In this document: piece by piece, positions 1 through 63,292 of the stretch
Layout: each line of letters starts with the position of its first letter
How positions within the stretch are numbered: the first letter of the stretch is position 1
Origin: Catenovulum agarivorans DS-2
GTDB lineage: Bacteria; Pseudomonadota; Gammaproteobacteria; Enterobacterales; Alteromonadaceae
Assembly (NCBI RefSeq): GCF_000568405.1
Contig: NZ_ARZY01000028.1
Span: 1 to 63,292, forward strand
Direction: 5' to 3'
Length of the DNA: 63,292 bases
Position numbers and translations under genes: made by a program
Notes under the pieces: model-generated
Told to the model about the DNA's origin: nothing
Seen by the model: the letters and a program-made list of their open reading frames with translations, nothing else
The model's database searches: none

Positions 1-41
1 CCAGCTTCGCTGGCCATTTTAGTTTTAGCTTTACAAAATAT

Positions 42-1169
42 TTAGCCATGTAGGTGCCCTGCAATGCAACTTTGCATCACATTTAAGTGCTTATCCAATA
101 CAACCCAATCAGCTCTTTTACCAACGGTTAACGAGCCATAATTTTCTGCAATACCCAACCAATTTGCTGGCGTTAAACTCGCCATATTTAAGCTGTCGGC
201 AAGCAACAAATCCAAGTGATTAACGCAATTTTGCACTGCTTGTTGCATCGATAAATGTGAACCGGCCAATTGGCCTGTGGCAATTTGTAACTTGTCGCCT
301 TTCAACTCAATTTCTTCACCAAATAATTCAAATTTTGTTTTTTCGCTACCAATTAAAGCCATGGCATCAGTGACCAATGCAAGTTTGTCTACGCCTTTAC
401 ATTTAAACGCTAATCTAGCTACCTCAGGATGCACGTGATGCAGGTCAACAATTATACCGCAATAACTTTGTTGCGCAGTTAATGCTGCGCCGACTATGCC
501 AGGCTCTCGGCTGCTAAGTGGTGACATCGCATTGTACAAATGAGTAAAACCACTCACCCCTGCAGAAATAGCATCGATAGCTTGTTGATACGAACCATTG
601 CTATGGCCAATGCTAACAATACAACCCAATTCGGTTAAACGTGAGATTTCATCTGGCGAGACGGTTTCTGGTGCAATCGTGACCTTTTTAATACCTAAAT
701 CTTGCCTCGCAAAAACTGCCCATTCAGCTTGACTAATGCCGCGCACCTGATCTTTTGGGTGTACACCTCTTTTGGCAACGGACAAATGTGGGCCTTCAAA
801 ATGCACCCCTAAAATACCTGGCATTTGTTGAGAAATTGCGGTTGCTATAGCATCGGCACCTTGCTGCATTACCTTTATATCATCGGTGATCAAGGTCGGT
901 AACATCGCAGTTGTACCAAACTTCGCATGGGCGGCAACCATGGTTTTTAGCGTCGCCAACGTGGGGGCATTATTGAACAAAACGCCACCACCACCGTTAA
1001 CTTGCACGTCGATATAACCTGGTGCCAACAAACCTGCTAGCTCAACGATTTCAGCTTCAGGTTGGTCAAAGCTGATTTTAGCAATCAACCCGTTTTCAAC
1101 TGTGACTATAGGTTGCTCAATAAATTTTTTGCCATCAAATAAACGGTCGGGCCGATAATGCTGTTTCAT
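42..1169 (-). CDS. nagA: N-acetylglucosamine-6-phosphate deacetylase
   Basis: Cytoplasmic amidohydrolase that removes acetate from GlcNAc-6-phosphate in amino-sugar catabolism and cell-wall recycling. The 375-residue length is normal for NagA. Visible motifs are the PGYIDVQVNG metal loop near residue 50, the HFEGPHLS segment with the metal-binding Glu near 125, the SIGHS and THLYNAM histidines, and the catalytic Asp in LVTDAM. It stands alone here, with no nagB, nagK or NagC-type regulator beside it, so it is probably a core gene unrelated to the polysaccharide cluster. A 13-base hairpin (CCAGCTTCGCTGG) lies just after its stop at the window edge and may be part of its terminator. Identification is confident from family motifs. 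Confidence 0.95.
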   Translation of the reverse strand: MKQHYRPDRLFDGKKFIEQPIVTVENGLIAKISFDQPEAEIVELAGLLAPGYIDVQVNGGGGVLFNNAPTLATLKTMVAAHAKFGTTAMLPTLITDDIKVMQQGADAIATAISQQMPGILGVHFEGPHLSVAKRGVHPKDQVRGISQAEWAVFARQDLGIKKVTIAPETVSPDEISRLTELGCIVSIGHSNGSYQQAIDAISAGVSGFTHLYNAMSPLSSREPGIVGAALTAQQSYCGIIVDLHHVHPEVARLAFKCKGVDKLALVTDAMALIGSEKTKFELFGEEIELKGDKLQIATGQLAGSHLSMQQAVQNCVNHLDLLLADSLNMASLTPANWLGIAENYGSLTVGKRADWVVLDKHLNVMQSCIAGHLHG

Positions 1170-1317
1170 TTAATTGTGTCCGAGTATGTTATTTACAAGA
1201 TTGTATCCAAGCATGGCTAGTAGACAAAGAACAATTATTTTTCCTAAGCAATATTGACCTTTGCTGGTAGCTTAGCCAAGATCTGCCTTTACCACTAGAA
1301 AGAGTTAAGCCAAAACC

Positions 1318-1803
1318 ATGCCTATTACCGCAATTTACCCTGGCACATTCGACCCAATTACCAATGGCCATTTAGATTTAATTGAACGTGCGAGTCGCAT
1401 GTTCGACCAAATTATTATCGGTGTGGCGAATAGCCCAAGTAAACAACCTCTATTTGATTTAAACGAACGAGTGTCGCTAACTAAACATGTAACTAACCAC
1501 TTGAATAATGTAGAAGTAATTGGCTTTAGTGGATTGTTGGTTGATCTTGCTAAAGCGCAAAATGCCAGTGTATTGGTTCGTGGCGTGCGCACAGTTGGTG
1601 ACTTTGAATATGAATTTCAGCTCGCTAATGTCAATAGAAGCCTACATCCGGCACTCGAAACAATTTTTCTAGCTCCTAGCGAAAAAAATAGTTATATATC
1701 TTCAACTATTGTTAAAGAAGTTGCCCGTCACGGCGGTAGTGTAGCGCATTTTGTTGACGACTGGGTTGGCGAACAATTGCAGGACAAACTGAATCAGAGT
1801 TAA
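1318..1803 (+). CDS. coaD: Phosphopantetheine adenylyltransferase
   Basis: Catalyses the fourth step of coenzyme A synthesis, joining 4'-phosphopantetheine and ATP to dephospho-CoA. The 161-residue length is typical. The nucleotidyltransferase signature is clear: [12 protein letters not shown] with the T/HxGH motif at residues 16-19, the [13 protein letters not shown] segment, and the ISST motif near residue 128. It is divergent from nagA. Its last 92 bases overlap, tail to tail, the gene on the opposite strand. Core housekeeping gene. Confidence 0.97.
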
Positions 1804-2524
1804 CTCTGCGTTCATATTTTTCTGGGTAGAGATACACCCCAATTTGGCTAGCAAATTGTGATTTGCGCAGCGGCCTTGTTTGCCGGCTGGTAAAAGTATC
1901 CACTCGATACAAATATTTTTTAGAGATTTTACCATTACCAAAAGACACCGATGCCATGTGCGGCGTTTGGCTTAAATCAAAACCAGCTCTTTTTAGTGCT
2001 CTGGCCATAACTTGCTCGATAAACAAATAAGCCTTTCCATTTGCATGCTCATCTACAACATGGCTTGCAGCTAAAAACAGTGCATTGAATAACAAACCTG
2101 GAATTTTGTAGCCATCAACCTCGTGCCTAAACTCGGGGTTTACCACCACTCTAGAAACTTCCATTTCATGCGGCCCGACTTTTACATGCGGTAAATAGGT
2201 AGACAATGGCAATCTGCGTTGGTTGCTCGGCACTGCACGCATGCAACCCACTATTTTACCACTGTGTTTATGCTCAATTACACAATGAAGCGCACTCGCA
2301 TCAAACTCATCCATTTCGGATTGCTTTTTCGCCAGATTTGGAAAATAGCCCATTTCTTCGCAATAAACTTGGTATCTAAGTTTGAACATTGCGAACATAT
2401 CGTCGGCTGTTGCGAAACGAATTTTAAAATAGCGAAAGAAAATCTCGCCTGGTGCGATATGCGGAGCGTTAATTATTTCAGTATGATCTGATTTCAACAT
2501 GCAGCTAATTCCATCAATTGCCAT
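1712..2524 (-). CDS. PEP-CTERM/exosortase system-associated acyltransferase
   Basis: A 270-residue member of the acyltransferase family related to acyl-homoserine-lactone synthases that travels with PEP-CTERM/exosortase systems. The N-terminal core has [13 protein letters not shown], then [14 protein letters not shown], close to the conserved Arg-Tyr-Gln-Val-Tyr segment of autoinducer-synthase-like enzymes, and later MEVSRVVV, also conserved. The substrate is unknown. No exosortase is in this window, but three genes here fit the system (PEP-CTERM proteins at 23.9 and 41.4 kb and this one). The last ~30 residues are read from DNA antisense to the 3' end of coaD. An alternative start at Met9 is possible. 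Confidence 0.82.
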
Positions 2525-2611
2525 TTAATCCATTAAATTTGTTATTTTTTACAATTATCGCCATTAAGCTTAACTAAATTCAAACATACCTATGTTGTAC
2601 CGCTATCAAGA

Positions 2612-3943
2612 CTACAAGTCAAATACCAATATCTTCGACTTACGCTGATAGTTGTAAATTTCGAGTTTTTTACTTGGTAAATCATCCACAGTGCCAATAC
2701 GAAAACCAAGTTCCATAAACCAGTGAATACTACGAGTTGTTAAAGCAAATATCTGCTTATAGCTACGCTGGCGTGCTTTTAAAATAATATGCCGGAGCAT
2801 GGTTTGTCCACGGTCGGCATCTCGATATTCTGGATGCACCGCCAAACACGCAAATTCTCCCACCTTATCATCTTCAAATGGATATAAAGCCGCACATCCT
2901 ATCACTAATCCATCACGCTCGATGAGTATAAAGTGTTCGACTTCCATTTCCAATTGTTCGCGTGAACGACGAACTAACAACCCTTGCTCTTCTAACGGTC
3001 TAATTAAATCTAAAATACCGCCAATATCGCCAATTGTCGCACTACGCAATCGCTCTGCAGGCTCAGTTACAATTTGAGTACCAATACCATCGCGCGAAAA
3101 TAGCTCTTGCAACAACGAACCATTTATTTGATAGCTCACCAAGTGACATCGCGGGACGCCTGCACGTGCAGCGGTAATTGCCGCATTCAAGAAAGCAATT
3201 TTACCCGAACAGGACTCATCATCCTCGCTAAGTTGCTGCATAATATTTTGCGCATCATTTGGCAACAGTTCGGCAATAATCTCACCATTTGCGTCTTCAA
3301 TACCATTGCTTTCAGTAAAGCCAATCATTTTGTCAGCTTTAAGTTTAATCGCCACTTGAGTAGCGATTTCTTCAGCGGTTAAGTTAAAACTTTCACCAGT
3401 TACAGAAGCCGCAATAGGCCCAAGCAACACAATACCGTTGCTATCTAACTGGCGTTTAATACCCTGCACATCAATCCGACGAACTTTTCCACTATGATGA
3501 TAATCCACTCCCTCATCTACACCCAAGGGCTGAGCAATTACAAAATTGCCACTTATCACGTTAATTTGTGCACCTTGCATAGGAGTGTTACTCAAACTCA
3601 TAGACAATCGAGCGGTGATGTCCAACATCAACTCACCCGCAACTTGTTTGATAATATGCAGTACCGAATCGTCGGTTATACGTACTCGCTTATGGTATTG
3701 GCTGGTTAAACCCGCTTGCTCAACCGCATGGTTATTTTGCGGTCGTGCACCATAAACTAATACCACTTTAATACCCAAACTATTGAGCAAAGCGATATCA
3801 TTGATAATGTCTTTAAAACCGGGATGACCAATTGCTTCACCACTTAACATAACCACAAAAACTTTGCCGCGGTGAGCATTTACATAAGGTGCTGATTGAC
3901 GAAAACCGTCAACCAGCTCGGTAGTACGTACGTGTTTTTCCAT
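2612..3943 (-). CDS. argA: Amino-acid N-acetyltransferase (N-acetylglutamate synthase)
   Basis: First enzyme of arginine synthesis, transferring acetyl from acetyl-CoA to glutamate. The 443-residue protein has the two-domain ArgA plan: an amino-acid-kinase-like domain (about 1-290, with [13 protein letters not shown] and VLVYGARPQ) that binds arginine for feedback control, and a C-terminal GNAT domain (about 295-443, with [10 protein letters not shown] and the RGQTML acetyl-CoA loop). It is not linked to other arg genes here. The 105 bases before its start hold no obvious ARG box that I can vouch for. Core gene. Confidence 0.95.
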
Positions 3944-4048
3944 TTGTCTCTAGGTATTAAAAATCTTGTCTCTGTTATACCTAAAACAGACATAAAAATA
4001 TACACTATTCATTTCAAGTGCATAAATATCTCAAATAAGAGCTTAAAT

Positions 4049-4708
4049 TTACTCACTAAGCGTCTTCAAATCATTGATCACTTCACTTGGTTCTTTACGT
4101 TTAGTGTAATCAGCATCAACATAAGTAGCTAACACTTGGCGATTTTGGCCAATGATAAAGGTTGCCGCTAAGGGTAAGTCAAATTGCCCCTGACCATTGT
4201 GCTTTTCGATATCAATTCCAAGGTCACTGTAGATAGGTCGTAAAGACTCGGGCAAAGAAAACACAATACCAAGTTCTTTGGCATAACTGGCATTTTGGTC
4301 AGTTAAAACTTCAAATTCTAGTTGATTTTTTTCTGCCGTATCCAATGAATTATCTGGTAGCTCTGGCGTAATGGCCACTAAACCAGCACCAGCTTCGTTA
4401 ATTGCAGATAGGCTTTGCTGATATGCGCGCAACTCCAAATTGCAATACGGACACCAACCACCACGATAAAAAGTAACCACTAATTTATTATGTTGCTGTA
4501 ATAACTCATCTAGCGTTCTCGCCTGACCATTTTGATTTTTCAGCTCAAAATTAGCGACTTGGCTACCTACTTTGGGTACTTGTTCGGTAATACCTGTATC
4601 TATAAGTTTTTCTGTTTCTTCCAACATAATGGCAAATTTTTCTGCTGGAATCTTTTGTTTGAGGTTATTTTGTAAATCAATTAATTGCGTTGCTAATGTC
4701 ATATTCAC
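4049..4708 (-). CDS. Peroxiredoxin-like (AhpC/TSA family) protein
   Basis: A 219-residue thioredoxin-fold protein with no signal peptide, so cytoplasmic. The active site is GGWCPYCNLELRAY near residue 90, where the first Cys matches the peroxidatic position and a second Cys follows in a CxxC arrangement. It probably reduces peroxides or acts as a thiol-dependent redox protein. It is divergent from a TetR regulator with a palindrome array between them, which suggests direct control by that repressor and induction by a reactive compound. The exact peroxiredoxin subclass cannot be fixed by eye. Confidence 0.85.
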   Translation of the reverse strand: MNMTLATQLIDLQNNLKQKIPAEKFAIMLEETEKLIDTGITEQVPKVGSQVANFELKNQNGQARTLDELLQQHNKLVVTFYRGGWCPYCNLELRAYQQSLSAINEAGAGLVAITPELPDNSLDTAEKNQLEFEVLTDQNASYAKELGIVFSLPESLRPIYSDLGIDIEKHNGQGQFDLPLAATFIIGQNRQVLATYVDADYTKRKEPSEVINDLKTLSE

Positions 4709-4717
4709 TCTCTTTTA

Positions 4718-4789
4718 TTTTGAACGATCACTCAAACAGACTAGATCAACTTGAATGAACATTCAAATTATTTTTGAATAATCATTCAA
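4718..4789. promoter_or_regulatory. Candidate TetR operator array
   Basis: Three related inverted repeats lie in the divergent intergenic space: TTGAATGAACATTCAA at 4751-4766, TTGAATAATCATTCAA at 4774-4789, and a degenerate copy TTTGAACGATCACTCAAA at 4718-4736. The arms TTGAATG/CATTCAA are near perfect. The arrangement between a TetR gene and its divergent target is the classic setting for autorepression plus repression of the neighbour. The sites are seen in the sequence; their binding by this TetR is inferred. Confidence 0.7.
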
Positions 4790-4866
4790 AAAGTAGACTT
4801 TTAAGCAATTTGGCGATAATGTGTAGTTGAAATACTCCACCGAAGATAAAGGCTTGTTAATATCTA

Positions 4867-5436
4867 ATGGCAAAAGCGCAATTTGACAAAGAGCAAGTGG
4901 TAGATAAGACTTTGAAGTTATTTTGGAAACAAGGTTTTTACGCTACATCGATGCAAAATGTGGTCACCGAAACCTCATTAAAACCTGGCAGCATCTATTT
5001 AGCATTTGGCAGTAAAGAAGCCCTATTCAAAGCAGCCCTTGAACACTATGCCCAAACTAATCTCGCCCAGATCAGACAAACGATAGACAGCGCACAGTCT
5101 GTTGGAGAAGGCATATGTAACCTGTTGGAAAACATGATTGAACAAGCTGAGCAAACGCATTATTGCAGTTGTTTTTTAATTAAAACCCAATTGGAGTTCG
5201 CATCGGCCAAGGGTGATTTATACCAGTTTGCATCCAATAAACTACAACAAGTTGAAGCACTATTTAATAGCTACTTGCGTTATGAGTATGACGAACACCA
5301 AGCTGCTGAAAAAGCCACCAGTTTAATGTTGCATATTTTCGGTTTAAGAGTATATGGCTATCAGACCCAGCAGCTCGACAAAGTTAAAGCAGGCTTGCGT
5401 CAAGGTTTGCCTTGGCTGCCTTGGGACAACCAATAA
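4867..5436 (+). CDS. TetR/AcrR family transcriptional regulator
   Basis: A 189-residue one-component regulator. Residues about 8-55 form the TetR helix-turn-helix (WKQGFYATSMQNVV, then KPGSIYLAFGSKEALF, the usual recognition-helix region). The remaining helical domain carries a CSCFL stretch with two cysteines near residue 100, which could serve as a redox or electrophile sensor, as in NemR-like repressors; that is inference. It is divergent from a peroxiredoxin-like gene, with palindromes between them. Confidence 0.9.
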   Translation: MAKAQFDKEQVVDKTLKLFWKQGFYATSMQNVVTETSLKPGSIYLAFGSKEALFKAALEHYAQTNLAQIRQTIDSAQSVGEGICNLLENMIEQAEQTHYCSCFLIKTQLEFASAKGDLYQFASNKLQQVEALFNSYLRYEYDEHQAAEKATSLMLHIFGLRVYGYQTQQLDKVKAGLRQGLPWLPWDNQ

Positions 5437-5437
5437 C

Positions 5438-5469
5438 AGCTCAACTTATGTGTTCCCATAAGTTGAGCT
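5438..5469. terminator. Bidirectional terminator hairpin
   Basis: A 13-bp perfect stem, AGCTCAACTTATG pairing with CATAAGTTGAGCT around a short loop, lies between the convergent TetR gene and the lyase-like lipoprotein gene. It begins right after the TetR stop. The U-tract is weak on both sides. Confidence 0.6.
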
Positions 5470-5474
5470 CGTAG

Positions 5475-6830
5475 CTAGTAGTAACAACGGTATTTAGACT
5501 TGGCACCTGTCGGGTCCATTTGCTTTAAATCCGCTAGGGTTAAATTAGTCGGTGTCGGCATTACCAGTAGACACTGAGCTAATTCGGCTCTATCTTCATT
5601 TGCAACTAAGCTAAATAAATCCTCAATGGCTTGGCGGTATTTTTCATCACCAAACTTAATATAAGCGTACTGTAAAAAGTAAAATAAACGCCCACGTCGC
5701 ATTTTTTTGTCAGCAACATTTTGCCAATAGCCCTGTTTTTTAATAGCAGGCAATATGAAATCGACCATCTTTTTGATGCTCGCGCCATTTTCAGCGGTAA
5801 ATTGCCACATATCCAAACCTAACTGATCAGCCACACGCGCCGCAAAAAAGTATCCTTCTAAATTAAATACTGAATAATGCAAAGGTCGGGTTCGTGCAAG
5901 CTCATCAGGTTGAGCACCATTTGGTTCAACTTGCTCGGCAAGCCTATGTTTAAATACTCGCTCAACATATTGTTTTGCAGTCGACTTTTGCCCGGTATAT
6001 AACGCGTAGGCTGCTATTTGCGCCTCACAATAGGTGCCATGATTATTGTGTGCGTCACACGCTTGTTTGCCCAACTCACTCGTTTGCAACCAATTGGTAT
6101 ATTGCGACAACCAATTTTTAAACTGTTGCTGTTTAATTTTATTGAAGTGCTTAGAGTTTGAAATTAACCCAACATCATCAATTAAGCGAATAAACCAACG
6201 CGTTTCAATAACCCCGTATGGACGACCATCTTCAGCTCCTGGTACGGCTTGACCAAAATCTAACGAAGGGTTCATTCGCGTATTGGGGGATAGAAACCAA
6301 GTATTAATAAAAGACGCGGCTTTTTCTGCATATTTTTCATCTTTGGTATAATAATACGCCATTGACAAGCTACTAATATACATAAGCATATCATTCATCG
6401 CTGGCTTATCTGATCCTGTGGTTTTACTTGCAGGGTTTACTTTGCCGTCACGCTTAATCCAAGGTAAACCATCAGGTTTAGATGGATCAGGCCACCAATA
6501 AGGCCCAACACTTATATAGTCTTGTTTATCGCCGCTAGGCGCGACCAAGGTTTTATCTAACACTGATACGTTTGGTTTAGTCAGAGCGTCATCCGCGGCG
6601 TCAACCACACTAGATACAACACGTTTAATTAGCGGATCACCAGCTTGATAACTCGTATAGCTTTGTTGCAACCAATCTGGGTTTATTGCAACAAACCTAT
6701 GTGGGGTATCGAAGCTTCCATCTTTCTGACTAACTGAATTTTCAGATATTTGCTGGCTAGTTGAGCAAGCGAGAATCCCTGCTGTCATCGCCCCAACCAT
6801 CATTGTTTTAGCAAAATTTTTTAAAACCAT
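5475..6830 (-). CDS. Alginate-lyase-fold lipoprotein (PL38-like)
   Basis: About 451 residues, with an N-terminal signal and lipobox ending LACS, so a periplasm- or outer-membrane-tethered lipoprotein. The body matches the Alginate_lyase (alpha/alpha toroid) fold: VGPYWWPDPSKPDG near residue 100, ETRWFIRLIDDVGLI in the middle, the conserved DAHNNHGTYCEAQ segment that supplies Asn/His/Tyr active-site residues, and RTRPLHYSVFN. This layout fits PL38, which has members cutting glucuronan or alginate (family knowledge from memory). Near ulvan lyases a glucuronan-type substrate is attractive, but that is inference. I chose the ATG at 6830 over an upstream GTG because it starts the signal peptide directly. 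Confidence 0.72.
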   Translation of the reverse strand: MVLKNFAKTMMVGAMTAGILACSTSQQISENSVSQKDGSFDTPHRFVAINPDWLQQSYTSYQAGDPLIKRVVSSVVDAADDALTKPNVSVLDKTLVAPSGDKQDYISVGPYWWPDPSKPDGLPWIKRDGKVNPASKTTGSDKPAMNDMLMYISSLSMAYYYTKDEKYAEKAASFINTWFLSPNTRMNPSLDFGQAVPGAEDGRPYGVIETRWFIRLIDDVGLISNSKHFNKIKQQQFKNWLSQYTNWLQTSELGKQACDAHNNHGTYCEAQIAAYALYTGQKSTAKQYVERVFKHRLAEQVEPNGAQPDELARTRPLHYSVFNLEGYFFAARVADQLGLDMWQFTAENGASIKKMVDFILPAIKKQGYWQNVADKKMRRGRLFYFLQYAYIKFGDEKYRQAIEDLFSLVANEDRAELAQCLLVMPTPTNLTLADLKQMDPTGAKSKYRCYY

Positions 6831-6882
6831 ACACACCACGCTGTTATTTTATTTATTGGATTAAGGTTAGTTTAAATACGCA

Positions 6883-6915
6883 AAAATCCCAACAAGAAAA
6901 TCTTGTTGGGATTTT
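6883..6915 (-). terminator. Strong hairpin terminator after the TonB receptor
   Basis: A 15-bp perfect stem at 6883-6897 and 6901-6915 with an AAA loop, AAAATCCCAACAAGA against its complement. It sits 24 bases after the receptor's stop on the minus strand, and A/T-rich flanks supply the U-tract. It separates the receptor from the downstream lyase-like gene, so the two are probably not one transcript. Confidence 0.8.
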
Positions 6916-6938
6916 GTCTGTTTACCAATTAGGTGAAC

Positions 6939-9900
6939 TTAGAAGTTGTAGTTCATGCTAACTTGGAACACACGGCCCGTATAATCAACACGATTAACCG
7001 CGCGGTGATCGAAGCCCCATGATTCAACTCGCTTTTCATCGGTTAAATTGTAGCCACGTAAGAATACTTTTAAACCTTTCGCTAACTGATATGACGTAGA
7101 GAAATCTAAACGGCCAGATGCTTTTTGGTTACGAGGCAATAAACCTAAGAAAGTATTTGTTGCTTTAAGTAACGAATCATCTTTCCAGTTATATGCTAAA
7201 CGGAATGAGAAGCCATCATTTTCATAATAACCAATCACGTTGAATGACTCTGGTGCTACTTTATATAACTTAGCATTAGGATCATTCGGATCTAAATCAT
7301 CACTTGTTTCTTGGTCGATGTAGGTATAGTTGAATACACCACCTAAACCATTCCAAGGGTAAGGTAAGAAGTCTAATTTCTGCTGCACAGCTAATTCAAC
7401 ACCATTTAACGTGATGCTGCCTGGTCCATTTATAGTCTGTGTAATATTGACAGTACGCTCTACAGATTCGCCTTCTTCATTAATAAATGGATCTACTTGG
7501 ATACAAACGTCGTTGTCGTCACGTGTTACATCACTGCCTAACTCTGCGATTATCGTAGGGTCATTGCCTGGGCACTGGTTTTTCAATTTCTGGAAGAAAC
7601 CTGCCACTTCTTTTTGGAACACGCCAACTGAAATTGCACTACCATCTCGGTTATACCACTCTAGCGACAAATCATAATTTTTAGCTTCATATGGATCTAT
7701 GCCAGAGCCGGGTAGCGTTATATTCGCTGTCGCCGACTCGTCTGATTCATTTGCTTTGAACTCAACTGTTGGTGTTAAAATACGTAAATTTGGTCTTACA
7801 AAACCTTCATAATACGCAGCTCTTAACACTACATCGTCGGTCAGGTCAAAGTTTAAATTCATTGATGGTAAAACGTAATCGTAGTCATTAGTAACTTGAG
7901 TTGGTATTAACACATCACCGTCTGTTGTGTCACGCTTTCTACCGTCAATAGTTATATCAGTTTGCACATAACGTGCACCAATGTTACCTGTGTATGAAAC
8001 ACTACCTAGTTCGCCTGAAAAATCGGTCATTGCATATAATGCCGTCACATCTTCAACGGCGTCAAAATTAGTCGCCCAACGTAAAGGTTGGCCTTTGTTC
8101 CAACGTTCGTTAAACCCACTTGGCACAACTTCATCAACTGTGTCGTAGCGTGTAATGCCATTTAACAAGTCTGCTCTAAATTGCTGGTTATCAACAGTTC
8201 TCCAACCCGTATCAGCACCAAAAGCACCCGGATATTCACCGTTAAAAAATTCTGATTGACCGTCAGAAACTAATGGCTGATCTGTAACATCAGTCTGGTC
8301 AATGTTGGTTAAATTCGCACCTACGATACCAATCTGTTTGTCGTCGTTGAGAAGCTCTTCTCTGCTTAATCGACCACCAAATTTAAATTGCTCAAAAACA
8401 ATTACATCACCTAAGCCGAAATCAGTAAAACGAGCAGCATTAAATTCTGCACTTGATTGTTTACGCACAGGGTTATCGACACGACCTGACAAATACACAC
8501 CCAAATTGCGCATATCGTTGGCCGGGTCTCGAATTTGCAAACTGCTATGGTCTGGATTATCTGTGACGACCCAAGGCAAATTAAAATCAATGTCTTGATA
8601 ACCATTAGCAACGACTGAAGCGTTGTTTATATCGCCGTATGCTGCGTCGATGGTTACATCAATGCCTGTTGGAATAAATTCTGATCCACCTTTTGCCGGG
8701 CTATGGTGTCCAGACATTCTGAATTCCAAGCCAATATTCATAAATCTATTTTCAGCTTCGGAATGAGTTACAACACCATCTAACTTCCAATCATCACCAA
8801 AATAATCAGCGTATAAAAATACACCTTTAGAGGTTTCTAAAAAGGTTGTTTCACGGTTGGTAAAAGTATACTGAGCATCACTGATGTGCGTTTTAGTTAC
8901 ACCATAGACAGGATTGCCATCTTCATTGATATCATAAAGGAAAGGCGCTGTGTCCATGTCAGGGTTAATTCTGTGGAACATGTCAGAATTTTTAGCATTA
9001 CGCACATTCATGCCTGATTGGAAAGATGAATCTTGCTTAGTACCACGATCCAAATTACGTTTGGTATACAATAAATGAGCACCCAACTTTAGTTTGTCAG
9101 TTGGCTTATATTCAATATTACCAGTAAAAGATACACGGTCACCTTCACTATATTCAGTAACGTTACGAGCTAATGCGACACCACGAAGCTCGGCATCAGC
9201 CGGTATATCCCATTTTTCACGATATTGCTCGATGATTGCCATATCTGAGTTTGGACCACGATCACCACCTCTTGCATGCTCAACACCAAGTGACTCGTAG
9301 TTCGTAAAGTTTGCGGTATCACGACGGAAAGTTTGACCAGAAGCTGAAGCTTTAAAAGCAACCGCTAGCTTATCTTCAATTAAATGTTTAACACCAGATA
9401 ATTTAATTGTTGGGTCCCAGTTTTGGGTTAATTCTTCGTAGCTACCACCAACACTCACGGTGAATTTACCGTCTTGTTTAGCTAATGCCCGTTGAAGTTG
9501 TTTATCAACAATACCAGAAATGCCACCGGCTTGTTTATCAGCAGTTGGTGTTTTAATTACTGTTACACCATCAAACACACCTGCTTCGAACGCTGAAAAT
9601 GGATTGGAGTTGCCTTGAGGATTAAAACTACGACTAGGGGTAGCAAAACCTTGACCAAATGCAGTAATCTTTACAAAACCACCACCTAAACCACGTAAAC
9701 TGATTTCTGATTGACGGCCTTCACCAGAACGCTCTAACTGAATACCAGGAATTGCTTGTAGTGCTTCACCTAAATCTAACGCCGGTAATGCATCGATGTC
9801 ATTTGCAGAAATTGCATCAACAATTGATACAGCGTCTCGCTTTGTGTTTAACGCGTTTTCCAATGCACTACGTACACCTGTAACTTCAATAATTTCTGTT

Positions 9901-10052
9901 TCTTCTTGTGCTTGGGCTTTTTCTTTAGCCGTTAATCGCTCGTCTTCAGCAGCAAACGCAGTATTACTGGCAGAAAACATTAAGCCTGCGGTACCAAGTG
10001 CTAATGCAATTTGGCTAAGACGAATTGGAACTTTTTTTGTTGAATGTGTCAT
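6939..10052 (-). CDS. TonB-dependent receptor, carbohydrate type
   Basis: A 1037-residue outer-membrane receptor for energy-dependent uptake, presumably of polysaccharide fragments. It has a cleavable signal peptide (about 1-34, ending AFA-AED), a plug domain (about 55-180, with IEVTGVRSAL as the TonB-box-like start and LEALQAIPG-type plug motifs), a long beta-barrel, and the C-terminal aromatic ending YNF. The opening VTGVRSALENALNTKR is typical of the large TonB receptors of carbohydrate-degrading Alteromonadales. No SusD-like partner is present, as expected for this group. Upstream are TTCAATCAC direct repeats resembling sequences before the PL24 genes. Substrate by context: ulvan oligosaccharides. 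Confidence 0.92.
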   Translation of the reverse strand: MTHSTKKVPIRLSQIALALGTAGLMFSASNTAFAAEDERLTAKEKAQAQEETEIIEVTGVRSALENALNTKRDAVSIVDAISANDIDALPALDLGEALQAIPGIQLERSGEGRQSEISLRGLGGGFVKITAFGQGFATPSRSFNPQGNSNPFSAFEAGVFDGVTVIKTPTADKQAGGISGIVDKQLQRALAKQDGKFTVSVGGSYEELTQNWDPTIKLSGVKHLIEDKLAVAFKASASGQTFRRDTANFTNYESLGVEHARGGDRGPNSDMAIIEQYREKWDIPADAELRGVALARNVTEYSEGDRVSFTGNIEYKPTDKLKLGAHLLYTKRNLDRGTKQDSSFQSGMNVRNAKNSDMFHRINPDMDTAPFLYDINEDGNPVYGVTKTHISDAQYTFTNRETTFLETSKGVFLYADYFGDDWKLDGVVTHSEAENRFMNIGLEFRMSGHHSPAKGGSEFIPTGIDVTIDAAYGDINNASVVANGYQDIDFNLPWVVTDNPDHSSLQIRDPANDMRNLGVYLSGRVDNPVRKQSSAEFNAARFTDFGLGDVIVFEQFKFGGRLSREELLNDDKQIGIVGANLTNIDQTDVTDQPLVSDGQSEFFNGEYPGAFGADTGWRTVDNQQFRADLLNGITRYDTVDEVVPSGFNERWNKGQPLRWATNFDAVEDVTALYAMTDFSGELGSVSYTGNIGARYVQTDITIDGRKRDTTDGDVLIPTQVTNDYDYVLPSMNLNFDLTDDVVLRAAYYEGFVRPNLRILTPTVEFKANESDESATANITLPGSGIDPYEAKNYDLSLEWYNRDGSAISVGVFQKEVAGFFQKLKNQCPGNDPTIIAELGSDVTRDDNDVCIQVDPFINEEGESVERTVNITQTINGPGSITLNGVELAVQQKLDFLPYPWNGLGGVFNYTYIDQETSDDLDPNDPNAKLYKVAPESFNVIGYYENDGFSFRLAYNWKDDSLLKATNTFLGLLPRNQKASGRLDFSTSYQLAKGLKVFLRGYNLTDEKRVESWGFDHRAVNRVDYTGRVFQVSMNYNF

Positions 10053-10627
10053 ATCGGTGTAACCCTTGATTTAATTAGTGATGTTATTTTTGTATATGAT
10101 TGAGCCTAGCTAACTTAAATCATTAACATAAATTAAACATGATTAATTATAACCACTTTTCAATCACATTCAATCACTTTTACTCTTTAAAGTAAATTTT
10201 TTGTAAATTTAATATATCAACATGTACACATAAAACCACACTACGACATAAACTATTGATTTAATAGCACAAACCAAAACACTACGATTCAGCGTATATT
10301 TTAAAAAAGATTAAAACACTCATATCCTGGTTGGTTTTCAGTCAAATGCAGTCAACCAGACTAGTTCATAAGTGAACCAATAGCTAAGTATGATCGATTA
10401 ATAGAATATCGCCAGTTGTTGTTATGACAGCTTAACTCAAACCGTATGAAAATATTGACAGGCAAATAGGATGGCGGGATGGTTATATTTAACTGAGATT
10501 TTTAATACATGCACCAAATAAATCACAATAGACCATAAATGATCAATTATGAGTAAATTATCATTGACATTTATTTCACTCAATTTATTTTGTTAGTAGA
10601 AAATTACATTAACGTTGCGGTTTTAAC
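10053..10627. other. Divergent intergenic region, 575 bases
   Basis: Long AT-rich spacer between the receptor and the divergent binding-protein gene. I see no credible ORF. It holds tandem TTCAATCAC repeats (10159-10177), an imperfect dyad CTGGTTG...CAACCAG (about 10327-10360), and another dyad around AATGATCAATTA...ATCATT (about 10536-10565). The length and dyads suggest two separately regulated promoters. Confidence 0.6.
10159..10185 (-). promoter_or_regulatory. GTGATTG-type direct repeat before the TonB receptor
   Basis: Read on the minus strand this is GAGTAAAAGTGATTGAATG followed by TGATTGAAAA: two GTGATTGA boxes about ten bases apart, one helical turn. It lies 107-133 bases upstream of the receptor start. 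Similar boxes precede both PL24 genes, suggesting one regulator acts on all three. The binding protein is not identified. Confidence 0.4.
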
Positions 10628-11491
10628 ATGGCTCATTGGGTAAAGCTATTTTTGTTACTCTTTTCATTTCACTCTTATGCAATCGATACCGTAAAAATAG
10701 CTACGGGTCATTCTCACACGGATATTCGCTACCTTTACAATAAAGAGTTGTTAATAAAAGCACTAGAAGTCACCTCAAGCTCATTTGGCCTATACCAACT
10801 AAGCGTATTGAAAGGTGCAATTCCAAACCCTAGACGACTCAACGCGCTAAAACAAGGCGTAGTACTCAATGTCGCAGGCATGCTGGCAAATGACAATTGG
10901 GACCGCAACGCAATAAGAGTAAAAACCCCCATTCGACGTGGGATCTTCAATTATCGTCTGCTGCTAATCAATAAAAACAATTTAAGCAAGTTCAAACATA
11001 TATCGTCTATTGAGACATTGAAGACATTGAGTGTGGGATTACGCCGAGGGTGGAAAACACATAAAATCATGCAACACTTGGGCTTTAATGTCGCAAGCTC
11101 ACATAATTATGATTCTTTATTTGCGATGCTCAATAAAAATCGTTTTGATTACATTCCCCGTGGTGTTCACGAAATTTACCCCGAGCTTGCAGCTCAATCT
11201 AAGCAGTTCAAGAATTTAACCATAGAACCCAAACTAGCTATATATATGCCATTACCTGAGTATTTTTACGTTTCGCCGCTTACTCCTAGTTTAGCCGTTA
11301 GACTAGATCACGGTATAAAAATATTGCTTGAAAACGGCTTTGTCGACCAACTTTTAGACCAATATTATGGTGATTTTATTCATCAAGCTGACATAAATAA
11401 CCGCACGATCATTAACGTGGGCAACCCCTTTATTGATCAAAGCCAGAAGCTACAAACACCACATCAGTGGTACAACAAACAAGAGAACTAA
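10628..11491 (+). CDS. Periplasmic substrate-binding-like protein (orphan)
   Basis: A 287-residue exported protein (signal about 1-18) of the type II periplasmic binding protein fold, as in extracellular solute-binding family 3. Visible are a family-like beta-alpha pattern, IRRGIFNYRLLLINK in the central region, and the LAVRLDHGIKILLENGFVDQLLDQYY C-terminal stretch typical of such proteins (amphipathic helix before the end). No permease or ATPase is nearby. It shares layout with the 282-residue protein at 32.2 kb (a xPRGVHEIYPEL / FPRSILDIRREL correspondence). It may be a sensor or helper rather than a transporter part. It ends three bases before the isomerase-like gene, so the two are one operon. 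Confidence 0.6.
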   Translation: MAHWVKLFLLLFSFHSYAIDTVKIATGHSHTDIRYLYNKELLIKALEVTSSSFGLYQLSVLKGAIPNPRRLNALKQGVVLNVAGMLANDNWDRNAIRVKTPIRRGIFNYRLLLINKNNLSKFKHISSIETLKTLSVGLRRGWKTHKIMQHLGFNVASSHNYDSLFAMLNKNRFDYIPRGVHEIYPELAAQSKQFKNLTIEPKLAIYMPLPEYFYVSPLTPSLAVRLDHGIKILLENGFVDQLLDQYYGDFIHQADINNRTIINVGNPFIDQSQKLQTPHQWYNKQEN

Positions 11492-11494
11492 CCC

Positions 11495-12367
11495 ATGATA
11501 AAATTAACGCATAAACTTTTTTCCACACTCATATTGTTATCTCTGTCGTGGATCAGTCACGCGCAAGATATTCAATATTCACAATTACCAATTAGCGTAC
11601 AATTGCATTCAGTCAAAGACGATGTAATTGCCGACTTTGAAGGAACTTTGCGCAAAATCGCCGATATCGGCTTTGAAGGTGTTGAATTTGCAGGCCGTTA
11701 CGGGCCGTATCAGAACGATCCAAAGGGATTAAAACAATTTTTAAACACTCTCGGGTTAAAAGTCAGTGGGGCACACATTGGTGTACCACAACTACGAGGT
11801 CAGAAAGGTGATGAAAACCTCGCATTTTTAAAGGCATTAGGCGCTAAACTGTTAATTATTCCTCATGATCCAAGAATAGATAATCCAGCCAAAATCGACG
11901 AGCTGATGCAAGAGCTAACCACACTGTCAGAAAAGGTAAATGAGATGGGGATGCATCTGGGTTATCACAACCATTCTAAAGAGTTTAAAACCTTTAAAAA
12001 TTCGACATATTGGGACTATTTAGCGCAAAATACACCGAAAAATTTCTTCTTACAATTAGACATTGGTTGGGCAAACTACGCAGGTGAAAATCCACATGAA
12101 TACATCAAAAAATATCCAAACCGCACACTCACAACCCACATTAAAATTCGCACCGTAAAAGACAAAGCGTTAATGGATAAAATTGACCGTAGCTCTGCTA
12201 TTGTTATCGGCCAAGATAAATTCAACTGGCCAGCTTTAGTTAAAACAATGAAGGACTATGGCGGAACTCAGTGGTTGGTTGTGGAGCAAGAAGAAACCCA
12301 TGTAGGCCAAACCCGCATGCAAGCGGTAGAAGCTTCGTACCATGGGCTAAAACGCTTGCTTAACTAA
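11495..12367 (+). CDS. Exported sugar phosphate isomerase/epimerase-like protein
   Basis: A 290-residue TIM-barrel protein of the AP_endonuc_2 / xylose-isomerase-like family, with an N-terminal signal peptide (about 1-23, ending SHA-QD), so periplasmic. Motifs: FEGVEFAGRYG near residue 50, LGYHNHSKEF near 155 and LQLDIGWANYAG near 190, where His/Glu/Asp metal ligands normally sit, then HIKIR. Exported members of this family cannot act on phosphorylated cytoplasmic sugars. In several bacteria they work with Gfo/Idh/MocA oxidoreductases and DUF1080 proteins on 3-keto-glycosides (recalled family knowledge). Two such oxidoreductases follow on the other strand. The exact reaction is unknown. Confidence 0.75.
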   Translation: MIKLTHKLFSTLILLSLSWISHAQDIQYSQLPISVQLHSVKDDVIADFEGTLRKIADIGFEGVEFAGRYGPYQNDPKGLKQFLNTLGLKVSGAHIGVPQLRGQKGDENLAFLKALGAKLLIIPHDPRIDNPAKIDELMQELTTLSEKVNEMGMHLGYHNHSKEFKTFKNSTYWDYLAQNTPKNFFLQLDIGWANYAGENPHEYIKKYPNRTLTTHIKIRTVKDKALMDKIDRSSAIVIGQDKFNWPALVKTMKDYGGTQWLVVEQEETHVGQTRMQAVEASYHGLKRLLN

Positions 12368-12392
12368 TCAACTCGGACTCAGAATAATAACG

Positions 12393-13490
12393 TTAAAGCG
12401 CATCCGCTTTCTGCTGAGCTAGCATGCTAAGCTCAGCGGCTTTAAAAGTATGCGCTTGGCTCATCGCATTTTCTGTGCGGTTAATCACATCCAAAATCAA
12501 CTGGCCGAAATATGGAAAAGACGACTGACCAAAACAGTCGATTTCTCTTTCTTTTTCGCCTGTCGTAACAAATATTTTAGACGCGGGCGCTTGCCGCGCT
12601 ACATCATTATATTTACGGCATTCAATATTCCCTTCTGTACCAATAATAAAAGTACGGCCGTCTCCCCAAGTGGCTTGACCATCAGGGGTAAACCAATCTA
12701 CTCGACTGTAAAATGATGCACCATTATTTCCCGTCATTGAAACTTCGCCAAAATCTTCTAAGCCTGGTTTATCAGCGTTATTTAAATTAGTTGCGCGAGC
12801 AAAATTGATACATGCGTCGGTCGCGCCTGCGTAAGTTAGAAACTGCTCAACTTGATGAGAGCCGATGTCGGTTAAAATGCCACCATAACTATTTTTATCA
12901 AAAAACCAATCGGGCCGAGTACTTTTTGCCAAACGATGCGGAGCTAAATTAATAACTTGCAGTACCCGACCAATAACGCCCTGTTTAATTAATTCGCCAG
13001 CTTGCCAAGCAGCTTCATTGTGTAAACGCTCTGCATAGTACACTGCATATATTCGTTTTGTTTCGGCAACAACCTGCTTTACTTTGTCAAGTTGCTCCAG
13101 TGTAGTAAACGGTGACTTATCGGTGAAATAATCTTTACCCGCTTGCATGACTTGAATGCCAATATCTGCGCGTAAATTGGGTACTGCGGCACTGGCAACC
13201 AATTGCGTATCAGTATCTTGCAAAATTTGTTCAAAGCTTTCTGCCACAATAGCTTGAGGATAGCGTTGGCAAAATGCAGCGAGCCTTTTTGCATCTGTAT
13301 CATAGACATATTTTAAAGTCGCGCCAGCTTGCAATAAGCCATTGGTTTGACCATTGATATGACCGTGATCTAAATACGCAACCGAAAAGAAAAATTGGTT
13401 TGGCTCAACAACTTTGACCGACTGACCCACAGGCGCGTAATTCGCGCCGTCTTGCATATTTGCTTTATCTGTTTGTGGTTTTTCTGACAT
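12393..13490 (-). CDS. Gfo/Idh/MocA family oxidoreductase
   Basis: A 365-residue NAD(P)-dependent sugar oxidoreductase family member. The first ~30 residues are a polar extension, then a Rossmann domain (VAYLDHGHINGQ, a variant glycine-rich region, YVYDTD, and DKSPF where most members have EKP) and the alpha/beta C-terminal domain with GGILTDIGSHQVEQF, which carries the usual catalytic Asp and His. No signal peptide is seen, so probably cytoplasmic. Its ATG overlaps the stop of the upstream transporter gene by one base (TAATG), showing translational coupling. It probably oxidises or reduces a sugar from the polysaccharide pathway. Confidence 0.85.
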   Translation of the reverse strand: MSEKPQTDKANMQDGANYAPVGQSVKVVEPNQFFFSVAYLDHGHINGQTNGLLQAGATLKYVYDTDAKRLAAFCQRYPQAIVAESFEQILQDTDTQLVASAAVPNLRADIGIQVMQAGKDYFTDKSPFTTLEQLDKVKQVVAETKRIYAVYYAERLHNEAAWQAGELIKQGVIGRVLQVINLAPHRLAKSTRPDWFFDKNSYGGILTDIGSHQVEQFLTYAGATDACINFARATNLNNADKPGLEDFGEVSMTGNNGASFYSRVDWFTPDGQATWGDGRTFIIGTEGNIECRKYNDVARQAPASKIFVTTGEKEREIDCFGQSSFPYFGQLILDVINRTENAMSQAHTFKAAELSMLAQQKADAL

Positions 13491-14881
13491 TAGATATAAC
13501 CCATTTTTACCATAGTTGAATATGTAACACTGGCCAATACAGTGATAATACAGATGGCCATTAATATATTGATGACGATTCTGCTATTACCTTGAGGCAT
13601 CGCATCGCCCAAATACGCTTTACTGTTGTTTAACAACGCCCAGCCGATATAAGCAATTGGTAATAAAAATCCGCATATTGCTGAGGTGGGTAAAATGACA
13701 TATGGCCCCATAGTTGACCAGACAAATACACCGAGTACCGCTGGTGTTGGAGCAAGCAATGCGAGCTTGTATTTCAAACTGTTTTCAGGCCAGTTAAACA
13801 TGGCTGCGGCGGCAGAACCACAGCACAACATATGCATCACTAACGAACCCACTGCCATGCCTAAAATACCAACAGCGAAAATCAATCGGCTGGTAAATTC
13901 ATCTAGCCCAGCGGACATAAACATGGTACCAGCTTGTGTAGGAGACAACTTACCTGTAATTCCCATATCAGACCCATAAAAAGCGCCAGCTGCAGCAATT
14001 GAGATTAAGCTGGTCACCAATATATAGGGTACAACCAAACCTAATCCGATATCGTAGCGAGATAATTCTGCATGGTCAGCAGTCCATTTTTTATGTAAAA
14101 GTGTATAGCCATAAATAAAGGTCATATTAATACCTACAGCGCTACCCAGTGCAGCCATAACAACGGTTACCCCCTGTTCAGTATCTGGCAACGATTTTGG
14201 TATATAACCCGTAGCAACGGCTGCCCAATCAATCTTGCCGTTAATAGACGCCACAATTACAACCCAAGCAAAAGCTAATACAATTAAACCACTGAGTATT
14301 TTAATGCCTGTTTCAAAAAACGTGACTGCATTCGATTTGCCTGTTTCGTGGTCGCCATATTTCCACGCGGTAAAAGCCACACCAGCCCACGCAATAATTG
14401 CCAATAGCAGCAAGTAGAGGTCACGCTTAAGCGTTTCTTGCGGGTCTATGGTAAAACCAGTGGTCACTGTAATAATTTCTTCCATCATCCCAGCACTTAA
14501 GGGGTAATGGGCAAAACCCCAAATAATACTCGATGCAAATGCCGCAATCGCCCAGCCCCAAGCAATGGGCCTGTTCACGTGTTTTTTCATTGAATCAAAT
14601 GGCTTCTTTTGTGTATGTAATGTTTGGTGCGACAAAACGAACAACATAATACAACCAATCAGCATAGAAATGGGCTGTACCCATAACAGTTCGTATCCAA
14701 ATAAGGCTCCAATGGTCAGCGAAGTAACCGCACTGCCCCCACCCAGTGTCATTGCACCTTGCAACCAACCTGGGCCACTTAATTTTACATACGCAGGTAT
14801 ACGTGATAACGCTGGCTTTTGTGCCAACGCTTGCAAAGCAGCTAACTCGGCTTGCTGCTTTTGATATGATGAATCTGACAT
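13490..14881 (-). CDS. Nramp-like inner-membrane transporter lacking the metal-binding motif
   Basis: About 463 residues with roughly 11 hydrophobic segments. The first segment (GPGWLQGAMTLGGGS then IGALFGYELLW) aligns with the start of Nramp metal transporters. But the DPGN metal-binding motif is replaced by LGGG at about residues 46-49, and no Met-Pro-His motif is visible in the sixth segment (region GINMTFIYGYTLLH). The protein therefore probably does not carry Mn/Fe and may move another solute, possibly a sugar or its product. It is coupled to the downstream oxidoreductase and follows a second one by 46 bases. I chose the ATG at 14881 over an in-frame TTG five codons earlier because a GGGGG ribosome site sits just before it. 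Confidence 0.7.
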   Translation of the reverse strand: MSDSSYQKQQAELAALQALAQKPALSRIPAYVKLSGPGWLQGAMTLGGGSAVTSLTIGALFGYELLWVQPISMLIGCIMLFVLSHQTLHTQKKPFDSMKKHVNRPIAWGWAIAAFASSIIWGFAHYPLSAGMMEEIITVTTGFTIDPQETLKRDLYLLLLAIIAWAGVAFTAWKYGDHETGKSNAVTFFETGIKILSGLIVLAFAWVVIVASINGKIDWAAVATGYIPKSLPDTEQGVTVVMAALGSAVGINMTFIYGYTLLHKKWTADHAELSRYDIGLGLVVPYILVTSLISIAAAGAFYGSDMGITGKLSPTQAGTMFMSAGLDEFTSRLIFAVGILGMAVGSLVMHMLCCGSAAAAMFNWPENSLKYKLALLAPTPAVLGVFVWSTMGPYVILPTSAICGFLLPIAYIGWALLNNSKAYLGDAMPQGNSRIVINILMAICIITVLASVTYSTMVKMGYI

Positions 14882-14927
14882 GACATCAGCCCCCAAAATA
14901 AAATTCTTTAATTGTGTTTATTGTTAT

Positions 14928-16076
14928 TTAACGATACGACTTGCTCATATCGACTTTTGCCTGTTTATTCGACTTTTTTCGAAGTTGTGACGATGCAATC
15001 TTATCGTCTAACGCATGCTGATAAGCTTTACGGTCAAGTGGCAATGACACTGGTTGATTTTTCCACGTCGACATTAACATCGCGTTAGCGATATCTAAGG
15101 ACGCAAGCCCTTGCTCTGCAGGTGCAATTAGCGCTTCACCTTGGGTTATTGCGGCGGCAAAGTTATTCATGATAATTGCATGTTGATTAACCACTTCGTT
15201 GATTTCGATGGCCGTTTCATCGACTGAAGGCATACCGAACATATCGTCAGTAGTTGCACAAAACTCTGCGACACTTTGATCATTTAATTTTTGCACAAGT
15301 TTACCTGAATCAAAGTGCAAACTGCCCTTGTCACCTATAATGTCAAAACGATTAACGCCAGGCGCTTCACCAGTCGAACCAACAAACACACCAGTCGCTT
15401 TATTTGGGTAGCGTAAATAGGCTGTTACTTCATCTTCAACTTCAATATTGTGATACTTGCCAAATTCGCTAAATGCACTAATTTGGCTTGGTACACCACA
15501 GATCCACTGGAAAATATCTAAGTTGTGGATGCATTGATTAACCAACAAACCGCCCCCCTCGCCTTTCCAGGTTGCACGCCAATCACTTACTTGGAAATAA
15601 ATTTCCGGCCTAAACCAGTTGGTCATAGTCCATTGTGTTCTTTGTAATTTACCCAACACACCACTCTCTACAATATGCTTCATTTTGGCATAGGTGGGGT
15701 CTGTTCTTTGATTCAACATCAGCGCAAATTGACAGCCTGGTTGCTGAGTCGCCAATAATTGTTCTCCCTCGAATGAAGACAGACCAACAGGCTTTTCTAA
15801 CATTACATGAATATTTTTATTCAACGCATATTGAGCGATCTCAAAATGGGACATAGTGGGTGTGGCAATTAAAATGGCATCAATTACGTTGGCATCAATT
15901 AATTTTTTATAGTCGCTAAAGTGCTGTGCACCTATTTCATCGGCAAGGTCAGTTTTATTTCTTGAACACAATGCCGTAATTTTAAACCCAGAAACCTCAC
16001 CGTTTCTGATATTTGCAATATGTTGTTGGGCTATATTACCTAACCCAACAACTCCTAACCTGATCAACTCACTCAT
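14928..16076 (-). CDS. Gfo/Idh/MocA family oxidoreductase
   Basis: 382 residues from the chosen ATG at 16076, which has GGAGA just upstream and opens straight into the Rossmann fold (LGVVGLGNIAQQHI). EKPVGL near residue 95 is the family's catalytic-lysine motif. GGGLLVNQCIHNLDIF near 180 is the C-terminal-domain signature with the catalytic His/Asp region. No signal peptide. First gene of a three-gene minus-strand operon with the Nramp-like carrier and a second oxidoreductase. Two different oxidoreductases bracketing a transporter suggest successive oxidation/reduction of an imported sugar such as a 3-keto derivative. The substrate is not determined by sequence. Confidence 0.88.
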   Translation of the reverse strand: MSELIRLGVVGLGNIAQQHIANIRNGEVSGFKITALCSRNKTDLADEIGAQHFSDYKKLIDANVIDAILIATPTMSHFEIAQYALNKNIHVMLEKPVGLSSFEGEQLLATQQPGCQFALMLNQRTDPTYAKMKHIVESGVLGKLQRTQWTMTNWFRPEIYFQVSDWRATWKGEGGGLLVNQCIHNLDIFQWICGVPSQISAFSEFGKYHNIEVEDEVTAYLRYPNKATGVFVGSTGEAPGVNRFDIIGDKGSLHFDSGKLVQKLNDQSVAEFCATTDDMFGMPSVDETAIEINEVVNQHAIIMNNFAAAITQGEALIAPAEQGLASLDIANAMLMSTWKNQPVSLPLDRKAYQHALDDKIASSQLRKKSNKQAKVDMSKSYR

Positions 16077-16293
16077 CTTCTCTCCGCTACAATTTGGCCT
16101 GACCATCTTACTAAAAGTAGCAAATTTACTAGTAAAATTAAACAATTAATTATAGTTAATCTGAGCTATCTGTTGTTCAGCATTCAAGTTTTTAGGCTGG
16201 GAAAAGTGTCACGGTAGGATAAATTGGTTAGATGCATTGAATACTTGACAAGCCAATGCTCAACTTGCGCTGAGCATTAGCTACCACAACGTT

Positions 16294-18465
16294 TTACTGT
16301 GGCAAGAAATTTCGAATGTCTATTGGGGTTGCGTGGTTGTTACCACCATTGTTCGCACCTGTAATCCACCAGTACACCATACCAGCATCTGAGCAATCAA
16401 ATTTATTGGTTTGAAAATCGACGATGCCGTCTTGCTCTGCATAAGCAAGCATATCCCAAATGTATCTAATACCTGGGTGCTTGTGCACTTTTGCCCAATC
16501 CCAATATTCGATCGGAGTTTGTAAACCAACGTTTTGATCGCCTATTTGATGTTCAGTAACACCGAAATCTAAAATCTGTTGCCAAGTAAAATAGTCACCA
16601 CTATCGTCATTAGCTGGGTGATGAGACACAACATGTACATGTTGAATAGCATTAGGTTTGGCAGCCTGCAATGCGTATCCAATCAAGTCTGGTTCCCCAG
16701 CTTCAATTATCCACAGTGGGTCTTGCGCACTTGAAGCATTAATCGCGTCGACTAAATCTTGTGTCGCACCTTGTTGATCGGCTCGGCAATTATAATAATT
16801 GCGCAAGTTGTTAAACGGTCCAAATAATTTGATACCTTCAGCAGTTAAATTATGTAGAACCTTTTGCCTAACCGCTTCGTTTTTAGCATTAATTTGTTGC
16901 AGTCCCTTATTCTTAAAAGGGTCTAAGTCACACGAATGGGATAGATGTACCAAGCGTTCTGACAATCCAGTGTGTTGCAGCAAACCAAACATCACAGGGG
17001 TTGCACCAATATCATCAGGATCTGGAGAATTACCATCAATAACGATAGCTAGGCGGCCTGGCGGAGGATTAACAGTATCTAACTCTACGTCAGTTACATA
17101 CCTATCCCAAAAAGCATGAACTGAATTAGCCTTATTATTTAACTGAAAAATCCACCAACTCTCGACTACATCTGAAAAATCAACTCCCCCTTTAGGAATC
17201 GAAGAGTGATAAGCATTAAAACCACTTTTTTCAATGATTTCGACGGCTTGCTGCCACAACTTTCGAGCGTGTTTTTTCGGGTTGTCTTGGCTAGTCGCTG
17301 CTGCCAACCACTTGCTTTGAATATCGACGTATTGAGGTGTTACATCACCTCTGCGGCCCTTGCGGATAAATTTACGCTTAGGTTTGTTGCCATCGGCAAT
17401 CGCTTGATAATTAGTATTTGCTTTAACATAAATAAGGTCTTGCAAAGTTGTTTTATCTTCATTCCATTGGCTATGTTGAACAACAATAACTCGCTGTTTA
17501 ATAGTCGATTTTTCCATGCCATCTTCGATAAGTTGTTTGACCCAGTCGGCTGTAAAATCAGATTGGCCAGCCTCCTGAACCCATACTTGCCCACCTTTAG
17601 ATAAAATTGCTTTTGCACGTTTTGCGACCCGCTCGACCGAAGCTTGCCAATTAGACTTAGCATCCGTCCATCGAACGTTCTCTCGACCAAAAGCCTGCTT
17701 AAACAAAGCGTTAGCTTCAATATATTTACCGCCTTGAATACCCGTGCTACCAGCAACTGCAAAATAGTTTAACTGAGCAAAATCGTCGTCCGCTAACATT
17801 GACCCCAAAGCAGCCACCGCATGAACATCATCCGCGTCAGGCTGCAAATCAAATTGAGCAATTAATAAATCATGAGCAAAATCAAAACTTGGGCGACCAA
17901 AGCGCTGGTGATCATGCGGAGCAAATTCTATTTGCTGCCAGCGCCCTCTAGCCCATGCAGTGCCACCATGCTCCGGGATTTCGCCGTTGGTACTAGTGAC
18001 TGATTCGATTGCAATTTTATCACCAGTTTTTAACGAGATTTTTGGCCAGGTATGCTGCATAGGTTTAAGATCTTTATTTGAACCAGGGCCAATATAAGGT
18101 GCTTTAAACACAGCAACATTTTTATCATTGACTAATAAACGATAGATAGGCTCACCGTCTTCTTCTGTCATGATAGTAATAGTGACGTCATATAAACCTG
18201 AGTCACCTTCAAACTGTTTGCTCGCTTGGGCAAACAAATTACGATTCTCAACGATTCGCGCATCAATCGCGAGTGCATTCCTATCCGTGTCTTTGTAATA
18301 AGGCACATCTCCTTGGTCTAGTATCGAAAAATCTTCAATCGCTCGTAACGTAATAGTTGACGCAACTTGCGCCGAAGTATTTTCTGTCTTTTTTTGCTTA
18401 TGATCTTGCTGTGCGCAGCTCAATGCTAGGGTAGAAACTAATAAGGGTAATAAGATTTTTCTCAT
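16294..18465 (-). CDS. Lipoprotein with a novel N-terminal module and two nucleoside-hydrolase-like domains
   Basis: 723 residues with a lipobox (ALSC at about 17), so membrane-tethered outside the cytoplasm. Three parts are visible. Residues about 40-175 form a beta-rich module with VPYY, RNALAI and ending ARGRW, shared with the C-terminus of the DUF5060 enzyme at 54.0 kb. Residues about 195-450 hold one nucleoside-hydrolase-like domain (LQPDADDVHAVAAL). Residues about 465-723 hold a second (DGNSPDPDDIGATP, ending CSDAGMVYWW). The Asp clusters resemble the Ca-binding site of nucleoside hydrolases and Sde182-type domains. The second domain is homologous to the single-domain protein at 47.6 kb. 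Probably a secreted glycoside-acting enzyme of unknown specificity. Confidence 0.65.
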   Translation of the reverse strand: MRKILLPLLVSTLALSCAQQDHKQKKTENTSAQVASTITLRAIEDFSILDQGDVPYYKDTDRNALAIDARIVENRNLFAQASKQFEGDSGLYDVTITIMTEEDGEPIYRLLVNDKNVAVFKAPYIGPGSNKDLKPMQHTWPKISLKTGDKIAIESVTSTNGEIPEHGGTAWARGRWQQIEFAPHDHQRFGRPSFDFAHDLLIAQFDLQPDADDVHAVAALGSMLADDDFAQLNYFAVAGSTGIQGGKYIEANALFKQAFGRENVRWTDAKSNWQASVERVAKRAKAILSKGGQVWVQEAGQSDFTADWVKQLIEDGMEKSTIKQRVIVVQHSQWNEDKTTLQDLIYVKANTNYQAIADGNKPKRKFIRKGRRGDVTPQYVDIQSKWLAAATSQDNPKKHARKLWQQAVEIIEKSGFNAYHSSIPKGGVDFSDVVESWWIFQLNNKANSVHAFWDRYVTDVELDTVNPPPGRLAIVIDGNSPDPDDIGATPVMFGLLQHTGLSERLVHLSHSCDLDPFKNKGLQQINAKNEAVRQKVLHNLTAEGIKLFGPFNNLRNYYNCRADQQGATQDLVDAINASSAQDPLWIIEAGEPDLIGYALQAAKPNAIQHVHVVSHHPANDDSGDYFTWQQILDFGVTEHQIGDQNVGLQTPIEYWDWAKVHKHPGIRYIWDMLAYAEQDGIVDFQTNKFDCSDAGMVYWWITGANNGGNNHATPIDIRNFLPQ

Positions 18466-18758
18466 ATACTCACTGCTTATTTATACTTTGACCAATTTAC
18501 TTAAATATGGTTTGAACTACAGGTAGTTCGACTCAACACAATGCTCGTCAAAATTTGACTGAATATGAAAGAGTATACAACAAAACCCCACCAAAAATAG
18601 CATTAACAACCATTTTTAAACATGCCCAACCACATTTGTAGCATACACCTGTCGAATAGTTAACCAAAAGTTTACATTTGAAACTAAATTAAAGGTTGAT
18701 GCTTTTATACTAGCCGCCAATTTTGCCATTAACACAGCATAAACTTATAAGGTGAACA

Positions 18759-19766
18759 ATGATGAATATTAAACAAGCGATTGAACGAGTGCCGGGCGGC
18801 ATGATGCTAGTTCCGCTTTTTATTGGTGCGGTGATCAACACGTTAGCACCTGACTCTGCTAATTATTTTGGCGGTTTTACTAAAGGTATTATGACTGGAA
18901 TTTTACCCATTTTGGCTGTTTGGTTTTTCTGCATTGGCGCAAGTATAGACTTACGCTCAACCGGCACTGTTATTCGCAAATCAGGTACTTTGGTTGTTAC
19001 AAAAATTGGTACAGCCTGGGTTGTTGCGTTGGTTGCAGCATCACTTTTGCCTGAGCATGGTATTCAAGCTGGCGTATTTGCTGGCTTATCAACGCTAGCA
19101 ATTGTTTCTGCTATGGATATGACTAATGGGGGTTTATACGCAAGTTTGATGGACCAATATGGTAGCAAAGAAGAATCTGGCGCATTTATCCTAATGTCGC
19201 TTGAATCTGGTCCTCTGATGACAATGTTAATTTTAGGTTCTGTGGGTGCGGCAAGCTTTGAAATCCATCACTTTGTTGGTGCAGTTTTGCCCTTTTTAGT
19301 TGGTTTTATCCTTGGTAACTTAGACATCAGTCTGCGAGAATTCTTTAGCAAAGCCAGTTCCGTTATGATCCCATTTGTCGGCTTTGCTTTGGGCAATACC
19401 ATTAATTTGACCGTAATTTTTGAAACGGGCTTACTTGGTATATTGTTGGGCTTAGCGGTAATTGTAATTACTGGTATCCCACTTATTTATGCAGATAAGT
19501 GGATTGGCAAAGGAAATGGCACAGCTGGTGTCGCTGCTTCTTCAACTGCGGGTGCGGCAATCGCTAATCCAGCCGCAATTGCGGCAATAGAGCCTAAGTT
19601 TGCAGTGGCAGCGCAAAGTGCCACCGCACTGATTGCAACCAGTGTGATAGTTACGTCTATTCTTGTTCCTATTATCACTGCTATGTACCATAAACGCTAC
19701 GCCAACACTACAATTGAAGCGCAATCAGAAACTGAACTAGCTATTCAACAATCCTCCGCTAGCTAA
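18759..19766 (+). CDS. kdgT: 2-keto-3-deoxygluconate permease
   Basis: 335-residue inner-membrane proton symporter of the KdgT family that imports 2-keto-3-deoxygluconate and related keto-deoxy acids, end products of uronate lyase action. The full length matches KdgT; about ten hydrophobic segments are visible, with [14 protein letters not shown] at the N-terminus, [15 protein letters not shown] in the middle and [19 protein letters not shown] near residue 260, all characteristic. AAGGTG before the first ATG is a good ribosome site. Its presence among lyases that generate unsaturated uronates makes metabolic sense. A GCTGTATGG/CCATACAGC hairpin follows at 19775-19809. Confidence 0.92.
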
Positions 19767-19990
19767 CCGCTTTTGCTGTATGGTGCTCATAAGGCGTGTT
19801 CCATACAGCTCATACCAGCGCCTAACTAAGATTTTCGTTTATATATAACTATATCGACACCAAACCACTCATAATTAATCACATTCATTCTTTTTATAAC
19901 ATAAATTATGCTGTATCTTTACCTTATATTATCGATTCTCAACAAATTAAAAGAAAAGTTGCATACGAATTAAGCAAATAGGAATACATT

Positions 19991-21457
19991 ATGCTCAATA
20001 GAAGAAACTTTATTATTGGCGGTGCTGGTCTAATGACGGCAGCTTGTGCAACCAAATTCGATTGGTTAACCGAGTTAAAAAAAGAATACCCGAATGTATT
20101 GATGCTGGTTTTGGATGACCTAAACAACTGGGTTGGCGCGTTAGGCGGACACCCAAATGCAAAAACCCCCAATATAGATAGGCTAGCCGCTCAAGGCACA
20201 ACTTTTACCAATGCTCATGCACCTGCGCCGTTATGTGGCCCATCACGTGCTAGCATTATGACAGGGTTAGCCCCCTCAACTACTGGCATTTACGGCCATG
20301 TGCATGACAATGATATAAAGTCAGCCAATGACAAGGCCGCCCAATCTATCTTCCTCAGTGAATATTTTAAACAACATGGTTATTACACAGCTGCGGTAGG
20401 CAAAGTATTTCACCAAGCGGTTGCAGATGGCAGCTTTGACGCTTTTGGCGGTCGGGTGCATTTATTTGGTCCTTATTCACCAACCCCACTTAAATGGGAC
20501 AAAAAAGGCACAAGTACCGACTGGGGTGCCTACCCAGAAAAAGACGAGCAAATGCCTGATTATGATTCAGCACAATGGCTCGTTGAGCAGTTAAAAATGA
20601 AACACGACAAACCGTTTTTTATGGCTGGCGGTTTTTTGCGCCCGCATGTCCCTTGGACTGTGCCACAAAAATGGTTTGATATGCATCCAATTGAAGACAT
20701 TCAATTACCACCTTATCTAAAAAATGATATGGATGACATACCTGAAATCGCCAAACGCATCACTGAATTTAAGATGATGCCAACCACTGAGTGGGCGATT
20801 GAAAACAACGAATGGAAGAACATAGTGCAAGCTTATTTAGCCAGTGTGTCTTTTGTTGATTCATGTGTTGGTATGGTTTTAGATGCATTAGAAAACAGTG
20901 AATATGCCAATAATACTGCAGTGGTATTATGGGGCGATCATGGTTACGACATCGGCGAGAAAAACCGTTTTGCAAAAATGGCATTATGGGAAACCTCTAC
21001 CCGTACGCCACTGATCATCAAGCCACCAAAATCACAAGGCAAACAAGTAAGTGCGCAACCAGTCAGCTTGTTAGATTTGTATCCAACTTTAATTAGCATG
21101 TGTGGTTTGCCTGCAAATCCGCAGCTTGAAGGCAGAGACATCACTCCACTTGTGGCTAAAGCAGATACACAATGGCAACACGCAGCGGTAACAACTTTTG
21201 GCCCAAATAACCATGCGGTTAAAACCGACAGATACCGTTACATTCGATATGAAGATGGCAGCGAAGAGCTTTACGATCATAAAACGGATCCAAACGAGTG
21301 GAAAAACCTCGCTAATCTTTCGCAGTATCAAACTATTAAACAAGACTTGCGTAAACATTTACCGAAAGAAAATGCACCTTGGTCACCTGTTTCTCAGTTT
21401 AGAAGTAATGATTACTTTAGAGCAATAACAGAAAAAGCCGTTGGTAAAACTTTGTAA
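19991..21457 (+). CDS. Sulfatase (S1 family, formylglycine type)
   Basis: 488 residues. The export signal has features of both Tat (NRRNFIIGG) and lipoprotein signals (TAAC at residue 19). The sulfatase signature is CGPSR, with Cys82 as the residue converted to formylglycine. LVLDDLNNWVGALGGHP supplies the first metal-binding Asp pair. LWGDHGYDIGEKNRF supplies the later metal ligands. The overall plan resembles iduronate-2-sulfatase-like S1_7 enzymes, which occur in ulvan clusters, so removal of sulfate from ulvan rhamnose or uronate is likely (inference). A separate maturase is needed and is not in this window. Confidence 0.9.
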   Translation: MLNRRNFIIGGAGLMTAACATKFDWLTELKKEYPNVLMLVLDDLNNWVGALGGHPNAKTPNIDRLAAQGTTFTNAHAPAPLCGPSRASIMTGLAPSTTGIYGHVHDNDIKSANDKAAQSIFLSEYFKQHGYYTAAVGKVFHQAVADGSFDAFGGRVHLFGPYSPTPLKWDKKGTSTDWGAYPEKDEQMPDYDSAQWLVEQLKMKHDKPFFMAGGFLRPHVPWTVPQKWFDMHPIEDIQLPPYLKNDMDDIPEIAKRITEFKMMPTTEWAIENNEWKNIVQAYLASVSFVDSCVGMVLDALENSEYANNTAVVLWGDHGYDIGEKNRFAKMALWETSTRTPLIIKPPKSQGKQVSAQPVSLLDLYPTLISMCGLPANPQLEGRDITPLVAKADTQWQHAAVTTFGPNNHAVKTDRYRYIRYEDGSEELYDHKTDPNEWKNLANLSQYQTIKQDLRKHLPKENAPWSPVSQFRSNDYFRAITEKAVGKTL

Positions 21458-21468
21458 ATATATTATTT

Positions 21469-21496
21469 AAAGGATGAGGCGCTCACCTCATCCTTT
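21469..21496. terminator. Bidirectional terminator between sulfatase and PL25 genes
   Basis: Perfect 11-bp stem AAAGGATGAGG / CCTCATCCTTT with a short loop and T-rich tail, between convergent genes. It begins 12 bases after the sulfatase stop and serves both directions. Confidence 0.8.
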
Positions 21497-21529
21497 TTAG
21501 TTTTTCTGTAAACCTTTTTCTATAAGACT

Positions 21530-23746
21530 TTATTCCACAGCACAAGCTGAGCGTGTGCACAATAAAGCCACACCAAGCACGTCATAATTATTCACGACAC
21601 CATCGTTGTTAAAGTCGTAGGCTAGATCTGTGATACTGGCATTTCTAACAGCTAGACTGAAAGCTCGAACGTCATTTCTGTCTACATCACCATCCTTATC
21701 CAAATCACCCAATAAAGGTTTTGCTGTTACTGTTAATAACATGCTAGCAGTTGTCTGCTCGCCTGCTTTGTCAGTCGCAACTGCGCTAAAAGTGTGTTGC
21801 CCAACTGGTAATCCTGTGGATTCTTGTGGATTTGGCGATTTTGCGTGTCCCCATACATACGGTGCAACAGACTCTTGACGAACCAAAGCACCATTGATGA
21901 AAAGCTTCACATTGGCAATTGACGAATAATTAAATGGGCTGGATGCGTTAATATCAAGCACTAGCTCAGGATACCCTTCAGTGACAGTGATAGCTGAAGA
22001 TGGAAAGCTAACTAGCGGTTTTAAATCGGCTTGGTCATGTACATTTACGGTCATAGTGGCTTCAGCAGTGCGTCCATCAGAATCAGTGGTAATTGCCTTA
22101 AAAATGTGGCTGCCTTTTGTTAAGCCTAGTAACTCGGTTCGCCCTCCATGTCCCCACTCGTAAGGCGCAACACCTTCCTTGCGAATAAAGTTGTCATTTA
22201 TATACAGCTCAACTTGAGTAACTTTTGCACCTGCCCCCGTAGCACTGGCCGCAATATCTAAATACAAGTTCTGGTAACCTACAACTAGATCCATACTTTC
22301 TTGTGGGAAGGTAACAACAGGATCTTGATTTGGCTGCTCTGGTGGCTCAATTGGCGTTGGATCAACTGGACCTATAGGACCAATAGATGGCAAAGGTTCT
22401 CCATCAGTTAAATCAAAAATGTAACTAAATAAATTTTGTGAATCGGTTTGCACAGTGCGATCTTCGGCAATCAATACCAGTCTGCCATTATCAATTCGTG
22501 CAATAGAATTGCCAAATTTATAAGGTGTTTGCAGGGTGAATTCTGCTTTATCGTCAATAGAACCGACAACTGTACTGCTAATAGTGATTAAACCAGATGA
22601 AGAAGCTGTCGCTCGATAAAGCTTATCCTCGTAGGGCAAACCCGCCAGTGTTTTACCTACATGCTTAGTGAAAGATTGCTCTCCCGCTTTACGAGAGTAT
22701 GTGTAGTGATAATCCGTGTTGGGGGTTCTCCCCCTGTAGGTTAGATGAATACCGCCGTCGTCACTGACCGAAATTCCAGGTCCAGAAGAAGAACCTGTGC
22801 CACCGGGCGTGGCAGGAAGATCAACTAAGAAAGGAGAATAATCTTGTATAGGTAGAGGGTGTTTTACCCCATTTAGGTCCTCCCATTCGTCTGTCATAGT
22901 TGGACCGGTTTTAGCCAGATAGACACCTTCGTTTAATATGCCATCAGGCTTTTTAGCAGCCCAGCGAACAGACCAAGTGTAATATACATCGCCATTGCCA
23001 AAAGCAGCTTTACCGTATGCGTAATTTCTATCTTTAACCTCAACATAGGGTAAACCCGATCCTCGAGTTACTTGTTTAGCACGTGTCCAGTTTTCACCGT
23101 TATACACATGAACCATCTCGTTACCACCCACAGCTGAGCCTTTACGATAATGTACAACTATGTCACCGTCTGCGTTTTCCACTAGAGTCGGGTAAGTTAT
23201 GCGTACGTTTTGTCCTTCGGCTAAATATTCTCTTTTGTTATGATAGTTTGTTACTTGTGAAAATAGTTCATCAGAAGCAAAAGCAAGGTTCTTTTTCGAA
23301 ACTATATAGTTGAGCGGGTCGTTATGATGATCGAAAAGCATGTGAATAGTGCCATCTTTTTCACTAACGCTCACCGCTATTGTTCTGTGTGAATCACCCC
23401 AATTTGTATTTTCAATAAACGTGTTTTTGTGTGGAAATTCTACGCTGACCCATTCGCCACTGCCTATTCGTTTGCGCGACAACATGAGTTTTCGGTTATT
23501 CATGCCACCTTTGAACCAGCCAAAGTATGCAAAACCATTAACTACGGTTAAACAATCACCACGAGGGCTAATATTGGCCGCATAATGATATGCTTTATTG
23601 CCATTTGGATACCAAAAATACAAGCCTTGGTCAGTAATTTGAGCCTCTTCTATCAAGCTGACTGCTGCAAGTGACTGATTTGAGAAAGCTAAAGCGGCAA
23701 GTGCTGTTGAGAGGGTTAAAGCGGAGGGTTTGAGATAACGATTCAT
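21530..23746 (-). CDS. Ulvan lyase, PL25-type, with two Ig-like repeats and a C-terminal dockerin
   Basis: 738 residues, secreted (signal about 1-27, ending LAA). The catalytic domain (about 30-470) is a BNR-type beta-propeller. His120 in GDSHRTIAV and His140 in FDHHNDPLNY are 20 residues apart, the same spacing I recall for the catalytic pair His123/His143 of the PL25 enzyme PLSV_3936. It cleaves ulvan by beta-elimination. Two Ig-like repeats follow (about 474-570, 577-675). The tail (about 679-738) is a type I dockerin: calcium loops DLDKDGDVDRND and DFNNDGVVNNYD, each with the full DxD/NxDGxxxxxD pattern, then a Cys pair (LCTRSACAVE). A cohesin-like protein is encoded next door. Confidence 0.85.
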   Translation of the reverse strand: MNRYLKPSALTLSTALAALAFSNQSLAAVSLIEEAQITDQGLYFWYPNGNKAYHYAANISPRGDCLTVVNGFAYFGWFKGGMNNRKLMLSRKRIGSGEWVSVEFPHKNTFIENTNWGDSHRTIAVSVSEKDGTIHMLFDHHNDPLNYIVSKKNLAFASDELFSQVTNYHNKREYLAEGQNVRITYPTLVENADGDIVVHYRKGSAVGGNEMVHVYNGENWTRAKQVTRGSGLPYVEVKDRNYAYGKAAFGNGDVYYTWSVRWAAKKPDGILNEGVYLAKTGPTMTDEWEDLNGVKHPLPIQDYSPFLVDLPATPGGTGSSSGPGISVSDDGGIHLTYRGRTPNTDYHYTYSRKAGEQSFTKHVGKTLAGLPYEDKLYRATASSSGLITISSTVVGSIDDKAEFTLQTPYKFGNSIARIDNGRLVLIAEDRTVQTDSQNLFSYIFDLTDGEPLPSIGPIGPVDPTPIEPPEQPNQDPVVTFPQESMDLVVGYQNLYLDIAASATGAGAKVTQVELYINDNFIRKEGVAPYEWGHGGRTELLGLTKGSHIFKAITTDSDGRTAEATMTVNVHDQADLKPLVSFPSSAITVTEGYPELVLDINASSPFNYSSIANVKLFINGALVRQESVAPYVWGHAKSPNPQESTGLPVGQHTFSAVATDKAGEQTTASMLLTVTAKPLLGDLDKDGDVDRNDVRAFSLAVRNASITDLAYDFNNDGVVNNYDVLGVALLCTRSACAVE

Positions 23747-23820
23747 ATCCTTAGTTTCCTTGTTTTTGATATTCCTATTAAAACGATACAGCCCTATTCT
23801 TTTAATAGATTGATAAAATA

Positions 23821-23850
23821 AAGGCCGTGAAACCTAAGTTGCACGGCCTT
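23821..23850 (-). terminator. Terminator after the cohesin-like PEP-CTERM gene
   Basis: Stem AAGGCCGTG / CACGGCCTT with a 12-base loop, followed on the minus strand by a T-rich stretch. It closes the transcript that contains the cohesin-like gene, so the PL25 gene beyond it probably has its own promoter. Confidence 0.75.
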
Positions 23851-23875
23851 GAGTTCAGTGAGTAACTTGCACCAA

Positions 23876-24409
23876 TTAAGCTTGTTGGCGTTTACGCATA
23901 AATAACAAGCCTGCAATTAATGGCAGCAAAGCAAATGTTGCTGGCTCAGGTACTGAAACCTGATATTGAGCAGGAGAAATTTCCATAAAGTTGATGTCTG
24001 TAACATAAGAGTCAACTACTGAAAAAGTTGGGCTGAGTGTATTAGCAAGTGCCTCAAATTGAACTTCACCTAATTTAAATGAAGTACCTAACACATCAGC
24101 AAATCCGTCAAGAAAACCAACATTCATAAACAATACATCTGTATCTACTAAATAAGCATCACCAAACGCACCATATCCCGCAACTTCAAATGAATCTAGC
24201 CAACTAAAGTCAACAAATGCGAATTGGCTGTCGTCGAAAGCAAATTCGAACTGCAACCAATCAATGGTTGGGTTGGCATCTTCAACAAAAAACTCGACCG
24301 TAATAAAATCTCCTGAGTTGTAATCTGTCTGATCCGCTTGGGTGGTAATTAAACCAGCTGATGCGTTAAACGCTAGCGCCAGCGAAAATATCATTGCTAA
24401 AAATTTCAT
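23876..24409 (-). CDS. Secreted cohesin-like domain with PEP-CTERM sorting tail
   Basis: 177 residues: signal peptide about 1-19 (ending ASAG), a beta-sandwich body about 20-145, and a PEP-CTERM tail (VPEPATFALL, hydrophobic stretch, then RKRQQ). The body reads like a cohesin: a YNSGDFITVEFFV opening (GDxxxVxxxV strand), LQFEFAFDDSQFAFVDF (FxxxYDxxxLxxV) and a late GEVQFEAL strand. It lies exactly between two lyase genes whose products end in dockerins, and follows the PL24 gene by 62 bases, so the two are probably co-transcribed. A cohesin anchored through the exosortase route would hold the lyases at the cell surface. Cohesin assignment is by eye and is the point to test. Confidence 0.65.
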   Translation of the reverse strand: MKFLAMIFSLALAFNASAGLITTQADQTDYNSGDFITVEFFVEDANPTIDWLQFEFAFDDSQFAFVDFSWLDSFEVAGYGAFGDAYLVDTDVLFMNVGFLDGFADVLGTSFKLGEVQFEALANTLSPTFSVVDSYVTDINFMEISPAQYQVSVPEPATFALLPLIAGLLFMRKRQQA

Positions 24410-24471
24410 AACTTAAATTCCTAAGTAGTTATGTGCGCTGCATTTACAACGCACACTATTAGTTTAAATAT

Positions 24472-27400
24472 TTATTGTGCTGAACAACGAGCACGTGAAC
24501 ATAAACGAGCCATGCCATTCATATCACGCATGTTTAACTGACCGTCATTGTTAAAGTCGTAACGTAAATCAGTAATTTCACCAGCACGTAACGCTGCGTT
24601 AAATTGGCGCATATCGAGTCTGTCAACATCACCGTCTTGGTCTAAATCTCCAAATAGCGCAATATCCACAACAACCGTTGCTTCACTCATTTTGTTATTG
24701 CTGTCGGTCGCAACTGCTTTAAATTCATGCGTGCCTGCAGGTAAGTCTAATAATTCACTTTCATAGCCTTGACCACCCCATACAAACGGCGCTTCAAATA
24801 CTTCGCGAACTAACTCATCGTTAATGTATAAAATAACGCTCACGACACTAATGTCGTTGCTGGCGGTTTCAACTTGTGCAGAAACTGATAGCTCAGAGTA
24901 GCTGGTTAGTAGCTCGATATCTGACTCAACAAAATTAACTGTTGGAGCAGGCAACTCTAAAACAACCAAAGTCATATCTGCTGAGCTTTCTAAACCTTCA
25001 TTGTCTCTGGCAACAACAGTAAATGTGTGTTCGCCAGCACCTAATGGATTTGGATTTGGCTCATGTCTGTCTAACCAACCCATGGCACCAAATTCATATG
25101 GTGCATACGAATGACCGAAATTCCAGATTGGTCGAGTGTCTACTCGCACTAACTCGCCATTTCGATATAAGGTAACTGACTCAATTGTACGACCTTCAAC
25201 TGGTGATTCAGCTTGTACAGTGATAGCTAATTTTTCGTAACCTTCGTAAACAGTGACCACTTCATTTGGCCATGTAACCACAGGTGGTTTTGGTGGACCT
25301 TTCACTGTTAAGGTCATAGTGGCTTCGCTCATCTCGCCTTCACTATCAACAGCAACAGCGGTAAAGGTATGAACGCCTTCAGTTAAAGGGTTTAGATTGG
25401 GCTGATGGCATGGGCTTGGAACAGGATCTTGCTCACAGCTAATCCAACCCATAGCGCCTGTTTCATGCGCTTTGAATTTATGCCCAAAGTTAAATGGAAC
25501 TGAAGTATCCTGACGAACCAATTCACCATTCAAATATAAAGTTACTGAGTCAATTGTTCTGTCTGCTACAGGGCTTGACGCACTAATAGTAAAACCTAGT
25601 TGCTCGTAACCTTCATCTACCGTCAGCTCTGTATTAGGAAACGATACTTCAGGCGCTGTAGATGTAACCGTTAGTAATATAGTGGCGGTTGATGTGTCTC
25701 CTTCACTATCCACAGCTACAGCTTTAAAAACATGTTGGCCAGCAGGCAATGGGTTCGGGTTTGGTGAGTGTGTGTCTAACCATCCCATAGCACCCGTTTC
25801 GTGTGGCTTTGAACCATGGCCAAACAAATAAGGAACAGAATCGTCTGTACGAACCAACTCATCATTAATATATAAGGTAACCGACTCTATGGTGCGGTCT
25901 TCAACAGGGCTAGTTGCAGAAACTGTCAGTGAAAGCTTTTCGTAACCTTGCTCTACCGTCATATAAGAAGATGGGAAGGATACTTGAGGTGCATTTGCCT
26001 CACTGGCTAAATCTAAATCGATAATTTGCAAATGCAATGGCATTGCTGTACCTGTACCTTTTTCCATTAGGTAGTAATAAACTTTGCCATCGTGAACTTC
26101 AAGCACACCGTGGTCAAATTGCATGCCGTCAGTGTCTTCATAAATTCGAACAAAATCGTTTGTTCCACCTTTGGCGCGTTCAACAAAAGGTCGGCCATTG
26201 TTTAAACCGATAATATATACATTGTCACCTGCTGTATAAATTTCTGAAGCGCCTGAAAATTCGGTTGAGATAATAAAATCGTCAGCACCTGCAGGTTTGT
26301 ACGAGTGCAATTTCACATTCTGGTAATCGGCACGATTTCTATCAGTTGAGCGCACTTGGCTAATGATATGAATGTCACCTTTTGCTGTTACAGTCCAATC
26401 AAATCCACCAACAATATAAACTGAGTTAGCATCTTGATGGCCTGTAATATAATCACCTGGCTCAAATACTTTAATTTCGTCTGAATTCACCAATGGCCAA
26501 GTCATATCTTCGCCGCGGTGGTTTTTCCAAGCGCCAAATCCTTCAGGGTGATCTGAATACGCGTAATACACACCATTTTGGTATTTATATCTGTCGTTGT
26601 TATTGCTAGAACGTTGTTGGAAAGCAACACGCAATTTACCATTCACATACTTCATGTTGCCGTATAGGCCCCAGTTGTACGCATTGCCATGATTTTTTGC
26701 ACTAACCACATTAAACGCAGTAAATTTTGACCACTTTTGTGTTGCGGCGTCGTAACGATTAAATACGTAACCACCGTTATTATTCCCGCCCAAGCGCATG
26801 TACAACAATAATGTGCCATCCGTTGTGGTAAAAAATTTAGGGTAAGTTAAACGTGCAAAATTAGCTTTGTCGGCCAAATTGCCGGTCATGGTTAAATGTT
26901 TGTAGTCATCAGGTCCTTGGCTAACTGCGCTAGTGTCTTTTACAAATTGATCTAGCGTAAAATCGCTATCTGCAACTTCTGCTGCACCTGCAACCGAGTA
27001 TGAATAGCGAAAATAATCGTCTTTGAATTTGCCACCATGGTTGTTGTTGTCGTACGCGTGCATGTCGTAAACCATGTGGATGGTGCCATTAACTGGGCTA
27101 ATTGCTAGGCCAATGGTATTGTGTGACTCACCAATATTTGGGTCGCCCCTAAAACCTGTATGACGATGTGGAAACTCAATTGTTGCGACTTGGCCTGTTT
27201 GGGTGTTGTAACGAGACAACATCACATGGCGATCATCTTTACCACCGCGATACCAAGTCATAAAAACGTAGTGTTTGTAAACTTTTACCGCATCGCCATG
27301 AGCTGAAATATTACGACCAAAAAAGTAGTCAAACTTACTACCTGTATCGGCTGAACCGAGTGTACCATAGGTTAATTTTTTGCCGTCAAAGTGCAAACCA

Positions 27401-27531
27401 CTATCAGTGATTTTTGCTTGATCAACTAACGTGACGGCTGCCGAAGCTGGATTCAATGCCAACCCAGCAATGGAGGCTAGGGTAATTAAACACTTGCATC
27501 CAAAATTTTTATATTTTGTGTAATGTGCCAT
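24472..27531 (-). CDS. Ulvan lyase, PL24-type, with four Ig-like repeats and a C-terminal dockerin
   Basis: 1019 residues, secreted (signal about 1-31). The catalytic propeller (about 32-505) has His137 (GESHNTIGL) and His158 (VYDMHAYD), 21 apart, matching the His146/His167 pair I recall for the PL24 enzyme LOR_107; it cleaves ulvan by beta-elimination. Four Ig-like repeats follow (about 512-622, 623-745, 747-855, 855-955). The first three contain an insert with GAMGW. The tail (about 957-1019) is a dockerin with loops [12 protein letters not shown] and [12 protein letters not shown] and a Cys pair ([10 protein letters not shown]). The neighbouring downstream gene encodes a cohesin-like protein. 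The catalytic domain is nearly the same as that of the PL24 gene at 29.9 kb. Confidence 0.88.
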
Positions 27532-27593
27532 TTTATATGGTTCCTAAATTAACCAAACATAAAGGGAATGATCTAAAGCAGAGATTAAACCGG

Positions 27594-27626
27594 ATCACAA
27601 AAACCCAATCACAATCAAATTTACTC
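27594..27626 (-). promoter_or_regulatory. Shared upstream box before the first PL24 gene
   Basis: Contains ATCACAAAAACCCA (27594-27607), identical to a site before the second PL24 gene, then CAATCACAATCAAATTTACTC, close to the repeat before the TonB receptor. On the minus strand it reads as repeated GTGATTG boxes. It lies 63-95 bases upstream of the start codon, a fit place for an activator. Confidence 0.45.
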
Positions 27627-27805
27627 ACAAAAATAAATAATAAATTAACAACAATCAATAAAACAACAAATAACCACCAATTTTATTCACATTTTATCAT
27701 TTAGTTAACATGTGAACATAAATGCTGATATCTAGCGCTTTGATTTGGCGTTTTTAAGACAGGAAATATCAAGTAGGGTGAGGCTTACGCCTCATCCCTC
27801 TCACA

Positions 27806-27836
27806 GAACCGTACGTACGGATCTCGTATACGGCTC
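27806..27836 (-). ncRNA. Group II intron domain V
   Basis: On the minus strand GAGCCGTA pairs with TACGGTTC as the lower stem, a CG bulge separates it from the upper TACG/CGTA stem, and the loop is AGATC. The AGC catalytic triad is in the first arm. Domain VI follows immediately (stem TGAGGC/GCCTCA, loop GTAA, with an unpaired A). This is the catalytic core of the ribozyme. Confidence 0.85.
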
Positions 27837-27845
27837 ATGTATTCT

Positions 27846-29114
27846 TCACATACCTTTCGGTACAAGCTTGCCCGTATTAACTTCGGATAATTCGAACAAT
27901 CCCATTTCTTTAAACCATTGGTTTGGCATCGCTAAATTTGACAGTGGACTCAATGAGTTGCGCCACGAGTTCATTTTGATAAATTTGAACGGTGGTTTAT
28001 ACCCGCTTTGTTTGAGTTTTCTGTGTAGTTTAGCTGGCTTCTTCCATTGTTTAAGTTGAATTGCTCTTAATCGTCGTCTTATCCAACCTGCTAACCTCTT
28101 AAACTCCCTGCTGCAATTCGCTATTCTAAAATAATTCGCAAATCCTCTAACGACCGGATTCAATTGTTTTATCACCGCCGTTAAGTTTTGACCTTGATTG
28201 CGTCTGGTCAACTTTTTCACCTTGGTTTTAAATCCTTGGAGTTTCTTTTCTTGTATCCGTGTAAATTGGCTACCGATTTCTACTCCCAGAAACTTGATGC
28301 CTTCACTGCTATGAGCTATATGCGTTTTGTTTCTGTTAACCGTTAGTTTCAGTGCGTTTTCTAGAATGTCTGTGGCTTTGGTTAATGCGTTTTCTGCACC
28401 TGTCTTGCTGTTGCACAATATCAAGATATCATCTGCGTATCTCACGATTCTGTGATTGCGCTTTTTCATTTCTTGGTCAAATGCGTCTAGGTAGATGTTC
28501 GCAAGCAGAGGGCTGATGACGCCACCTTGCGGACTGCCTAGTTCACTTGGCTGCCAGTTGCAATTTTCCATTATGCCACTTGTTAGAAATTGCTTTATTA
28601 GCTGCAATATACTGCTGTCTGTTACTCTGCGCTTGACGCTTGTTATGATTAACTCATGGTCAAGTCGGTCAAAGCATTTTGACAAGTCCATGTCTACAAC
28701 CCATTGTCTTCGATATTCTCTTATGAATAACGTTGCTTTGTTGATTGCATCATGGCTGCTTCTATTTGGCCTATATCCATAACTGGATGGATGAAATTCT
28801 GGCTCAAATATCGGCTCTAGCATTTCCTTTATTGCTTGTTGGACAATTCGGTCTCGAACTGCAGGTATGCCTAATAACCGTGTTCCGCCATCGTCTTTTG
28901 GGATTTCCACCCGTCTGACTGGTTGTGGTTGGTAGGTTTTATTTTGCAATTCACTTAGCAATTGATGTAAGTTTTCTTCCAAATTTTGTGCATAGTCACT
29001 CAGGCTCTGCCCATCTATTCCGGCCGCGCCTTTGTTTCTTTTCACTTGTTTGAATGCTTTATGGAGCACTTTTATATCCAGTAGCCGACCATATAAGCTG
29101 TAGTACACTTTCAT
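27846..29114 (-). CDS. ltrA: Group II intron reverse transcriptase/maturase
   Basis: 422 residues. Reverse transcriptase blocks are evident: KGAAGIDG near the start, PKDDGGTRLLGIPAVRDR, FHPSSYGYRPNRS, VVDMDLSKCFDRLDH, GSPQGGVISPLLANI, and the catalytic YADD at residues 226-229. The C-terminal half has the maturase (X) region with NPVVRGFANYFR and RRLRAIQLKQW. I see no HNH endonuclease motif at the end, so retrohoming probably uses an endonuclease-independent route. The protein appears intact. Needed for splicing and mobility of the surrounding intron. Confidence 0.95.
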   Translation of the reverse strand: MKVYYSLYGRLLDIKVLHKAFKQVKRNKGAAGIDGQSLSDYAQNLEENLHQLLSELQNKTYQPQPVRRVEIPKDDGGTRLLGIPAVRDRIVQQAIKEMLEPIFEPEFHPSSYGYRPNRSSHDAINKATLFIREYRRQWVVDMDLSKCFDRLDHELIITSVKRRVTDSSILQLIKQFLTSGIMENCNWQPSELGSPQGGVISPLLANIYLDAFDQEMKKRNHRIVRYADDILILCNSKTGAENALTKATDILENALKLTVNRNKTHIAHSSEGIKFLGVEIGSQFTRIQEKKLQGFKTKVKKLTRRNQGQNLTAVIKQLNPVVRGFANYFRIANCSREFKRLAGWIRRRLRAIQLKQWKKPAKLHRKLKQSGYKPPFKFIKMNSWRNSLSPLSNLAMPNQWFKEMGLFELSEVNTGKLVPKGM

Positions 29115-29851
29115 CTTTTGCCTTTGCTTGTGGCATCTTCAATCACTTTGTTTTCGACAGTGCTGACGCTTCTTGGTTACTTCAGGTGTGCTAGCCTTTT
29201 TGGCAATCTGCCTGAGCGGTTTCCAATACTCCTCGTTCAACCCAGTAAACCAGTTACATTATTCCTAATTCACCAGTTTGTGGTGTCTGCCTTCGTCAAG
29301 GCACTTGTGAACCACTGTAAAAAAAATCGTGCTTGTTGATGCACTTAAAGAATACTTCCCCCCTTCGCCATTTATTGCACTTTTGGTGGCAATAAATGCC
29401 ATCAAACTTGTTGATGGTCACCTTGGTTTTATCCTCCACACCATTACTGGCTTTCATCGGCCTAGGTTTATTCACTACTACGGGTTCATCTGCCACCTCA
29501 CATTCATCATTACCTTGAGTCACCTCTTGTATAATGATGTCCAGTAAAAAAAACTGGAGCTAATGCCAGGCTTCCCCAGTTACTGCACTGACGCCCTGTT
29601 AACAATGCCACCCTCAAACACGCCTTAGGTTTGATTGAGTATTGGGCTTTGCGCTATTTTGCACGCTTACCCACCTAAACCGCCGAGTCAGGTTCACTTA
29701 CGTTGTGTACCGTTAACTTCCTATCGCTTCCTTCAGACCCAGTCGTTGGCCAACTACGCCCTTGCGATTCGGATTATCTTCCCCTCAATCAGGGTGATTC
29801 AGATTTCTTTCAATCTGACGGGTTTGCCAGCTTCGCTGGGCAAACAAAAAT

Positions 29852-29875
29852 GCGGCTCAAGCAAGGCTGAGCCGC
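29852..29875 (-). terminator. Terminator of the second PL24 gene; intron landing site
   Basis: Stem GCGGCTCA / TGAGCCGC with an 8-base loop, followed on the minus strand by TTTTT and then by the first bases of the group II intron. It stands 36 bases after the PL24 stop. Insertion just after a terminator hairpin is the known habit of class IIC introns. Confidence 0.8.
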
Positions 29876-29910
29876 AATGGAATGAAACAGGAATGAAATA
29901 TAGAGCTAAA

Positions 29911-32016
29911 TCAATACGCTCTTACTTTAATAAATTGACAAGAGTTAGTAGACGTCAATTTTAACAATGTACCTGTAAAATCAGACTCTTGTTTATAATT
30001 AGCGTTAATATTTAAACTACCACTGCCATCAACAGAGCTAATTGTACCTCTAAAGTCACAGCTGCTATTGGCGTCACTGTCCCAAAATTGTACGGTTTCA
30101 CCTGATAAATTGCGGTTAAACTCAATGCATGGGCTGGCGCCAGATAATGTCACTTCGGTACGGGCATCCCAAGGGATCGTAGTTGTCGAGCTACAACCAT
30201 TCGCTGGAGCTGTAACCACTAAATCCATTGTTGCTTGACCCTCAATACCAGCAGAGTCTGTCGCAATTGCAGTAAAGGTGTGATTGCCTGCTGATAAACC
30301 TAATAATTCGTTTGGTTTGTTTTTATGCCCCCAAACAAATGGGTCAGCAGAGTCAGTGCGAATAAAATTACCATCAACGTATAAATCGACTCTATCAATT
30401 GAGCGACCCGACACTGGGCTTTGTGCAGTTACTTTAAAAGATAATTGCTCGTAACCTTCTTCAACTTGCATAGAAGATAGTGGGAAGGCAACATCTGGAG
30501 CAGTTTGGTCAGCCAATCCTAAATCGATAATTTGCAAATGTAATGGTAAAGAGCTGCCTGAGCCGCGCTCCATTAAATAGTAATAAACTTTGCCGTTTTC
30601 TATTTCAATAGTGCCATGGTCAAACAAAATACTATTGTCCGCTTCATACACACGCACAAAATTATTAGTGCCACCTTTTGCTTTTTCAACATAAGGTTTG
30701 CCACCATTTAAGCCAATAATGTAAATATTATCGCCCGCGGTATATATTGCCTCTGCACCAGAAAATTCAGTTGTGACAGTAAATTTGCTAGCACCAGCAG
30801 GTTTGTATGAATGCAACATAACTTCTTCGTAGTCAGGGCGATTTCTATCAGTAGAACGTACTTTACTGATCATATGAATATCGCCTTTGGCCGTTACCGT
30901 CCAATCAAAACCACCTACTATGTAAATAGAGTTTGCTTCAGTATGCGAAATATAATCACCTGGCTCGAATACTTTAATTTCATCCGAGTTCACTAGTGGC
31001 CATGTCATTGGCTGACCTTTGTGATTTTTCCACTGGCCAAAACCTTCTGGATGATTTGAGTAGGCGTAATACACACCATTTTGATATTTATATTTGTCGG
31101 TAGCGATGCTGCTGCGTTGTTGGAAACCAACTCTAAGTTTACCGTTAACGTATTTCATGTTGCCGTACAAACCCCAATTGTAGGCATTACCGTGGTTTTT
31201 AGCTGAAACAACGTTGAATGCGGTAAATTTAGACCACTTTTGCGTTGCCGCATCGTAACGGTTAAAAACGTAACCACCGTTATTATTGCCACCTAAACGC
31301 ATGTACAACAACAAAGTGCCATCGGTTGTTTTGAAAAATTTTGGATAAGTTAAACGTGCAAAGTTGCCTTTATCAGCCAAATTGCCAGTCATGGTTAAAT
31401 GTTTGTAGTCGTTACTACCTTGGCTTATAGAACTTGTGTCTTTTACAAATTTGTTTAACTTGAAGTTTGAATCACTCACATCAGCTGCGCCAGGCACAGA
31501 ATACGAGTAGCGGAAATAGTCATCTTTAAACTTGCCACCATGGTTACTATTATCATACGCATGCATGTCGTAAACCATATGGATGGTGCCGTTGATTGGG
31601 CTAATGGCTAAGCCGATAGTATTATGCGATTCGCCCACTAATGGATTACCTCTAAACCCAGTGTGTTGGTGAGGAAATTCAATAGTTGCAATGCTACCAG
31701 TTTTAGTATTGTAGCGTGACAACATAACGTGTCGGTCGTACTTGCCTCCGCGGTACCAAGTCATAAATACATAGTGTTTATAAACTTTTACCGCATCACC
31801 ATGAGCTGAAATACTGCGGCCAAAAAAGTAGTCGTATTTTGAACCCGTATCTGGGTTGCCTACGTTACCATAGTTAAGATCATCACCATCAAAGTGCAAG
31901 CCTTTGTTGGTTATTTTAACTTGAGTTTCGAGGGTAACTTGAGCTGATGCTGGTGATATAGACAAACCCAGCATTGCCCCAAGCAAAGCTAGAGTTTTTA
32001 GTTTAACGATTTTCAT
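29911..32016 (-). CDS. Ulvan lyase, PL24-type, with one Ig-like repeat and a distinct C-terminal domain
   Basis: 701 residues, secreted (signal about 1-25, ending ASA). The catalytic propeller (about 26-500) is a close paralogue of the one at 24.5 kb, with His131 (GESHNTIGL) and His152 (VYDMHAYD). One Ig-like repeat follows (about 504-600) without the GAMGW insert. Instead of a dockerin the last ~95 residues form a small Cys-containing beta-rich domain (CSSTTTIPW ... CQFIKVRAY), probably carbohydrate-binding. So this copy should diffuse or bind substrate itself, whereas its sister may be scaffolded. It has its own terminator and an upstream box shared with the sister gene. Confidence 0.88.
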
Positions 32017-32116
32017 AAGTTTTACTCATTGTTTGTGTAATGTGATGTAAGTGCTTGTGTGCTGCTGGGCAACAGCAGCACTTATAAAACAACAAAAAAC
32101 CACACAAAACCAACAT

Positions 32117-32145
32117 TTTCAATCGTAAACAATCACAAAAACCCA
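32117..32145 (-). promoter_or_regulatory. Shared upstream box before the second PL24 gene
   Basis: TTTTCAATCGTAAACAATC followed by ACAAAAACCCA. The 14-mer ATCACAAAAACCCA (32132-32145) is identical to that before the first PL24 gene, while TTTTCAATC matches the site before the TonB receptor. It lies 101-129 bases from the start codon, a different distance from that in the sister gene, so the match is not simple promoter duplication. Confidence 0.45.
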
Positions 32146-32171
32146 TTAAATTTCACATTTGGTATAAATGG

Positions 32172-33020
32172 CTACAGAGAAACAGTGTAGCTATGATCAA
32201 CCCATAATTCTGGTCGATTTAGCGGTACCGAAGAAGGAAGCGAGTGGTTGTCTAGCCGAATAACGCGCCTGTCTTGAAGCTTGAGCGCTCGTAGTTCTTG
32301 ACCAAAAGCCTGATAAAACAACTTGCCAAAACGGCCGTCGACTAAAGCTTTTTCGAGGCCATTATTAATGTCGCTTGCCAATTCGTTGTTGTCTTTTTTC
32401 ACGTAAAAATAAAACGCTGAGGGATATTGAATCAATAAATATGGATCGATCATAATGTTTAGGTGGGAAAATTGCTTAAGCTCTCGCCGGATATCTAAAA
32501 TAGAGCGCGGGAAATAGTCTGATCTTTGGCTATTCAACATCTGAAACAACCCTTTAAAGTTTGCAGTAGTTACAACCTTAATACCATTCTCTCTAAAAAT
32601 GCGTGTAGAAACCCAAGTATTAAACTGCACAGGGTCAAGTGCTTTGAATTGTTCCAAAGTATGTATATTGGCAAACAAATCAGGTGTGCTTTTATGAATA
32701 AGGGCTATACGCCAACTTTTAAGACCACGTAATATGGGAAAGTGTATCGCTTGGTATTTATCTAGCCTAGCATGAGTAGCAGAGCCATTTACCACATCAA
32801 CACCTCGGCCTTGTGCCATTTGTTCAAACAATCTAGGCTTGGGAATGTCTTTGTTGTAGCGCGATACTGTGTAATTTTTGTCTATAGAATAGGATAACGC
32901 TAATGCGAGTAAATCAGTGTAATAACTATCTTGCTCGGCAGCTGCGTAAACTACATTTTGCGCAAATGACTGAGCGGAACAATACCAAAGGAGTATTATA
33001 GACAAAACAGTATTTCGCAA
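32172..33020 (-). CDS. Periplasmic substrate-binding-like protein (orphan)
   Basis: 282 residues with a signal peptide (about 1-20, ending SFA-QN). Type II binding-protein fold by pattern: RGVDVVNGS near residue 75, LRGLKSWRIALIHKS near 105, FPRSILDIRREL near 180 and a C-terminal ALVDGRFGKLFYQ stretch. It resembles the 287-residue protein at 10.6 kb in layout and several motifs. No transport permease lies nearby. It is divergent from another binding-like gene, with only 86 bases between them. A ligand sensor or periplasmic chaperone for oligosaccharides is possible; the function is not known. Confidence 0.55.
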   Translation of the reverse strand: MRNTVLSIILLWYCSAQSFAQNVVYAAAEQDSYYTDLLALALSYSIDKNYTVSRYNKDIPKPRLFEQMAQGRGVDVVNGSATHARLDKYQAIHFPILRGLKSWRIALIHKSTPDLFANIHTLEQFKALDPVQFNTWVSTRIFRENGIKVVTTANFKGLFQMLNSQRSDYFPRSILDIRRELKQFSHLNIMIDPYLLIQYPSAFYFYVKKDNNELASDINNGLEKALVDGRFGKLFYQAFGQELRALKLQDRRVIRLDNHSLPSSVPLNRPELWVDHSYTVSL

Positions 33021-33106
33021 AACTAAACGCTCCTAACTTTATAAATTCCACTATACTTAGTATTATTGTCGGCAACCCTTGTTCAACAAACTAATAAGTG
33101 CGCTAA

Positions 33107-33808
33107 ATGAAAAAAATTCTACTAATAATCTTTAGTATAGTCTGCCAATTGAATGCTGCTGAAATAAACCAACCTATTACAAACAAGCAGCAGATTGTTT
33201 TTTCATCAGACTTACCGCTAGAAAGCCCACTAGTTAAAACGATAGTGCCCAAACTAAAAGCAGCATTCGCCAAAATGGGGATTCGCTTTCAGGCGATAAA
33301 TGCGCCAGGTGAACGCTCATTAGTATTGTCAAATACAGGGGGCGTGGATGGTGAAATTACCAGAGCACATAATTTTCATGAGGTGACTCACCATAAATAC
33401 AATAATTTGATTAGAATTGAATATCAAATGGCCACGACATGGCTATCGCTGTTTTCGGGACAACCTAATATAAAGATAGAGAAGTTGGAAGACTTAGCAG
33501 ATTACAAAGTGAGTTATTTTAGAGGGCGAAAACTGTTCACGGCAATGCTTAGCAACTATGTGCCAGAACGGAATATTCACAAAGTAGAAAACGACCTCCA
33601 AGGCTTCAAAATGTTGGCTTTAAATAGAGTAGATTTAGTCATGACTTCAGACGCAGAAGGTGAAGTTTTAATTAATTCGTCTGAAAACCTAAGCCATATT
33701 GTTGAAGTTAAAAAAATTATCCAAATACCTATCTATTCTTTTATTCACAACAAACATCGGCATTTATTGCCACAACTAGTAAGTAACTTAAAAGAAACTG
33801 AAGAATAA
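33107..33808 (+). CDS. Periplasmic substrate-binding-like protein (orphan)
   Basis: 233 residues, signal peptide about 1-17. It has the type II binding-protein pattern in shorter form: SNTGGVDGEITRAHNF near residue 75 (the xxDGExxR segment typical of family 3 solute-binding-like proteins), YKVSYFRGRKLFTAML near 130, and ALNRVDLVMTSDAEGEVLI near 175, the usual second-lobe ligand region. No permease is close. It is only distantly like the divergent neighbour. The shared promoter region suggests joint control of the pair. Confidence 0.6.
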   Translation: MKKILLIIFSIVCQLNAAEINQPITNKQQIVFSSDLPLESPLVKTIVPKLKAAFAKMGIRFQAINAPGERSLVLSNTGGVDGEITRAHNFHEVTHHKYNNLIRIEYQMATTWLSLFSGQPNIKIEKLEDLADYKVSYFRGRKLFTAMLSNYVPERNIHKVENDLQGFKMLALNRVDLVMTSDAEGEVLINSSENLSHIVEVKKIIQIPIYSFIHNKHRHLLPQLVSNLKETEE

Positions 33809-34140
33809 CCAAACTGTTCCAAATCCCTCCTCAATAGTACTCTTTAGAGTAAATATTGAGCCATCCATTGTTTCTTCAAACGCGCCAGAGGCAAATGACT
33901 AAAATACAAAAACCTATTGAACATTGCGAGTCCTTTCTTAATTATAAATTTATCAACAGCCACCAATTATCATATATAAATATTCAATTTTACAAGGAAT
34001 TTATTTAAAAATTACTAAAAATCATCTACCCACCATCTCGAAAAATCAATTTTATACAAACACCCATCAATTCTATCAATCCGCCTTTTGCAAACTTTTA
34101 GTTAACATGCAACTTACATTTAACAAAAAACGAGCGGTTT
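33809..34140. other. Intergenic region, 332 bases
   Basis: AT-rich spacer before the cytochrome cassette. No convincing gene. TTAGTTAACATG at 34098-34109, 31 bases before the cassette start, also occurs at 27701-27712 upstream of a PL24 gene and may be a shared regulatory word. The promoter of the four-gene cassette must lie here. Confidence 0.5.
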
Positions 34141-35553
34141 ATGGATCTAGGTCAATTTTTTGGTCGATTTCACGTGCTGGTACTGCATTTGCCTATTGGC
34201 ATATTAATGTTGGCGGCATTATTTGAAATTTATACCAACATCAAAAAACAACAACGCAACCCATTATTAAACTGGGTTTGGTTTTGGGGTGCCATGTCGG
34301 CAATAGTGGCTTGTGTACTGGGTTACCTACTTTCTTTAGGCGGCGGTTACAGTAGCGATGCGGTATTTATTCACCGTACTTTTGGTATTTCAGTTGCGGT
34401 CATTTCTATTATTTGTTGGTTATTATTCAGTAAGTTAAATAACGCAACAGCAGCTGGTAAATGGATTATCAATACCTTTGCAGCAGTGCAATTATTGTTG
34501 TTATTTTCAACTGGCCATTACGGCGCAAACATGACACACGGTGAAACCTATTTGGTTGACCATGCACCTGATGTTGTAAGGGTTATAGTTGGGTTAGAGC
34601 CTCATCCAGAGCCGCGCGAGCCGGTTACATCACTTAGCAACGCACTTATTTATGAAGACGTGATTGCACCTATGATGAAACAGCGTTGTGCAAGTTGCCA
34701 TAACGATGCCAAACAAAAAGGTAAACTCAACCTTGCTAATTTACAGGCAATTTTAAAAGGTGGTAAATCAGGCCCAGCTGTCACTGCCAATAACTTAGCG
34801 CAAAGTGAGTTGTACAAACGCATTACCTTAGCGCATGGTGACAAAAAATTTATGCCTGCTGAAGGCAAAACCCCATTAACTGATGAGCAAGTTAAAAGCA
34901 TAGCTTGGTGGATTAATGCTGGGTTACCAACACAAGGTTTTGTCGGTGACTATGTAAATAACAAAGATGACAAAAAAGCGCTACAAGCTGTTTTAGGTTT
35001 GGCCCCTTCCGAGTTTGATTTACCGCCAGTTGAAATGATCAGCCAAGCCCAATATAACGAGCTGAATAACGCAGGGTTTGTGGTAAAACAAATTGCCCAA
35101 GGTATGAATTATTTAGATATAGATTATTCATCCGCCACACAGCCTATCAACCAAGCTAGGTTTGAATTACTTAAACAAATTAGTGGCTCAATTGTATATT
35201 TAAACTTGCGTCGTAGTGGTTTAACCAACGAGCTTGCAGGCCAACTGAGCCACTTTACTAACCTTAAAAAACTCAGGTTAGATAAAAACCCAATTGGTGA
35301 TGCTGCCATCGCTCACTTACAAAAGCTAAGCAAACTCTCGTACTTAAATTTATATGGCACACAAGTAAGCAATGCATCACTTGAGCACTTCGGCAATATG
35401 CCATCGCTCGCTAAATTGTATGTGGGTGAAACTCAAATCACAGCCAATGAATTGAGCCAATTTATTGATACGCACAATATCTACGTATTAGCCGCGAACA
35501 CAAACAATAGCCACAACAATAGCTATAACAATAAAAATAAGGGTAATAAATAA
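34141..35553 (+). CDS. Membrane cytochrome c with DUF2231-like and leucine-rich-repeat domains
   Basis: 470 residues. The N-terminus has about four hydrophobic segments (LHLPIGILMLAALFEIY onward) resembling DUF2231. One heme c site, CASCH, lies near residue 182 inside a Planctomycete-type cytochrome domain (KGKLNLANL, FMPAEGKTPLTDEQ). Residues about 330-455 are leucine-rich repeats (LKKLRLDKNPIGD, LSYLNLYGTQVSN). The last residues are Asn-rich. First gene of a compact four-gene cassette of a type known mainly from Planctomycetes and Verrucomicrobia. It would place heme at the outer face of the inner membrane. Function unknown. Confidence 0.8.
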   Translation: MDLGQFFGRFHVLVLHLPIGILMLAALFEIYTNIKKQQRNPLLNWVWFWGAMSAIVACVLGYLLSLGGGYSSDAVFIHRTFGISVAVISIICWLLFSKLNNATAAGKWIINTFAAVQLLLLFSTGHYGANMTHGETYLVDHAPDVVRVIVGLEPHPEPREPVTSLSNALIYEDVIAPMMKQRCASCHNDAKQKGKLNLANLQAILKGGKSGPAVTANNLAQSELYKRITLAHGDKKFMPAEGKTPLTDEQVKSIAWWINAGLPTQGFVGDYVNNKDDKKALQAVLGLAPSEFDLPPVEMISQAQYNELNNAGFVVKQIAQGMNYLDIDYSSATQPINQARFELLKQISGSIVYLNLRRSGLTNELAGQLSHFTNLKKLRLDKNPIGDAAIAHLQKLSKLSYLNLYGTQVSNASLEHFGNMPSLAKLYVGETQITANELSQFIDTHNIYVLAANTNNSHNNSYNNKNKGNK

Positions 35554-35554
35554 T

Positions 35555-36721
35555 ATGACTAACTCAGTAAACCACAACAAACGCGATTTTTTACAAAAAA
35601 GTACCGCAACCTTAGGCGCTACTTTATTAATGGCCAGCATGGGTAAAGAAGCCTTTGCGCACGATCCTGAAAAACCACCCGTACCAAAAGCGGGACGCAA
35701 CGCCCACGGAAAAATTGTTGGTCATGGCGACTTTAAATACAAGGTTGATTATTTTTGGGGCAATTTAGACCCAGCCAAAGTACCAGTTGAAAACACCCAT
35801 GGTTTAGCGTTCGACTCAAAAGGTCGGTTAATTATGGTGACCGACAGCGATGTAAATAACTTCGTAATTTACGACAAAAACGGCAAATGTGTTGATGCTT
35901 GGGGCACGCAATACCCAGGTGCACACTCAGTTAAAGTTTCGAACGAAAACGGTGAAGATTTTATCTACATAGTTGATTGTGGTTGGGTGCTTGATCGTAA
36001 CCGCCCCGACAATCAATGGAAAAACAAGTGGTATCGCCAAAGCGGTTTTATTTCTAAATTAACCTTAGATGGCAAATTGGTTTACACCATAGGCCACCCC
36101 GTCACTATCGGTATTTACAAACCAGAGCAAAAATTTCAGCCAACCGATATTTGTATCGCACCAAATGGCGATTTGTATGTAACCGACGGGTATGGCTCTG
36201 ACTACGTTATTCATTACGACAGCAATGGTAAGTACATTCGCCATTGGGGTGGTTGGCACAACCAAGATAAATCGCACAATTTATCTAACACTCATGGTAT
36301 TGGTGTAGATACGCGCGATCCGAATAACCACCACTTACTGGTAAGCTCTCGCGGCAAGCGCAAAATCGAAAAATATACCTTAGACGGTAAACGCATCGGC
36401 AGTATTGAATTACCAGGTGCTTACGCTGGTGGGCCTATTTTCAAAGGCGATCATTTTTATGCCCCTGTATGTTGGAGTCATATAGATAACAAAATGGCGC
36501 CCAATTCAGGCTTTATCACCATTTTAGATAAAAACAACAAGGTGGTTTCTAACCCAGGTGGCGAAGCGCCGCACTATCACAATGGTCAACTGCAACCCAT
36601 GCGCTCAGCTTTTAATGTTTTTAACCACTGCCATGCTGTAGCTGTGGACGATGATGAAAATCTCTACGTTGGTCAATGGAATGCAAACCAATGTTACCCA
36701 ATTAAGTTGGAGCGTGTTTAA
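35555..36721 (+). CDS. Exported NHL-repeat beta-propeller protein
   Basis: 388 residues with a Tat-like signal (NKRDFLQKS then a hydrophobic stretch, cleaved near AFA-HD). NHL/6-bladed propeller repeats are visible: GLAFDSKGRLIMVTDSD, CIAPNGDLYVTDGYG and THGIGVDTRDPNNHHLLVSS, ending AVAVDDDENLYVGQW. Homologous folds occur in peptidyl-alpha-hydroxyglycine lyase-like and other metal-dependent enzymes, so it may be catalytic or a docking platform. It starts one base after the preceding stop and is followed one base later by the next ATG, so it is firmly part of the cassette. Confidence 0.8.
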   Translation: MTNSVNHNKRDFLQKSTATLGATLLMASMGKEAFAHDPEKPPVPKAGRNAHGKIVGHGDFKYKVDYFWGNLDPAKVPVENTHGLAFDSKGRLIMVTDSDVNNFVIYDKNGKCVDAWGTQYPGAHSVKVSNENGEDFIYIVDCGWVLDRNRPDNQWKNKWYRQSGFISKLTLDGKLVYTIGHPVTIGIYKPEQKFQPTDICIAPNGDLYVTDGYGSDYVIHYDSNGKYIRHWGGWHNQDKSHNLSNTHGIGVDTRDPNNHHLLVSSRGKRKIEKYTLDGKRIGSIELPGAYAGGPIFKGDHFYAPVCWSHIDNKMAPNSGFITILDKNNKVVSNPGGEAPHYHNGQLQPMRSAFNVFNHCHAVAVDDDENLYVGQWNANQCYPIKLERV

Positions 36722-36722
36722 C

Positions 36723-39700
36723 ATGTCTTTTTATTCAATTAAAAATATCGGTTTAACTTTAATTGGTGCGGCGCTGTTGAGTGCCTGTGGCGAAGAAGAA
36801 CTGCCACTTGCAAAAGGCGATGCGCCTATTCCAGACAAAGTTGATTTTAATTTTCATGTAAAACCTATTTTGTCGGACACCTGTTATTTGTGTCATGGGC
36901 CAGACAAACCGAATGCCAAAGCGGGTTTGTCTTTGTCTAATTACCAAGATGCAACCACGCATATAACCGACAACAATTTAGCCGCAATCAAGCCAGGTGA
37001 TCCGCACGCCAGTGAAGCCTTTTTGCGTATGTTGTCGGATGATGAAAGCTATATGATGCCACCAAAATCATCTAACTTAACTTTGTCTAATCGCGAAAAA
37101 GCCATTATCAAAAAGTGGATTGAACAAGGTGCAGAATACAAAAAACATTGGGCGTTAATTAAGCCTGAAAAAACTGCAGAGCCAAAAGTGCAAAACAAGC
37201 AGTGGCCAAACAACAGCATAGACAAATTTATATTGGCTGAGATTGAAGCACAAGGTTTTAAGCCCAATACCCCAGCCGACAAAGAAACATTGTTACGTCG
37301 TATCAGTTTTGATTTAACTGGCCTGCCGCCAAGCATAGATACGATAGATGAGTTTATCGCGGATAACAGTGAAGATGCCTTTGCCAAACAAGTAGAAAAG
37401 CTATTGGCCTCACCTCAATTTGGTGAGCGCATGGCGGTTGAATGGTTAGACATTGCTCGCTACGCCGACACTCACGGTTATAGCACAGACTTTTACCGTG
37501 ATATGTCGCCGTATCGCGATTGGGTAATTGATTCTTTTAACCAAAATCGTCCGTTTGATGAATTTGTCACTTGGCAAATCGCGGGTGATTTATTGCCCAA
37601 CGCCACCACAGAGCAAAAACTCGCTACAGCGTTTAACCGTATTCATGCCCAAAACGGTGAAGGTGGTGTGGTTAATGAAGAATTTAGAGTGGAATACGTA
37701 AAAGACCGAGTGCAAACATTAGGCACAGGTTTATTGGGTTTAACCATGCATTGTGCGCAGTGTCACGACCATAAATACGACCCAATATCCGCAAAAGACT
37801 ATTACTCAACTTTTGCCTTTTTTAACAACATAGATGACTCAGGGCAAATATCCTACGACCCGAACGATATGCCAGTGCCTACTATGTTATTGCCAACTGA
37901 CGAACAACAAAATCGTCAAGCAGAATTGGCAAAACAAATTGCACAGCTTGACCAAATACTAGGTCGATACGACAGCCAACAACAAGGTTTTAATCGCTGG
38001 GTCAAACAAGCCAACAAACAGGTGAAAAAAGCTAAGGGGCAAGATGCACTGCTTGCCTATTATCCTTTTAGCAAAAAAGACAGTGTCGCCAGTATTCAAG
38101 CGGCCAATAATAACAAGCATCAAGGCAAAGTGCTGTTCGGCTCTGAGCTGAATAAAAAAGACGGCCCAAACATGGTGCATGTGTCTGATCAAGGGCATGA
38201 AGCGATAAAACTAAATGGCGACGATGCACTCTACTTCCCTGAAGTTAAGGGTTTTAATCGTGCTAAAAGTTTTACCGTGGCAATTGAAGCTAAAATACCG
38301 TCGGATATTGAAGAAGGTGTGTTATTCCACTACAACAAAGCTGGCATTTTATATAACTTCAAAGGTTTTGATGTAGACATAGACAACAATCATTGGATTG
38401 TGCGCCTAGCCCATACCTATCCTTATAACGCTATCATGTTGCGTTCTAAACAACCGGTACAGCGTGAACAATGGCTCAATGTTGCCATGAGTTACGATGG
38501 TTCATCTAAAGCTGCTGGCGTTACTTTCTATTTAAACGGTCAAGCCGTTGATATGACGGTTGAGCGCGATAATTTATACAAAGACATTGAACACACACGT
38601 AAAGGTGTACTTAAAGAAATTGGTTTAAAAGTAGGTGCGCGCTGGCGTAGCCGTGGTTTACCCAATGCTTTAGTGGATAACTTGCGTGTGTATAGCCGTG
38701 AATTAACTTCAATTGAAATTGCTAACTTGCATGGCGCAAACTACCAAGCTTCAAAAGATGAATTGTTAGCACTATATAACCAAACAGTGAATAAAGACTA
38801 TCAAAACCAGTTAGCCAAATTGACTGATTTGCGTAGCCAACAAAACTCACTCGTTGAAAGCGTGCAAGAAGTAATGGTAATGAAAGAATTACCACAGCCT
38901 CGCCAAGCTTATATTTTAGAACGTGGCAGCTACGCAAGCCTAGGTGAACCAGTACAACCTGGCGTACCCGAGGCGGTTTTACCTTGGAACCCACAATGGC
39001 CAGCCGACCGCAGAGGCTTAGCAAAATGGCTAATGCATGAAGACAATCCATTAGTAGCGCGTGTTGTTATAAACCGTTATTGGCAACTTATGTTTGGCCA
39101 AGGTTTAGTGCGTACCCCTGAAGATTTTGGTAACCAAGGCAAATTACCTACCCACCCAGCACTGCTCGACTGGTTAGCCGTTGAATTTATTCAGTCAGGT
39201 TGGAACGTTAAGCACATGATCAAACTTATGGCGCTGTCGGCAACTTACCAACAATCGTCCATTGCCGATGTGAATAAGCTAGAAAAAGACCCAGAAAATA
39301 CTTTATGGGCTGTTGGGCCAAGCTCACGCCTAACCGCTGAAATGATCCGCGACAACGCACTGGCTGTCAGTGGTTTATTGGTAGACAAAATTGGCGGCGA
39401 AAGTGTTAAACCTTACCAACCAGACGGTATTTGGAAAATGAACAATATGGAATACAAACGTGGTGAAGGTGAAGAATTATATCGCCGCAGCATGTACACC
39501 ATATACAAACGTAGTGCGCCGCCACCCAATATGATGGCATTTGATGCCCCGGGCAGAAGTTACAGCGTTGGGGTTAGGCAAGAAACCAGTACACCATTAC
39601 AAGCGCTGGCACTATTAAACGACCCACAAATGGTAGAGGCTTCACGCGTTTTAGCTGAAAACTTGCTCGCAGACCAAAACGATGCAAATAAAAACAGCGC

Positions 39701-39950
39701 AGAACAAATATTGCCTTTGGTATATCGCAAAATAACTGGCCGTACAGTACCAAAAGCTGAGTTAGCCGTGATTGAACAAATGTACCAAAGCACATTAGCT
39801 GAATATAAAAATAACCCACAAGCAGTTAAAGATTTATTGAGCGTGGGAGATTACGCAACAGCCGACAAAAACAAAACCGCACAGTTAGCCGCGTTAGCTT
39901 CGGTTAGCAATATTTTAATGAACCACGACGCAGCCGTGATTAAACGATAA
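36723..39950 (+). CDS. Planctomycete-type cytochrome lipoprotein (PSCyt1-DUF1549-LamG-DUF1553)
   Basis: 1075 residues from the ATG at 36723, which begins a lipoprotein signal (LLSACGEEE); an in-frame start 24 codons earlier is less likely because it would read back into the preceding gene. Order of domains: PSCyt1 cytochrome with CYLCH near residue 50; DUF1549 (WPNNSIDKFILAEIE to about 400), which also contains a second heme motif, CAQCH; a LamG/concanavalin-like insert at about 460-680; and DUF1553 (WPADRRGLAKWLM to near the end, with RVVINRYWQLMFGQGLV). DUF1549/DUF1553 proteins are abundant in Planctomycetes, with no settled function. Two hemes plus a carbohydrate-binding-like fold suggest redox chemistry on a polymer or sugar. 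Confidence 0.88.
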   Translation: MSFYSIKNIGLTLIGAALLSACGEEELPLAKGDAPIPDKVDFNFHVKPILSDTCYLCHGPDKPNAKAGLSLSNYQDATTHITDNNLAAIKPGDPHASEAFLRMLSDDESYMMPPKSSNLTLSNREKAIIKKWIEQGAEYKKHWALIKPEKTAEPKVQNKQWPNNSIDKFILAEIEAQGFKPNTPADKETLLRRISFDLTGLPPSIDTIDEFIADNSEDAFAKQVEKLLASPQFGERMAVEWLDIARYADTHGYSTDFYRDMSPYRDWVIDSFNQNRPFDEFVTWQIAGDLLPNATTEQKLATAFNRIHAQNGEGGVVNEEFRVEYVKDRVQTLGTGLLGLTMHCAQCHDHKYDPISAKDYYSTFAFFNNIDDSGQISYDPNDMPVPTMLLPTDEQQNRQAELAKQIAQLDQILGRYDSQQQGFNRWVKQANKQVKKAKGQDALLAYYPFSKKDSVASIQAANNNKHQGKVLFGSELNKKDGPNMVHVSDQGHEAIKLNGDDALYFPEVKGFNRAKSFTVAIEAKIPSDIEEGVLFHYNKAGILYNFKGFDVDIDNNHWIVRLAHTYPYNAIMLRSKQPVQREQWLNVAMSYDGSSKAAGVTFYLNGQAVDMTVERDNLYKDIEHTRKGVLKEIGLKVGARWRSRGLPNALVDNLRVYSRELTSIEIANLHGANYQASKDELLALYNQTVNKDYQNQLAKLTDLRSQQNSLVESVQEVMVMKELPQPRQAYILERGSYASLGEPVQPGVPEAVLPWNPQWPADRRGLAKWLMHEDNPLVARVVINRYWQLMFGQGLVRTPEDFGNQGKLPTHPALLDWLAVEFIQSGWNVKHMIKLMALSATYQQSSIADVNKLEKDPENTLWAVGPSSRLTAEMIRDNALAVSGLLVDKIGGESVKPYQPDGIWKMNNMEYKRGEGEELYRRSMYTIYKRSAPPPNMMAFDAPGRSYSVGVRQETSTPLQALALLNDPQMVEASRVLAENLLADQNDANKNSAEQILPLVYRKITGRTVPKAELAVIEQMYQSTLAEYKNNPQAVKDLLSVGDYATADKNKTAQLAALASVSNILMNHDAAVIKR

Positions 39951-39968
39951 GAATAGGTAGGTATCACT

Positions 39969-41405
39969 ATGGATCGTAGACATTTTTTAAAAAATCTCGC
40001 CACGGGTGCAGGCGCAGGTGCAATGGCTAGCATGGCAGGTATTCCAAACCTTGCCATGGCCAAAGACTTATCACCCATAATGCAAAACACTGAGTTAAAC
40101 GGCATTTTGGGCAAGCCACATAAACCGGCTAAAGCAAAACGTGTAATTTATTTGTTTCAGTCTGGCGGGCCTTCTCAGCTTGAAACCTTTGACTACAAAC
40201 CAGAGCTGACTAAACGTTTTGGTCAAGAATTACCGGCAGAAGTGCGTGGCGACCAAGTATTAACAGGTATGAGTGCACAACAAAGCTCATTTCCAATGGT
40301 CGGCAGTATTTTCGACTTTAAGCAACATGGCGAAAGTGGTGCTTGGGTTAGTGACGTATTGCCACATACCGCCAAAATTGTTGATGAGTTATGTATTGTA
40401 AAATCAATGCATACAGATGCAATTAACCACGACCCTGCAATCACCTTTTTGCAAACGGGATTCCCAATTGCAGGCCGACCGAGTATTGGTGCTTGGATGA
40501 GTTACGCACTGGGCTCAGACAATCCTAACTTACCACCTTTTATTGTAATGGTTTCGAGCAATTCAGGTGGGCAACCTTTATATGCGCGTTTATGGGGGAA
40601 TGGCTTTTTACCTTCTATTCACCAAGGTGTGCAATTTAGAGGTGGCGCAGAGCCAGTGTTATACCTAAATAACCCACAAGGTGTTTCTAGCGCCAGTCGC
40701 CGTGAATTATTTAATCACTTTAAAAAGCTGCAAGATTTACAATACCAACAATGGCAAGACCAAGAAATTCAGTCACGCATGGCGCAATACGACATGGCTG
40801 AGCGTATGCAAGCCTCAGTGCCAGATGCCACTGATTTATCTGACGAGCCAGACTGGGTATTTGATATGTACGGGCCAGATGCACGCAAACCCGGTACCTA
40901 TGCTGCTAACTGTTTATTGGCTCGGCGTTTGGCTGAACGCAACGTTAAATTTATTCAGTTATATCACCAAGGTTGGGATCACCACGCCAACCTCCCGGGT
41001 GGTATGAAAGGCAATTGCGCCAAAACCGACCAAGCATCTGCTGCATTGGTCATGGACTTAAAACAACGTGGTTTGTTAGATGATACTTTAGTGGTTTGGG
41101 GCGGCGAATTTGGCCGTACCAATTATTCGCAAGGTAAATTAACTCAAGGGAATTATGGCCGCGACCACCACCCAGGCTGTTTTACCATGTGGATGGCTGG
41201 TGGCGGGGTTAAACCTGGCGTATATGGTGAAACCGATGAGTTTGGCTACAACATAGTTAAAGACCCAGTGCACGTACACGACTTCCAAGCAACCTTAATG
41301 CACTTAATGGGCGTCGACCACGAAAAGCTCACCTACAAATACCAAGGCCGCCGCTTTAGATTAACCGATGTTCATGGGCATATAGTTAAGGATATCTTGG
41401 CTTAA
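39969..41405 (+). CDS. DUF1501 family exported protein
   Basis: 478 residues with a Tat signal (MDRRHFLKNLATGAGAG). DUF1501 belongs to the alkaline phosphatase/sulfatase-like fold. Visible landmarks are LFQSGGPSQLETFDYKP near residue 60, VKSMHTDAINHDP near 140, FIQLYHQGWDHHANL near 320, VVWGGEFGRTNYSQ near 370 and GRDHHPGCFTMWMAGGG near 395, giving several His/Asp candidates for metal binding. There is no CxPxR formylglycine motif. DUF1501 genes almost always follow DUF1553 genes, as here. The reaction is unknown. Confidence 0.88.
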   Translation: MDRRHFLKNLATGAGAGAMASMAGIPNLAMAKDLSPIMQNTELNGILGKPHKPAKAKRVIYLFQSGGPSQLETFDYKPELTKRFGQELPAEVRGDQVLTGMSAQQSSFPMVGSIFDFKQHGESGAWVSDVLPHTAKIVDELCIVKSMHTDAINHDPAITFLQTGFPIAGRPSIGAWMSYALGSDNPNLPPFIVMVSSNSGGQPLYARLWGNGFLPSIHQGVQFRGGAEPVLYLNNPQGVSSASRRELFNHFKKLQDLQYQQWQDQEIQSRMAQYDMAERMQASVPDATDLSDEPDWVFDMYGPDARKPGTYAANCLLARRLAERNVKFIQLYHQGWDHHANLPGGMKGNCAKTDQASAALVMDLKQRGLLDDTLVVWGGEFGRTNYSQGKLTQGNYGRDHHPGCFTMWMAGGGVKPGVYGETDEFGYNIVKDPVHVHDFQATLMHLMGVDHEKLTYKYQGRRFRLTDVHGHIVKDILA

Positions 41406-41421
41406 AAATCCAGTAAAATTA

Positions 41422-41443
41422 GGCACTCAAACAATTGAGCGCC
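41422..41443. terminator. Short hairpin between convergent genes
   Basis: GGCACTCAA / TTGAGCGCC around a four-base loop (one mismatch pair), just after the DUF1501 stop and overlapping the end of the opposite-strand gene, with a T-rich run before and after. Confidence 0.5.
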
Positions 41444-42332
41444 TTCTCTTTCGGTGTAAAAGAATCCCCACAAAAGCACTTATCAGCAAAGCAAATGTTG
41501 ATGGCTCAGGTACGGGTCGAGCTTGAGCCAATTCAGTGATATCAAGTGACAAGGCTACATTAGAAATATAACCATCTTCAGCGGAGTTGTAGTTCCACCT
41601 ATATCCGGTTCCACCCGCCACAAAGAAGCGACCGTTTTCCCATAATGATGAATAGTAATTTTCTAAATCAAAGGCGTCCCAAGTAAAACTATCTGTAGTT
41701 GCAACACCATAATCTATATAACGGTCTACTACTTCAGTATAGGTTGTTTCATAGACGTCTTCTGTTTTATTGCAATAATAACGAGTGCCATTGGGTCGAA
41801 TACATTGTCCGCCAATTCTCTGCACACCTAGATGTTCAGTTGTTTCAGTTCCTTCAACAACATAATCATTGGTAATTGTCGACTGTGTTTGAGTGTAGTG
41901 AGTGTAACCACCTACTCTGATGCTCAAGCGGTCTTTCTCGATTGACTCATAAGTTTTATCTGTCACATCAGTGATAGTTCGATTCCAGCTAGTCCAATAG
42001 CGGTGACAGCCGAAAATACCGTTACAGCGCTTTTTTTCTTCTATTGTCCATCCTGAAACATCAGAATAACTATCATCTGATATAAACTCATACTCTTCGC
42101 TATCATTAGCATCATCGCTAATCGTCCAAGACAAAGTCAGAGAGTTAAATGAATACTTTGAACTAAAATCACTACCCAAAGCTTTCTTCAGATCAAAGGT
42201 ATGAGTATAGTAGTTATGCTCTCCGTCAATATAAACTGGGCTTAAATTTTTTGTATCTGTTAGTGTAATAATAGCAGCCTGTGCGTACACAGGTAATATC
42301 AAAAGGAATAGTGTCCAGCGTAAACTCTTCAT
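41427..42332 (-). CDS. PEP-CTERM surface protein of unknown function
   Basis: 301 residues: signal peptide about 1-19, then a beta-rich body with many Tyr and Thr, a short Cys-rich patch (RCNGIFGCHR) and another (GGQCIRPNGTRYYC), and the PEP-CTERM tail (VPEPSTFALLI, hydrophobic stretch, HRKRRR). PEP-CTERM tails direct export, cleavage and surface or matrix attachment through an exosortase. The body does not look like a cohesin. It is divergent from a LuxR-family regulator, which may control it. Confidence 0.8.
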   Translation of the reverse strand: MKSLRWTLFLLILPVYAQAAIITLTDTKNLSPVYIDGEHNYYTHTFDLKKALGSDFSSKYSFNSLTLSWTISDDANDSEEYEFISDDSYSDVSGWTIEEKKRCNGIFGCHRYWTSWNRTITDVTDKTYESIEKDRLSIRVGGYTHYTQTQSTITNDYVVEGTETTEHLGVQRIGGQCIRPNGTRYYCNKTEDVYETTYTEVVDRYIDYGVATTDSFTWDAFDLENYYSSLWENGRFFVAGGTGYRWNYNSAEDGYISNVALSLDITELAQARPVPEPSTFALLISAFVGILLHRKRRRSIV

Positions 42333-42585
42333 GTTAAAGCTCCATCATCAAGTTATCCAAGGACTAATTTAAACTTGATAAAAAATTGGAAAATAAAATT
42401 AATGCGCAAAAGTGTATCAAGTTTGACCACATCCCTTAACTAGCAGAAGTGCTAGTCTATCGTTTACAAACAAGCCTAACGTTGCTGATGCTTGGCGGTT
42501 TTACAATATTTGAGACCAGCGAGCACTGTGGTATATTGGCTGTATTTATACGAAAAAGATTAAATAAATTGACCTTGGCCAATTC

Positions 42586-43368
42586 ATGAATCATCAATCA
42601 ACACTCAATTTTCACCAAGACCTAGAACAACTATTAAAGTCGAAAAGTGAAATAGACAGCAGAAAAATCCTGTTTGACTGTCTAGCCAAGAGAGCTGTAG
42701 CTGGATGTACGTTTCTATTTATGCAACGTTCGCCGTATAAACTAATATCATTGGATGAGGTTTGGTCAAATGATTTGTCTGGAGAGCTAGTATCTGTTTC
42801 AACTTTTGAGGTTTGCGAAAAGGTTATCCAACATACGCCTAACTGGCTATCTAATTGGATTTCTCGCCGCGAAAATCCAATTAGCTTTGGGCAGGTACTT
42901 CGATTTATACCATTTACTGGCAATCGTTTTTTAGAGCACACAGGCGTTGAAAAGGCTAAACCTCTAAAAGATATTTTGTTTATCCCCTCATGTCATGCTG
43001 AAACCAATGCGATTCTTATAATAGGACTTCACGAATACCCAAACGAAATCGTAAAACAAGAGCTGATTTCTTTATCTCTGTCTTATATCACCAAATGGCT
43101 TGTTGATTTTAAACAAGGAACGTTTTTACAAAACGAGCTCAAGATAAAAAACATCGAACTAACCAAAAGAGAAACCGAGTGCCTGCAATGGCTGATCGCT
43201 GGTAAAACCTTGCAAGAAACCGCTACTATACTCAGTATGAGTTATGCAAACGTGCGATACCATGTCAATAAAGCAAAAGATCGCAATGGTTATGCCAATA
43301 CCAAACAATTAATGGCCCACGCATCAATTGAATTAAAATTGTCGCCGCTAGGACCTGAGAGAAGTTAG
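42586..43368 (+). CDS. LuxR family transcriptional regulator
   Basis: 260 residues. The C-terminal helix-turn-helix is clear (LTKRETECLQWLIAGKT, then SYANVRYHVNKAKDR, residues about 185-245). The N-terminal ~170 residues (ISRRENPISFGQVLRF, then AETNAILIIGLHEYP) have the general layout of autoinducer-binding LuxR proteins, but I cannot confirm the acyl-homoserine-lactone pocket. It sits between a PEP-CTERM gene and a chemoreceptor. No luxI is present; the only related fold in the window is the PEP-CTERM acyltransferase at 1.7 kb. Confidence 0.85.
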   Translation: MNHQSTLNFHQDLEQLLKSKSEIDSRKILFDCLAKRAVAGCTFLFMQRSPYKLISLDEVWSNDLSGELVSVSTFEVCEKVIQHTPNWLSNWISRRENPISFGQVLRFIPFTGNRFLEHTGVEKAKPLKDILFIPSCHAETNAILIIGLHEYPNEIVKQELISLSLSYITKWLVDFKQGTFLQNELKIKNIELTKRETECLQWLIAGKTLQETATILSMSYANVRYHVNKAKDRNGYANTKQLMAHASIELKLSPLGPERS

Positions 43369-43408
43369 CTAATACAGCTAATAATTACCATTGCAGATTC
43401 ACAATATA

Positions 43409-45472
43409 CTATCGCGCCAACTGAAACTCATTTATATAACTTTGTAATTGCACTGAGCTGTCGCCCAAACTAGAGGTTGACTCTACAGTTGTATTTGCAT
43501 GTGCTGTTACTTTTTCAGCGTCGTCACGAATGGCTAAAATACGTTGATTAATTTCGTTAGACACACAGGTTTGTTCTTCTGATGCTGTGGCTATTTGCAC
43601 TGCCATTTGCATAATATTGTCGAGCTCTGCTTTCATAACATCAAAGGCTGACGAGCTTTCAATAACCACTTCAACGGCTTTATGTCCTTCTTGCTGCAAC
43701 GTAACCATTTTGCTAGAAGCTGCTTCTGCGCCTGCTAATAAAGATTCAATTTGATTACGAATTTGTTCGGTCGACTCTTGGGTGCGCCCAGCCAATGATC
43801 TAACTTCGTCGGCCACCACAGAAAACCCTCGACCTTGTTCGCCCGCTCGTGCCGCTTCAATAGCCGCATTGAGTGCTAATAAGTTAATTTGTTCAGCAAT
43901 GCCTTGAATAACATTGAGTATGCTGCTGATATGGCTGGCTTCTTCATTTAATGCATTCACCACTTCACTGGTTGTGCCTAGCTCATGGGTTAAGCTTTCC
44001 ATCATTTGGCGGCTCAGTTCGGCTTTTTCAGCACTTTGCACTGAAACTTGATGAGCATTTTCCACAGCTGATGATGTTTGCTGCGCCATAGATGAAACCT
44101 CTTCTATGGTAGCTGTCATTTCATTTACGGCAACCGCCACACTGTCGGTTGCTTGTAACTGGCTGGCTGATAAAGTGAGTGACTGATTCATGGCTTCGGC
44201 TACTTGGCCGCTAGTGCTATCAATGCTGGTTGCTTGGTTTTTCACCCCAGTAAGTGTGCTATTAAAATTTTCAAGCAAATTATTGAAGGCGAAAACAAGC
44301 GCGGCTAATTCATCTTTACCTGTGTACTGAATTTGCCTTTGCATATCTTTGTCTTTAGCGATAATTGAAAACTCACTCACCATAGCTTTAAGTGGTTTGG
44401 CTACACTATAAATTATCGCAAACGAAACTAAACATATAACAATAATTAAACCAACAATTAAAACCCATGTATGCATAACCGCATCGTTAGCTTGAGCGAC
44501 TCGAACTTCTTTTAACTCGGCGATTTTGGTTAGCATAAACTCGGCAACGTCTTGGTAAGATGCAGCTAAGCCTTCCGTATTGGTTTTCCATTCGTCCGCA
44601 CTAACTTGCCAAGGCTTACCAATTTTGTCAGCGGCATTTCTAATTTTGCGGTAGTTGGCAAAAGCCAATTTATTCTCTTTAGAGTTTTTAAGTTTAGAAT
44701 TGTAGAAATCTCTCAATTCTTTATCGGCAAACTTTTCAAATTGATATTCAGCCCGCACCAACTGTGCATCTAGGCTAGCAATAGTACCGTATAAGTGTAC
44801 GAATAGGTTGCTTCCAATTGCTGTATCAACAGCACCACTGATGGCAATAGACAGTTCAATTGAATAAACTAAGCTGCTAAATGCATTAGCTAATTTACCT
44901 AATTCTTTATCACTAGTACTTATCTGTAACGACGTATCTAACGAATACAGCAGCGATTTGATCATTCTGCCATATTCTTCTAAAACCCAAATTGGTCGTT
45001 TGAATTTTTTTGCAAGCTCAGCGTTTTCACTTTTAAGCCGTTTACTTGCCACCTCTCTAACCAAGGTAAACTGTTCTAGATTAAACAATGCCGCTTTAAC
45101 TTGCTGAGCGAGTTGAGGTAAACGCTGTAACTTGGCGTCATTTGCTTGGAGGAAGCTAATAAACTTTTGTTGTGATTGAATTGCACGCTTGCGTGCTTGT
45201 TCTGCGTCTTGTTTATACTCGCGACCAACTGGATGATCAGGGGTACCAGGGCCTAAATACAGGCGAGTTAATTCTCTTTCTTGCTGTAGATGACTTATAA
45301 GTGGTGACACTAGTTGAACAAAGTCGAGGGCAAATTCTACATCTTGCATATTGCTTTGTACTTGTTTTGCTTGATTTAGCCGCTCCATGCAAAGCGTAAG
45401 CACAACAATTAACGGAATTAGTACAAGTAAGATAATGCGAGTTTGTATTTTAATATTGTTTAGCCACTTCAT
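43409..45472 (-). CDS. Methyl-accepting chemotaxis protein with a NIT-type sensor domain
   Basis: 687 residues. Transmembrane helices at about 12-28 and 330-355 enclose a large helical periplasmic domain (about 40-320) of the NIT (nitrate/nitrite-sensing-like) type, marked by [24 protein letters not shown] follows (about 356-410), then the signalling domain with the hairpin-tip motif [19 protein letters not shown] and methylation-helix repeats. A canonical transmembrane chemoreceptor. Its ligand could be a nitrogen oxide or another small anion. Confidence 0.93.
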
Positions 45473-45560
45473 TTTTAGTTTGCCTTGTTGTGCTCATCCC
45501 TGGGATTTGATGTTTATATATAAATACATGTTTTTATTTAATGCAAAACAACAAAAAAAT

Positions 45561-45585
45561 GGATAACTGAAAATTCAAGTTATCC
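45561..45585 (-). terminator. Terminator of the GH16 gene at 45.6 kb
   Basis: Stem GGATAACT / AGTTATCC (extended by flanking AT pairs), followed on the minus strand by a run of seven T, about 43 bases after the GH16 stop. Confidence 0.75.
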
Positions 45586-45627
45586 ATACGTTTTGATTCC
45601 CGCTTATACTCAAGCTAAATCAGTGAA

Positions 45628-46494
45628 TTAATTCCATACACGGAAGTAATCAACATAATAGAAAGAGCGTTGTTGTGCGGGCTCGTTATCACCCGTTTGC
45701 CAGTCGTATACTAAAATATCTAAAATAACTGGCATTTCTTTGTCACCTGGATAACTCGCCGCAGGTACAGAGCTTTTCCATATGGTGCGAACATTTACGC
45801 CGTCTACATAAAAGTGAATGCCACCTGGCTCGCGTAAAACACCATATGTGTGCCAATCAGTTACGACCCCATTGTTTGGCATATCAACAGGCGATTCGTA
45901 ATAGTTAATCTGGTCTTGATTACCGTCTTCTGGTGTCCATACAAAATGGTGAATATTACTTTTGAATTTTTTATGGCTATTCCATGGTTGATATGGAAAA
46001 TGCTCATATACATCTATTTCAAACTGCTCACCATTGGCTGGATTACGGTTAAAAAACCAAAAACTACTGGCAATATTGTTAGTCGCGGCTTTTGCTCTTA
46101 CTTCAAAATAGCCATATTTAAAAGTGCGGTCTTTTGACGAGGCAATACCGGTTGAGTGTTTGTCACCTACTTGATTGCCAGGGCGTGCTTCCAATACTAA
46201 GTTGCCATTATGTGTGTAGGCAAAATTACCATTGTAGGTAAAGCTATTGTTGCCCAACCAACCCGTTGGGTGAAATCTATTCCATTTACTTGGATCAGGC
46301 GTTTGCCAATTGCCTGGCTGATTAAACTCGTCACTCACTGCCGAGTTAAATTGCCAGTTGTGTTGATTTTTAATCCAGTTACCTGTGCCGTCTAACCAAG
46401 GTGTTGGATTAGCACTAGCTTGCATTGAACATAGCGACATATATCCAACTGCGGCTAAGCTAGCCAACTTGTTAAATAGTTTTGTGTGACTCAT
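45628..46494 (-). CDS. GH16 beta-agarase/porphyranase-type enzyme
   Basis: 288 residues from the ATG at 46494, preceded by AAAGGAAAG as ribosome site; an upstream in-frame start is less likely. Signal peptide about 1-28 (ending ASA-NP). Jelly-roll GH16 catalytic domain with the ExDxxE centre at Glu159, Asp161 and Glu164 (FEIDVYEH); Glu159 nucleophile and Glu164 acid/base by family rule. GYFEVRAKA and DWHTYGV, then HFYVDGV, are standard. Single domain, secreted; endo-hydrolysis of a red-algal galactan (agar or porphyran) is likely from the YxxH-type substrate cleft and from neighbouring GH86 and GH117, but the exact subfamily needs a tree. Confidence 0.85.
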   Translation of the reverse strand: MSHTKLFNKLASLAAVGYMSLCSMQASANPTPWLDGTGNWIKNQHNWQFNSAVSDEFNQPGNWQTPDPSKWNRFHPTGWLGNNSFTYNGNFAYTHNGNLVLEARPGNQVGDKHSTGIASSKDRTFKYGYFEVRAKAATNNIASSFWFFNRNPANGEQFEIDVYEHFPYQPWNSHKKFKSNIHHFVWTPEDGNQDQINYYESPVDMPNNGVVTDWHTYGVLREPGGIHFYVDGVNVRTIWKSSVPAASYPGDKEMPVILDILVYDWQTGDNEPAQQRSFYYVDYFRVWN

Positions 46495-46691
46495 TTTCTT
46501 TCCTTTGTGTGGTTTGTGTATTTTTCCAGCTTTGAGTTTAGATATAAACCCCATAGTTAATATGCGACATTTTATTTGAATTGTAAAGTTTAAATTTAAA
46601 AAATTAACTTTTTTTTAACGAGGAACTGTTTCGACAAATTCAGATGAACCGAAAATATGGATAACACTTGGGGTAGAAATTGCTGGATAAA

Positions 46692-46718
46692 AATTTGGCA
46701 GGGAATACCTGCCAAATT
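46692..46718 (-). terminator. Terminator of the broken lipoprotein gene
   Basis: Perfect 11-bp stem AATTTGGCAGG / CCTGCCAAATT with a five-base loop and an AT-rich tail, about 33 bases after the stop. Confidence 0.75.
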
Positions 46719-46750
46719 AAAAAAAATATTAATAACAAATAAAGATAAAC

Positions 46751-47542
46751 CTAAGGTAATGCACAACCTTTGTCATCAACCGTGCTACCAGAAATTGTCG
46801 CTGCACATTTGTCATCAAAATTGGCAACGCCGTCTTGATCTTCATCACCCCAAGCATCTAGATCCAAATATCGGATAGAAAATGCTGCCAACGCCAGATA
46901 GGTATCAAAACTGGCAATTGCATTGGTTTGCATGCCTGTTTTATAAACATCTTCTTGTGCGGTATAAACAATCGAGAATTTATAAGCCGTATTGGCACCT
47001 GCTATTGCATAAACATCTAATGCAGTAGCAATTTTTTCATCTTGGTTGTGAATATCAATTGCACGTTTACCAACTGCTTTGTGTTCAATTTCAGCAAAGT
47101 AGTAATCAATTTGATAGGTTGAGCCCGGATTAAGCGCAATTTCGCCAATAAAGTTGTCGTTTTGTAAACCGAGCCAACCAGCATTAGTTTGTTGTTTCTG
47201 GTATAAAACATCATCTTCAGTGCCTGATTGAATATAACTATTGCCGGATGCGCCACTGTCAGTTACTTTTTCCCAACCTGTTGGTAGCTCAAGCGATTCA
47301 AATTCAATTACGGCCAATCCATCTACTTCTTGAAAAACCTTTTTTGCATTTGGATCTGGGGTTGGCTCAGGTGTCGGCGTGGGTTCTGGCTCAGGAGTTG
47401 GCTCTGGTGCTGGCGTTTCAATTTGTTAGCCAACTTTTTCTAAATCACTATTAGTTTCCGAGCCTGAACCACAAGCTGACAGTGCCAGCAGGGCTGCGGC
47501 CATACTAGCTAATTTTAAACATTCTATTTTACTAAGCTGCAT
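46751..47542 (-). pseudogene. Carbohydrate-binding lipoprotein with an in-frame stop
   Basis: Reading from the ATG at 47542 gives a lipoprotein signal (LLALSACGSGS), then at codon 39 a TAA (plus-strand 47426-47428) interrupts the frame. The frame continues open: a Pro/Glu/Thr linker (PEPTPEPEPTPTPEPTP), a beta-sandwich about 150 residues long (VIEFESLELPTGW to FSIRYLDLD) like a carbohydrate-binding module, and a thrombospondin type 3-like end (DEDQDGVANFDDKC). Only one base change (for example CAA to TAA) would explain it, and codon use does not decay afterwards, so the loss is recent or the base is a sequencing error. The terminator and neighbouring GH16 gene are intact. Confidence 0.75.
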
Positions 47543-47600
47543 TGTAATTTCCTTGTTGTTTTGTTGTGTATTCAATTTTTAAACTTTTAGCCAATGCCTA

Positions 47601-48506
47601 TTATTGAATTCCATTGCCTATAAATTGTTTAAACTTTTCTGGACTGCCATTTTCATCACCCAATAACAGATAGAAAACCATGCCAGCATCTGAACAATCT
47701 GCCACGCCTTTTGGGTGTTGTCGCATACGCTTATAAATCCATGCAACACTTGGATCTGAGTGGTTTTTCATCCAATCCCACACTGACCAATCATGCTTAG
47801 AATTCCACAATAAATTGGCATCCCATTCGCCGTTTTGGTCTTTAATTCTTTTGTATTTGAGCCTATTGCCACTTAACTCGATAGCTTGGCTAAGTGTGTG
47901 ATGAACCTTGTGCTGCGGGACTGGTTTTTTGTCGAATTTGGGATCACCGCGGCGCAGATGGTTATCGTTATAACCGCTATGAGAAAGCACATATACATGG
48001 TTTAAACTTTCAGCTTTGCCTTGCAATAGCACTTGTTTAACCACACGGTAGAAAAACTCACTTGGTCCCATATGAATGTAATAAAGTGGGTTGTTTTCAG
48101 TAGAAATAGCAATTTGTTTTACTAAGCTGGATAATGCTTGTTGATACTGCTCGGTTACATCAAAAAAGCGTGTTTGATCAAATTGCCAATAATTAATTGC
48201 GCCTTGAACCCCAACTTCCATTTGATTGATAGCGCTGGTGTGTGCTGGCGAGTCAATAAAGTTGTTGTAAGAAAAGTGCACTAAACGGTCTTGTAAATTT
48301 AACTTAGCAATTATGGCCAATGCTGCAGGTGTCGCGCCCCAATCGTCTGGATCTGCCGTTGTCCAATAATGTTGTACATCAGGTTGGTTATTTCCGTCAG
48401 CGCTAATGGCAATGCGATTATTGTTATATTGCCAGTTGCTGGCATGAACCAAATGAATGCTAAAAATAAAACTTAGTAAGGCAAAAACAAACTTTTTAAC
48501 TGACAT
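47601..48506 (-). CDS. Exported single-domain nucleoside-hydrolase-like protein
   Basis: 301 residues from the ATG at 48506 (a TTG five codons earlier is the alternative), with a signal peptide ending VHA-SN. The Asp-rich site appears as SADGNNQPD followed by ADPDDWGATPAALAI, and the end CSDAGMVFYLLLGD matches the end of the second domain of the 723-residue protein at 16.3 kb. The fold is nucleoside-hydrolase-like by these Asp motifs. Export and gene context argue against nucleoside salvage and for a polysaccharide-related role. Upstream of a carbohydrate-binding lipoprotein and a GH16 gene on the same strand. Confidence 0.6.
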   Translation of the reverse strand: MSVKKFVFALLSFIFSIHLVHASNWQYNNNRIAISADGNNQPDVQHYWTTADPDDWGATPAALAIIAKLNLQDRLVHFSYNNFIDSPAHTSAINQMEVGVQGAINYWQFDQTRFFDVTEQYQQALSSLVKQIAISTENNPLYYIHMGPSEFFYRVVKQVLLQGKAESLNHVYVLSHSGYNDNHLRRGDPKFDKKPVPQHKVHHTLSQAIELSGNRLKYKRIKDQNGEWDANLLWNSKHDWSVWDWMKNHSDPSVAWIYKRMRQHPKGVADCSDAGMVFYLLLGDENGSPEKFKQFIGNGIQ

Positions 48507-48614
48507 ATCAGTAATACTCAAATTAACAAATAACTAACGGAAATTTATCCATTCAAGTAACAAACTGTCTAGGTAACCAAGCGAATTATCAGGTATGATA
48601 CTGTTAATTTATTT

Positions 48615-49769
48615 ATGAAACGTCCAGATTTAATCAGCAATATGGATAAATTAATGACCTTGCCTGTATCAAAAGAAGTTTTGCTCAATCAACTAAAAAA
48701 TATTAATAAAAGCAATGTATTAGGCCGTTCGTCTAATCAGTCAAAGCTATTAGCGTTTTTAGTAAATAATGAAATCAACAAAATTGAACAAGGGTCAGAT
48801 AAACTTTCTCCACCAAAAGAAATTGAAGTCGCCATTGAGGTATTTGGTAAGTCGGCTGATTTTAACGTTGCTGAAGATGCATCGGTGCGTGTACAAATTT
48901 CACGGCTTAGAAAAAAGCTAGATGACTATTATCGAAATCAAGGCGCAAACGAACCAGTTCAGTTATCTATCCCCGTTGGTGAATACCGTATTAATGTGCT
49001 AAACAGAGAGAACGTCAATAGCAAGAAAACTCAGCTAACCAACAAACTTGGCACTAGTGGCATGGCTTGGTTATGTATTGGTGCTCTGATGCTGTCGATA
49101 CTGATTCATGCATTTATTCGATTATCACCAACAAACAACATGAACGCGAACACATCTGCAACCAATAAGATTTGGCAAGATTTTACTTTTGCGCAAACCA
49201 GCAGCCTGATTGTGCTTGGCATTCAGCCAAACCAAGCGAGTAAAAATCAAATATTGGCACTAAAAAATATCCTGTCGCTGGCGGATCATTTTAGATACAC
49301 ACCAATCAAGTTAGCCAGCGAATTAACCACTAAAGAGCTAAAACAGCAAAACATTATTTATATTGGCCACTTTGAAAACTTGGGCTTATTAAATGGCTTT
49401 TTGGCTGGCAAAGGCATAGTGTACCAAGCAGCAAACAACAACTTACTTACACAGCATGCCGCCAAACCATACCCAGCGCCAATCAATACCGAACAACAAT
49501 ACGTCGATTATGGCTTATTTACCAAAATGAAGGGGCCAAGAAACAATAATTTAGTTGTACTCGCGGGTTTTACCGACTCTGCGCTGTTATGGTTAAGTTG
49601 GTTTTTAACCCAGAACCAATTAGAAATCGCCCAAAAAGGACAAACTTTTACCTTACCGGATGGTTTAACCAATGCAGATAACTACCAATTATTATTTAAG
49701 GTACTCAGCATGAATGGAGCAGATTTAGACGCCGAGTTGATATCGGCGTCTGAGTTAAGCAGTCATTAA
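48615..49769 (+). CDS. Membrane-bound winged-helix (ToxR/CadC-like) regulator
   Basis: 384 residues in three parts: a cytoplasmic DNA-binding region (about 25-130) with ASVRVQISRLRKKLDDYY and IPVGEYRINV, typical of winged-helix domains; one transmembrane helix (about 150-169); and a periplasmic domain of ~215 residues that should sense a ligand. One-component regulators of this kind transmit a periplasmic signal directly to DNA. It is divergent from a nucleoside-hydrolase-like gene and faces a beta-helix gene, so it probably controls the galactan-side genes. Confidence 0.8.
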   Translation: MKRPDLISNMDKLMTLPVSKEVLLNQLKNINKSNVLGRSSNQSKLLAFLVNNEINKIEQGSDKLSPPKEIEVAIEVFGKSADFNVAEDASVRVQISRLRKKLDDYYRNQGANEPVQLSIPVGEYRINVLNRENVNSKKTQLTNKLGTSGMAWLCIGALMLSILIHAFIRLSPTNNMNANTSATNKIWQDFTFAQTSSLIVLGIQPNQASKNQILALKNILSLADHFRYTPIKLASELTTKELKQQNIIYIGHFENLGLLNGFLAGKGIVYQAANNNLLTQHAAKPYPAPINTEQQYVDYGLFTKMKGPRNNNLVVLAGFTDSALLWLSWFLTQNQLEIAQKGQTFTLPDGLTNADNYQLLFKVLSMNGADLDAELISASELSSH

Positions 49770-49774
49770 GTAAA

Positions 49775-51379
49775 CTATTCGCCGTCGTTGTTCACCCACA
49801 AATACATAACGTCGTCTACTATACCATCCAGTTTTGGATTACTGGTGCCCATACTTCTGTTCAATTGCCATACATAGTTATTTAGCCATGTGGTATTTTC
49901 ATGTTGTACAACACGGTTAGACTCCAATCCACGCATTAAGAAACCTTGTTTTTCTTCTCTAGCATTAAAGATGTTGTTGTCTTGCCATACATTCCAACGC
50001 GTACCTTGCGCACCTATATTCGTTTCAGTGCCATTTTCTTGGAAACCACCCGCACCTATAGGTGAGTGTTGTTTCAAGTTAATAATGCCAACATTGTTAC
50101 GAATAGTATTGTGGTGTGCTTCTATTTCAGTCCAGATTAAAAATCGATTATCCGCACCAATCACAACATTTTTTTCAACTAAATAACGTGCAGAGTGTGA
50201 ATCTATGTCTATTCCGTCTAGCTTATTGCGAGTAATTAGATTGTTACGAACAAAGGCGACATTGTCAGCTGTATGGCCGCTGCCATGTAAGTGAACGCCT
50301 CTAAAATATGAGTTATCAATAAAGTTATTCTTTATGTCTACACGGAAGGTACCTGAAACATAAATAGCATTGACAGCACCAACAATTGTTACCCCATCAA
50401 CGACAATATCCAACGCATGGTCAAAATGAATACCATTTGTACGAGGGATAACTTGGCCGCCCGAACCTAAAGTACCATCTGCATGCCTAGGTTTTAAATT
50501 AGGATCGTACCGCGCCCAATTGCCTTGAGGGTTTGATTGTGCTGAGCTCATTAATACGTTAATTTTGCCACGCTGAGTACCAAAAAATTTCACATTGCTA
50601 ACACTTGGTTGGTTCTTAAATGAGTCCATTAAAGGTTTGTTTAATTCAACTATATTTTCAGGAACTGCAAAATTTTGTCCCAGTGATGTCCAATCATCTT
50701 CATCTAATTGACCTCGGTCATTTACCCAAGCACTTGCTTTGCGTCTAACAGTAAATACCCCATGCATTTTTGAGCCCTTTGGTGTAAATGCTGCACCGCC
50801 AACATGGGCTGTATCATTCCCTGTATAGGTCAGTTCACCATCAATCCAAATGGTTTTGTTGCTGCCAATAAAAATCGGCTGGTCAATATTCCAATTGCCT
50901 CTAAATACAAAGGTTCGCTCTACGTCGTCTTCTAAATCAGCCCGTGCATTATCCAATTGAACAGGTCCCCAAAGCACAACGATTGGGTTAACACTTCGAT
51001 TCCATTCATTTGGACCGGTAGCAGGTCTATTGGCTAACGCTGCGGCCGTTGTGCTAACAGCTTCCATTTCAGCAATTTGGTAACCGAAAGTTGAGTTGTT
51101 ACCCAAGAAGTATTCGGTCGCATTGATTTCATTCCATGGAACGCCAGCTGCAGTGAAGTTATTACGTACTGTATTGCGTTTATTTTCGCTACCTATATTT
51201 GGAGCGGGCAATGTTCTAACCCAACCGTCTTCAGCTGTGTTAGAACCATTGGTATCGTGGCGATCTGCCAAATCCCAAAACCAATTACCTGTGGCTGTAA
51301 AGGGTTGAGCATGGGCAGTCAGAGTGATACATGATGCTGCGACCAAAGTCGCTGCAATATTTTTTAAGTGTTGTTTCAT
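49775..51379 (-). CDS. Secreted right-handed parallel beta-helix protein
   Basis: 534 residues with a signal peptide (about 1-24, ending AHA-QP). The first ~230 residues are a non-repetitive cap, with WNRSVNPIVVLWGPVQL and FIGSNKTIWIDGELTY. From about 240 on come regular beta-helix coils rich in Asn ladders (FDHALDIVVDGVTIVGAVN, FRVDIKNNFIDNSYFRG, FVRNNLITRNKLDGIDID, VEKNVVIGADNR). This fold is shared by pectate-lyase-like lyases and by GH82/GH28-like hydrolases. I cannot assign a family. Its place between a regulator and carbohydrate-active genes suggests a polysaccharide enzyme. Confidence 0.7.
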   Translation of the reverse strand: MKQHLKNIAATLVAASCITLTAHAQPFTATGNWFWDLADRHDTNGSNTAEDGWVRTLPAPNIGSENKRNTVRNNFTAAGVPWNEINATEYFLGNNSTFGYQIAEMEAVSTTAAALANRPATGPNEWNRSVNPIVVLWGPVQLDNARADLEDDVERTFVFRGNWNIDQPIFIGSNKTIWIDGELTYTGNDTAHVGGAAFTPKGSKMHGVFTVRRKASAWVNDRGQLDEDDWTSLGQNFAVPENIVELNKPLMDSFKNQPSVSNVKFFGTQRGKINVLMSSAQSNPQGNWARYDPNLKPRHADGTLGSGGQVIPRTNGIHFDHALDIVVDGVTIVGAVNAIYVSGTFRVDIKNNFIDNSYFRGVHLHGSGHTADNVAFVRNNLITRNKLDGIDIDSHSARYLVEKNVVIGADNRFLIWTEIEAHHNTIRNNVGIINLKQHSPIGAGGFQENGTETNIGAQGTRWNVWQDNNIFNAREEKQGFLMRGLESNRVVQHENTTWLNNYVWQLNRSMGTSNPKLDGIVDDVMYLWVNNDGE

Positions 51380-51441
51380 TTTAAAATCAACCTATTTTGT
51401 TGTGTGCTATATGTGTTTTATGTTTTAACTTACGTAGAAAT

Positions 51442-53820
51442 TTAATTAGCAGGTCGATTTCGACCAACTAAAAAAATCGTGGTAAATAAAAGCCAGCCAA
51501 ATGCGATACCGCCACCACTGGCTGACTCACTCGAAGGTTCTTCAACTAGGTTTTCTGTCATATCTTTTATGGTGATAGTAAGGCTAGTTGGACTAACCAC
51601 AGTCGCGTTTAGCGCATTTCCTAGGTTAATAACTAAGGTTTCATCACCTTCAACCAACTCATCAGACAAAAGCTCAAAATCTATGCTGGTTGTTTTACCT
51701 TTGGAAATTACAATGTCGGCAAGTGACCAATCGTAGTCAGAGCCAGTCGCGCTGCCCGATAGTGTTAAAGGGATCGTAACCGGGTAATTACTAGCGTAAT
51801 CACTCAACTCAAAGTTGATTTGCAACACCTCTCCTTCATTAGCCGATTGCGGCGCCGACATTTTGACCTCAGGTACTAGACTAGAAGGGTTAACACAATC
51901 CTCACCCGGTAACCCATAACAGCCTAAGCCCGTTGGCCCCAATTTAATTTCCCAATCAATACCTGCGCGCCAATTGGCTTGTAGACCGCCTAGCTCATAC
52001 GCGCCGATATCGGGTTTGCCATCTGTCACGTCTGTAGTGAATAGGTTGATTTCGCGACCTGCATCAACTGGTGCTGAACCTGTTTTTAAACGAAAATCAC
52101 CATTGTCCGCATCAACAAAAGGTTGTTGATTGGCCGTTAAAGTTAGATTGTTTTGTTTATCTGATTGCGGTTCCCACGCATTGTTGTCTGATAAGTTGTT
52201 CCATACTTTTACATTGCTAAACTGGGTGCCTTCTTTATGCCATGCGCCCATCACTGTTTCACCGTTTAACAAGGTGTTGTTGAATATGTTTATATCTTTG
52301 CCGTTCCAGTTAATTTGAATATTCGACCACTCAGTATTCCAAATAACATTGTGGTGTACATCAACGCCAGAGGTGTCATTGTCTAAATAAATGCCCGTTG
52401 CTTTCTTTTTACTGCCACTAGAATAGGCATCGTGAAACCAGTTATGATGAATTGTACTATTGCGCGGGCCACCCAAGGTATAAAACAAGCCACAGTCGTC
52501 AGCAATTAAATTACTATACGAAACATCATTGTAGGCATATTGCGTATTATTATTGACTGATTGAATGGCATCTCGCCCTGCTCGCGTAATGGTATTGCCG
52601 ATAACTTGAGTACCATCACCACCACGTGCGTTGATTATCGCGTCATAATCACCTAAGTAGTTAAAGTCGTGAATATAGTTATTCACAATTTGGGTATTGG
52701 TGCCCGAATCATAAATACCTGAACCGGAGCCAAAACCAATTTCGCTTTTTTCTATGCGGTTGTTTGCGCCCTTAACCATAATGCTTTGGTTGCCTGAATT
52801 AAAGCCACGCACAACACCCAAGGTATAATTGCCGTATAAGCTCTTAACACCATAAATAAGGTTGTTTGAAGCATTATCGGTTAACTCAATTGAACCACCA
52901 AACACAGCTAAATTTTTAATATGAATGTAGTTTCGTCCGGCCAAGTTAATAGCTTTAGTGCGCTTGCGCATGCTTACTTGGCCATCAGTTGGTTTTGCGC
53001 CGCCTGGCAACTGCACAAACAGCTGTTTATTTTTTGAGTCAAAGTACCATTCGTTTTGGTAATCTAGCGCACCTTTTACCCCTTGTAGAAAAAAGTCACC
53101 TTTGTCACCAGGTGCATGAAAGGTTCGGATCCAAGCAGGGTTTTTATCTAAATCAAAATACACTCGGGTAGCAGTGCTATCGGTAATAAAAGCTCGCCAA
53201 GTTGTCCAACCTGAGCCTGGTTTATCACCATAAAAATACAGTGAGCCACCCTCTTGCCAGTTTACCTGTGGGATGCCTGCGCTGTAGTCTAGATAAGCAT
53301 TGTTAATTTGCTCAGGCGCACTACCACCTGTGTTACGCAGCGAATTCTGCGTGAATGGATCGCCGTCTATATTGTTTGGCCAACGAGCCAAGTCCATCGC
53401 AGTTTCACCCTGCATTACAAAGTTTTGCTGACCTAAGTCCCAATCAACATCCGTGACATAAATGTCGCCAGAGTCTAACCGCCAGTTGTTCAGGGCTTGC
53501 ATTGCACTGATCACCACTTTTTCACCTTCAATTGCGGTAAAAGTTATAGGGTTATTTTCACTGCCTGAATGACTAGGTGTTAAAGTTTCTTGATAAACCC
53601 CACCGCCGATATACACAGTATCACCAGCTACAGCCTCACTTGCTGCTTTACTCAATGTTAAATAAGGGGAAGATTGGCTACCGTTGTTACTATCGTTGCC
53701 GGTTTTAGTGACATAAATATCTTTTGCCACCAAGTCGCAAGCAAAAGCCGATAAAGCAATCGCCAACAATGTATTGTGGTATTTTTTTATAGTTGCTTTG
53801 TAGTACATATGTGTGTCCAT
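51442..53820 (-). CDS. Parallel beta-helix enzyme with Calx-beta-like domain and GlyGly-CTERM tail
   Basis: 792 residues, signal peptide about 1-32. IYVTKTGNDSNNGSQSSPY opens the classic beta-helix entry; coils run to about 620 (ADDCGLFYTLGGPRNSTIHH, GIYLDNDTSGVDVHHNV). A Calx-beta-like domain follows (about 655-745; LVEGDETLVINL). The C-terminus is SASGGGIAFGWLL, a hydrophobic run, then GRNRP: a GlyGly-CTERM-type tail processed by rhombosortase and linked to type II secretion. Probably a surface or secreted polysaccharide-degrading enzyme. The family cannot be fixed by eye. The 62-base gap to the next beta-helix gene suggests one operon. Confidence 0.75.
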   Translation of the reverse strand: MDTHMYYKATIKKYHNTLLAIALSAFACDLVAKDIYVTKTGNDSNNGSQSSPYLTLSKAASEAVAGDTVYIGGGVYQETLTPSHSGSENNPITFTAIEGEKVVISAMQALNNWRLDSGDIYVTDVDWDLGQQNFVMQGETAMDLARWPNNIDGDPFTQNSLRNTGGSAPEQINNAYLDYSAGIPQVNWQEGGSLYFYGDKPGSGWTTWRAFITDSTATRVYFDLDKNPAWIRTFHAPGDKGDFFLQGVKGALDYQNEWYFDSKNKQLFVQLPGGAKPTDGQVSMRKRTKAINLAGRNYIHIKNLAVFGGSIELTDNASNNLIYGVKSLYGNYTLGVVRGFNSGNQSIMVKGANNRIEKSEIGFGSGSGIYDSGTNTQIVNNYIHDFNYLGDYDAIINARGGDGTQVIGNTITRAGRDAIQSVNNNTQYAYNDVSYSNLIADDCGLFYTLGGPRNSTIHHNWFHDAYSSGSKKKATGIYLDNDTSGVDVHHNVIWNTEWSNIQINWNGKDINIFNNTLLNGETVMGAWHKEGTQFSNVKVWNNLSDNNAWEPQSDKQNNLTLTANQQPFVDADNGDFRLKTGSAPVDAGREINLFTTDVTDGKPDIGAYELGGLQANWRAGIDWEIKLGPTGLGCYGLPGEDCVNPSSLVPEVKMSAPQSANEGEVLQINFELSDYASNYPVTIPLTLSGSATGSDYDWSLADIVISKGKTTSIDFELLSDELVEGDETLVINLGNALNATVVSPTSLTITIKDMTENLVEEPSSESASGGGIAFGWLLFTTIFLVGRNRPAN

Positions 53821-54015
53821 TTTAGTTTGATGTTATTAAAACAACGCCCAAACAAGTTAAATACAAATATATATTTTTATATATGCACAACAAAATAGTT
53901 CATCACAAAAATAAATTCAATGTTTTTTGTAGATAAAACTTAAAATTTATATTAACGTTTTGATCCAAAAAAAGATTATAGTAAACATTTAACTAATAAC
54001 GAGTGAAAAATAGCT

Positions 54016-56295
54016 ATGCTAAAAACTGCCTTAACTACATTATGTGTGCTAGTCATGTTTGCGACTAAGTTACAAGCTCAGGTCATACCCAATATCGAAG
54101 GTGAGCAAAAAAAGTGGCACAGCATTACCTTTACATTTGATGGTCCACAAACAAGTGAACAAGCAACAGAAAACCCATTCACCCACTATCGCTTCGACAC
54201 TGTTTTTACCCATACTAAAACGCAGAAGCAATATAAGATCCCAGGCTTTTTTGCGGCAGATGGTGATGCTGCAAACTCTAGTGCTACGTCTGGAAATAAG
54301 TGGCGTGTAATATTTACGCCTGACGAAGTTGGCGAATGGACTTATAAGGTTTCATTCCGAAAAGCGCCTTATATGGCAGTATCTGAGTTGGATTTTAGTG
54401 GTTTTTCGGTTGCGCCAATTGACCATTCCTTCGGTAAATTTAACGTTGAAAAAAGCGATAAACGCTACCCTGACTTTCGTCAACGCGGTCGACTGCAATA
54501 TGTAAATAAACCGTACCTGCGTTTTGCCGAAACGGGTGGGTATTTCATAAAGGCAGGTCCAGATTCCCCTGAAAACTTGTTATCTTACAAAGAGTTTGAC
54601 GGCACGTTTCACAACGATGGTTACAAGGATCAATTGATAAAGAGCTGGCAAGCACACGAACGAGATTGGCAAAATGGCGATCCAACTTGGCAAAACGGCA
54701 AAGGTAAAGGCTTAATTGGTGCACTTAACTATATTTCGGCAAAAGGCATGAACTCCATTTCATTTTTGACCTTAAATATAGTAGGTGATGATCAAAATGT
54801 ATTTCCGTATATCGACTACAATACATTTGACCGTTTTGACGTTTCAAAGCTTGAGCAATGGAACATTGTCTTTAGCCACGCTCAAAAGCTCGGTCTTTTT
54901 TTACATTTTAAAACCCAAGAAGCAGAAAACCAGGGGCTACTCGACAATGGGGGTTTAGGCCTACACAGACAAATTTACTACCGTGAATTAATTGCAAGGT
55001 TTGGTCATCATCTCGCGTTAAATTGGAATATGGGTGAAGAAAATGGCAATTGGTATCCAAAACACGAAACCATGCCACAGTCGACAATTCAGCGATTAGC
55101 TATGGCCAAATACTTCCATCAAAATGACCCATACAATCACCACATTGTTATTCACAACGGCAACTTTTTCGACGACTTAACAGGTCAAGATAGCTTCTAC
55201 ACGGGCACAAGTTTACAAACAAGCAGACCAGATTTTAGCTCTGTGCACTATATGGTCAAAAAGATCCGAGAATGGCCAGTGAGTAACGGTCGTCCTTTAG
55301 CTGTGGCAGTAGATGAACCAGGCGATGCTCAATTTGCACTGCAACCAGACCAACACAACCCAAACCATAATGATGCACGAATGAACGGTTTGTGGGGAGC
55401 TTTAACCGCTGGCGCTTGGGGGACTGAATGGTACTTTGGCTACAAGCGCGAACACTCTGATTTAACCGCTGAAGACTGGCGTACTCGCGACAAATTCTGG
55501 ACACAAGCAAAACACGCGCTCGATTTCTTTAACTTGCTTGAACTAGATTACCAAAATGCACGCAATATGGATGAGGTAGGGGAAAATGCTTGGGTACTTG
55601 GTAAACGAGCAGAATATTATATTCTGTACGCCAAAGATGCGTCTAAGCCGTTGTCGATAAAATTGCCTTTTGGCGAAGCTGAATATTCAGTGCGATGGTT
55701 TGATCCAAGAAATGGCGGACAGTTGCAAGCCGGCAGCGTAAAAACCATTCGTGTTAATAAACCGCTGAACTACTACTTTCAAACGGACAAACACAACCTA
55801 GGCACAGCACCAAATAATGCTAATCAAGATTGGGTGATTGTAGTAACACGACAAAAGATTGAACATAAATTATCGGCTATCCAACATTTTACCAATAGAC
55901 AGAATCAAACTGTGCCTTACTACCAACATCAGGGAAGAAATGCACTAGCAATTAATGCAGGCAATGTTGAATACCGTAATAAATATGCCTTTGCAGACTA
56001 CACAGTCACCTCAGAGCATGCAGGTATATATAACTTAACTCTGGTCACTCTGGCCGAAATAGACGGTGAATCAAACTACCAAGTACAATTGAATGGCGAA
56101 AATATTGGACAATTTACCAATCCTGAAACCCTAGTGGACTATCAGGAAATATATTTCAATATAGGTCCTATCGAGCTTAAACCAGGCGATGTGCTAACCA
56201 TAGGCTCGATGGCTGTAACCAATGGAAAAATTCCAGAGAATGACGAAACAGCCTATGCTCGTGGACGTTGGAGCCGCTTATTGTTAGGCTCTTAA
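54016..56295 (+). CDS. DUF5060-type TIM-barrel glycoside hydrolase with a novel C-terminal module
   Basis: 759 residues, signal peptide about 1-21. Residues about 25-140 match DUF5060, a beta-sandwich found before (beta/alpha)8 enzymes. The barrel (about 150-520) has WNMGEENGNW, with Glu341/Glu342 as acid/base candidates, and AVDEPGD, with Glu434 as nucleophile candidate, in the positions expected for clan A. Residues about 630-759 are the module shared with the 723-residue protein at 16.3 kb (VPYY, RNALAI, DGExxY, ARGRW). It precedes GH86 on the same strand, so agar or porphyran oligosaccharides are likely substrates. No characterised family can be named with certainty. Confidence 0.72.
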   Translation: MLKTALTTLCVLVMFATKLQAQVIPNIEGEQKKWHSITFTFDGPQTSEQATENPFTHYRFDTVFTHTKTQKQYKIPGFFAADGDAANSSATSGNKWRVIFTPDEVGEWTYKVSFRKAPYMAVSELDFSGFSVAPIDHSFGKFNVEKSDKRYPDFRQRGRLQYVNKPYLRFAETGGYFIKAGPDSPENLLSYKEFDGTFHNDGYKDQLIKSWQAHERDWQNGDPTWQNGKGKGLIGALNYISAKGMNSISFLTLNIVGDDQNVFPYIDYNTFDRFDVSKLEQWNIVFSHAQKLGLFLHFKTQEAENQGLLDNGGLGLHRQIYYRELIARFGHHLALNWNMGEENGNWYPKHETMPQSTIQRLAMAKYFHQNDPYNHHIVIHNGNFFDDLTGQDSFYTGTSLQTSRPDFSSVHYMVKKIREWPVSNGRPLAVAVDEPGDAQFALQPDQHNPNHNDARMNGLWGALTAGAWGTEWYFGYKREHSDLTAEDWRTRDKFWTQAKHALDFFNLLELDYQNARNMDEVGENAWVLGKRAEYYILYAKDASKPLSIKLPFGEAEYSVRWFDPRNGGQLQAGSVKTIRVNKPLNYYFQTDKHNLGTAPNNANQDWVIVVTRQKIEHKLSAIQHFTNRQNQTVPYYQHQGRNALAINAGNVEYRNKYAFADYTVTSEHAGIYNLTLVTLAEIDGESNYQVQLNGENIGQFTNPETLVDYQEIYFNIGPIELKPGDVLTIGSMAVTNGKIPENDETAYARGRWSRLLLGS

Positions 56296-56442
56296 GCGAC
56301 AAACGCTAGGGGTTTAAAGCGCTTTAAGCCCCTCGCCCCCTAAACCTCACTTTATTAACAACTACTTTACATTACGTATTATCCGTGCAATTATAAATCA
56401 CATACGAACACGAAGATTTATATTTAGATCAGATAATAAGTA

Positions 56443-59400
56443 ATGTTAAAAAAACAATCCTTTGCGTCGATTGCTCTGGCTATCGCTGCAAGCTTAAATT
56501 TAATCGCTTGTGGCGGCGGTAGCAACACAACTGCCGAGACACAACCAGACCAAGCCAAAAACAACAGTACACCCAAACATGATGGCAACATAATCCATAC
56601 GTTTGCCGAAACGGATGCGGACTTTACCGTTGATTTGTTAGCAGGAACAAGCGATAGCGATGGCGACACCTTAACTGTGACTCATTTGACCGCCGACAAT
56701 AATAATCCCAACATTGGAATTCAGATATCTGGCAACAAAATTACCATTTCGCCAAAAGCTTTTATTGATGGTTTAAATGACGGCGATAGCCAAAGCATTA
56801 AATATACTTTTAACGTCAGTGATGGTCACACAACCGTAGCAAGAAGCCTGCAAGTTACTATTACTGGTATTTCGCCCATCGTAACCCCCTCGCCCCCACC
56901 TAGCGTAGTTAAAATAACAACGTCACTGAATACCCACCAATATTACGAGGATTCAGGTGTATTAGCGCGAGAGAAATTTATCAACATGCATGACACCTTT
57001 TCTTCTAGTTATCCGGAAAATGTCATCAAAATGTATACTGAAGATTTTCGTTTAGGCCAAGGTCGTCAGTTTTGGTCACCTATTGATGTTGCAAAACAGA
57101 TTGAAGGTGAAAGTAAATATCCTGCTACCAGTGTTGCCGAGCAACAGGGCCCAAGTGAAGTCAGTAAATATCATGCTCATCCACATAGCAAATATGCTGG
57201 TGGCTCTAACCGAATTGTGGTGACATCACACCCAAAAAATAGCATGAGTGTTGGCAATGACCCTGTTGAAGGTGCTCGCTGGGCTGCCGACTACTTTGAA
57301 CATTATTATGATGATGTTTCAAGGCCGCTAATTTATGAGCCAATGAACGAACCTTTTGTCCACGCTTGGGAATACAAAGCCCAGTACAACAATAGTGATG
57401 ACGACACACGTCGTCATATGACCAAGTGGTTCAAAGAAATAGGTAAAGCGGTTGACGAGCGCCCTGCTCTTAAAAACTTAAATGTTGTCGGTTTTTCATC
57501 TGCTTGGCCATCACTAGAATTACCATTTAACACAGGTGAATATTTTGCTCACTGGGAAAGCAGACAAAAAATGTTTATGGACAACGCAGGTCCTTATATG
57601 GATGGCTTTGCAGTGCATCTGTATGATGGCATAAACATTATTGATGACAGTGTTCCAGACAATCAAAGCGAAACGCGTCGAAGTGGCTCAAATGCACAAG
57701 CGATATTAGACTTAATTGAAACCTACTCACATTACAAATGGGATATAGTCAAACCGCATGCTATTACCGAATATGGCAACATTGTTGACCGCGCCGAAGG
57801 TGAGCTTGCTTACGATGAAACGGTAAACAGCCAAACGGTGCGCTCATTTAACAATATTATGTTGGAGTTATTGGCACGAGAAGATCGTATTTTAACTTCA
57901 ATTCCATTTATTGGCGGGTACACAGCATGGTACTGGCAGAATCCGAATGAAGGGAACGGCCACCCGTACGTACCTGCAATGTGGCGACCTGATCCAGATA
58001 AAATTCAGTTAAATAGCTCGACCAATCGTTGGGAGTTTAAAAACCCAAGCGACCCAGACAATTATTTGCTCAATATAAATCATCTTTTCTTTGAATTTTG
58101 GAAAGATGTTGAAGGACACCGTATTGAAGTATCTTCACCTGATCCTGATATTCAAACAGCAGCTTACGTAAATGGTGACAAAGCATACGTCATAGTCAAC
58201 AATTTAGATGACGCTGCGGTAGATATTGAATTAGATGTTAAAGCCATTACCGGTTTAAATTTTGATTCTGTGGAGCTTGAGCGCTTAACCGTACCTTTTG
58301 ATGCGCCTGCAACACATACATCTACAGATTTGGCGGTAAGCGGAGCAATTAACGGCCAAAGCAATGATAAATTAGCGATAAAATTGGCAATTGGCGAAAC
58401 AGTTAAATTTACTATTGATGTAGACAAAGCTTTACCAATAGATCATACACTGCAACGCAAGTCATATTACTCGGATGACCATTTACTAAAAATTGTTGCT
58501 AACCAAGCGCTCACCTTCAATATCAACAATGTTGATATTGCCACTACTGAAGTCAGCCGTGCCTCTGCAATGTTACGCATGGGTATTGGACGTGCACATA
58601 CAGGTAGTTTAAAACCAACTTTAACTATGAATGGTACACAGGTAGAAGTTCCGAGTGATTGGGCTGGTTATGATCAGAAAAACCGTAAAGATGGCTTTTT
58701 TGGCTCGATTGATATTCCTGTGCCCTACAATTTAATTAAGGCTAACAATCAGATTAAAGTTACCTTCCCAGACAACGGCGGCAAAGTCAGCTCAATGATT
58801 TTAGAAGTAAGCAACAAAATCGACAATGTTGTTGTGACCAATGTAACGATTGATGCCGACCAAACCATTAAAGCGGGTCAGACTTACCAAGCGAGTGCGA
58901 GTTTAACCCCAACTCATGCACCTAACTTAAGTGTTACATGGTCAAGTGACAATGAAGCAACAGCAACGGTTAGCAACAATGGTTTAATTACTGCTGTTGC
59001 GCAAGGTAGCGCAAATATTACCGCAACGGCGAGCAATGGTTTAAGTGCCAGTTTAACTGTCACTGTGCCAGCGGCTGACCCTAACTATCTTGCTGAGGCT
59101 GCAAAAAATCCTGATTTTGAAACTGGATCGTATGTTCCATGGGGGACCTATTGGCAAACCCAACCTTCAAGTAAATTTGACGTCACAGCCGATGCAAAAA
59201 AAGACGGCAGTTATGGTTTGCATGTGCAAATTAGCGACGACTCTTCACACAATGGCATAAGTTTAAGCAAGCATGATACACCGCAAGTATTTGGAGAAAA
59301 CCAAGGGCGCAAATTTCAACTGAGTTTTGATATAAAACTAAATAGTGCGGTAGGTAGCGCGGTAAACATGAAATTTTTTATGGTGCCACGAAACGACAGC

Positions 59401-59598
59401 ACGAATAAAGATGAGTGGGTCTCACGCATTGAAAAAGGTTTTGCTGTAACCAATACAACCGAATGGCAAACCATTATAGTTGATTTTGACGAAGCAAATT
59501 GGGGAGAACATTTAGCTCGATTAGAACTGTATTTTGTTGCTGGTTCGGGTGCAATTAATGCGTATATAGACAATGTTTCAATTAAAGAATTGATATAG
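56443..59598 (+). CDS. GH86 beta-agarase/porphyranase-type enzyme
   Basis: 1051 residues. Lipobox LIACGGG (about 23), then a cadherin-like low-complexity region, then the GH86 catalytic region from about 165 to 560. Catalytic candidates are Glu303 (EPMNEPF) and Glu443 (AITEYGN). GGYTAWYWQNP lies at the substrate cleft. A beta-sandwich follows, then a Big_2-type Ig-like domain (about 805-885; VTWSSDNEATATVS), and a C-terminal carbohydrate-binding-like module (about 890-1051; DFETGSYVPWG). Endo-cleavage of agar or porphyran at the cell surface. The family is recognised from the EPMNEP/TEYGN pair and plan; subtype (agarase or porphyranase) is open. Confidence 0.83.
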   Translation: MLKKQSFASIALAIAASLNLIACGGGSNTTAETQPDQAKNNSTPKHDGNIIHTFAETDADFTVDLLAGTSDSDGDTLTVTHLTADNNNPNIGIQISGNKITISPKAFIDGLNDGDSQSIKYTFNVSDGHTTVARSLQVTITGISPIVTPSPPPSVVKITTSLNTHQYYEDSGVLAREKFINMHDTFSSSYPENVIKMYTEDFRLGQGRQFWSPIDVAKQIEGESKYPATSVAEQQGPSEVSKYHAHPHSKYAGGSNRIVVTSHPKNSMSVGNDPVEGARWAADYFEHYYDDVSRPLIYEPMNEPFVHAWEYKAQYNNSDDDTRRHMTKWFKEIGKAVDERPALKNLNVVGFSSAWPSLELPFNTGEYFAHWESRQKMFMDNAGPYMDGFAVHLYDGINIIDDSVPDNQSETRRSGSNAQAILDLIETYSHYKWDIVKPHAITEYGNIVDRAEGELAYDETVNSQTVRSFNNIMLELLAREDRILTSIPFIGGYTAWYWQNPNEGNGHPYVPAMWRPDPDKIQLNSSTNRWEFKNPSDPDNYLLNINHLFFEFWKDVEGHRIEVSSPDPDIQTAAYVNGDKAYVIVNNLDDAAVDIELDVKAITGLNFDSVELERLTVPFDAPATHTSTDLAVSGAINGQSNDKLAIKLAIGETVKFTIDVDKALPIDHTLQRKSYYSDDHLLKIVANQALTFNINNVDIATTEVSRASAMLRMGIGRAHTGSLKPTLTMNGTQVEVPSDWAGYDQKNRKDGFFGSIDIPVPYNLIKANNQIKVTFPDNGGKVSSMILEVSNKIDNVVVTNVTIDADQTIKAGQTYQASASLTPTHAPNLSVTWSSDNEATATVSNNGLITAVAQGSANITATASNGLSASLTVTVPAADPNYLAEAAKNPDFETGSYVPWGTYWQTQPSSKFDVTADAKKDGSYGLHVQISDDSSHNGISLSKHDTPQVFGENQGRKFQLSFDIKLNSAVGSAVNMKFFMVPRNDSTNKDEWVSRIEKGFAVTNTTEWQTIIVDFDEANWGEHLARLELYFVAGSGAINAYIDNVSIKELI

Positions 59599-59608
59599 TT
59601 TCCCGTTC

Positions 59609-59650
59609 AAAAGAGTCTCTGGTAAGGATTAGATTTCAGAGACTCTTTTT
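59609..59650. terminator. Bidirectional terminator between GH86 and GH16 genes
   Basis: 13-bp stem AAAAGAGTCTCTG / CAGAGACTCTTTT with a 15-base loop and a T-run on the plus-strand side, starting just after the GH86 stop and ending just before the convergent gene's stop. Confidence 0.85.
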
Positions 59651-59659
59651 AAGCCCTAT

Positions 59660-61399
59660 CTACTCTGCTATTTTCTGCCACACTCTAACGTATTTAACTC
59701 GATATTCTTGATCTAACCTGTTGTCATCTGGCATAGCGTTAAACCATTTGTTCGATTCATTATTTAGGTTAATAGCCAATGCTTGATGCCAATGGGTGTT
59801 TTCAATTTCTCTAAACATGTACCCGTCTATATAAAAGCGGATGACCTCTGGCGTCCATTCTAAACCCCACACGTGATAATCATTTTGCAACTCGTGTGGA
59901 AAGAAGTATTTTTTAGGTTTGGCAAAGTGTTTTTTCATATTGCCTTTATCTTCTGGTGCTCTAAATACATGAACATTACTATTTAAGGTATTGCGCTGGC
60001 CGTCTACACATGGGCAGTTTTCTGCAATATCAATTTCAGTCCACCAATCTTTTCCAGCAAAAGTTAACCAGAAGCCAGATACCCAAGGTGCATCCATCAA
60101 CTTAGCTTCCGATTCAAAATAGCCATATAAAACACGCTCTTTGCTTTTTAAAAAGCCAGCTGTATACGTATAGCCTTCAGGTAATTTCATGTTGCCATGT
60201 TGGTTAATTTTAAATATCGCTTCGCCATCTTTAAAACTAACATTGCTGTTGTCGAAATATGTTGGTGGGCGGCCTTTCCAATAAGGATTATTTTCAAACC
60301 AGCGGTTAGTATTTAAACTAGTACCGTCAAACTCGTCGGTTACGTCAGTTCTTAATTGCCAATTGCCTTTATTTTGTTGATCAGACAATGGAAAGCTGTT
60401 GTTTTGGCGAGTAACAAACTGATCGTCAGGGATATTGGCACTAAAACCTGCTGGCGGAATGGTTAAAGAAATAGGCGCGGTGGAGATAGTCGGTAAACTC
60501 TCAATTGCTCTGATATTTATTTCACGATAATAGACTTCAGCTCCTTCAGATTGAATTTGCAATTGGCCGGAGATGAGAGGCAAACCATCTACACCTTTAA
60601 AATCTTCCACTGCCATAACCTGCACACCATTAACAACAAATAGTGCTTTGTCACCTAGTACGTACAGGTCTACTTTATTCCATTGTCCGTGTGGTGCTTC
60701 AGCGTCGGTGTGCGCGTGGCTATAACCAGTAATTTTATGTTTAAAAGTGCCTTCTGGGTCATACTTGTTTTCATTATGCTTGGCTGTTGCGCTAGCTGTT
60801 TTAATTACACCGGAAACACCTGCAAGTGGAATGTAGTCACCAAAATCAGTGTCTTGAATTTGCATTTCTTGGCAGGCTTTCCATGTACGCCAAAATGCGC
60901 CGTGTTCGCCTTGGCAGTGAAATAAAATACCACTGTCACGCTTGTCGGTTAGCCTAGGTGCCCAAGTTTTATCACCCCATTTAACTTCCATTGTTAAATG
61001 ATAATTTTGATAATGAGCCTTTGACGTTAACCCACCAAAAATCTCACCGGTTATTTTTAGCACTGGGCTACCGTGTTGTTCTATTACTTGAAAGACATTT
61101 TTAAGATTATTATTTAAACCAACCGCTTGTTTGGCATCACCATGTTTGTATAAATTATCTTGAGTATATGTACCTTCGGGTAAACCGGTAACACTTGAAT
61201 GTGGTACACCTAACCAAATGTCCCACTTGCTTAATTCTTTATCTAATAATGGCTGCCATTTAGATGACAATTCGGTTGGCGCATGAGTGTTTTTTGCAGA
61301 GGCTTGCTGTGAGGTTGCTGTGGTTTGCATGTTAGCGAGTTGGCAGGCACTTAGGCCTGCCACTAAAGCTACAGCAATAATTTTTTTATATGTTTTCAC
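59660..61399 (-). CDS. DUF1080-GH16 fusion lipoprotein
   Basis: 579 residues, lipobox GLSACQL (about 19). Residues about 50-300 are DUF1080, a concanavalin-like fold now linked to 3-keto-disaccharide cleavage (ILFHCQGEHGAFW, CQEMQIQDTDFGDY). Residues about 340-577 are GH16 with the ExDxxE centre at Glu455, Asp457 and Glu460 (TEIDIAENC), followed by HVWGLEWTPEVIRFYIDG. So one surface lipoprotein joins an endo-galactanase type domain to a DUF1080 domain. The GH16 part is of porphyranase/agarase type by neighbours. It lies 90 bases downstream of the GH117 gene on the same strand and so is probably co-transcribed. Confidence 0.83.
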   Translation of the reverse strand: MKTYKKIIAVALVAGLSACQLANMQTTATSQQASAKNTHAPTELSSKWQPLLDKELSKWDIWLGVPHSSVTGLPEGTYTQDNLYKHGDAKQAVGLNNNLKNVFQVIEQHGSPVLKITGEIFGGLTSKAHYQNYHLTMEVKWGDKTWAPRLTDKRDSGILFHCQGEHGAFWRTWKACQEMQIQDTDFGDYIPLAGVSGVIKTASATAKHNENKYDPEGTFKHKITGYSHAHTDAEAPHGQWNKVDLYVLGDKALFVVNGVQVMAVEDFKGVDGLPLISGQLQIQSEGAEVYYREINIRAIESLPTISTAPISLTIPPAGFSANIPDDQFVTRQNNSFPLSDQQNKGNWQLRTDVTDEFDGTSLNTNRWFENNPYWKGRPPTYFDNSNVSFKDGEAIFKINQHGNMKLPEGYTYTAGFLKSKERVLYGYFESEAKLMDAPWVSGFWLTFAGKDWWTEIDIAENCPCVDGQRNTLNSNVHVFRAPEDKGNMKKHFAKPKKYFFPHELQNDYHVWGLEWTPEVIRFYIDGYMFREIENTHWHQALAINLNNESNKWFNAMPDDNRLDQEYRVKYVRVWQKIAE

Positions 61400-61488
61400 T
61401 ATTATTATCCTAATGTAAATTGGTTAAATTTTCCTCGGGACTCAATTTACCATAAAAAGATTCTGAATTTACATATAAAATGCAGGAT

Positions 61489-62742
61489 TTATTTGCCTGA
61501 TTGGTTAGATTTTTTCTTTACAAATTCAGCACTGTCATTTTTACCTCTAAAGCCAAAACGTGCAATGTAGTTATCCCCTTGCAACCAGCTTTTTCCTGGT
61601 GGGATTACATATTCGTGATACAAACCCCAACTCAAAGCTGATGTAGGTGAGCTATCATCAGCTAGTTCTTCGACCAAACCTAGCGCGTCTGGTACGGCAT
61701 CAATTACCGCCATAATCTCAAAATTAATTCCGTCTTTTGCGTATTGGATGGTTTCTTTTTCGGGGCCATCTTTGCAAGAAATCATTGCAATGCCGCCGTT
61801 ATAGTGCCAAACCGCAAGTTCGTGACCACTGTGAGTAATAGGGTTATAAGGCGATTTTACATACGGTCCTTCTGGTTTGTCGGCAATAGCAACACCCCAA
61901 CGAATTTCGCGTCCGCCCATAGTGGTTTTTTCGCCTTTGCGTTCGCCTTTGTAATACAGGTAAAACTTATTGTTGAAATACATTAAGGTTGGATCATGTA
62001 CTTTGTGGCTGTCCCATTCGCCTTGCGATTTAATTAAAAAGCGGTTGTCTTCATCGCCTAACCATTCACCTGTATCACTTGGCGACAATATTGGTTTATC
62101 TAATTTGCGCCAAGGGCCATTTGGACTGTCAGCTATTGCCATACCAACATGGTTATACGAGCGATTTAAATAGGGTGCTTTTATGGTTTGGTAAACCAAA
62201 TAATATTTGCCTTGGTGCTGCAAAATTTCAGGGGTAAATACAGACCTGTCATCATATGTACCCTTTTCTCCTCGACCAACTGCAATGCCCTGTTCATCCC
62301 AATGCCAACCGTCTTTGGAGGTTGCATACCAAATTTCTGATTTATCCCATGGAAATACTTTTAACTCAGGATCGCCCGTACCAAAGCCATGGCCTGGGCC
62401 AATTGTTTTGGTATACCAGGTGTAATAAAGCCCATTAATTGACAATACTTTACTAGCGTCTCGACGAATAACACCAGGCTCGTATGCAAAATCGCCCGTT
62501 AATGGGCGTTTGTAAAACACGCCAAACCAGTCTGCATTTTTATGGTAATTACGCTCAAGTGCCCGCTTTGACGCAGCACTCATGTAGTTTGGGTCTTTAA
62601 TGCCCAAATAATCTAGATCGGCTTGGGAGTAGGTAATTGGCGCAGTCTGATCATTCAAGCTAGCTGTATCTTTAGATGATTGGCAGGCAACCAACAACAA
62701 TACTAATGAATATTTATACCACTGCTTATGGATATTCAGCAT
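61489..62742 (-). CDS. GH117 alpha-1,3-(3,6-anhydro)-L-galactosidase
   Basis: 417 residues, lipobox LLVACQS with Cys20. The five-bladed propeller of GH117 is recognisable: [13 protein letters not shown] (Asp95, matching the catalytic-base Asp97 of the Zobellia enzyme as I recall), [41 protein letters not shown] and [10 protein letters not shown] (the candidate acid His). The enzyme releases 3,6-anhydro-L-galactose from the non-reducing end of neoagaro-oligosaccharides. This ties the right half of the window to red-algal agars. First gene of a probable operon with the DUF1080-GH16 gene. Confidence 0.92.
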
Positions 62743-63149
62743 CTATTTTTAACCCTTAAAACATTAAAATGTATACAACAACCTTTATTTATATTTAAAC
62801 ATATAAATTTAAATGGTGGTAGGTGTGAAATGTGATTGAGTAAATTAGTTGAGTTGTGGTGTTTTCGATTGGTTAGGGGGGAATTAGTCTGCATAAACAT
62901 CAAATGTAAGATTCAAACCTAAGGTACTTAGCCTTTTGATAGAGGTGGGGTGATTCATTTGTCATTTTTCACCTCAGTGAGTTATTCCACTCACTTAATG
63001 AGGTGTCCAAAACTATTGGATCAGATCATCTGCAGGCGTTCCGCTCAGAATTGGCATTTCAATATCCAACTGAGCTATCATTCAATACTCAATCAATCAA
63101 AAATTTAGTCGGTATTGATTTTTACGATGGCTGTTTATAATTTTTTTGA
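62743..63149. other. Intergenic region with an insertion-sequence-like end
   Basis: 407 bases with no intact gene. ATGTGATTGA at 62830-62839 resembles the box before the TonB receptor and may serve the GH117 promoter. Around 62990-63030, GGTGTCCAAAACTATTGG and the adjoining CAGATCA look like the terminal repeat of an IS3-type element, but no transposase remains; confidence in that part is low. Confidence 0.4.
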
Positions 63150-63292
63150 TTAATTGCCATTCTCCTCGTCTTCATCAATTATCGAGAATGCTTTTAGCAA
63201 TTCAATAACTCCAAACACCAACATTGTGAATGACCCTAGGCCGAAGATCACTATACCCGAATAGAAACGACCTATGACTGGATCATAGTATT
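63150..63292 (-). CDS. Rhs/YD-repeat protein, 3' end only
   Basis: Partial gene cut by the window edge; 47 complete codons are visible before the TAA at 63150-63152. It begins YYDPVIGRFYS, the hallmark that closes the Rhs shell, and continues with a hydrophobic stretch (GIVIFGLGSFTML) and an acidic end (IIDEDEENGN). In Rhs proteins the variable tail after this motif is a toxin or effector. A tail of only ~36 residues with one membrane helix is short for a toxin, so it may be a truncated or orphan tip. No immunity gene can be seen downstream. Confidence 0.6.
   Translation of the reverse strand, partial: YYDPVIGRFYSGIVIFGLGSFTMLVFGVIELLKAFSIIDEDEENGN

Follow-up and report, generated by a model that had tools for sequence, protein, structure and literature searches.

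A putative exosortase-sorted anchoring cohesin encoded beside a dockerin-bearing ulvan lyase in Catenovulum agarivorans DS-2, and its recurrence in Alteromonadaceae

The window analysed in this study comprises 63,292 nucleotides and corresponds to contig 28 of the 4.57 Mb draft genome of Catenovulum agarivorans DS-2. Next to the gene of a dockerin-bearing PL24-type ulvan lyase it harbours the gene of a small protein, hereafter designated X, which probably represents an anchoring cohesin that is sorted by an exosortase and tethers the dockerin of the enzyme encoded beside it, a device apparently used across the Alteromonadaceae. This reading is drawn from computation, namely from the domains and the predicted fold of the proteins, from the pairing and co-inheritance of the genes and from their co-occurrence with exosortase.

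The DS-2 locus and its proteins

According to the list of open reading frames the minus strand carries, in this order, the gene of the PL24-type enzyme, 62 bases, the X gene, 129 bases and the gene of a second, 738-aa enzyme (Table 1). The distance of 62 bases agrees with that given in a preliminary description of this DNA. The gap between the X gene and that of the 738-aa enzyme contains a hairpin of 9 + 3 pairs with a calculated fold energy of -18.2 kcal/mol (z -4.1), the stability of which is attained by none of 200 shuffled sequences. Due to this hairpin the PL24 and X genes look like one transcription unit, and the two may hence be co-transcribed. A simple terminator scan does not report the hairpin, the loop of which is probably longer than that scan permits; in the promoter and terminator scan as such, the number of sites is no higher than in shuffled sequences.

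Table 1. Features of the X locus and of a related gene in the window (positions refer to the window).
Feature	Position	Strand	Basis
PL24-type ulvan lyase, 1019 aa: BNR_4 propeller, Big_7/Ig repeats, C-terminal dockerin	24472..27531	-	ORF, PDB, Pfam
Dockerin of the PL24 enzyme: two Ca loops, LCSRARC tail	24481..24657	-	PF00404
Protein X, 177 aa: signal peptide, single cohesin-like domain (predicted), PEP-CTERM tail	23876..24409	-	ORF, TIGR02595, family profile, predicted fold
Cohesin-like body of X, about residues 19-145 (predicted)	23975..24355	-	AlphaFold, Foldseek
PEP-CTERM sorting signal of X	23882..23953	-	TIGR02595, E 3.7e-5 (genome search)
Terminator-like hairpin with U-rich 3' side, directly after X	23821..23850	-	Fold energy versus shuffles
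Second BNR_4 lyase-like enzyme, 738 aa, C-terminal dockerin	21530..23746	-	Pfam, PDB
Dockerin of the 738-aa enzyme: loops DLDKDGDVDRND and DFNNDGVVNNYD, LCTRSAC tail	21539..21715	-	PF00404, E 6.6e-4 (genome search)
PL24-like lyase without dockerin and without X neighbour	29911..32016	-	BNR_4 and Big_7 only, Pfam scan at E<=10

The 1019-aa enzyme is closely related to PL24 as it matches the short ulvan lyase 6byp with an E value of 5e-233 in the PDB search. Pfam assigns BNR_4 and four Big_7 stretches to it, and a signal peptide was recognised by eye. The 738-aa enzyme contains BNR_4 (E 1e-28 in Pfam) and finds Uly1 and L-rhamnose-glucuronate lyase in the PDB. The preliminary description had regarded the two as ulvan lyases of PL24 and PL25 type, respectively, and only the former assignment was retained. 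5UAM, described as a PL25 structure in the accessible part of PMC6431674, is missing from the 23 PDB hits which the 738-aa enzyme yields at E<=1, and the protein shares 27% identity with its PL24 neighbour; the PL25 label is therefore not supported. As a side observation, a group II intron sits downstream of the dockerin-less PL24-like lyase listed in Table 1.

Each of the two enzymes terminates in a pair of calcium loops, which were read from the sequence and are identical to those quoted in the preliminary description. In each case two F-hand calcium loops with their helices are located at the end of the protein, as is characteristic of type I dockerins. In a protein scan with Dockerin_1 the PL24 enzyme reaches 21.5 bits and the 738-aa enzyme 17.9 bits, both below the cut-off of 22.9, while the whole-genome search assigns 26.9 bits to the PL24 dockerin (PF00404, E 2.9e-5) and 22.5 bits, or 23.1 bits with neighbours, to that of the 738-aa enzyme (cut-off 22.9). 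The predicted model of the PL24 dockerin has a pLDDT of 81. Upon submission of this model to Foldseek, ranks 1 and 2 are occupied by dockerins with a probability of 0.98, but with E values of 0.14 and 0.26, and calmodulin-type proteins follow from rank 3. An HMM of our own was seeded with three dockerins of the DS-2 genome and grown on the fetched loci, which tunes it to this subtype; as the PL24 dockerin was one of the seeds, its score with this HMM constitutes no test. We would like to add that both dockerins terminate in a two-cysteine tail overlooked in the earlier reading, and that such a tail is present in 95 of the 108 paired dockerins described below.

X, for which a signal peptide was likewise judged by eye, carries one cohesin-like domain, an assignment supported by sequence profiles and by the predicted model. 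On its own, X yields no cohesin in single-sequence searches of Pfam, NCBIfam and the PDB. A profile of 26 X relatives matches PDB cohesins with a best E value of 1.1e-7, and a profile of 102 relatives (the 105 non-identical X proteins described below minus three with uncertain starts) matches 31 PDB sequences at E<=0.01, the best at 1.2e-17. Of these, 29 belong to cohesins or to the cohesin-like modules of NagJ, classed by name or title and in the case of 2ozn by likeness to 2o4e; the remaining two are 7urp ('Ribonucleases G and E') and an antibody chain at 0.009. A profile restricted to the close group of X (11 members) retrieves two PDB cohesins, merely at E 0.1. PF00963 is matched by nine of the 26 relatives at a lax threshold of E<=10 (best 3.6e-6) and by 42 of the 102 at E<=0.01, X itself not being among them. 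A weak PF00963 match of a lipoprotein-like ORF without PEP-CTERM (G000:C38, E 0.1) was discarded as it is probably due to chance.

The AlphaFold model of X, calculated from an input of nine sequences, has an overall pLDDT of 80, with values of 82-94 within residues 21-150 except for residues 71-80 (53). It adopts, as a prediction, the beta-sandwich fold of cohesins: its best Foldseek match is 5k39_A (E 1.2e-6), and all 50 matches listed are cohesin, cellulosome-scaffold or NagJ/cohesin-like entries, although at TM values of about 0.5 and identities of mostly 13-21%. The cohesin-like body which the preliminary description had read from the sequence thus gains support both from the family-profile searches of the PDB and from Foldseek. 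The same applies to the PEP-CTERM tail, as TIGR02595 scores 23.8 bits at a cut-off of 16; a PEP-like motif, a hydrophobic stretch and a basic end are all present. The score with the Pfam PEP-CTERM family PF07589 amounts to 15.2 and lies below the cut-off of 20.7.

Pairing and co-inheritance of X and dockerins

Pairing was scored on the best 150 matches of the X profile in 295 Alteromonadaceae genomes. A listed Pfam dockerin is present within 1 kb of 72 of them, in all 72 cases upstream of X and on the same strand; the DNA was examined for 41 of these pairs and confirmed the pairing throughout. From the other 78 matches 41, situated in 40 loci, were examined, and an adjoining upstream ORF with a dockerin was found in 40. 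The dockerins of these 40 were either missed by Pfam or ranked below the matches listed; one of them (L080) is a fragment of merely 20 residues. In another locus (L061) the called ORFs overlap. Taken together, 113 of the best 150 X matches were assessed, and a dockerin gene lies next to X in 112 of them. The reverse direction is looser. A listed X lies within 1 kb of 73 out of 150 listed dockerins, and examination of 40 loci from the remaining 77 revealed a paired X-like gene in 17 and no paired X in 23. At the level of genomes, a Pfam dockerin occurs in 89 of 104 X genomes compared to 42 of 191 others; since the genomes are related, shared ancestry enters into every P value of the present analysis. 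In the DS-2 genome all three Pfam-detected dockerin genes adjoin one of two X-type genes, which in turn belong to a total of eight PEP-CTERM matches.

Conservation of the gene trio in relatives, which the preliminary description had named as a check of its proposal, was found in part. The pair of PL24-dockerin and X recurs in loci of Catenovulum, Alteromonas, Paraglaciecola, Thalassotalea and Glaciecola, while the full trio was encountered, within the set of loci inspected (several extending no more than 1.5-2.4 kb past X), only in DS-2 and in C. agarivorans YM01, the X of which is 91% identical. The pair is also plasmid-borne, namely on pAlt76 (Alteromonas sp. 76-1) and on pCadTS8_1 (C. adriaticum). 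On these plasmids the annotations of X read 'hypothetical protein' and 'PEP-CTERM sorting domain-containing protein'. Over the gammaproteobacterial class X was detected in 20 of 369 genomes and the dockerin profile in 17 of the same 369, three belonging to Alteromonadaceae in either case. Outside this family X is located near a dockerin in G631, where the dockerin precedes X, and in G594 and G358, where it follows; the other genomes contain X or a dockerin without the other nearby.

DS-2 possesses one gene of the Exosortase_EpsH type (E 6e-62). Among 196 genomes (taken to be G000-G195), an exosortase is encoded in all 76 X genomes, i.e. those in the list of the best 150 X matches, compared to 74 of the 120 others. 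In addition, all 105 X proteins end in a hydrophobic, basic C-terminal tail, and a loose pattern finds a PEP-like motif in 94 of them.

Co-inheritance was analysed by correlating similarities among 105 pairs, to which an initial 108 were reduced by removal of identical X proteins. Dockerin and X correlate with r 0.59, X and the catalytic part with r 0.44, and the dockerin and its own catalytic part with r 0.33, a comparison of identity with normalised BLAST score, the scales of which differ. When only unrelated catalytic parts are considered (3831 of 5460 comparisons), X and dockerin still correlate with r 0.43, a value reached in none of 2000 permutations. The signal peptide of X, which served as a control for common descent, correlates with the dockerin as well (r 0.38 over all comparisons and 0.31 where the catalytic parts are unrelated). 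As the dockerin correlates with this control too, and X with the catalytic part, shared ancestry accounts for part of the correlation between X and dockerin.

Proposed mechanism and alternative readings

Judging from the domain make-up, the signal peptide of X would direct its export and the exosortase would sort it via the PEP-CTERM tail, so that the single cohesin would be displayed on the surface of the cell or in its extracellular matrix. The PL24 ulvan lyase would then plug its dockerin into X in a calcium-dependent manner, as would probably the 738-aa enzyme, and the link between dockerin and X would keep the enzyme near the cell, the dockerin replacing a sorting tail in the enzyme's own chain. 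The same device would serve many secreted hydrolases in Alteromonadaceae, most often DNases of the ExeM/NucH type. Sorting of the 105 partners by best hit, with exemplars classed by Pfam and NCBIfam, gave 55 ExeM DNases, 13 PL24 enzymes, nine M43 peptidases, seven porphyranases, which we take to be of the GH86 type, and four M9 collagenases; seven further partners are of minor kinds with one or two members each (GH98, GH141/CBM35 and M4 among them), and ten are without class.

The ExeM DNases allowed a direct contrast. Among the 30 best ExeM/NucH matches in 147 genomes, taken with 1.5 kb of flank and overlapping with our other sets, X adjoins all 20 which bear a dockerin and none of the ten which lack it; likewise, the dockerin-less PL24-like lyase of the window is without X. 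X thus tracks the dockerin and not the enzyme. Some of the ten dockerin-less ExeM proteins carry a glycine/serine-hydrophobic-arginine tail which by eye resembles GlyGly-CTERM, others differ.

This contrast bears on the possibility that X has the cohesin fold but does not bind dockerins, acting instead as a surface adhesin or carbohydrate-binding module, with the dockerins binding something else. Such a role would conform to the cohesin fold being common to binding modules and to X alone remaining below Pfam Cohesin, as well as to the residue covariation between X and dockerin, which does not rise above within-cluster shuffles (its maximum is equalled in 31 of 40, its top-50 mean in 3 of 40). 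It is, however, difficult to reconcile with partners whose substrates vary as widely as those of DNases, peptidases, lyases and glycosidases, X accompanying the dockerin irrespective of the substrate, or with the presence of X, within the ExeM DNases, solely beside those bearing a dockerin, and we consider it unlikely. As it is the dockerin that X accompanies, and not a given enzyme, we rank low both its interpretation as a CBM and that as an unrelated PEP-CTERM protein.

The preliminary description had envisaged a minimal 'ulvanosome'. A true multi-enzyme complex assembled on X, for instance via X oligomers or clustering, would suit the two dockerin enzymes which flank one X in DS-2 and, in YM01, locus L043 with four dockerin genes (one of them cut by the end of the locus) and two X genes. 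In contrast, most loci examined comprise one enzyme with one X. Moreover, the 105 X proteins consistently measure 160-244 aa, which leaves room for one cohesin, and no CBM family appears in their Pfam tallies, while a scaffoldin unites several cohesins and usually a CBM in one chain. X would accordingly act as an anchor which cannot alone assemble several enzymes, and a multi-enzyme complex seems very improbable to us. The term 'ulvanosome' had to be given up as too narrow, since X has room for a single cohesin and its commonest partner is an ExeM-type DNase (55 of 105), others being peptidases or other glycosidases.

That X is merely an unrelated PEP-CTERM protein lying downstream by chance is hardly credible given the adjacency to a dockerin gene in 112 of the 113 cases examined and over many unrelated enzymes, its absence beside dockerin-less ExeM and the exosortase in all 76 X genomes tested, even though six other PEP-CTERM matches in DS-2 are without a Pfam-detected dockerin neighbour and indicate that such proteins have other roles too.

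Significance and relation to known systems

Taking X as an anchoring cohesin, we regard it as likely that a secreted enzyme with a dockerin, together with a single cohesin which is encoded next to it and sorted by the exosortase, constitutes a general two-gene display device of Alteromonadaceae and a few other Gammaproteobacteria, the module moving between enzymes as unrelated as DNases, collagenases, M43 peptidases, ulvan lyases and porphyranases and replacing C-terminal sorting tails. If so, no cohesin before X would have been linked to an exosortase, a Gram-negative group would employ cohesin-dockerin pairing mainly in the form of this device, and non-cellulosomal cohesins would obtain a role in a large and well-studied group of marine bacteria. 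The PEP-CTERM/exosortase system, whose substrates are, to our knowledge, mostly without function, would gain a concrete job in enzyme tethering. Seaweed polymers and extracellular DNA would be cut near the cell, so that the products would not be lost. New Gram-negative cohesin-dockerin pairs would be of use in protein engineering, and as X and the dockerin are two small proteins, the idea is directly testable.

Monovalent anchoring cohesins are known from cellulosome bacteria, namely OlpA and OlpC of C. thermocellum and the sortase-anchored ScaE of Ruminococcus flavefaciens. Their hosts are Gram-positive, attachment occurs by SLH or by LPXTG sortase, and they form part of a larger scaffold system. 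X resembles them in combining one predicted cohesin with a putative surface-attachment module for a dockerin-bearing partner, and the structures of OlpA and OlpC are among the Foldseek matches of its model. In contrast to them, X is Gram-negative, carries PEP-CTERM and is encoded beside its partner enzyme; no scaffoldin was found. Non-cellulosomal cohesins and dockerins as such are said to have been treated by Peer et al. in 2009.

In the literature searched, which lies mostly outside the subscription journals, we found no exosortase-sorted cohesin, no joint occurrence of cohesin, dockerin and PEP-CTERM or of PEP-CTERM and dockerin, and no combination of an extracellular nuclease with a dockerin. 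As far as its accessible parts extend, the literature on cohesin, dockerin and Alteromonas deals with metagenome counts or engineered vesicles, and a word search for dockerin and cohesin in the accessible part of PMC6431674 finds neither.

A 'type II dockerin repeat' has already been noted in long-type ulvan lyases (PMC11101340, citing Kopel et al. 2016). The DS-2 PL24 enzyme is of the same type and bears a dockerin, yet that account, in its accessible part, names no cohesin partner such as X. For freshwater Planctomycetes a 'planctosome' has been proposed (PMC6461901) which, according to the part of the paper available, likewise is an in-silico cohesin-dockerin system unrelated to cellulose and includes peptidases. 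Its anchor, however, is large and multidomain, with a lamin-tail domain and an adaptor, and PEP-CTERM is unmentioned in that part. Similarly, the cohesins and dockerins of archaea and ANME occur outside cellulosomes and have in part been suggested as surface anchors, although the accessible portions of these accounts offer no gene-pairing evidence comparable to that for X and handle exosortase and cohesin separately (PMC5244752, PMC11452385). Thus, the parts from which the X system is built are of known kinds, while their combination appears to be new.

Dockerin subtypes and their cohesin-like partners

A second subtype of dockerin, which lacks the short two-cysteine end following the domain (the cysteine tail), is present in seven of the fetched loci (L095, L096, L098, L103, L104, L114 and L128). 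The X proteins, i.e. the cohesin-like proteins with a PEP-CTERM tail, which accompany this subtype are more divergent, and this pairing suggests that the bacterial family holds two cohesin-dockerin lineages. At 11 fetched loci whose dockerin has the cysteine tail (L107, L108, L112, L116-L119, L121, L122, L125 and L126), no X gene is paired downstream of the dockerin gene; L112 instead has an X-like gene on the upstream side. Such dockerins may be served by an X protein encoded elsewhere in the genome.

Dockerin-bearing proteins adjoining X

Within one family of ExeM DNases (extracellular nucleases; loci L170-L199), 20 of the 30 members terminate in a dockerin; the other 10 carry a glycine/serine-TM-arginine tail or an end which is different again. 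The C-termini are thus alternatives within a single family, and the dockerin looks like one among several interchangeable ends. In the M43-type peptidases (L068, L078, L143, L144, L149 and L150) the dockerin is internal and followed by PKD and PPC domains, X still being the next gene downstream. Partners other than plain hydrolases occur in L100 and L139: one protein of IgGFc-binding type and one with PASTA repeats, each bearing a dockerin and encoded next to X.

The ulvan locus and its surroundings

For the second PEP-CTERM protein of the window Pfam gives no match at 1e-4, nor does it detect a dockerin in the neighbours.

Further features of the window
Feature	Position	Strand	Remark
KdgT-type 2-keto-3-deoxygluconate permease and sulfatase	18759-21457	+	flanking lyases
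Group II intron	27768-29756	-	RT/maturase ORF; D1-D4 and domain V RNA matches
RT/maturase ORF of the intron	27846-29114		
Second PEP-CTERM protein	41427-42332	-	301 aa

Within the ulvan locus, a group II intron which appears complete lies between one PL24-type gene and the other. The presence of permease and sulfatase genes beside the lyases matches the expectation for an ulvan utilisation locus.
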